DNA from: Symploca sp. SIO2E9
GTDB taxonomy: Bacteria; Cyanobacteriota; Cyanobacteriia; Cyanobacteriales; Coleofasciculaceae
Assembly: GCA_010692645.1 (NCBI GenBank)
Contig: JAAHGS010000064.1
Span: forward strand, 1-32,536
Length of the DNA: 32,536 nt
Direction of reading: 5' to 3'
Below the pieces are notes generated by a model. The model was not told the DNA's origin, made no database searches, and worked only from the letters and a program-made list of their open reading frames with translations. Each line of letters opens with the position of its first letter. Within the stretch, counting starts at the first letter, position 1. Made by a program: the position numbers and the translations under genes. Shown one piece after another: positions 1-32,536 of the stretch.

Positions 1-20
1 ACATACTATCATTATTAAAA

Positions 21-127
21 GGGTTGGGAGTTCAACCCTAGGCGTAGGAGATGTTAGACAGGCTGTGCCTGCAATCTCACCCTTGATGCCTGAATCCCAC
101 GAATTGAATTCGTGGGAGTGGCTCAAT
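21..127 (+). mobile_element. Right end of an IS200/IS605-family (TnpB-type) element
   Basis: This stretch matches, in inverted orientation and with few differences, the segment at 19287-19391 that lies downstream of a TnpB remnant. It contains a small stem (GGGTTGGGAG...CAACCC) and ends with a perfect 10-bp stem, CCCACGAATT-G-AATTCGTGGG, at 96-116, a few bases before the shared terminal GGAGTGGCTCAAT. Such subterminal hairpins are typical of IS200/IS605 right ends, which in TnpB systems also give the guide-RNA (omega/reRNA) scaffold. Any transposase gene would lie to the left of the window, so it cannot be judged whether this element is complete. The end abuts the stop codon of the Uma2 remnant. 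Confidence 0.7.
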
Positions 128-160
128 CTTTAAGCAAGGTTTCCACTTGCTCAACTGAGA

Positions 161-413
161 GTCCCAAAGCTGACGGGGTGACAACCAGACTGAAGTGTTG
201 ACAGGGTGTAGGGTGTAGGGGGTGGGGTGTGGGGAAAAATTAAAAGTTAACTTACAAGCAATAGGGGGACTATTTTCTATCCACCCGGTGTTGTTGACAA
301 CTAAATCTTAATTTTAGGAGTCTTGCTCATGGTTTTTTCACTACACCCTACACCCCACACCCCACACCCTGTATCGACTTTAACCTGCTTGTCACCCCGT
401 GAGGTCCCAAAGC
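161..413. repeat. Target-site duplication GTCCCAAAGC flanking the MITE
   Basis: Identical 10-bp direct repeats occur at 161-170 and 404-413. On the minus strand both read GCTTTGGGAC and encode the A-L-G of the Uma2 C-terminus, so one copy is ancestral coding sequence and the other was created on insertion. Confidence 0.85.
171..403. mobile_element. MITE-like insertion, 233 bp, with ~46-bp imperfect inverted ends and 10-bp target duplication
   Basis: The ends read inward as ACGGGGTGACAACCAG (left) and ACGGGGTGACAAGCAG (right), and stay alignable without gaps for about 46 bp, through GGGTGT-rich sequence, with roughly ten differences. The element is flanked by GTCCCAAAGC at 161-170 and 404-413. 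Deleting the insert plus one repeat restores the Uma2 reading frame, which proves an insertion event. No transposase is encoded; the internal 100 bp has no long ORF. It is therefore a non-autonomous element that would need a transposase in trans. The family is not identified; a target duplication of about 10 bp is compatible with IS4-type enzymes, but this is only a suggestion. Confidence 0.85.
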
Positions 414-779
414 CTCTGCCGCCTGCTGCGTGGTAAGTCCCATCTTGAGCAGACGAGAAGCTACATCAAGTTTTTCTAACTCAGTACGCTGGCGCTCTTG
501 TTCAATTTGTTGCTGTAGTTGTTGAGTTTTTTGCTCAGCATTGTCAGCTCTTTGGCGCTCCTGCTCCAAATGCTGCTGCACTTGAGCGTAATCAAGAAAA
601 GGTTCGTCATCAGGGCGATATATTTGCATTGGCTCTACTGAGAAATCAAAGCGGATACCAAGCCGAGGGCTAGTCCAACTTTCTTCTAACTCAATGACAT
701 CTAATCCCAACTCGCCCCTTTGCCAGCAGCTAAGTTGATTAGTTTTAGGATTGTAGATGTAATATTCCTCTACACCATA

Positions 780-807
780 GCGATCGCAAGAAGGCGCTTG
801 CGACCGC
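780..807. repeat. HIP1-containing hairpin between two Uma2 copies
   Basis: GCGATCGCAAG at 780-790 pairs with CTTGCGACCGC at 797-807 across a 6-nt loop, with one mismatch. It starts with the cyanobacterial HIP1 octamer and lies between the stop codon of the intact Uma2 gene and the broken end of the truncated one. It may mark the rearrangement point or act as a terminator. Confidence 0.55.
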
Positions 808-812
808 TAATG

Positions 813-1517
813 CTAAAGTGTATCTGGATCTACACCCAATGCCCGTAATTGCTCTGCAAGTATTTGAGCCTTTTGTTCAGCTTGCTGGGCGCGTTGTTCA
901 GCTTGCTGAGTACGCTCATCGCCAGTAGCTAAAACCTTCCCTTCCTTGTCACACCAGCGCAGCCATAAATCCTGCCTACCTTCAAATTCTCCCTCCCAAA
1001 GAGTCAAGCCCAAGCCTACTTGCTCCAACCAAGTTTCTGTAGTTTCACAATAGCGCATACCCCTGAGTTCATAGATGCGTAGCACTTGTTCTCCCAACTG
1101 TTTCGATGGATCATAGACGATGTAGTAACTTACCCGCATGTGTTCGTAAATATTTAGTTTATCTCCCAATTCATTACCTACTTTATTAGAGACAATTTCA
1201 ATTACTACTTCTGGTGCTTTACCAAATAGCCAAACTAGGTAAGAGCGATTTTGTTTATCCCACCAATTTTCAGGCACACCGACATTGAGACTTAGGAATA
1301 CATCAGGCACAATTGCTGGCTGGTTAGCAGTATGGAAAATGCCGACATTGGCTTCAGCTAGAAAAGTTCTTTCCTGCTGAGAACTGTAAATAGAGCTAAC
1401 TAAGAGGCGTTGTTGTTTGGCAGAGGCAAAATTATCCACAGGAGTATCGTCTTCAGTAACTAGGTTATCAGCATCTGGTACGAAATAATCATCATCTATC
1501 AAAGCTTGTTCAATCAT
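813..1517 (-). CDS. Uma2 family endonuclease (DUF820)
   Basis: A 234-residue protein of the Uma2/DUF820 family, which has a PD-(D/E)XK restriction-endonuclease-like fold and is greatly expanded in cyanobacteria; its substrates are generally unknown. The expected motifs are present in order: PDVFLSLNVG (catalytic Asp), PEVVIEIVS (Glu), then GDKLNIYEHMRVSYYIVYDP (Lys and the C-terminal strand). The tail is a Gln/Ala-rich coiled coil (QQAEQRAQQAEQKAQ) ending in LRALGVDPDTL, as in many relatives. The ATG is preceded by AAGGA at good spacing. A truncated paralogue follows on the same strand. Genes of this family are often found next to mobile elements, as here. Family assignment is firm; the biological role is not known. 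Confidence 0.9.
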   Translation of the reverse strand: MIEQALIDDDYFVPDADNLVTEDDTPVDNFASAKQQRLLVSSIYSSQQERTFLAEANVGIFHTANQPAIVPDVFLSLNVGVPENWWDKQNRSYLVWLFGKAPEVVIEIVSNKVGNELGDKLNIYEHMRVSYYIVYDPSKQLGEQVLRIYELRGMRYCETTETWLEQVGLGLTLWEGEFEGRQDLWLRWCDKEGKVLATGDERTQQAEQRAQQAEQKAQILAEQLRALGVDPDTL

Positions 1518-1562
1518 GAGTTTATTCCTTGCTGTTTTCTCTAGTAGAGTTTTGGAGTTAGG

Positions 1563-1632
1563 TTGGCTCTAAGCACAAGAGCCAAGAGGAGTTAGCATGA
1601 GTGGGTTGGGTTTCACTCCCTTCAACCCAACC
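1563..1632. terminator. Two consecutive hairpins upstream of the Uma2 gene
   Basis: TTGGCTCT (1563-1570) pairs with AGAGCCAA (1578-1585), and GGTTGGG (1604-1610) pairs with CCCAACC (1626-1632). Neither has a clear T-tract, so these could be terminators of the minus-strand gene at 1715-2347, or simply dispersed palindromes. Confidence 0.35.
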
Positions 1633-1650
1633 TACAAAGTTAACATGCTA

Positions 1651-1697
1651 CCACTCCCTACTCCCTATTCCCTACTCCCTATTCCCTATTTCCTACT
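1651..1697. repeat. Heptanucleotide tandem repeat (CTCCCTA/TTCCCTA)
   Basis: About six degenerate 7-bp units of the CTCCCTA and TTCCCTA type stand in a row. Short tandem heptamers (STRR) are a hallmark of filamentous cyanobacterial genomes. The reverse-strand equivalent occurs at 2508-2542. Confidence 0.8.
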
Positions 1698-1714
1698 CTA
1701 GTAGAGCTTTAGTT

Positions 1715-2347
1715 TCAATCAGTGCGATTTATTAACTGATTTGAGGCCTTGAGTAAGTATGTATTGTTATTGTCATCTAGAATTCTGACAATTACATCAA
1801 CTTCAATGCCTGGTTCCCATTTTGGTCCTCCTCTAGCAATTTTTTCTAACTGAGATTTAGAACTATTACTAACTGTTCGCTCTTCGTTGGTAAACTCACT
1901 CTCCCAAATTTCTTGACCATTAATTATCCATAATCTATCAGACCTAATAGAAGTGGGAAATTCCATATCATTTTGAGCTTGAATTTTAATCACAGCGATA
2001 AGTAGTTTGCCATCTCGTGGGCTGATAGGCATAAAATCACGCCACAGATAAGTTTCTAGGGTCAATTTTAGGTCTTGTACTTCGATCTGTTCTGGGGCAG
2101 ATAGGAGTGTATCCATCTGATAATTACTGGATATTTCTGAGTTTTTACACCCTAGATTAATTAAAGACGCGGGGATAGGGAGACGCGGAGACACGGAGAC
2201 AAATTGGATGGGGATTTTACCGGAAGCAATTTTATGTACCGTATAGACGGTTGGGTATTTGACCGATATTAATTTCGATAAAGCAACTGTTATTAGCGGC
2301 AATAATGTTGCAAGTATTTTAAAGTTGACTGTTAACATCCCATTCAT
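1715..2347 (-). CDS. Hypothetical membrane-anchored or exported protein
   Basis: A 210-residue protein of unknown function. Residues 1-25 (MNGMLTVNFKILATLLPLITVALSK) are hydrophobic and could be a signal anchor. The rest is soluble, ending in a segment with VDVIVRILDDNNNTYLLKAS that looks like a beta-rich domain. Residues about 44-61 are encoded by a low-complexity repeat (2161-2215; minus-strand sense GTCTCCGTGTCTCCGCGTCTCC), whose relative lies at 18691-18744. The repeat insertion kept the frame, so this protein has an acquired Val/Ser/Pro/Arg linker between its anchor and its domain, or the N-terminal part is a fortuitous extension and the real gene starts later. No close family is recognised. 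Confidence 0.6.
   Translation of the reverse strand: MNGMLTVNFKILATLLPLITVALSKLISVKYPTVYTVHKIASGKIPIQFVSVSPRLPIPASLINLGCKNSEISSNYQMDTLLSAPEQIEVQDLKLTLETYLWRDFMPISPRDGKLLIAVIKIQAQNDMEFPTSIRSDRLWIINGQEIWESEFTNEERTVSNSSKSQLEKIARGGPKWEPGIEVDVIVRILDDNNNTYLLKASNQLINRTD
2161..2215 (+). repeat. Dispersed repeat, copy 1 (inside a coding region)
   Basis: The copy runs from TTAAAGAC through GACGCGGAGACACGGAGAC to AAATTGGATGGGGA. The reverse complement of 18691-18744 has the same ends (TTAAAGAC and AAATTGGATGGGGA) around a similar array of GACACGG-like units. The repeat is read through by the gene at 1715-2347. Confidence 0.75.
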
Positions 2348-2507
2348 CCTAAATTTTGAGGTTTGGCTATGAATATGTTAAAATTACAAATTATTGTTTA
2401 ATTTTAGACTTAAACAATCAAGGCTCGGGCGGTATTCTCTTCAAAGTCATGAACTTTACTTGGTTGTGGTGTTCAGACAATCCAAAACCTTTGCCCGATT
2501 AAAGAGG

Positions 2508-2542
2508 GAATAGGGAGTAGGGAGTAGGGAGTAGGGAGTAGG
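2508..2542. repeat. Heptanucleotide tandem repeat (GGGAGTA)n
   Basis: About five copies of GGGAGTA/GGGAATA lie in the 298-bp gap between the divergently arranged hypothetical gene and the SGNH hydrolase. Otherwise the gap shows no gene or recognisable RNA. Confidence 0.8.
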
Positions 2543-2645
2543 AATCACTCAGATGGGGATTTAACCCTCTGGTTTTTAATTAAAACTGATTTTGGGTGTA
2601 GCTGGCGAAGAACCTGTTCAGAGGTTATTGACTTCAAGAGTTTAA

Positions 2646-3398
2646 ATGGTCAAGAAAATGAGTGACAATCTTAATTTTTTCTTTGTTTCGTCAATCTTAC
2701 TCAATGTCTTATTTATCGCCTTAGGAATTATCTTCATTACTAAAAAAGGCGGTATATCTTATTTAGTACGGAAGCTAGCTATTCGTGTCACTACTGATTT
2801 ACAGGGCAATTACTACTACGATGAAAAGAAAACTCACTTTGAAAGTTTACCACCGACAGATTCAGCAATAATCTTTTTGGGAGATAGTTTAACTGATGGC
2901 TGTGAATGGTCAGAATTATTTCCAGGGAAAATAATAAAAAATCGTGGTATTTCTGGGGATAGGACAGATGGGGTGTTAAACCGAATAGATGAAATAGTTA
3001 GGGCTAAACCTCGGAAAATTTTGATTATGGTGGGAATCAATGACCTGGTTCAAGGTAAGAATTTAGTAACTGTAATCAATAACTACAAGTTAATTCTGGA
3101 AAAGTTTCAATATCAACTTCCAGATACAGAGGTTGTAATTCAAAGTGTTTTGCCGATTAATAGTCCTAGAGCTTGGGAGACTAAACAAATAAAATTCAAT
3201 AATAGTAAGGTGATTGCTATGAATACTAAACTGCAAGGTTTAGCTGAAGAATTTTCTTTTGAATATATAGATTTGTTTTCGTCTTTTGTAGATGCAGATA
3301 ATCAGTTAGATCTTCGTTATACACTGGATGGTGTGCATTTGAATGGGGAAGGTTATCTGCATTGGCAGAAAAATATTGAGAAAAATGTAGTGGATTGA
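2646..3398 (+). CDS. SGNH/GDSL-family hydrolase with N-terminal membrane anchor
   Basis: A 250-residue protein of the SGNH esterase/lipase superfamily. The four blocks are visible: FLGDSLTDG (nucleophile Ser81), RGISGDRTDG (Gly104 region), VGINDLV (Asn132) and LDGVHLNGEGY (Asp228 and His231 of the triad). Residues 10-32 form one hydrophobic helix, so the enzyme is probably membrane-anchored with its catalytic domain outside the cytoplasm. The blocks resemble those of platelet-activating-factor acetylhydrolase-like and lysophospholipase-like members; the substrate cannot be told from sequence. A second in-frame ATG at 2661 is an alternative start; neither has a strong Shine-Dalgarno sequence. 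It stands alone, followed by a long repeat-filled gap. Confidence 0.85.
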   Translation: MVKKMSDNLNFFFVSSILLNVLFIALGIIFITKKGGISYLVRKLAIRVTTDLQGNYYYDEKKTHFESLPPTDSAIIFLGDSLTDGCEWSELFPGKIIKNRGISGDRTDGVLNRIDEIVRAKPRKILIMVGINDLVQGKNLVTVINNYKLILEKFQYQLPDTEVVIQSVLPINSPRAWETKQIKFNNSKVIAMNTKLQGLAEEFSFEYIDLFSSFVDADNQLDLRYTLDGVHLNGEGYLHWQKNIEKNVVD

Positions 3399-3424
3399 AA
3401 AATTCTTAGTACGCTACTCTTCCC

Positions 3425-3547
3425 GCCCAGAGTTCAAACTCTGGGCTAATAGTAAGAGTCCATTAAAATGGACTTCAATCGATGTAGAATTAGCATTTAA
3501 TCCTCTTTTAGAGGACTTAAGCTATTAGTCAGCGATTTGAATCGCTG
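3425..3547. repeat. Array of four palindromes
   Basis: Four near-perfect hairpins follow one another: GCCCAGAGTT-CA-AACTCTGGGC (3425-3446), AGTCCATT-AA-AATGGACT (3457-3474), TCCTC-TTTTA-GAGGA (3501-3515) and CAGCGATT-TG-AATCGCTG (3530-3547). CTAATAG (3446-3452) and CTATTAG (3522-3528) are also complementary and could close the middle of the array. There is no coding potential. I recall similar arrays as dispersed repeats in Nostocales genomes; whether this one is transcribed is unknown. Confidence 0.75.
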
Positions 3548-3578
3548 GCGATAGAAGTTTTGCGTAAGTCCTATAGAA

Positions 3579-3703
3579 TATACCTCTTGCAAAAGTCGAA
3601 TTGACCACCCTCAATCCTCCCGATGCGGGGGGAAGGAAGCTTGCTACCTCTACCTGTAGGGGAGGGTTGGGGAGTGGTTTTAAGGATTTATGCAAGAGGT
3701 ATA
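3579..3703. mobile_element. MITE-like 125-bp hairpin element
   Basis: Perfect 13-bp inverted ends TATACCTCTTGCA (3579-3591) and TGCAAGAGGTATA (3691-3703) enclose a second inverted pair: ACCACCCTCAATCCTCCC against GGGAGGGTTGGGGAGTGGT. Nearly the whole element can therefore fold on itself. The terminal TA may be the duplicated target, as for IS630/Tc1-mariner-related MITEs; that assignment is inference. The short ORFs crossing it are not credible genes. Confidence 0.7.
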
Positions 3704-3924
3704 ATGAATTTTTTTTTACTTCTATCGATAGAAATACCATTAGCATATCTTATGCTACAATGATAGTTTTTGATTTTTTTAAAATGCTTGGCTGTATTCA
3801 GAAATATGAAATTTATTTTCCGTGCATAAGTCCTATTGCAGGTAAATATTATTCTCTCAAAAAGCTTTTTTACCTAACCTAAATTAGGAGAACTTATAAT
3901 TTGATTATGAATATAATGAGGGGT

Positions 3925-4219
3925 GGTATTTAAATGAAATACCAGCCAGCGCTTGGGTAGGCACACCTAAGCACTGGAGCAAACTGAGTAAACCAGGAGC
4001 AATTACAGTGGTGCAAAGACGCCTTGCTATGTTTGCTATGTTGAGGGTGGCTATTTCCATAATCAACATTGTCGTAGGCTTCCATGACTACGAGGAGCCT
4101 TTCAGGCTCACCTCTTGTCTCTTAGCTGGCCTAGACAGTTTGATTCTTGCCTTCTCAATCCCACATAGCAAGTAGCCGTAAACAGGCTACTTTCGAGGGC
4201 TGGGTAACATGAACTCAGT
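3925..4219 (+). ncRNA. Candidate structured non-coding RNA (unidentified)
   Basis: A nested set of stems covers a stretch with no plausible gene. Stems are 3925-3931 with 3937-3943 (GGTATTT/AAATACC); 3946-3958 with 3965-3977, 13 bp with one C-A mismatch and one G-U pair; and 3983-3989 with 4213-4219 (ACTGAGT/ACTCAGT), which closes the domain. Inside it are 4023-4032 with 4163-4172 (CTTGCTATGT/ACATAGCAAG), 4072-4077 with 4088-4093, 4095-4099 with 4105-4109 (GAGCC/GGCTC), and 4171-4177 with 4185-4191 (AGTAGCC/GGCTACT). The strand is assumed from the downstream gene. It is not recognised as RNase P, tmRNA or 6S. A remnant of a mobile RNA (HEARO/IscB-type or intron fragment) is a possibility that was not verified. 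Confidence 0.45.
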
Positions 4220-4274
4220 CCTAACATTTTTACTCAGTAACTATATATTCACATGACCTTGACTAAATTCGGGA

Positions 4275-4330
4275 CAGTTTATGACTGACTTACAACTGAC
4301 TTACAACTGATTTGTTCCTGATTTAAACTG
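4275..4330. promoter_or_regulatory. Direct and inverted repeats upstream of the HTH-ATPase gene
   Basis: TGACTTACAAC occurs twice in tandem (4286-4296 and 4297-4307) and is flanked by CAGTTTA (4275-4281) and its complement TAAACTG (4324-4330). The block lies just upstream of a gene that encodes an N-terminal HTH, so it could be a regulator site or an autoregulatory operator. This is inference from position only. Confidence 0.35.
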
Positions 4331-4372
4331 GGCAGTAGCGATATGATAGATTTAGATTGCTTAGGATTAAAT

Positions 4373-5665
4373 ATGCCGCGATCGCTCAGGGTTAGCACAG
4401 ATTACATTGGAATCGTCAAATTAGCAGTTCGACGTAACGGTTATTTGCGACAAAAAGACTTAGCTGAAGACTTAGGGCTTGCTCTGGCTACCGTCAGTAA
4501 CTTCCTCAATGGCAAACCAGTTGATGTCCTCAACTTTCAGGAAATCTGCCGGGTATTAGGACAGGACTGGCAAGAAATTGCCTCTCTTGAAGAGAATAGT
4601 AGTAGTAGTCTATCTAGCTCTAAAGACTTTGAGTCTCAAATAGTCATTACTGAACCCCGTCACGATGAGGAAGAAGCTTTTATTTATGTAGAAAGACCTC
4701 CCATCGAATCTCTCTGTTATGAAACCTTGTTGCAGCCCGGTTCCTTAATTCGGATTAAAGCACCTAGCTTGATGGGTAAAACTTTACTAATTTCTAAAGT
4801 TTTGGCTAAATTAACAGCACAAAAATTTAGAAAGGTTTATTTAAATTTTCATCTGGCAGAGGAAAAAGATTTCACTAATCTAGATAAATTTCTGAAGTGG
4901 TTTTGTGTAAGTATTAGCCAAAGTTTAGAGTTAGAAAATAAACTAACTGATTACTGGGATGGAGAATTTTCTACCAGCAAAGTAAATTGCACAATCTACT
5001 TTGAAAAGTACCTGTTAGCTGAAAATAACAAACCACTAGTTTTATGCTTGGATGAAGTTGAGCGAGTGTTTGATAAACCTGAAGTTGTTAGCGACTTTCT
5101 TGGACTCTTAAGAGCTTGGCATGAACAAGGAAGAGTTCGCCCTATCTGGAAAAGGCTGCGCTTGGTAGTTGCTCACTCGACGGAAGTTTATATACCACTC
5201 AATATTAATGAGTCGCCGTTTAATGTAGGGGTGTTAATCGAATTACCGGAGTTTACACTAGAACAGGTAAGAGATTTAGCACAACTTCATGATCTAGATT
5301 GGACAGATGCCCAGGTAAAACAGCTGATGGAGATGGTGGGGGGGCATCCTCATTTAGTCGAACGAGCTTTCTCTCACCTCAAAGTTCATAAGAACATTTC
5401 CCTCGAACAACTCTTGCAGACAGCAGCAACAGAAGAGGGTATTTATAGCAGTCATCTGCGGCGACTTTGGCGCGTTATTGAGCAGCAAACAGAATTGCTA
5501 GAAGCCCTCAAGAAGGTTGTTACTACTGACACTTTAGTATCACTACAACCAATGGTGGCATATAAATTACATAGTATGGGATTAGTAGATTTGAAAGGAA
5601 ATAATGTAATTACTCGCTGCAATTTGTATCGCCAGTATTTTAAGAATCGCATCGAGGCAGTATGA
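4373..5665 (+). CDS. HTH plus AAA-like (AAA_35) ATPase
   Basis: A protein of about 430 residues with an N-terminal XRE-like helix-turn-helix (residues ~10-60, RQKDLAEDLGLALATVSNFLNG) and an AAA_35-type P-loop ATPase domain. Walker A is the family variant APSLMGKT (K136), Walker B is LVLCLDEVE (D227, E228), and the downstream SPFNVG motif is typical of this cyanobacterial group. The start chosen is the ATG at 4373 (MPRSLRV), the usual beginning of such proteins as I recall them; an upstream ATG at 4343 would add 10 residues. Its function is unknown. STAND-like regulation or a conflict-system role is often assumed for these ATPases. It is followed, 260 bp later on the same strand, by a second AAA_35 protein with sensor domains, which suggests a functional pair. 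Confidence 0.85.
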   Translation: MPRSLRVSTDYIGIVKLAVRRNGYLRQKDLAEDLGLALATVSNFLNGKPVDVLNFQEICRVLGQDWQEIASLEENSSSSLSSSKDFESQIVITEPRHDEEEAFIYVERPPIESLCYETLLQPGSLIRIKAPSLMGKTLLISKVLAKLTAQKFRKVYLNFHLAEEKDFTNLDKFLKWFCVSISQSLELENKLTDYWDGEFSTSKVNCTIYFEKYLLAENNKPLVLCLDEVERVFDKPEVVSDFLGLLRAWHEQGRVRPIWKRLRLVVAHSTEVYIPLNINESPFNVGVLIELPEFTLEQVRDLAQLHDLDWTDAQVKQLMEMVGGHPHLVERAFSHLKVHKNISLEQLLQTAATEEGIYSSHLRRLWRVIEQQTELLEALKKVVTTDTLVSLQPMVAYKLHSMGLVDLKGNNVITRCNLYRQYFKNRIEAV

Positions 5666-5737
5666 GTTCAGGAATTATTCTTGGAACAGGAGCTTACTTT
5701 TGACAGTATCTGGAAAACCTCTCTGTTGCTCTGAGAC

Positions 5738-5832
5738 AGGCTTTAAGCCTTCGTATTCCAATTCCTTCGAGTAAATAAAAATTATTCCTTAATTTCCACC
5801 ACCCGTATTGCTGGAATTAAGACTGGTGGAAA
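5738..5832. repeat. Inverted repeats between the two AAA-like genes
   Basis: A 13-nt palindrome AGGCTTTAAGCCT (5738-5750) is followed by TTTCCACCA (5793-5801) complementary to TGGTGGAAA (5824-5832). These could be a terminator for the first ATPase gene or regulatory sites for the second; there is no long T-tract. Confidence 0.35.
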
Positions 5833-5925
5833 AGATAGTGGAGAGGTTAGTATTTTATTTTAAGTTTTACCTACCTATTTAGAACTGAATCTTTGACTTT
5901 AAAGTTTCTACTTTCATCCACATCC

Positions 5926-8900
5926 ATGAACAGAGTAAAAAGTCCAGTCTTCAAATATCAAGTTGGAGGCAGTCTTCCAGCTAACGCCCCTACCTATGTC
6001 AAACGACAGGCAGACGAAGAACTATATAAGGCCCTCAAGGCTGGAGAATTTTGCTACGTCTTAAACTCCCGGCAGACGGGCAAGTCTAGCTTGCGGGTAA
6101 GAACAATGCAAAGACTGGAAGCTGAAGGCTTCGCTTGTGCTGCTATTGATCTTACGATGATTGGCACTAAACAAGTTACCCCACAGCAATGGTATGGAAG
6201 TCTAATTAGACATCTTTCCAATAGTTTTGAGCTATCAGAAAACTTTAATTGCTTGAGTTGGTTGCAGGAACGAGAGATGCTGTCACCACTACAGTTTTTC
6301 AGTGAATTTATCGAGCAAGTACTGCTGGTAGATGTTACTCAAAATATTGTCATTTTTATAGACGAGATTGATAGTGTTCTCAACTTAAATTTCCTAGCTG
6401 ACGATTTTTTTGCCTTGATTAGAGCTTGCTATAACCAGCGCGCCGATAAGCCAGAACACCAACGCCTCTCCTTTGTGCTACTGGGAGTAGCTACCCCCTC
6501 TGATTTGATTCAAAATAAAAACCAGACTCCGTTTAATATTGGTAAAGCAATTACCCTCAATGGTTTTGACTACGATGAAGCCCAACCATTAATTAATGGA
6601 TTAGTGCGCCGAGCCAGTAATCCTCAAACCGTACTGAAAGAAGTTTTGAAATGGACGGGAGGTCAACCATTTCTCACCCAAAAGCTTTGTCAACTTATTC
6701 GCAAAAGAAAATCTCAGATACCAGCAGGAAGTGAGAGTATACAGGTTAGTACATTAGTAAGAGTCTACTTTATTGAATCTTGGGAAGTAAGAGATCAACC
6801 GGAGCATTTGAAAACTATACGCGATCGCATCCTGAGAAACAAGCAACGTGCTGGGCGACTACTGGGACTATATCAGCAAATTCTACAACGGCAAGAAATT
6901 GTCGCTGATCACACTCCAGAACAGATAGAATTGCAATTGTCAGGGTTAGTGGTTAAACAGAGTGGAAAACAGCATGATCAGCCTGTATTGAGAGCTTATA
7001 ACCTCATTTATCAGTCTGTTTTTGACCACAATTGGGTTGATCAAGCTTTAGCAAATTTACGACCCTATGCTACGGAGATAGAAGCTTGGTTAGCTTATCA
7101 TCGTCAGGATAACTCTCAGCTTTTGAAGGGAGATAGATTGCAAGATGCACTGAATTGGGCTTTGAATAAAAGCTTAAGCAATGATGATTATAAGTTCTTG
7201 ACTGCTAGCCAAAGTTTGGAAAAACGAAAGGTTCAAAAAGCCTTAGAGGAAGTTAAAAAACATTCAGAGGCACGGAGGCAGGGAAAACATAATCCCGTTC
7301 TCGGTAATAATGAGGGTAACTTCTATGACTTTCTTGAGCAACTTACCCCGGAAAGTTTTAAATATGTCGTCTCTAACATTGAACTAGACTTCGGAGTTGT
7401 TAATCAAACCCTATCGATGATGGACAACTTTGTAGAAATCAAAGGGTTTAATGAAGTTCTTGATGAAATGTTGCATTCTATCACTTTGAAGACAGGGGAA
7501 GTTCTGAATGCTGATCGCACAACCATTTTTTTATTAGATCAAGAAAAGAATGAACTATGGTCAAAAGTTGCAAAAGCTGAAGGCAGTGGCATGGTAGAGA
7601 TTCGGATTTCCATAGATGAGACAATTGCTGGAGAAGCAGCCACAACCAAGAAACTAGTTAATATTCCCTGGGATTTCTATGATGATCCTCGCTCTAGTAT
7701 AGCCAGGGAAATTGATAAAAGAACTTTATATCGCACCTACAGTCTATTAGCTCTACCACTATTGGATGAAGAGGGAGATTTAGTAGGCGTTATCCAATTA
7801 CTCAACAAGTTAAAAATATCCCACTCTCAAGAAGCTACCTTAGCTGAAAAAATTGATCTAGATAAAAGAATTGATCGCAATGGCTTTACATCAGAAGATG
7901 AAAGATTGCTCACTGAATTTGCCCGTTCGATTCAACTGATTCTCAAGTCATCCAAGATGTTTTATAAGGCAGCTCAAAAGCAAAGGGAGATTTCAGCACT
8001 GATGAATGCTACTCAATCCCTCGGTAGGAGCAGCTTGGATCTCAATGAAACCCTCAAGAAGGTTATGGATGAGGCTAAGAAGCTAATCAATGCAGATATT
8101 GGTACTGTTTGGCTGCTAGACTCTGAGCACAATCAGCTATATGCAAGATTCTCCACCGCTGATGGTACTTTCCAAGAAAAACGCATGTCCCAAGGAGAAG
8201 GCTTCGCCGGTGAAGTTGCGACAACACTTCAGCCGCTAATAATTCCATTTGATTTGTATGATCATCCCAATTCAGAGACTGCAAAGCAAATGGATCAGGA
8301 AACTGGTTATCGCAGTTGTAGTTTGTTATGTATGCCCGTATTTGATGCTGATGGTGAGTTGATTGGCGTGACTCAATTACTAAACAAGAAGAAACAAGGT
8401 GATTTCCCAGCCTATGATCCTAGGGATTGGCCAACAGCACCTGAGTGTTGGAGAGAAAGTTTTGATCATAAAGATCAAAAGTTGATGGAGGCATTTAATA
8501 TTCAAGCTGGTGTTGCGATCCAAAACGCCAAGCGTTTTGATACAGTCAAACGGGAAGTGCAAAAACAACGAGAGCTTTTTTGCAGCGCTCCTCAGGGATT
8601 AATCTTCACTAGACATTTTAATAGAGTCAAGCAGCAAATGCAAAAACAACGAGAGCTTTTTTGCAGCGCTCCTCAGGGATTAATCTTCACTGATAGAACA
8701 GGTAAAATTACCCTAGCGAATGAATTGGCAAAGTCGTTACTTGGTCAGTGGGATATAGAGTATAAGTCTTTGCGTGAGTTGGTTTTGGTTAAAGATGGTA
8801 ACTTTGACCAGTGGTTTGATGCAGCTTTGGCAGCTAAGGATGAAGCAGAACATGAGCAATTCTATCCAGCTCAAATTATACTGTCCCTTACAACTGGAAC

Positions 8901-9012
8901 AGAACACAGTGTCGATTTAACTATTTTCTCGCTTCTTAATGCGAACGACACTAATGAACTCTGCGCGATCCTGGTAATCATTAATGAAATTAGTGCAGAA
9001 GCCCAACACTGA
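5926..9012 (+). CDS. AAA-like (AAA_35) ATPase with two GAF domains and a PAS domain
   Basis: A protein of about 1028 residues. The N-terminal AAA_35 ATPase has Walker [10 protein letters not shown] (K53), Walker B VIFIDEID (D146, E147) and the TPFNIG motif. GAF domain 1 spans about 506-672 and GAF domain 2 about 704-866; both have [22 protein letters not shown]-like strands and an NK near the end, resembling the GAF domains of cyanobacterial CyaB-type cyclases. A PAS-like domain follows at about 911-1015. No histidine kinase, cyclase, GGDEF or protease domain follows, so output would have to be through the ATPase or a partner. Residues encoded by 8560-8691 contain a tandem duplication of 27 residues ([16 protein letters not shown] twice). 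The ATG at 5926 is preferred over a TTG at 5893. Role: probable signal-responsive regulator, unproven. Confidence 0.85.
8560..8691 (+). repeat. In-frame 81-nt tandem duplication within the sensor ATPase
   Basis: A 51-nt block starting CAAAAACAACGAGAG is identical at 8560-8610 and 8641-8691, an offset of 81 nt (27 codons). The flanking parts of the unit ([10 protein letters not shown] and [10 protein letters not shown]) are diverged but alignable. The duplication lengthens the linker between GAF 2 and the PAS domain. Confidence 0.9.
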
Positions 9013-9098
9013 GGGCTAAAGTCTTTCAATGTTGGATGAATCCCCGATATTATCTGTGGAGGTATCTTGTTTTATTCTTCTGTTTTGTTTAAGTCCCA

Positions 9099-9383
9099 TT
9101 AAACAAGTTCTATTCGCAATTCACGTCCTATAACAGATGCAGCCCTTTGCATGGTTTCCAGGGAAACACCCGTTTGTTCTGGATCAAGCAATCTGTTCAG
9201 TTGAGAACGGCTTGTGTACATGCGTTCTGCCATAGCTTTTTTCGTTATATTTTGTTTTTTCATTTCATTTTCAATCTGCCATGCCAATACCCTTTTGATA
9301 GCAACAGCAGTGCATTCCTCGTGGATGCCTTCCTCTTTTAGGAAATCATCAAATGAAGAACCTTCATTGGGATGTTTTGTCAT
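9099..9383 (-). CDS. XRE-family antitoxin (HigA-like)
   Basis: A 94-residue helix-turn-helix protein of the type found as the second gene of HigBA modules. The HTH is around QNITKKAMAERMYTSRSQLNRLLDPEQTGVSLETMQRAA. The start at 9383 is chosen because AAGGAG lies 10 nt before it; the in-frame ATG at 9392 is only 1 nt from that site. The gene overlaps the 3' end of the toxin gene, the usual toxin-first HigBA order, so translation is probably coupled. The antitoxin would bind the RelE/HigB-type toxin and repress the module. It appears intact even though the toxin start looks damaged. Confidence 0.85.
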   Translation of the reverse strand: MTKHPNEGSSFDDFLKEEGIHEECTAVAIKRVLAWQIENEMKKQNITKKAMAERMYTSRSQLNRLLDPEQTGVSLETMQRAASVIGRELRIELV

Positions 9384-9738
9384 TGTTCTCATACTCCTTC
9401 TTTCGTTTCATTGCTAAATCCAAATCGCTCTCGGGTATTTTCTGGGTTTTCTTGACAAACCCATGAAGCAATACCATCTTGCCGTTGTGCGTAAAAAACA
9501 GCACCCTTGCTATTCTGCCTCGGGTAAGTTTGCTGCGGACTTCCCATAAATCCTTACGACCTGTTATAGAGCGGCATATTGGCATTCCTACAGGCCAACC
9601 GAATTCGACAGTTTTAATGTCTTTGCCGATAATAGCGCGATCCTCTTTATCCAGTTCTTTCAACCACTCTCTAACAGGTTCGCTGCCAGAAGCAGTACGA
9701 AAGAAGATGCCAGGTAGAACTTTCAGCGACTTAAACCA
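9364..9738 (-). CDS. RelE/HigB-type toxin (Gp49-like), start codon apparently frameshifted
   Basis: The frame encodes a Gp49-like (PF05973) type II toxin, a family of mRNA interferases acting on the ribosome: FFRTASGSEPVREWLKEL, then EDRAIIGKDIKTVEFGWPVGMP, then LWEVRSKLTRGRIARVLFF and a helical tail. Codons continue in frame back to about 9738 (WFKSLKVLPG), but contain no ATG or GTG start. The natural ATG (9737-9739) is one base out of frame and meets TAA after one codon (ATG GTT TAA). Removing one T would give MVKSLKVLPG, a normal beginning. The only in-frame alternative is a TTG at 9661-9663, which would lose the first strand and helix. Either the toxin is inactivated, it uses an unusual start, or the base is an assembly error. 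Confidence 0.7.
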   Translation of the reverse strand, partial: WFKSLKVLPGIFFRTASGSEPVREWLKELDKEDRAIIGKDIKTVEFGWPVGMPICRSITGRKDLWEVRSKLTRGRIARVLFFTHNGKMVLLHGFVKKTQKIPESDLDLAMKRKKEYENNDKTSQ

Positions 9739-9746
9739 TAACTAGA

Positions 9747-9764
9747 TGTACTATATATGGTACA
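9747..9764. promoter_or_regulatory. Palindrome between the toxin-antitoxin pair and glcD
   Basis: TGTAC (9747-9751) and GTACA (9760-9764) flank an AT-rich core (TATATATG). The site is just upstream of the toxin gene and in the divergent interval before glcD. HigA-type antitoxins commonly bind such palindromes over their own promoter, so this is a candidate operator, by position and shape only. Confidence 0.45.
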
Positions 9765-9814
9765 TTAAGGCAAGCACTGTTTTTACCCTCGGTTTCCCAG
9801 GGGAGGCATCTACA

Positions 9815-11299
9815 ATGATTTTTAAAAACACACTTCAAAACCCCAAACAAACCAACTGGAAACCGATCATCAAGGAATTTGAAGCAGCAATTGGCAAAAA
9901 CGGTGTAATCCGCCGCAAAGAAGAATTACTCACCTATGAATGCGATGGTTTAGCCGCTTATCGGCAAAAACCAGCCCTGGTAGTGCTGCCGCGAACCACC
10001 GAACAAGTAGCCCAGGCAGTGAAGATTTGTGATCAACATCAAATTCCTTGGGTAGCGCGGGGGGCTGGTACTGGCTTATCCGGTGGTTCCCTACCAGTGG
10101 AAAATTGCGTTTTGATTGTCACAGCCTTGATGAAACGCATCCTCGATATTGACCTTGAAAATCAGCAGATTGTCGTGCAACCTGGTGTAATCAACAACTG
10201 GGTTACTCAAGCTGTCAGTGGTGCTGGTTTCTATTATGCCCCTGATCCTTCCAGTCAAATTATTTGCTCAATTGGTGGTAATGTTGCAGAAAACTCCGGG
10301 GGCGTCCATTGTCTCAAATACGGCGTTACCACTAACCATGTGATGGGATTAAAATTAGTTCTCCCTGATGGTTCAATTACAGATGTGGGAGGAGCAGTAC
10401 CAGAAATGCCCGGTTATGACCTCACTGGTTTATTTGTTGGTTCTGAAGGCACCCTAGGTATTGCTACAGAAATTACCCTGCGTATTCTCAAAACACCAGA
10501 ATCAATTTGTGTCCTCCTGGCAGACTTTAATAGTATAGAGGAAGCTGGTGCTGCGGTTGCCGATATTATTGCAGCTGGGATTATTCCTGCTGGCATGGAA
10601 ATGATGGACAACCTCAGTATTAATGCCGTTGAAGACGTGGTAGCAACTGGTTGTTATCCCAGAGATGCCGAGGCAATTTTGCTGGTGGAACTCGATGGTT
10701 TAGAAGTGGAAGTAGCGACTAATAAACAGCGAGTTGCAGAACTTTGTAAGCAGAATGGAGCCCGTAATATTACTACAGCTAATGACAAAGAAACCCGCCT
10801 AAAATTATGGAAAGGTCGTAAAGCTGCTTTTGCGGCAGCAGGGCATATGAGTCCAGCCTATTTTGTCCAAGATGGAGTAATTCCCCGTACCCAACTTGCC
10901 GGAGTTCTCAAAGAAATTGAAGCCTTGAGCAAAAAGTATGGCTATCGCATTGCCAATGTATTTCATGCAGGGGATGGCAATCTTCACCCACTCATTCTTT
11001 ACGATAACTCCGTTGAAGGAGCATTCGAAACAGTAGAGGAATTAGGGGGAGAAATTCTCAAACTCTGCGTTAGGGTAGGGGGCAGTATTTCCGGAGAACA
11101 TGGTATTGGTGCCGATAAAAACTGCTACATGCCTGAGATGTTCAGCGAGGCTGACTTGGAAACTATGAAATGGGTAAATCAAGTATTTAATCCCAAGGGC
11201 TTAGCGAATCCAGGTAAGATATTTCCTACACCCCGTACCTGTGGAGAATCTGCTAAAGTTCAACAGGTAAAGCAGTTTGAAGGAGCGCAGGTATTTTAA
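9815..11299 (+). CDS. glcD: Glycolate oxidase/dehydrogenase FAD subunit GlcD
   Basis: A 494-residue FAD-linked oxidase of the GlcD/D-lactate dehydrogenase family. It oxidises glycolate to glyoxylate, the entry step of photorespiratory salvage in cyanobacteria. The PP-loop FAD domain shows PWVARGAGTGLSGGSLP and IGGNVAENSGG, followed by LFVGSEGTLGI; the C-terminal FAD-oxidase domain shows VFHAGDGNLHPLILYD and GSISGEHGIG. Size matches the family. The ATG at 9815 is chosen because AGGGGAGG ends 8 nt before it; the frame is open further upstream to 9746 but that part runs through the operator palindrome. GlcE and GlcF are not adjacent, as is usual for cyanobacteria. It is transcribed away from the toxin-antitoxin pair and converges on the peroxiredoxin gene. 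Confidence 0.92.
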   Translation: MIFKNTLQNPKQTNWKPIIKEFEAAIGKNGVIRRKEELLTYECDGLAAYRQKPALVVLPRTTEQVAQAVKICDQHQIPWVARGAGTGLSGGSLPVENCVLIVTALMKRILDIDLENQQIVVQPGVINNWVTQAVSGAGFYYAPDPSSQIICSIGGNVAENSGGVHCLKYGVTTNHVMGLKLVLPDGSITDVGGAVPEMPGYDLTGLFVGSEGTLGIATEITLRILKTPESICVLLADFNSIEEAGAAVADIIAAGIIPAGMEMMDNLSINAVEDVVATGCYPRDAEAILLVELDGLEVEVATNKQRVAELCKQNGARNITTANDKETRLKLWKGRKAAFAAAGHMSPAYFVQDGVIPRTQLAGVLKEIEALSKKYGYRIANVFHAGDGNLHPLILYDNSVEGAFETVEELGGEILKLCVRVGGSISGEHGIGADKNCYMPEMFSEADLETMKWVNQVFNPKGLANPGKIFPTPRTCGESAKVQQVKQFEGAQVF

Positions 11300-11337
11300 T
11301 TTTGAAGAGGAAAAGGGAGGGGACAGATTCTTTTTAC

Positions 11338-12087
11338 TTAAGCAGCAAAGTTAGGATTATTCCGCAAGTACTCATCAAGAGCTTCAGAACCACCAATCAA
11401 TTGCCCATCAATAAATACTTGGGGAGTGGTAGTTGCCCCAGCAACAGCGCGTAAAGAACGACTAGTAATATCTTTACCCAAGACAATTTCCTCGTAATCG
11501 ATACCTCTATCCTTCAAAGCAGCCTTAGCGCGAGTACAATAGGGACAGCCAACTTTGGAAAACATCGTCACCAATTTGGGCTTAGCCGCACTGGGGTTAA
11601 TATAGTTGAGCATTGTATCTGCATCAGATACTTCATAGGGGTCCCCCTCAACTTCCGGTTCAATAAACATCTTTTTGATGATGCTATACTCAACTAACAT
11701 TGAATAGCGCCAAGACCTTTTGCCAAAACCCAGATTATCTTTATCCACTAGCATTCCCATGCCTTCAGTGAAATCGCCGTTACCATCGGGAATGAGTCTG
11801 ACATGTTTGGCATTTTGTTCTTTGCCCCACTCATTCATGACAAAAGTGTCATTAACTGAGATGCAGATAATCTCATCAATGCCATTTTGTTTGAATACTC
11901 CCGCTAATTCCTCGTAGCGGGGTAGGTGGGAAGAGGAACAAGTAGGCGTAAATGCACCTGGTAGAGAAAATACTATAACTTTCTTGCCAGAAAACAACTC
12001 ACTAGTAGTAATATCGACCCATTGGTCATTGCTGCGGGTGTGAAATGTGACATTGGGGACTCTTTCACCTTCACGATTTTTCAGCAT
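11338..12087 (-). CDS. Peroxiredoxin-glutaredoxin fusion protein
   Basis: A 249-residue hybrid. The N-terminal Prx5-type domain has the peroxidatic motif PGAFTPTC (Cys50). The C-terminal glutaredoxin has the active site CPYC (Cys181 and Cys184), the cis-Pro motif TTTPQVF and the glutathione-binding GGSEAL. In characterised hybrids the glutaredoxin recycles the peroxiredoxin with glutathione, giving self-contained peroxide reduction in the cytoplasm. All catalytic residues are present. It is monocistronic, convergent with glcD and divergent from the AIM24 row. A perfect palindrome lies 55-69 bp upstream of the start. Confidence 0.93.
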
Positions 12088-12141
12088 TTGTTTTGCTCCT
12101 GGCTTTTATAAAGTTTGTTATGAGTTTTCCCAGCTTGAGCG

Positions 12142-12156
12142 TACTCATGATGAGTA
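12142..12156. promoter_or_regulatory. Perfect palindrome upstream of the peroxiredoxin gene
   Basis: TACTCAT-G-ATGAGTA is a 15-nt perfect palindrome located 55-69 bp before the peroxiredoxin start codon. It does not look like a Fur/PerR box. It is a candidate regulator site by position only. Confidence 0.35.
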
Positions 12157-12348
12157 TGAGTTATGATAGCAGAAAAAAGTCCTCCTATCTAGGGGGAGGC
12201 TTGAAATCCAAATAAAATGCCTAACAGCTTAGCTTTTTAGCAAAATTCATCAAAGACTTAATTTAACTTTCTTAAACAAATCTCCACATCTCAAAAATTA
12301 CTGCCAGACTGGTAATGTTTCTAGTACTCGGCTGTAGGAGAATAGGCA

Positions 12349-13011
12349 GTGAAGTATGAAATTCGCTACAAGCCAGCCTTTGCAGCAATTTTTGTCACCC
12401 TCGAACCAGGGGACAGCATCACGGCTGAGGCAGGGGCAATGACCAGTATGGATGGTCAAATTACAATGAAGACTGAATTTTCCGGGGGCTTTTTCTCTGG
12501 CTTACTCAAAAAGTTTTTTGGTGGAGAAACCCTATTTGTTAATAGTTTTAGTAATCGCACTCAGCAACCATTAAACCTGGTACTCACCCAGTCTACTATT
12601 GGGGATATTGTTGGTGTCGAGTTAAGGGGGCGCGCACTCTGTTTTCAACCTGGTGCCTATATTTGTCATACACCAGGAACAAAGTTAGGTGTTAGCTGGG
12701 CAGGTTTTAAAAGCTGGTTTTCTGGTGAAGGACTTTTTAAACTTAAAGTCAGTGGTAAAGGCACAGTTTTCTTTGGAGCTTATGGTGGTTTGAGTCAAAA
12801 ACGCATTAATGGAGAATTTATTGTTGATACTGGTCACTTAGTCGCCTATGAACCACAAATTAGAATGAATATTGCTATGGCTGGAGGCTGGTTGGGTTCT
12901 GTAACTTCTGGAGAAGGATTTGTAAATCGGCTTAAGGGTAGGGGCGAAATTTATCTACAGTCTCGCAGTATTGATGGTTTAGTAAAGTATTTGCGTCCTA
13001 AACTACGTTAA
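12349..13011 (+). CDS. AIM24/TIGR00266 family protein, copy 1
   Basis: A 220-residue protein of the AIM24 (TIGR00266) family, made of beta-strand repeats. Conserved family features are AEAGAMTSMDGQITM, a Gly-rich LLKKFFGGETLFVNSF, SGEGLFKLKVSGKGTVFFGAYG and NGEFIVDTGHLVAYEP. The yeast homologue is a mitochondrial inner-membrane protein; the bacterial function is not established. The start is a GTG preceded by TAGGAG at good spacing. It is the first of three adjacent paralogues, followed by an M48 protease on the same strand, so a four-gene operon is likely. Confidence 0.9.
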   Translation: MKYEIRYKPAFAAIFVTLEPGDSITAEAGAMTSMDGQITMKTEFSGGFFSGLLKKFFGGETLFVNSFSNRTQQPLNLVLTQSTIGDIVGVELRGRALCFQPGAYICHTPGTKLGVSWAGFKSWFSGEGLFKLKVSGKGTVFFGAYGGLSQKRINGEFIVDTGHLVAYEPQIRMNIAMAGGWLGSVTSGEGFVNRLKGRGEIYLQSRSIDGLVKYLRPKLR

Positions 13012-13043
13012 TAAATTAAGCAGCGAAGAATTAAACTTTTAAA

Positions 13044-13721
13044 ATGGATATAGAATTAAGGCATCAACCAGATAGTGCGATCGCTCGTGTCGTACTTGAT
13101 GCTCATGAAGAATTAGTGGCAGAAGCTGGCTGCATGATTGCCATGAGTGGTGGTATCAATGCCAGCACCACCTTGCGACAAGGTAAAGGAGGTGGGATTC
13201 TCGGAGGGCTAAAACGTCTGGTGGGCGGTGAATCCTTGTTTTTAAGTGTTTTTCACTCTCCTGTTGCCGATAGCGAAATCTTTCTAGCTCCCAAATTACT
13301 GGGTGATATTTTACTTTATAACATGAATGGTCACGAGTTAGTCGTGCAGGCAACTTCTTATCTGGCTAGTGCTTCAGGTGTTGATATTGATTTAGGTTTT
13401 CAAGGCTTTAAATCTTTGTTTTCTGGGGAATCAATTTTCTGGTTAACGATAAGTGGTTACGGTTCTCTTTTGCTCAACTCATTTGGAGCAATTTATGAGG
13501 TTCCAGTGAGAGGGGAATATATCGTTGACACAGGTCATATTGTTGCCTTTGAAAAAAGCCTCACCTTTGAGATAACTAAAGCAGGTTCTAGTTGGATTGG
13601 TGCTTTTCTCGGTGGAGAAGGACTCATTTGCCGCTTCCAAGGAGAAGGTAAAGTCTATTGCCAAACTCACAATCCTGGTGCTTTTGGGTTCCAAGTTGGT
13701 TCTCAACTACCACCTCGATAG
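13044..13721 (+). CDS. AIM24/TIGR00266 family protein, copy 2
   Basis: A 225-residue AIM24-family paralogue starting 32 bp after copy 1. It shows the same landmarks: AEAGCMIAMSGGI, LVGGESLFLSVF, FQGFKSLFSGESIFWLTISG and RGEYIVDTGHIVAFE, with the C-terminal GGEGLICRFQGEGKVYCQT. It is more similar in layout to copy 3 than to copy 1 (FQGFK-FSGES segment). The HIP1 octamer GCGATCGC lies near its start. The role is unknown. A long heptamer repeat separates it from copy 3. Confidence 0.9.
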   Translation: MDIELRHQPDSAIARVVLDAHEELVAEAGCMIAMSGGINASTTLRQGKGGGILGGLKRLVGGESLFLSVFHSPVADSEIFLAPKLLGDILLYNMNGHELVVQATSYLASASGVDIDLGFQGFKSLFSGESIFWLTISGYGSLLLNSFGAIYEVPVRGEYIVDTGHIVAFEKSLTFEITKAGSSWIGAFLGGEGLICRFQGEGKVYCQTHNPGAFGFQVGSQLPPR

Positions 13722-13728
13722 AGATAGC

Positions 13729-13823
13729 TAATAAGTAATAAGTAATAAGTAATAAGTAATAAGTAATAAGTAATAAGTAATAAGTAATAAGTAATAAGTA
13801 ATAAGTAATAAGTAATAAGTAAT
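13729..13823. repeat. Heptanucleotide tandem array (TAATAAG), about 13 units
   Basis: Roughly 95 bp of uninterrupted, practically perfect TAATAAG units sit in the 207-bp gap between AIM24 copies 2 and 3. The perfection suggests recent slippage or homogenisation. Every unit holds stop codons, so it would be a strict translation barrier between the two genes. Confidence 0.95.
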
Positions 13824-13928
13824 TGTTATCGCCTGTTACTGATTACTTAAATTAAGATTGTTTTTAGAGTTATTTTTTCTATTTGGTATTACAGACTATC
13901 CCCCTGTTTAAAGGTAGGAGATTTAATC

Positions 13929-14621
13929 ATGAGTAATGAAATTGCATATGAAATTGAACATTCACCTGCTTATGCTTCTTTGATTCTGAACTTACAGGAA
14001 AATGAAACTGTTTTCATTGAATCAGGAGCCATGGCAGCAATGGACTCTGGCATCACTATGAAGTCAAAGGTACGAGGAGGATTTAGTAAAGGCTTGGGTC
14101 GAATCTTCAGCGGTGAGTCATTTTTCGTTAGTGAATTTGCTACCAAAGGAAAGCCTGGGCAAATTTATGTCTCACCTGGAGTACCTGGAGATATTCAGCA
14201 TTATTATTTGAAGGGCAATGGTTTAATGGTGCAATCGTCGGGATTTGTTGCCTGTAGTCCGGGAGTAGAAATTGATACCAAGTTTCAAGGTTTTAAAGGC
14301 TTTTTTAGTGGTGAATCATTGTTCTTGCTCAGGGCTACAGGTGAAGGGGATTTTTGGTTTAGTTCCTATGGGGCAATTGTAGAAATTAACGTCGCCGGTG
14401 AATATGTAGTAGATACCGGCTATATTGTGGCCTTTGAAGATACTCTAAATTACAATGTTGAGATGCTTGGTGGCTTATCATTTAAGGGTCTTAGAACTGG
14501 AATTTTGGGTGGTGAAGGGTTAGTTTGTCGTTTCAGTGGTCAAGGAAGTTTATGGGTTCAGTCTCGCAATCTTTATGGGCTAATTAATTTCTTAAATCCC
14601 TTCCGTCCCACTAAGAATTAG
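13929..14621 (+). CDS. AIM24/TIGR00266 family protein, copy 3
   Basis: A 230-residue AIM24-family paralogue with ESGAMAAMDSGITM, IFSGESFFVSEF, FQGFKGFFSGESLFLLRATGEG, AGEYVVDTGYIVAFE and ILGGEGLVCRFSGQGSLWVQSR. The ATG is preceded by GGAG at proper spacing. It lies 47 bp before the M48 protease gene. The three copies differ in sequence along their whole length, so the amplification is old and each may have its own role. Confidence 0.9.
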   Translation: MSNEIAYEIEHSPAYASLILNLQENETVFIESGAMAAMDSGITMKSKVRGGFSKGLGRIFSGESFFVSEFATKGKPGQIYVSPGVPGDIQHYYLKGNGLMVQSSGFVACSPGVEIDTKFQGFKGFFSGESLFLLRATGEGDFWFSSYGAIVEINVAGEYVVDTGYIVAFEDTLNYNVEMLGGLSFKGLRTGILGGEGLVCRFSGQGSLWVQSRNLYGLINFLNPFRPTKN

Positions 14622-14668
14622 TTGAATAATTTGGATAATTTTTAAATTTCCTAAAGATGTAATGAACA

Positions 14669-15517
14669 ATGAACAGTCAAAAATCAACGCTAAACCGTAA
14701 CCCACCTCCAAGTAACCGCCAATTGCTAATTTTATTAGGACTGTTTATCGGGTTAATTGTGGGTATTATTTGGTTGCTGAACTTGCTAATCAATAATCTC
14801 ATTGGACTAATTCCTACGAGTGTGGAGCAATGGTTAGGGACTGTAATCATTCCAGTTTATGAACAAAAGGCTCAACCCTCACCTGCTCAAGATACACTCA
14901 ATCAGTTGCTCAATCGTTTGGAAAAACAATTACCCCCTCAACAATACCAACACCGGGATTATCGAGTGCTGTATCTGCCTGATGATACCGTCAATGCCTT
15001 GGCACTACCGGGGGACGTAATTGTGATCTATGCTGGTTTAGTAAAACAGGTAGAGTCAGAAAATGAGTTGATGATGGTTTTGGGTCATGAGTTGGGTCAT
15101 TTTGCCCATCGTGATCATCTGCGAGGTTTGGGAAGAAATTTACTGGTGCGGGCAGTGATTGCTTATGTGATTGGTGATGCAGGTGCTATACAATCGGCAG
15201 CAACTTCTGCTTTGGTAACAGTAAGTAGTTCCAAGTTGTCCCAGTCTCAGGAACTACAGGCAGATGAGTTTGGTTTGGTATTGTTGCAACAGACCTATGG
15301 TCATGTGGCTGGGGCAACAGACTTTTTTGCCAGGATGAGTCAGAAAAAAGGAACAAATTGGGCGTTTTTCTCAACTCATCCTGCTTCAGGCAAGCGGGTT
15401 ATTAAGTTGCAGCGTTTGATTGAGAAGCGGCATTATCCAATCAAGGAGCCATCGCCTCTTCCAAACAGTATGTACGATGTGTTGACATCTACACGTTTTT
15501 CAAAACGGGGATTCTAA
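14669..15517 (+). CDS. M48-family membrane metalloprotease
   Basis: A 282-residue zinc protease. One hydrophobic helix (residues ~18-48) anchors it in the membrane. The M48 zinc motif is HELGH (H140, E141, H144), and the third ligand is probably E195 in QELQADEFG. The TVNALALPGDVIVIYAGLV strand and the THPASGKRV ending are typical of the YcaL/LoiP/Oma1-like M48 group involved in envelope protein quality control. Its position directly after three AIM24 genes suggests co-expression and possibly a shared membrane function, which is inference. Its stop codon overlaps that of the convergent exonuclease gene. Confidence 0.9.
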   Translation: MNSQKSTLNRNPPPSNRQLLILLGLFIGLIVGIIWLLNLLINNLIGLIPTSVEQWLGTVIIPVYEQKAQPSPAQDTLNQLLNRLEKQLPPQQYQHRDYRVLYLPDDTVNALALPGDVIVIYAGLVKQVESENELMMVLGHELGHFAHRDHLRGLGRNLLVRAVIAYVIGDAGAIQSAATSALVTVSSSKLSQSQELQADEFGLVLLQQTYGHVAGATDFFARMSQKKGTNWAFFSTHPASGKRVIKLQRLIEKRHYPIKEPSPLPNSMYDVLTSTRFSKRGF

Positions 15518-16146
15518 TGCTCAAAGACATCTCTGTAGCACAGCAAATCCAAATCCACAATTATCGGTAAAGCCTGAAAGGATCTTTGAGCTACTTCCCA
15601 ACGGCCTTCTCGTTTGAGCATCTTAATTAATTTTTTGCGCACACTCAATAGGTAGTTGACATCGTTGGCAGCGTAGTGCAATTGTTCGTCTGAGAGGTTA
15701 GCTGCATTGCCCCAATCAGAACTCTGAGCACTTTTATCTAGTTCCACCTTTTCTAACTCTAGTACTAACTCCTTGAGACCATGGCGGTTAGTATAGGTAC
15801 GGGCCAACTTGCTAGCTATTTTAGTGCAAAATACTGGCGTTACTTTGATGTCGAGATTCTGCTGCAACATCGCAAGATCAAAACGGGCAAAGTGAAATAC
15901 TTTCTCAACATTAGTTGCTTCCAACAACTTTTTTAAGTTGGGAGCCTCAGTTTGTCCTTTGGCGATGCGGACAACAGCAACTCTACCTTGAGGGTCACAC
16001 AATTGTACCAGACACAAGCGATCGCGCTGGTAAATCAGTCCCATGGTTTCAGTATCGATGGCGATTTCTTCTGCTGTCAAATAATTTTGACATAAATCTT
16101 CCGAAAGGTCGCGATCGCAAACTCTAAAATCTTCCAATTCCATCAT
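15514..16146 (-). CDS. RNase D-like 3'-5' exonuclease (DEDDy)
   Basis: A 210-residue DnaQ/RNase D-type exonuclease domain without the HRDC domains of E. coli Rnd. Motifs: IAIDTETMG (D31, E33), FHFARFDLAML (Asp of ExoII) and HYAANDVNYLL (Tyr and Asp of ExoIII), giving the DEDDy set. It probably trims 3' ends of structured RNA such as tRNA precursors. It is convergent with the M48 protease gene, the two stop codons overlapping. The GCGATCGC octamer occurs inside the gene. Confidence 0.9.
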   Translation of the reverse strand: MMELEDFRVCDRDLSEDLCQNYLTAEEIAIDTETMGLIYQRDRLCLVQLCDPQGRVAVVRIAKGQTEAPNLKKLLEATNVEKVFHFARFDLAMLQQNLDIKVTPVFCTKIASKLARTYTNRHGLKELVLELEKVELDKSAQSSDWGNAANLSDEQLHYAANDVNYLLSVRKKLIKMLKREGRWEVAQRSFQALPIIVDLDLLCYRDVFEH

Positions 16147-16412
16147 AAACTGTCACACATTTAACTTGCATCTTTAGATAGAGTCAGAGATGAGGGGATG
16201 ATTTTGATTAACCTTCTGTCTCCTACCTCCTAAACTCTTGACTCCTGACTCGAGGCTTTTCTAGAAACGGTCGAAAGGTACAATTTAGATGCACAAAAAC
16301 TTACAAGCTTAAAGCTTAGAAGGTTGTATAAGTGCAGCAATTGGCTACAGGATAGTCTGATTTGGCATCACAGTTGATTCTTTATTGTTTCCTTAGTCTT
16401 AGTTCCCAATTC

Positions 16413-17675
16413 TTAATTACGAGCTTCGAGATTAAGGAACTTGGCAACAGTCTCGACATCCTTGTCGCCACGGCCAGAACAGTTAATTACAATACGGGGA
16501 CTACCGCTAAGTTGGGGACAAAGTATTTCCAGATAGGCAATAGCATGGGAGGTTTCCAGGGCAGGGATAATTCCTTCTAGCTGAGAGAGTCGCTCCAAAG
16601 CACTAACTGCCTCTTGGTCAGTTACACTGTAGTATTGAGCTCTGCCGCTATCCTTTAAATAGCTATGCTCGGGTCCAACACCAGGATAGTCTAGTCCAGC
16701 ACTAATGGAATGAGCTTCGGTAACCTGACCATCTGCATCTTGCAGCAAGTAGCTCATTGCTCCGTGCAGTACTCCTGGGCGTCCCTGGGTAAGGGTAGCA
16801 GCATGTTTCTCCGAGTCTACGCCTTCTCCAGCTGCCTCGACACCAATCAGCTGCACTGTTGGTTCGTTGACGAACTCATGAAACAGTCCCATAGCATTGG
16901 AACCACCGCCCACGCAAGCCAGGAGAATATCCGGCAAACCGCCCCACTTTTCTAAGCATTGAGCGCGAGTTTCTTGACCAATCACTGCATGAAAGTCACG
17001 TACTAGCATGGGGTAAGGATGAGGTCCTGCTACTGAACCGAGGATGTAATGGGTGGTTTCTACATTAGTCACCCAGTCTCTAATTGCTTGAGAGGTAGCA
17101 TCTTTGAGGGTTCCTGTACCTGCAGAGACTGGCTCCACTTTAGCTCCTAGCAGCCGCATCCGAAATACATTTAGTGCCTGTCTTTGCATATCTTGGACGC
17201 CCATATAGACTAGGCATTCAATACCAAACCTGGCACACACTGTTGCTGTGGCAACGCCATGCTGCCCAGCACCAGTCTCAGCAATAATTCGCTCCTTGCC
17301 CATGCGCTTTGCTAACAGAACCTGAGCTAAAGCATTATTAATTTTGTGGGCTCCTGTGTGGTTTAAGTCTTCTCGCTTGAGATAGATTTGTGGACCACTG
17401 CCATCAGCTTTACTGTAGTGAGCACTCAGGCGTTCGGCAAAATACAGAGGACTGGGGCGTCCTACATAGTCTCGCAGCAGTTGCTGCAGTTCCTGTTGAA
17501 AATCTGGGTCATTGCGGTACTTACAGAAAGAGGACTCTAATTCACTCAGAGCAGGCATCAGCGTCTCTGGCACATATTTACCGCCAAACTTCCCAAAGCG
17601 CCCTAAGGCGTCGGGTTGCTGGGCCTGTGCATCGGCATCAGATTGCAAACTACCAGGCAGGGGAGTGGTGGTCAC
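16413..17675 (-). CDS. trpB: Tryptophan synthase beta chain
   Basis: A 420-residue PLP enzyme joining indole and serine to make tryptophan. The PLP lysine is K111 in [11 protein letters not shown], preceded by [10 protein letters not shown]. The phosphate-binding loop is GGGSNAMG, and [13 protein letters not shown] and the end [12 protein letters not shown] are all present. Length fits TrpB1. The start is a GTG (17673-17675), with an N-terminal extension of about 20 residues before [16 protein letters not shown]. No trpA or other trp gene is adjacent, as expected for the scattered trp genes of cyanobacteria. Confidence 0.96.
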
Positions 17676-17726
17676 AGTGAAGAGAGAATATAGAACTAAA
17701 CTCTATTATAATCATCTTTTTGGTAT

Positions 17727-18353
17727 TCACTGGTAGAGAGTTCTTTGCTGATTACCACCGAAAATGCTGCTGAGTTGTTGAGTTGTAGTTGTTTTACTAA
17801 TTGTTTGTATCGCTGTTGATGTCTCAGAGCTAGTTTGATTCCAGATAGCCTGCAAAACGGCTTCTTTATCTAAGCCGGTGCTGATGGAGGGTCTATTTTC
17901 ACCTTCAACTGCTGCTAATGCTTGGGCTTTGATCTGAGGATATTTACCAAATACGCTTGTAAGTGCTTTGTCCCGGCATTGATGCATTTGCTTGTAACCA
18001 ATGGTGCGATCGCACTGCCAAAATTGTAGAGCTAGTTGGTGTCCTTTAGCAGCTGATTGCACTGCCTCTAAAGCTTGGTGATTCCCATCAGCTTGATTAA
18101 TAATCAGCAATGTCTGGGCAAGGGTTTCGGCATATTCTTTCTGGTTAATACCGTAATCTTGCCCGATTTTTATCTCCATCACTCGCAGTGCCTCAATTGC
18201 CGCCTTGAGGGCAGTGGGTGCTTGTTGCTGGTTAATGGCAGCTTGTCTGTGTTGTTTCTTAGCTACTAGAGCATCCAAGGTGTAAGTGATGAAAATGGAC
18301 AATGAGATTATAGGTAAGCCTAGAGCTAATAACTTGTTTTTCACTTTGAACAC
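17727..18353 (-). CDS. Hypothetical membrane-anchored protein
   Basis: A 208-residue protein of unknown function. Residues about 7-29 (LLALGLPIISLSIFITYTLDAL) form a single hydrophobic anchor; the rest is mostly helical, Gln/Ala-rich, and holds two cysteines in a WQCDRT...MHQCRD segment that could form a disulfide outside the cytoplasm. It lies 51 bp upstream of trpB on the same strand and may share its transcript, although no functional link is evident. Confidence 0.65.
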   Translation of the reverse strand: MFKVKNKLLALGLPIISLSIFITYTLDALVAKKQHRQAAINQQQAPTALKAAIEALRVMEIKIGQDYGINQKEYAETLAQTLLIINQADGNHQALEAVQSAAKGHQLALQFWQCDRTIGYKQMHQCRDKALTSVFGKYPQIKAQALAAVEGENRPSISTGLDKEAVLQAIWNQTSSETSTAIQTISKTTTTQQLSSIFGGNQQRTLYQ

Positions 18354-18499
18354 AAAATTACTTTTCCTTTGAGGATTTTTACCACAAGCTCGATGAAATC
18401 AAGATTTTGGGACAACAATGCCGTACAGATCAAGCCAAGTTAATTTTTCTATTACGGAGGTTTACAACTAAAAAGTGTCATAGTTTGATTAGTAGCTGG

Positions 18500-18587
18500 C
18501 GGGTGAGCGAAATTTTGGTTGGAATTTTAATTCTCCGCGTCTGGAGCGTCTGCTTACTCCTTCCCCCACTCTTTTTTCGCTCACCCG
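18500..18587. mobile_element. MITE, family CGGGTGAGCG, copy A (88 bp, 7-bp target duplication)
   Basis: Perfect 10-bp ends CGGGTGAGCG (18500-18509) and CGCTCACCCG (18578-18587) are flanked by TAGCTGG at 18493-18499 and 18588-18594. The interior (TCTCCGCGTCTGGAGCGTCTG and CCCCACTC...TTTCGCTC) matches the reverse complement of the copy at 29752-29857. It is non-coding. It lies in the 552-bp gene-free stretch between the hypothetical gene and the SUI1 gene, which also holds a dispersed repeat (18691-18744) but no other gene that I can support. Confidence 0.85.
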
Positions 18588-18690
18588 TAGCTGGCTCTAG
18601 ACCTTGGGTTTAGGGCTAGTGCTTATCGAAATTAATTTGGGTTAAATACCCCACCGTCACTTGCGGTGCATAAAATTGGTTGGGGTCAAA

Positions 18691-18744
18691 TCCCCATCCA
18701 ATTTGCCCCCGCGTCCCCGTGTCGCCGTGTCCCCCCGTCTTTAA
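18691..18744 (-). repeat. Dispersed repeat, copy 2
   Basis: TCCCCATCCAATTTG, then GCGTCCCCGTGTCGCCGTG, then GTCTTTAA. This is the reverse-oriented counterpart of 2161-2215, with the same ends and a more degenerate GACACGG-type core. Here it is intergenic, whereas copy 1 is inside a reading frame. Confidence 0.75.
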
Positions 18745-18905
18745 AGCTTAGGGTTTCTCTGCCATTAATGCCTCTGCAATTAGATAGAATCATCATCAGG
18801 TCTATGCTGTACCCATAATTTCAGTACTTGGAGGAATAAGATAAAACAATTGATTATGCTTTAAAAAAGCAATTTTATAAGTCTTGAAATCGAGGATTTA
18901 AAAAC

Positions 18906-19277
18906 ATGGCTTCATCGAAATCAAAACGTCAATCTTCCAATTCCACAGCCGATGGCAATCGTTTTGTCTACCAGGAGTTTGGTGAAAACAGCAACTCAGC
19001 TGCCTTTGAACGAGGTGTTCAAGAACTGTCTCCCCATCAGCAAAATTTAAGAATACAAGCTTCGCGCAAAGGCCGTAAGGGCAAAACTGTAACCGTAATC
19101 AGTGGCTTTCAAGCCCAACCGGAAACCTTAACCAAGTTACTCAAGCAGCTTAAAACTCAGTGTGGCAGCGGCGGCACTGTTAAGGACGATACACTTGAAA
19201 TTCAAGGAGAGCATGCCCAGAAGCTTCTACAAGTTTTAATTCAAATGGGTTACAAAGTAAAAATTAGTGGCGGTTAG
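18906..19277 (+). CDS. SUI1/eIF1-like translation factor (YciH family)
   Basis: A 123-residue protein. The C-terminal SUI1 domain is clear: ASRKGRKGKTVTVISGFQ, then LLKQLKTQCGSGGTVKDDTLEIQGEH, then LLQVLIQMGYKVKISGG, with the basic loop and CGSGG motif typical of bacterial YciH and eIF1. The first ~50 residues are a Ser/Asn-rich, poorly ordered extension. In E. coli the homologue affects initiation fidelity under stress; the role here is inferred from the family. GAGG precedes the ATG. The right end of a decayed IS element begins about ten bases after the stop codon. Confidence 0.9.
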   Translation: MASSKSKRQSSNSTADGNRFVYQEFGENSNSAAFERGVQELSPHQQNLRIQASRKGRKGKTVTVISGFQAQPETLTKLLKQLKTQCGSGGTVKDDTLEIQGEHAQKLLQVLIQMGYKVKISGG

Positions 19278-19286
19278 TTAAGCTTA

Positions 19287-19905
19287 TTGAGCCACTCCCA
19301 GGAATTGAATTCGTGGGATTCAGGCATCAGGCAGAGATTGCAGGCACAGCCTGTCTGACATCTCCTACGCCTAGGGTTGAGCTCCCAACCCTCTTAATCT
19401 TTTCTGGCTTTTTCTTTACCTTTAGACCCTTTGAGTTTTTTAGACAACTAAGGATTTGTACTTTTTTACTTTCTTGAAATTTGGTGGTCTTGCCCCCTTT
19501 TTGTGATGTTTGAAAAATCGCTGATACCCTTTCTCGATTCGCTGGCAAATGTCTTGCACAGCTTGAGAGCTTACTAGTTGCCAAAACCGATTACGCTTTC
19601 GGAGTTTGGCAGAAGGTGCGCTTTCCATACGGTCGGTCACGTCCGGATGGGTCGCACCTTATGTTTTTGAAGCTTGGCACAGCTCAAGTGTTGACCCCAG
19701 ATTCGGTAGTACCGCTTGTGGAGGGCAATGGCGTGATTGATAGATAACTCCAGCGGCATTGAGCGACCGTTTGAGATATCGATTGCGCTTGTGAGTGTAT
19801 AGCTTGAACTTCAAAGCTTTCATGTAGTTTATGATATCTCAAAAGAATCACGCGGACTTGAAAGTCCTTCCGCTACATCCCACGCTTAAAAGACGTGGGC
19901 TTTGC
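19287..19905 (-). mobile_element. Decayed IS200/IS605-type element (TnpB only)
   Basis: On the minus strand the order is: left-end hairpin CCCACG...CGTGGG (19879-19899), a TnpB remnant, a right-end segment nearly identical to 21-127 but inverted, and the terminal hairpin at 19298-19318 (CCCAGGAATTGAATTCGTGGG, one stem base changed). No TnpA (Y1) gene is present. A large internal deletion removes most of TnpB. The element is dead as an autonomous unit; its outer limit at about 19905 is approximate. Confidence 0.8.
19440..19823 (-). pseudogene. tnpB: TnpB (IS605 OrfB) remnant
   Basis: From ATG at 19821-19823 the frame gives MKALKFKLYTHKRNRYLKRS and AGVIY, a typical TnpB N-terminus. It then shifts by one base (NHAIALHKRYYRIWGQHLS CAKLQKH is in another frame). 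About 48 bp of foreign sequence follows, and then AKLRKRNRFWQLVSSQAVQDI and KGARPPNFKKVKKYKS resume. After that the sequence jumps to the right end: the RuvC-like catalytic domain (DED residues) and zinc finger are absent. It cannot encode an active nuclease. Confidence 0.85.
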
Positions 19906-20045
19906 TCGTCTTTCTGTAAAAAATTTTGACGTGGGAGCATTGAACCCAGTAAATGTAGCAATTCCAACTTGATCGCCATAGCTGTAAACGTCAAAATATT
20001 AAGAAGAGTAAATTTTGCTCCTGTCAATCATAACCTATCCCCAAC

Positions 20046-21290
20046 ATGGTACTGGAACAGCTCACTAAACCTATCCCTACCACTAAACCAGGCTTTGACT
20101 ACGACTTAGCAATCGTCGGCGGAGCAATTGCTGGTGCAACCCTCGCTTCTGCCCTAAAAAATTCTGGGCTGAGGGTGGTATTAATTGAAGCACAACCCCA
20201 GTCTGTAGCAGTGGCAAGGAGGCAAGCTTACAATCTGTCTATTCTCTCAGGGCGAATTTTTGATGGTATTGGCGTCTGGGATAGAATCTTGCCTCAGATT
20301 ACGGTTTATAATCAAATTCGCCTCTCAGATGCTGACTATAGCGGTATCGTGCAGTTCCATCCTGCCGATTTAGGTACTGATGCTCTTGGTTATGTGGGCG
20401 AACATTATCCTGTGCTCAAATCTCTACAAGAGTTTTTGGCTGATTGTGACAATGTCAGTTGGTTGTGTCCAGCTGAGGTGGTAAATGTCGAGTATCAGCC
20501 GTCTGGGGTTAAAATTGAGGTCAAAGTCAATGACGAGTATCGTCAGTTGCAGACACGCCTAGTTGTCGCTGCCGATGGGGCAAGATCCCGTATCCGCACT
20601 AGTGCTGGTATTAATACTAAGGGCTGGAAATACTGGCAATCCTGTGTGACAGCAAGGATTAAACCTGAGAAGTCCCACAATAATACTGCTTTTGAGCGCT
20701 TTTGGTGGAGTGGGCCGATGGGAGTACTCCCACTACCAGATAACCTCTGCCAAGTGGTTTGGACAGCACCCCATGCCGAAGCTAAAGCCTTAAAAGAATT
20801 GGATGAAAAAGAGTTCCTCAAACTGCTAGAAGTCCGTACTGGTGGTATTTTGGGTCGTTTGGAACTCGATAGCGATCGCCTATTATTTCCGGTACAATTA
20901 ATGCAGAGCGATCGCTATACTAAATCCAGATTAGCTTTAATTGGCGATGCTGCCCACTGTTGTCATCCTGTGGGTGGTCAAGGTTTGAATATGGGTATTC
21001 GAGATGCTGCAGCCTTAGCGCAAGTATTACAGGAAGCACAGCAGCGAGGAGAAGATATCGGAGATGTCAAAGTACTTAAGCGTTATGAGCATTGGCGCAA
21101 GCGGGAGAATCTGGCAATTTTAGGCTTTACTGATTTTCTCGATAGAATGTTTTCCAATAGTTGGTTGCCTTTGGTAGTAATTCGCCGCTTAGGTTTGTGG
21201 ATGCTACAGTGGATTCGTCCCTTAAAGGTTTATGCTCTACGATTGATGACTGGTTTAAAGGGACGCCCTCCTCAGTTGGCTCAACGTTAG
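20046..21290 (+). CDS. UbiH/COQ6-family FAD-dependent monooxygenase
   Basis: A 414-residue flavoprotein hydroxylase. FAD-binding motifs: DYDLAIVGGAIAGATLAS (Rossmann fold, residues ~19-35), the ADGARSRIR motif near 180-190, and LIGDAAHCCHPVGGQGLNMG (Asp ~301). The layout fits the UbiH/VisC/COQ6 group, whose members hydroxylate quinone precursors; cyanobacterial members have been linked to plastoquinone or related ring hydroxylation, but I cannot assign the substrate here. Two HIP1 octamers lie inside the gene. It is convergent with the DUF4276 gene, and the stop codons overlap. Confidence 0.88.
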   Translation: MVLEQLTKPIPTTKPGFDYDLAIVGGAIAGATLASALKNSGLRVVLIEAQPQSVAVARRQAYNLSILSGRIFDGIGVWDRILPQITVYNQIRLSDADYSGIVQFHPADLGTDALGYVGEHYPVLKSLQEFLADCDNVSWLCPAEVVNVEYQPSGVKIEVKVNDEYRQLQTRLVVAADGARSRIRTSAGINTKGWKYWQSCVTARIKPEKSHNNTAFERFWWSGPMGVLPLPDNLCQVVWTAPHAEAKALKELDEKEFLKLLEVRTGGILGRLELDSDRLLFPVQLMQSDRYTKSRLALIGDAAHCCHPVGGQGLNMGIRDAAALAQVLQEAQQRGEDIGDVKVLKRYEHWRKRENLAILGFTDFLDRMFSNSWLPLVVIRRLGLWMLQWIRPLKVYALRLMTGLKGRPPQLAQR

Positions 21291-21913
21291 CTTGGAGATT
21301 GGTAGTTAACCATGCTTAATAAGCCATCCCGGAATACCTGGAAACTTTTAGAGCGATTGCGCTGGGGATCCATATTTACAGATATTTCCCGCGCTGCCTT
21401 GATTTTCTCTAAACCACCTCGATGATAGCCCTTTTGCTTGAGCAGTTTTTCTAAAGCTTCCCCTGTACCGCCTTTAATTCCATCAGGATTGCGGTATTTT
21501 CTGTGCTGCGCCAAATTAGAGGGAACCTTGGGATAGGCTGCAATAATGGCTTCAACATCTCCAAAAAACCAAGCCTCTAGCTCTTCAATCGCCAGCCGAT
21601 TCAAAACTTGGAACTGACTATTGATTAAAGCTGCTGATTTAGTAATCAAACCAGCTTCAGAGGATATTTTATCCAATTTGCTTTTGAGTTCTAGGCAATC
21701 TTGTCGATCCTCATCGATTAAAATTACAATCCGCCAATCGAGAGGTAACCATTGCTTATAGCCCTGTAGGCGCTTGGGCAACTTTTTCAGCAAATTCTTT
21801 TTGCCTTGGAACGAATGAATCTTAAAGGTTACCTCCTGCGGTAGTATTTTTGGTACAAGATTAACTAGGGCAACTTCGGCAGATAGCTCTTCTACCAGAA
21901 ACTCGATATGCAT
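21287..21913 (-). CDS. DUF4276 family protein (possible Toprim-like partner)
   Basis: A 208-residue protein of the DUF4276 family. Acidic motifs are visible: EFLVEE (E8, E9) after the first strand, ILIDEDRQDC (D67, D69) after the next, and later EELEAWFFGD. This order (Glu, then DxD) is that of Toprim nucleases, though the assignment is inference. The gene starts 6 bp after the ATPase stop codon, and its Shine-Dalgarno (GAGGAG) overlaps that stop, so translation is coupled. DUF4276 genes are commonly found beside AAA ATPases of this type, and such pairs are suspected anti-phage cassettes by analogy with OLD and PARIS systems. Confidence 0.8.
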   Translation of the reverse strand: MHIEFLVEELSAEVALVNLVPKILPQEVTFKIHSFQGKKNLLKKLPKRLQGYKQWLPLDWRIVILIDEDRQDCLELKSKLDKISSEAGLITKSAALINSQFQVLNRLAIEELEAWFFGDVEAIIAAYPKVPSNLAQHRKYRNPDGIKGGTGEALEKLLKQKGYHRGGLEKIKAAREISVNMDPQRNRSKSFQVFRDGLLSMVNYQSPS

Positions 21914-21919
21914 AGATAG

Positions 21920-23170
21920 TCACTCCTCAATTTTGGCTGGAGTTACCTTGCCCTGAGGAGCGCCTGCATTAGTCAACGGATCCCCAACGTTGAAGAAACC
22001 TTCTATCCACAAATCCCCGAGTTGCGCACCTTCAGCCACAAACTCTTTGATTCCCTTCATATTGCAGGTTTGCTCAGCCTTGGTGTAACCTCGCTCATCC
22101 CTATAAAGCACCCATACTTCTTCCGGTTTAAGTCCATTAACGAAGAAAGGAGAATGGGTTGTCACCATTAACTGAGTAAGAGCTGATGCCGAGCGACATT
22201 CTTCTGCTAATTCTGGTAACAAACGCGGGTGCAGATAGTTTTCTGGTTCTTCTATACCCACTAGTTGTGGTGGTTCTGGATCATACAACACAGTTAGGTA
22301 CGATAGCATTTTGACAGTGCCATCAGAGGCAAACTTTGCCAAAATTGGACTGGCAAAGGGAGCATCTTTAATTTGCAGGAGAAGACGCCCATCTAGCATC
22401 ATTTCAGCTTCCACTTTCTCTAAGCGAGGCACGCGTCGAGATAGAGTATCGAGAATTCGCTCCAGTTGTTCTGGGTGTTGTTCTTTAAGGTACTGAATCA
22501 CATTAGGTAAGTTATCGCCACTGGCTGATAATCTCTCTTGAGGACCAGCTTCAGGAATACTTCGCGCACTGTCAGCACTCAGGTAGGATAAATACCAACC
22601 AGTAATGAAACGACGCAGGGCACTAACGCGGGGGTGCTTGACAAACTGCCCTAGAGTACTCACTGCCAACATTTCAGGAGAATCTAACTGTTCATCAATT
22701 CGCTCATCCTTTTCATCTGGCATCTCTCCACTGATAACTAGCCCTGCACCTTCTTTGAAATCAAGAAATTTAAAGGGTTTACCGCTCTTTCCTCGTCGCC
22801 ATTGTAGCCACTCCTCTGCTACATAAGGACCCTTGTTTGTCTCATCAATTGCTAAATGGTAAGTGATAAGAGGAGTCTTAGGCTTTTCCCGATACTTTAA
22901 CTCAAAGACAATTGATCCATCTGAACCTCGAGAGCGCAACTCCCTAAATCTGTTACGCTTATCCCAAGCCTTGCGCAAACCAATAGAAAAGCATTCTGAG
23001 AGAAAGGCAAAGACATCAAATATCGTAGATTTGCCACTGCCATTAGGCCCGAGGAACACTGTTAAAGGCTTAATATTTTTCAACTCCAAATTGCGCAAAG
23101 CGCGGTAGTTTCGCACTAGCAAGTATTCAATGCGCGGCACAACTTTTTTGGAGTTCTCTGGTTTGCCCAT
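21920..23170 (-). CDS. AAA family ATPase (OLD/AAA_21-like), partner of DUF4276
   Basis: A 416-residue SMC/ABC-type ATPase without its own nuclease domain. Walker A is [11 protein letters not shown] (K47), followed by IFDVFAFL. The C-terminal half has [18 protein letters not shown] (signature region), the Walker B-like [13 protein letters not shown], and [11 protein letters not shown] (switch His). This matches the ATPase half of OLD-family nucleases, the Toprim half here possibly being the separate DUF4276 protein. The two form a compact minus-strand operon between unrelated housekeeping genes. Defence function is inferred from family, not shown. The upstream 240 bp contains a C-rich repeat (CCCCATCTCCCCATC). 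Confidence 0.85.
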
Positions 23171-23412
23171 TAAGTGAACCTCGAGGAATTTATGGGCGTC
23201 TTGTGGCTAGGGAAATACCTACAAAGTGACGCCCTACTTGTAAAGTGAGTATCCCTATTTTGCACTCAGCTAGTGTGCATTTAAAGTTTATATCTTCTAG
23301 TTGCAGGAGAATTATTCAAATCTTCTCCCCGAGCCATCCCCCCATCTCCCCATCTCCCCTTCTTATTAAATACACACTTTTAATGCGTGAAAGCTTACCT
23401 TCTTCACCGCTC

Positions 23413-24246
23413 TCAGCTAGTCTCTTTCTCAATTGACTCCAAGTTAACAACACCATTTACTTGCACAGGTGATGCTTCTACTGTGTTACCTTTTTGCAGT
23501 ACCTCTGTCCATTGCTTAGCTAAGGTAATCAAATCAGAGGGCATCATAATCAGCGTAGTAGTATTATTCTCTGCGCCAATTTCCGTGAGCATTTGCAGAC
23601 GCCGTAATTCCAAGGCTGCCGGATTCTCGACAATCTTTTGAGATGCTTCTGCTAACTTAATCGAGGCTTCTTGCTCTGCTGAGGCTTTAATGATGCGGGC
23701 TCGCTTTTCACGAACTGCTTCGGCTTCTTTTGCCATTGCCCTTTGCATCCCCAGGGGAATTTCTACATCCTTGATTTCCACCCTTTCAATCACCACACCC
23801 CAAGGCTCAGTGATTTCATCGACAATATCTTGGACTTTGAGGTTAATCTTATCACGGTTTTGCAGCACGTCATCGAGGATATTTTGCCCAACGACATTGC
23901 GCAAAGTTGTCATTGCGGCTTGGTATACCGCCATCTGATAATTTTCAACTTTATTTATTGCCTTGGAGGGGTTGAGGATGCGGTAGTAGAGAACAGCGTT
24001 AACTTTGATTGTGACGCTATCTGCTGTTACAGCTTCTTGAGGGGCAATATCCACAGTTTTGGTGCGGACATCCACTTGTGCCTTTTGGTCTATTAAGGGC
24101 ATAATCCAATACATACCAGGCCCTTTAATGCCGCTGAACCGGCCTAACCTAAAGATAACGCCCCGCTCATATTCGCGGTCAATTTTGATGCCGCTAGCAC
24201 CTACCAAGAGGAATAAACCGACAATGGCACCTAGAATAGTTTCCAT
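23413..24246 (-). CDS. Slipin/stomatin-like SPFH protein
   Basis: A 277-residue prohibitin-superfamily protein. Residues 1-20 form a hydrophobic hairpin or anchor. The SPFH domain follows (EYERGVIFRLGRFSGIKGPG, VDVRTKTVDIAPQEAVTADSV, YRILNPSKAI), then a coiled coil (AKEAEAVREKRARIIKASAEQEASIKLAEAS) and a conserved tail. It lacks a partner NfeD gene next to it. Such proteins assemble into membrane microdomain scaffolds. AGGAG precedes the ATG. A copy of the GTTATCAG/CTGATAAC inverted repeat lies upstream (about 24280-24325). Confidence 0.92.
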   Translation of the reverse strand: METILGAIVGLFLLVGASGIKIDREYERGVIFRLGRFSGIKGPGMYWIMPLIDQKAQVDVRTKTVDIAPQEAVTADSVTIKVNAVLYYRILNPSKAINKVENYQMAVYQAAMTTLRNVVGQNILDDVLQNRDKINLKVQDIVDEITEPWGVVIERVEIKDVEIPLGMQRAMAKEAEAVREKRARIIKASAEQEASIKLAEASQKIVENPAALELRRLQMLTEIGAENNTTTLIMMPSDLITLAKQWTEVLQKGNTVEASPVQVNGVVNLESIEKETS

Positions 24247-24377
24247 CTCTAGCTCCTGGAGACTTTCAGAGGATCAAAACAGTTATCAGTAATCAGTGAA
24301 AAGCTACCAGATCCAAACTGATAACTGAATAACTGCTTTACTCTATTCTAGTGGTCAAGAAATTAGCTTCCTCTAAA

Positions 24378-25442
24378 CTAAAAAGATTCCTTAATCTGTA
24401 ACTTGTGCAACTCTTCCGGTGGAACTGCCCCTTGTTCAGTGATAATCGCCTTGATTAACTCAGCAGGGGTGACATCAAAGGCTGGGTTATAAAACTCTGC
24501 CCCTGGTGGACAAATAACAGTCTCACCAACTTGATAGATTTCCGAGGGGTGACGCTCTTCAATAGGGATTTCCTCGCCAGTAGCTAACTTAAAGTCAACT
24601 GTTGAGAGAGGAGCAGCTACGAAGAAAGGTATATCATGAGCCTTGGCAACTAGCGCCAAGCTGTAGGTACCAATTTTGTTAGCGGTGTCCCCGTTGGCAG
24701 CAATTCGATCAGCACCGACGATCACAGCGTCAATCATACCCCTTTTTAGGCAATGAGCCGCCATATTATCGGTAATAATGGTAACTGGTATCCCCTCCTG
24801 CACACATTCCCAGGCCGTCAGCTTGGAACCCTGCAAGCGGGGACGAGTTTCCGAAGCGTAGAGTCTTGCCAGTCTTTGTTCTCGCCAAGCAGAGCGCACT
24901 ACACCCAAGGCAGTGCCATAACCTGCTGTTGCTAGTGCGCCAGCATTGCAGTAGGTTAGAAGGCAAAGTTGCTCTGGTTCTTTTGGCAGGGCTTCTAAAC
25001 CATGATCGCCAATGGATCGACAAGTCTGCAAGTCTTCGATTTGAATTATTTGAGCTGTTTCCAGTAAAGATGCCTTAATTTCTTCTACTGTACCCATGGT
25101 TTCATAGGCAGTCTTGAGTATTTGGCTGATTGCCCAAAATAAATTCACTGCTGTGGGGCGAGTTTGACGCAACTTTTGGGCAACTTCTTCGAGTTGATTT
25201 AAGAAGACATCTCGATTTTTTTCCTTAATTTCCCTAGCTCCCAGATACATTCCGTAAGCTGCTGCTACGCCAATTGCTGGTGCTCCCCGGACAATCATGG
25301 TCTTAATTGCCTGTGCCATATCATCACAGCGATTGATTGCTACAACTGTGTATTTAGTTGGCAATTTAGTTTGATCAATCAGCAAAACTTTATCTTCGTG
25401 CCAAATAACGGGATAAACCTGAGTAGAAGGGGAAGTCATCAC
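24378..25442 (-). CDS. mtnA: S-methyl-5-thioribose-1-phosphate isomerase
   Basis: A 354-residue eIF2B-like aldose-ketose isomerase of the methionine salvage pathway, converting methylthioribose-1-phosphate to methylthioribulose-1-phosphate. Motifs: [16 protein letters not shown] (N-terminal), [21 protein letters not shown] (catalytic Cys) and [20 protein letters not shown] (catalytic Asp), then [11 protein letters not shown] and the C-terminal AFDVTP. Length and motifs fit the family. Other mtn genes are not adjacent. Confidence 0.95.
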
Positions 25443-25671
25443 TTAACTCTAGCAATAAAACTTACTAACTATTTTGCCCTGAGAAGCTCTATTAAGTTAC
25501 AGTATCTTCTCACTGGTCTTTGGTAGTAAGCACTTTAGTGCCCGTTGAGAAGGCTACTTTCCTCCCACCCAAGCTCTCGGAATCGACTTATGAGCCACTT
25601 TTGGTGTTGTCAAAGGCTCGTCTAAAATACTGCAACAGTACCATAGCTAATGATTAAGCACATTGCGTCGG

Positions 25672-25992
25672 TTAATATGCTCCTTGATTAGCTTTAGTAC
25701 TTATTTTGCTATCAACTCTACTATCAACAGACCACTTGTTGATCGGACATTCGGCAGCTCTGATTAGAGTTTTAGTGGGCAAGAAGCATCCACAGTGACC
25801 ACATCTTGGTTGTTGATAGTAGTCGCATTGACTACAAATTGAACGACGAGTGCTTACCACTTGGGGTGCAACTAGGATATTTTTACCTTTGAGCGCTTCA
25901 GTGATAACACGCCATCCTAGTTTTAGGAAAGTAATGGTCATTTTCCTGAGTGTCGGCGGCTGGTAAATGGTTAATGTTTTTTGGTTTTCCAT
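25672..25992 (-). CDS. Small Cys-rich, probably zinc-binding protein
   Basis: A 106-residue protein with a cysteine cluster in its C-terminal half: CSQCDYYQQPRCGHCGCFLPTK, then AECPINKW. The spacing CxxC...CxxCxC...C with a GCFL motif resembles small zinc-ribbon proteins annotated as DUF6171 or as phage-related proteins; this assignment comes from memory of the motif, not a search. The N-terminal half is basic and partly hydrophobic (MTITFLKLGWRVITEALKG). It lies alone, between mtnA (229 bp away, no gene seen in between) and an MBOAT remnant. Confidence 0.65.
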   Translation of the reverse strand: MENQKTLTIYQPPTLRKMTITFLKLGWRVITEALKGKNILVAPQVVSTRRSICSQCDYYQQPRCGHCGCFLPTKTLIRAAECPINKWSVDSRVDSKISTKANQGAY

Positions 25993-26261
25993 ACAAGAAA
26001 ATCTATAACTAGGAAAGCGATTTATATGACTATTGTGATATTTTTTCAGGTTTATGACATCTGTATTTAGGAATATTCATTAGATTGGTATCATCCTTTA
26101 GAACAAGGTGCTAATGAATTAGCAAGCCACTTGGCTTTGAATAATTTTCTTTCATCAATAAGTGGCTTTGGGTACAGATTATTTTAATTCATAAAAAGTA
26201 AATTTCCAAGAGCTGATAGACGTAATTATAACTATCTAAAGAGTCTACAATTATACGTTTT

Positions 26262-26727
26262 TTAACATAAAACTTGCAAGTCTGAACCTTGATCTGGTTT
26301 GATTAGTATTGCGTAAAAAGCTCCGCGTACTATTGCTGGATAGTAATGAGCTATACTGTCGGCGATCGCAATCTTTTTAAACAAGCCGAATAAAATTAGG
26401 AATATGCCTCTGAGGGATTGATCCAAATTCAGCTGTCGCGGCTTTAATAAGCGAGGTAGCAAGTCTGCGGCTCTTTCAATAGGACCAGCAACCAATTGCG
26501 GAAAATAAGAGACGAACAAAGCAAAGTCCAAAAATCTCTTGGTTGCCTTCATCTGGCGTCGATAGATATCGATGGTGTAACTCATCGTCTGAAATGTGTA
26601 GAAGGATATTCCTACAGGCAGAACGATGTCTAAATGCCAGGTGGAAGTCTCAATGCCAAAAGTTTGGAGAGATCCTTCAAGACTGCCGATAAAGAAATTG
26701 AAGTACTTAAATAAGCCCAGGATTCAT
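26262..26727 (-). pseudogene. MBOAT (AlgI/DltB-like) acyltransferase fragment
   Basis: The minus strand from about 26725 reads LGLFKYFNFFIGSL, LDIVLPVGISFYTFQTMSYT, IDIYRRQ, FALFVSYFPQLVAGPIERA and LFGLFKKIAIADSIA, the conserved middle of MBOAT O-acyltransferases. The N-terminal membrane helices, and the C-terminal part with the catalytic His, are missing. The frame ends in unrelated sequence with a stop at 26262, and no start is seen before 26583 except ATGs inside the conserved core. It is therefore a decaying relic of a gene that normally runs to about 450-500 residues. Confidence 0.8.
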
Positions 26728-27020
26728 AGGTTACTGAATATGCTGATAAATAGGAATAAATTACGTAGTTGCGCATGAATTTACTGCCATGAGCATAGTC
26801 ATAGCAGAAGATTAGTTAATAGTTACTTTTCAATAATGTAAGCTTTTGAGTTAGAGTTGAATGTAGTGACAGTCAGAATACTATGATATATTGAGTTTCT
26901 AGAATGTCAAGCTTATGCTCTAACTTGGCTCACAAAGATCTAGAATTATAGCTTGAGTGGAGAAGTCTAGTATACAATGTTGATGAACAGACGATTATTA
27001 ATCCAGTTAAAGTAGTGTTT

Positions 27021-29585
27021 GTGGAATCTCGATACGAACCCGCAGAGATAGAAGGAAAGTGGCAAAAGACTTGGGCAGAACTTGGCTTAGACCAAACCCC
27101 TGTAAATACTGATAAGCCCAAATTCTATGCCCTGTCAATGTTTCCCTATCCCTCGGGCAACCTTCACGTAGGGCATACCCGTAACTATGTGATTACGGAT
27201 GTAATTGCCCGACTCAAACGCATGCAAGGGTATCGGGTTCTCCAACCTCTGGGCTGGGATGCTTTTGGTTTGCCAGCTGAAAACGCCGCCATTGAACGAG
27301 GCATTCATCCTGCCAAGTGGACTTATCAGAATATTGCTCATATGAAGGAGCAATTGCAGCCTTTGGGTCTGTCTATTGACTGGAATCGGGAAGTTACAAC
27401 TTGCTCCCCAGATTACTATAAATGGACGCAGTGGATTTTCTTACAGTTTTTTAAAAAAGGATTAGCTGATCAAAGAGAAGCAGCTGTTAACTGGGATCCT
27501 ATTGACCAAACTGTATTGGCAAACGAGCAAGTGGATAATGAGGGACGTTCCTGGCGTTCTGGTGCTAAAGTAGAACGTAAACTCCTGCGGCAATGGTTCC
27601 TTAAAATTACTGACTATGCTGAAGAATTGCTTAATGACCTTGAAACGCTAAGCGGTTGGCCAGAACGAGTCAAGTTGATGCAAGCCAACTGGATTGGTAA
27701 ATCTGTTGGAGCTTATCTAGAATTTCCCCTTATCGGGATGGATGAAAAAATTGGCGTATTCACCACTCGCCCTGATACGATTTATGGTGTTACCTATGTT
27801 GTCTTAGCGCCAGAACATCCCCTAACCCCAAAAATCACCACTGCCAAGCAGAAAGCTGCTGTTGATGCCTTCATTCAAAAGGTTGCCCAAGAAAGCGAAC
27901 TTGAACGCACAGCTGAGGATAAACCAAAACAAGGTATTCCCACAGGTGGTAAGGCAATTAATCCTTTCACTGGGGAAGAAATCCCTATCTGGATTGCAGA
28001 TTACGTACTCTATGAGTATGGCACTGGCGCGGTAATGGGTGTACCTGCTCATGATGCCAGGGATTTTAAATTTGCTCAAGAAAAACAATTGCCCATCAAG
28101 GTGGTAATTGTACCAAAGGATCAAAATTCAGAAGTATCTAAACTGGAAACAGCCTACACTGAACCAGGAGTTTTGGTTAATTCTGATCAATTCAACCAGA
28201 TAGATTCCGTAGAGGCAAAATCGGCAATTATTGAGTATGCAGAAAAGCAGGGATGGGGCAAAGCCAGAGTGCAGTATCGCCTCAGGGATTGGCTAATCTC
28301 GCGCCAGCGCTATTGGGGTGCTCCCATACCAGTAATTCACTGCCCTAACTGTGGTACGGTGCCAGTGCCGGATCAAGATTTGCCAGTGCAGTTGCCTGAA
28401 GATATAGAATTTACAGGGCGTGGCTTATCTCCTTTGGCACAATTAGAGAGTTGGGTGAATGTTCCTTGCCCTAGTTGTGGTACTCCAGCCAAGCGGGAAA
28501 CTGACACCATGGATACTTTTATTGATTCCTCCTGGTATTTTCTGCGCTATCCCGACGCCAAGAATGAGCAACAGGCTTTTGATCCAGACAAGACTAATGA
28601 CTGGATGCCAGTAGACCAATATGTGGGAGGTATTGAACACGCGATTCTGCATCTGCTTTATTCGCGATTCTTTACTAAAGTACTACGCGATTGCGGTTTA
28701 CTAAACTTTGATGAACCCTTCCGACGCCTGCTGACTCAAGGTATGGTACAGAATACCGCCTATAAAAATCCTGTTACTGGCAAGTATATTCCTCCAGCAG
28801 AAGTAGATTCAGAGGATCCGAAGGATCCAGAAACTGGCGAACCTCTGCAAGTCTTCTATGAGAAAATGTCTAAGTCCAAGTACAACGGCATCCCTCCAGA
28901 AGAGGTGATTTCCAAGTACGGGGCAGATACGGCAAGAATGAATATTTTATTCAAAGCCCCCCCGGAGAAAGACTTAGAGTGGGATGATGCTGATGTTGAA
29001 GGACAATTCCGCTTCCTCAACCGTGTTTGGCGTCTAGCAGTTGAGTTTATTGTTGAGACTCCTGATTATTCGGCGGCAATACCCCAGCAATTGACGAAAA
29101 CAGAAAAAGACTTGCGTAGGGCAATCCATAAAGCGATTAAAGAAGTCAGTGAAGATTTAGAAGGTGAGTATCAGTTTAATACTGCTGTTTCAGAATTGAT
29201 GAAACTTAGTAATGCCCTGGCTGATGCTAGTTGTAAAGATTCGCCAGTTTATGCCGAAGGGATTGAGACATTAATCAAAGTGCTGGCTCCTTTTGCACCT
29301 CACATTGCTGAGGAATTATGGCATGCGATCGGTTATTTTGAGTCGGTACACATGCAAAGTTGGCCACAATTTGACCCTGCTGCTTTGATTGCTGATGAAA
29401 TTACCCTAGTGATTCAAATTAAGGGTAAAACTCGCGGTACAATTCAAGTCCCAGCGCAAGCAGATAGGCAAGCCTTGGAACAGTATGCCAGGGAATCTGA
29501 AGTTGCCAAGCGCCATATTGAGGGCAAGGAAATTAAGAAGGTGATTGTGGTACCTGGAAAGTTGGTGAATTTTGTGGTGGTTTAG
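27021..29585 (+). CDS. leuS: Leucyl-tRNA synthetase
   Basis: A class I aminoacyl-tRNA synthetase of 854 residues. The HIGH motif is HVGH (49-52) in [13 protein letters not shown], the KMSKS motif is at 615-619 (KMSKS, then [10 protein letters not shown]), and the CP1 editing domain contains [20 protein letters not shown] and [15 protein letters not shown]. The zinc-ribbon [10 protein letters not shown] and CPSCGTPAK is present. A GTG at 27021 gives the usual start ([13 protein letters not shown]); a GTG two codons earlier (27015) is possible. The 289-bp region upstream carries no gene I can support. The enzyme is essential and complete. Confidence 0.97.
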
Positions 29586-29751
29586 TTTAATTAGTAGCTG
29601 GAAGCTCTAAGCACAGCTTAAACAGTTATTTTTGTTACTAAGGATCGAATATTTTCTTGGCATGAGGGTTCAATATTTTGTTTTGTAAATCCCAGAAACA
29701 CTACGCTGGCGCTGTGCTATAGCAGGAGGCAGGAGACTCCAGGGACCGATG

Positions 29752-29857
29752 CGGGTGAGCGAAAAAAAGAGTGGGGAAATAAGTAAGCAGACGCGGAGAG
29801 GCTCCAGACGCTCCAGACGCGGAGAATTTAAGTCCCACGCAAAATTTCGTTCACCCG
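29752..29857. mobile_element. MITE, family CGGGTGAGCG, copy B (106 bp)
   Basis: Ends are CGGGTGAGCG (29752-29761) and CGTTCACCCG (29848-29857), with one mismatch. The flanks ACCGATG (29745-29751) and CCCGATG (29858-29864) are the 7-bp duplication with one difference. The interior resembles the reverse complement of copy A (18500-18587), with an extra CTCCAGACG-type duplication that accounts for the longer length. It sits in the 369-bp gap between leuS and the kinase gene, where no gene or RNA is otherwise seen. Confidence 0.82.
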
Positions 29858-29954
29858 CCCGATGCTGGAGGAAAAGCCAAGTTCTATCTGAGTTTGGGAC
29901 TTTTTTAAAGTCTTAACCGCCTTGGCGATTGCTATAATTGCGGCTCATATCTGC

Positions 29955-32324
29955 CTAAAAAGTTGGCTGATAGTCTGGCTTGATGGGAATGAATTTATAT
30001 CCTGTACCTGTTGAAGAATCAGAATCTGATTGCACTTTGAGGAGAATACTAACCTCATTACTAAGCTGGTGATCATCTGATGCTAAAAACTGCAACTTTC
30101 CAGTTGCGCCTTGTACCTGAAAGTTGGGATCAGATAGCGTCTTTTGCAGCTCCTCACGGGTGGAACTCTGTTCTAATCCAGCAACAATTGCCTTAACTGC
30201 ATCATAGGAAGTAGCAGTGCGCCAACCTACAGAAGCACCCCACAGTTGACGAGTTTTCTCAAGAAAAGGATTTTTTGGTGTTGCTTCCGGATGCCAGACT
30301 GCAGCTAGTACCATGTTATTGACATCTGCCTGTCCCAGTTTGAGAGTATCAATGTTATGCATACTATCGCCGCCAAATAAATCTATGCGCCTTTGATTAA
30401 CTTGGGCTACGTCAATGGCCTTATAGAGCGTTGCTACTGAAGGAAAAAGCGCTAGACCATTTACTCCATCAGCAATTGCCTTAGAGATCAACGAACTAGG
30501 ATTAAAGTTTGGTTGAGCAAAATCACACTTAATCTCCTTAAGTTTGCCTCCATCGGTTTCTACAGCTTTGCTGAACTCTTGCTTGATGGATGTGCTGTAA
30601 GCCGATGTACTGTCAAAACAGATAGCAAATTTAGTTTTACCTGCAGTACGGATAGCGTAATCAGAAAGGCTCTGGGCCCCTATTTGGTTGGAAGCAATAG
30701 TACGGAAGATATAGTTGCCAATTATAGGTAACTCTACAGCATTACTAGTAGGAGAGATCATTACCAATTTGCCCTGCTGATACACTTTAGCCACAGCAAT
30801 AGAAACTTCACTGGCATTATGACCTACAACCGCCAAGATTGAGGGGTCTTTAACTAATTGGGCTGCAACCTGCTTGGCAATTTTGCTGTCGTTATCATCA
30901 TTAACAATCACCACCTGCAGCAGTGCATCATTGATACCGCCACTAAGATTTACCTCATTTTGAGCCTGAGCAACCCCGCGCAGCATCTCTTTGGCAATAT
31001 TCAAATTACCGCCAATAGGAACACTCACAGCGATCAAGAGCGTATTTCCTGTTCTAGCAGCCTTGGCATTATTTAGATAAATTAGTGTTTCAGGATCGTC
31101 ACGCTGCTTACTAAGAGATCTGCTAAATTTGTTCATCGCAGTTGTCCAGTCACCTGTAGCAAAGGCTTGCACACCTGCTTGCTTTTCGGGCGTCATATCT
31201 GCCGTAATTAGAATCTTTTGCCCACAACTAAATCGTTCTGGCATTTTAAGGTTCTCTACAGTTTCACAAGTCTGAGGTGGTAGAATCCCTAGGATTTTTC
31301 TGAGAGTCTGATCATCAACAATGCCAATGGCAATGCCAGTTAATGTAGCTACTGTACCAATGGCAATACCAGTTAATGTAGCTACTGCTAATCCCAACCA
31401 TGGTTTGTCCTGCTCTGGGGGTGACGGTGGTGATGATGGTGGCGATAGCGGAGTTGAGGATAAATCTGTTAATGCCTGCAATACTTCAGCTACTGACTGG
31501 TAGCGCTCCTGGAAATTGCGGCGCACCATTCTATGTAAAAGTTCTGCTAGCTCCTCGCTAACCTCTGGCATCGATCTATCTGGTATCGAATAGCGCCAGA
31601 CTTTTTCAAGAGTCTGTGGATCGATAGGGAGATTTTGAGGATGTAAACCAGTGAGTGCTTGGATGGCAACCATTCCCACCGCATAGATATCACTGTTCAA
31701 TTTTGGGCAGCCTTCCATTTGTTCGACAGGCATATAACCGTTGCAGCCAATAGCCAGGGTTGAACTTATCTGTCCTGAAGAGTTAACATCCAAGCTGCCG
31801 ATTTGTCTAACTGCTCCAAAATCAATTAGAACAATCTTGCCGTCTGAGTTGCGCCGCATCAGGTTGGAGGGCTTAATATCGCGGTGAATGATACCTTGGT
31901 TATGGACAAACTCTAGAATTTCGAGGATTTGGCGTAGTAGTTTAATTACCTGTTGTTGATTGAAAGTAACTTTGAGTACCTCACCTGAGTTATGGCAGGT
32001 GAATTCTTCACTCAGAGGATGACCTTCAATGTACTCCTGAACTAAATAGAATTGTTGATTTTCCTCAAAGTAAGCCAACATTTGGGGGATTTGAGGATGT
32101 TGATCCCCTAGCTGATGGAGAATTTTAGCTTCCTGCTCAAATAACTCGCGAGCTCTCTCCAAGACACCTGGATGGCAAGATTGAGGTTGAAGGAGTTTGA
32201 TAACACAATAGCAATCATGTCTACGATGATCTCGAGCTAGATATGTCTGACCGAACCCTCCGCTTCCCAAGAAACGGACTATGCGATAGTGACCACCGAT
32301 GACCTCCTCTAGATTTGAAAGCAT
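29955..32324 (-). CDS. Serine/threonine protein kinase fused to a periplasmic ligand-binding domain
   Basis: A 789-residue receptor-like kinase. The kinase domain (about 1-285) has GSGGFGQTY (Gly loop, 20-28), K43, E65, HRDIKPSNL (147-155) and DFG (168-170), so it should be active. A Pro/Ser-rich linker (SSTPLSPPSSPPSPPEQ) and a single membrane span follow (about 308-340). The C-terminal ~380 residues, from TLLIAVSVPIGGNLNIAKEM on, form a Peripla_BP_6-type domain like branched-chain amino-acid ABC binding proteins. Topology: kinase in the cytoplasm, sensor in the periplasm. The span contains an 11-residue tandem duplication (VATLTGIAIG twice). The ligand and kinase targets are unknown. It has no linked ABC transporter genes. 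Confidence 0.9.
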   Translation of the reverse strand: MLSNLEEVIGGHYRIVRFLGSGGFGQTYLARDHRRHDCYCVIKLLQPQSCHPGVLERARELFEQEAKILHQLGDQHPQIPQMLAYFEENQQFYLVQEYIEGHPLSEEFTCHNSGEVLKVTFNQQQVIKLLRQILEILEFVHNQGIIHRDIKPSNLMRRNSDGKIVLIDFGAVRQIGSLDVNSSGQISSTLAIGCNGYMPVEQMEGCPKLNSDIYAVGMVAIQALTGLHPQNLPIDPQTLEKVWRYSIPDRSMPEVSEELAELLHRMVRRNFQERYQSVAEVLQALTDLSSTPLSPPSSPPSPPEQDKPWLGLAVATLTGIAIGTVATLTGIAIGIVDDQTLRKILGILPPQTCETVENLKMPERFSCGQKILITADMTPEKQAGVQAFATGDWTTAMNKFSRSLSKQRDDPETLIYLNNAKAARTGNTLLIAVSVPIGGNLNIAKEMLRGVAQAQNEVNLSGGINDALLQVVIVNDDNDSKIAKQVAAQLVKDPSILAVVGHNASEVSIAVAKVYQQGKLVMISPTSNAVELPIIGNYIFRTIASNQIGAQSLSDYAIRTAGKTKFAICFDSTSAYSTSIKQEFSKAVETDGGKLKEIKCDFAQPNFNPSSLISKAIADGVNGLALFPSVATLYKAIDVAQVNQRRIDLFGGDSMHNIDTLKLGQADVNNMVLAAVWHPEATPKNPFLEKTRQLWGASVGWRTATSYDAVKAIVAGLEQSSTREELQKTLSDPNFQVQGATGKLQFLASDDHQLSNEVSILLKVQSDSDSSTGTGYKFIPIKPDYQPTF
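31324..31389 (-). repeat. Two tandem 33-bp units in the kinase transmembrane segment
   Basis: 31324-31356 and 31357-31389 differ at three bases (one internal, the others at the last two positions). The duplication is in frame (11 codons) and lengthens the hydrophobic segment that joins kinase and sensor. Confidence 0.9.
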
Positions 32325-32389
32325 GGGTTTTCTGCAAGAGAGGGACTAGTTGCTCTAAGTTTATGTTAATTCTGCCACAGAATTTGGTC

Positions 32390-32466
32390 TTGAAGGGGGA
32401 GAGGGGGGGATGGGTGGATGGGGAGAGGGGGAGATGGGGGGATGGGGGGAGGGGGGGATGGGGGGA
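32390..32466. repeat. G-rich low-complexity tract upstream of the kinase gene
   Basis: Repeated GGGGGATGG, GGGGAGAGG and GGGGAGATG units run for about 77 bp with extreme strand bias (nearly no C). It lies 66 bp or more upstream of the kinase start. A similar C-rich tract (CCCCATCTCCCC) lies upstream of the AAA/DUF4276 operon at 23336-23360. It may form G-quadruplexes; no gene is seen in the last 212 bp of the window. Confidence 0.75.
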
Positions 32467-32536
32467 TAAAGATTTTGAGCCATTGGATGCTATAACAAAG
32501 CACTTGAAAGGGTCAAAAAAGGCTCAAAACTCTTGT

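Follow-up and report, generated by a model that had tools for sequence, protein, structure and literature searches.

We consider it likely that a free-standing gene within positions 3925 to 4219 of a contig from Symploca sp. SIO2E9 (JAAHGS010000064.1) encodes a small membrane protein; sequence comparison has so far placed this gene in a single genus. The stretch analyzed, here called the window, comprises 32,536 nt of this 7.7-Mb genome, and the region under study lies between a GDSL-lipase gene (2646 to 3398) and a gene that joins HTH and AAA_35 domains (4343 to 5665; the HTH-AAA_35 gene). A sequence-only reading had described the region as a candidate structured RNA in a stretch with no plausible gene. 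The second part of that description does not hold: an open frame at 4008 to 4175 carries a Shine-Dalgarno (SD)-like site and a GTG start, and frame, start, and stop are kept in the closest relative locus, from Symploca sp. SIO3C6 of the same genus (JAAHHJ010000001.1), which is 67% identical to the region at the DNA level. The order GDSL lipase, small gene, HTH-AAA_35 gene is common to both genomes, with one extra gene in SIO3C6. That gene (684 to 1364 of locus L002, opposite strand, 226 amino acids), which looks like one for a pyridoxamine-phosphate oxidase, separates the GDSL lipase from the small gene in SIO3C6, and the window lacks it at this position. Rows L002, L006, L068, L099, L107, L136, and L138 of our searches are one SIO3C6 copy and were counted once (the small open reading frame [ORF] is identical in L002 and L006); rows L001, L067, L069, L106, and L137 are the window itself.

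The small ORF (4008 to 4175, plus strand) encodes 55 amino acids from a GTG codon, with an alternative GTG at 4011, and ends with TAG at 4173 to 4175; the SD-like AGGAG (3995 to 3999, plus strand) stands 8 nt ahead of the first GTG. In SIO3C6, the sequence GGAGGAG, an 8-nt spacer, ATG, 56 codons, and TAG all fall in columns matching the window frame, the sole indel within the frame is of 3 nt, and the two proteins are 53% identical. Substitutions by codon position number 16/14/26, a bias that alone is not significant (chi-square estimate, p ~0.1). By the NG86 method, dS is 0.76 and dN 0.38 over the whole frame (dN/dS of ~0.5), and over codons 6 to 53 the values are 0.86 and 0.33 (dN/dS of 0.39). 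When the same changes were placed at random, the protein score was equaled or exceeded in 143 of 20,000 trials, 92 of them without an inner stop. As the frame was chosen after all six had been viewed, the corresponding P of ~0.005 becomes ~0.03, with the shared start, ribosome site, and stop left out of the count. The remaining five frames contain two to six stops in SIO3C6 over the ORF stretch. Homologues encoding a protein across the region had been named as the observation that would speak against an RNA, and this is largely what the SIO3C6 locus provides, with its frame kept and its substitutions conservative. The coding evidence comes from just two distinct sequences, which together make it likely, short of proof, that the region codes for protein.

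Codon usage in the frame is not gene-like, with gene-over-background log-odds of −3.2 in the window and −9.1 in SIO3C6. The ORF is the best of the six frames by this measure in the window, and in SIO3C6 a minus-strand frame is slightly better (−8.2); the corresponding fractions against shuffles are 0.12 and 0.55. Short hydrophobic frames are difficult to assess in this way, and the feature was not treated as defining. It is nevertheless one of the observations that would fit a purely noncoding structured RNA, an orphan small RNA in which the open frame is fortuitous; such an RNA would also account for folding that is both strong and conserved and for a product without a protein family. Conservation of the start, SD site, stop, and frame, together with the 3-nt indel and the conservative protein substitutions, argues against this explanation, which we regard as improbable.

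The frame is flanked by elements that would suit a short transcript. Upstream, a −10-like TATAAT (3912 to 3917, plus strand) has TAGAAT at the aligned place in SIO3C6, and from this putative promoter a transcript would start near 3924. A sigma-70 scan of 3398 to 4400 did not list this TATAAT; it returned two sites elsewhere, at chance level (shuffle mean, 2.7). In the 5′ untranslated region, a hairpin (CCAGCGCTTGGG...CCTAAGCACTGG; 3946 to 3977, plus strand) is conserved in SIO3C6, with 11 pairs common to both sequences, of which one is changed on both sides (C-G to U-A) and one is G-U in one sequence and A-U in the other. The palindrome pattern of this hairpin stands at a single place in each of the two genomes, and so it is not a dispersed repeat. 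An earlier hairpin proposed at 3925 to 3943 is without a counterpart in the SIO3C6 homologue. Over the stop codon, a stem formed by AAGTAGCC and GGCTACTT (4170 to 4192, plus strand) is matched in SIO3C6 by a hairpin built partly from other bases. It is followed by a terminator-like stem-loop of 10 pairs and then AACATTTTT (4196 to 4231, plus strand), whose stem is kept and longer in SIO3C6. A terminator scan of 3398 to 4400 gave 2 such sites (1.0 ± 1.2 in shuffles); the scan of SIO3C6, where fewer T's trail the stem, called no site. We read the stem-loop with its T-rich tail, the −10-like box, and the 5′ hairpin as a putative free-standing transcription unit. The earlier suggestion of a stand-alone RNA stands to the extent that a free-standing transcript with conserved stems is plausible (TATAAT, hairpin, and terminator-like stem), but this transcript would most likely be a small mRNA rather than a noncoding one.

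The same arrangement bears on a second earlier suggestion, that the region serves the HTH-AAA_35 gene, which begins at 4343 or 4373, as a 5′ regulatory leader. The region is on the same strand and directly upstream of that gene, and the order is kept in SIO3C6. However, the terminator-like stem at 4196 to 4231 stands between the two, and the HTH-AAA_35 gene is preceded by phased repeats and a −10-like TATGAT (4342) of its own, which makes a leader role unlikely. In addition, a profile scan of 94 AAA_35 loci (L003 to L066 and L106 to L135) found the small gene with a significant E value only in the two known genomes, the next best locus being L050 (E = 0.022). Taken together, we give a leader role almost no credence.

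The repeats ahead of the HTH-AAA_35 gene consist of four TGAYTT units at 11-nt spacing (CTGACTTACAA...; 4286 to 4324), which end 17 nt before the −10-like TATGAT (4342 to 4347). Similar phased units precede the HTH-AAA_35 gene in L002, L003, L004, L005, L112, L114, and L127. At least one phased TGAYTT pair was present in 8 of 9 sets, the window included, with at most 3 of 1,000 shuffles as good, and there was none in L128; both the sets and the motif had been picked by eye in advance, and L112 is nearly identical to L127. The repeats are perhaps an operator for the HTH-AAA_35 protein's own HTH domain. The listed start of this gene, ATG 4343, overlaps the −10-like box and is probably too early; the HTH-AAA_35 proteins of L002 and L005 start with MPRSL, which corresponds to ATG 4373 in the window and suggests that the true start is there. 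The protein matches the PADLOC model PDC-S27, a candidate defense protein (6.5e−07), and its titled relatives are nearly all cyanobacterial (1 of 64 loci is titled Rhodothermaceae). A second AAA_35 gene (5893 to 9012) joins AAA_35 to GAF and PAS domains. The two proteins are members of a large paralogous family, with 1 to 24 matches per genome (E ≤ 1e−60) in all 19 genomes searched from the taxonomic family and 14 in the window's own genome. Further along, at 9099 to 9663 on the minus strand, two adjacent small genes with Gp49-like (DUF891) and HTH domains presumably form a type II toxin-antitoxin pair. On the other side of the region, a MITE-like element of ~125 nt with 19-nt terminal inverted repeats occupies 3579 to 3703, and the stretch from 3570 to 3710 has 24 matches in its own genome, self and partial matches included.

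The stems reported between 3925 and 4219 exist on the plus strand and exceed chance. The plus strand of 3925 to 4230 folds at −108.8 kcal/mol (−84.4 ± 5.1 in 100 dinucleotide shuffles; z = −4.75), and the minus strand of the same stretch has a z of −2.73. With 200 shuffles each, z values were −4.15 for the leader (3923 to 4007), −3.18 for the coding part (4008 to 4175), and −5.29 for the 3′ part (4168 to 4235). The SIO3C6 homologue also folds better than its shuffles (z = −5.3, over a longer stretch), and its fold is likewise spread across the leader, middle, and 3′ end. A two-sequence consensus fold of the whole gave a z of −8.6, with none of 100 column shuffles as good; the leader (z = −8.0) and the 3′ part (z = −10.5) were each matched by 0 of 300 column shuffles, and the middle, which holds the frame, reached −2.5 (5 of 300). 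An enclosing pair claimed between 3983 to 3989 and 4213 to 4219 fared less well. Its strands are complementary in the window, but four of the seven pairs break in SIO3C6, and it competes with the terminator-like stem at 4196 to 4222, which is used by both the minimum-energy and the consensus folds. Covariation, for which an alignment of homologues had been proposed, was found in part: both sides are changed in 6 of 59 consensus pairs (1 in the leader, 3 in the frame, and 2 in the stem over the stop codon), but this signal is thin within the frame.

Folding of the frame itself is the evidence for a dual-function RNA, one that is translated into the small protein and, through its folded body, has a second activity as RNA. 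An example would be a message that stays closed because the opening part of the frame pairs with the end of the frame, as happens in type I toxin messages. In both species, the coding part is more stably folded than its synonymous-codon permutations (native energy reached by 1 of 500 in the window and 0 of 500 in SIO3C6), and 3 of 300 codon-pair permutations attained the frame consensus fold. Of 128 segments of the same size taken from 19 window genes, one had a z of −2.99 or below and the lowest stood at −3.11, above the −3.2 of the small ORF. In both sequences, UUGCUA, which lies 26 nt into the frame, is paired with a UAGCAA that closely precedes the stop. Partial pairing also involves the ribosome site and start in both, with an unpaired probability below 0.5 in the predicted folds for 3 of 5 SD bases in the window and 6 of 7 in SIO3C6; in the fold predicted for the window, most of the region around the start codon is paired. 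Against a dual function, the covariation amounts to three frame pairs changed on both sides, and a promoter scan found no minus-strand promoter-like site in 3398 to 4400; SIO3C6 has one weak site of this kind inside the frame, which is within chance (1.8 expected). We hold a second, RNA-level function to be unlikely, if well worth keeping in view. A more specific form of this explanation is a genus-restricted dual-function message that encodes a two-helix membrane microprotein and has a selected long-range fold partly covering the ribosome site, either as an orphan toxin-like unit or as an RNA-regulated one of filamentous cyanobacteria; to this we assign a comparably small chance. With a small mRNA as the preferred explanation, the extra folding of the frame is the one unusual feature left; possible reasons for it are stability of the message, control of its translation, or an additional role of the RNA.

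The Rfam check that had been proposed was run, and the statement that the RNA belongs to no recognized family was borne out, with no family at the gathering threshold in the whole window. The region resembles Rfam structured RNA families in having conserved stems and some compensatory changes but differs from them in this lack of a family at threshold and in holding a conserved frame. Apart from its stems, nothing favors the suspicion that the region is left over from a mobile RNA (HEARO/IscB-type or group II intron). Rfam gave three matches in 3400 to 4400 at E values up to 10, none of which lies in the region or belongs to those families, and the region is present as a single copy in its own genome at E ≤ 0.001. 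Of the 39 listed ORFs, Pfam covered seven, which all lie on the side of the window adjoining the region, and it found no HEARO-associated IscB-TnpB nuclease gene among them; the others were read by eye, and none was recognized as such a gene. In SIO3C6, the only intron match (plastid clpP, 14.7 bits against a cutoff of 140) is upstream of the region. We consider a mobile RNA origin exceedingly improbable. One weak window match, Acido-Lenti-1 (22 bits against a cutoff of 37), lies outside the region at 3426 to 3453. The SIO3C6 scan gave six matches up to an E value of 10, all far under their cutoffs; three of these overlap the counterpart of the region and were treated as chance matches (CRISPR-DR21, 18.9 bits against 48; MIR408, 16.9 against 64; and mir-485, 13.9 against 70).

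The distribution of the small gene is narrow. The DNA search found the region in 2 of 57 genomes, and the protein search found the small protein in 2 of 97, both of one genus; in the family sample, copies were present in 2 of 20 genomes and absent from the other 18. Seven of the 388 genomes in the order sample had matches at E ≤ 0.01; the five weak ones among them are roughly as many as chance would give, and four of these five genomes have a match that contains a stop. Across the phylum, a two-row profile matched 37 of 386 genomes at E ≤ 0.1, with ~39 expected by chance. From their scores and the alignments viewed, we judged the phylum matches beyond the window's own genome to be chance; SIO3C6 is not among the matches listed. 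Searches of viral contigs, plasmids, and phages found no copy of the small gene. A possible decayed piece, GLVILRMIFSFVYIAAAMH followed by a stop, was seen in L005 (Symploca sp. SIO2E6; E = 1.4) and was not counted as a homologue. No ATG, GTG, or TTG lies ahead of its matching stretch. The piece scored 40 against SIO3C6 (9 of 1,000 shuffles as good) and 29 against the window copy (254 of 1,000); for comparison, ten other loci scored at most 32 against SIO3C6 over the 600 nt that precede the match. A three-way DNA alignment with L005 was unusable over the small gene.

In the small protein, a charged turn connects two hydrophobic stretches, and the core FRLTSC-LA-LDSLILA-SI is conserved between the window and SIO3C6. 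AlphaFold, using a two-row alignment, placed helices at residues 2 to 26 and 31 to 50 (mean pLDDT, 73; pTM, 0.49). The model suggests that the protein is probably a helical hairpin, which would be inserted in the membrane. Searches of Pfam, NCBIfam, PADLOC, and PDB gave no match, and PHROGs gave two weak ones (E = 0.15, to a holin family, and E = 0.2). The toxins of type I toxin-antitoxin systems are small hydrophobic proteins with structured messages and usually have one helix. The small gene is similar to them in its small hydrophobic product, strongly folded mRNA, and long-range pairing within the message, whereas its product has two predicted helices and the promoter scan found no antisense promoter beside it, apart from the chance-level SIO3C6 site.

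A likeness in kind, with no sequence relation claimed, is to the Synechocystis small-protein genes hliR1, nsiR6, norf1, and norf4, which are described as short transcripts with frames of fewer than 80 codons, supported by transcript and FLAG-tag evidence (PMC5126843). According to the same account, NsiR6 and HliR1 were initially taken to be noncoding, and both proved later to code for small proteins; a transmembrane region is predicted for HliR1, and a possible dual function is discussed for norf4, a proposed cyanobacterial precedent for such an RNA (PMC5126843). The small gene shares with these a frame of at most 80 codons with a start and a ribosome site (55 codons, GTG, and AGGAG at 8 nt). 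It looks like a gene of the NsiR6/HliR1 kind, although, unlike the Synechocystis genes, it is known here from the sequences of two species of one genus.

If the small gene is expressed as its layout suggests, a promoter near 3912 would yield an mRNA of ~310 nt carrying, in order, a stable 5′ hairpin, the ribosome site, the 55-codon frame, and a stem-loop terminator ahead of the next gene. The 5′ hairpin itself would leave the ribosome site uncovered, and the ribosome site and start codon would be partly paired with other stretches, as in both predicted folds, so that the message may be 5′ protected, with translation proceeding at a modest and tunable rate. By analogy with other small membrane proteins of cyanobacteria, the small protein would most likely modify or stabilize a larger membrane complex.

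These results illustrate how a small unannotated gene can resemble an orphan structured RNA by virtue of its 5′ hairpin, terminator-like stem, and folded frame. They also bring to light a candidate small membrane protein for which the family libraries searched gave no significant match. Should the extra folding of the frame prove real, the gene would further argue for control of a microprotein at the RNA level.
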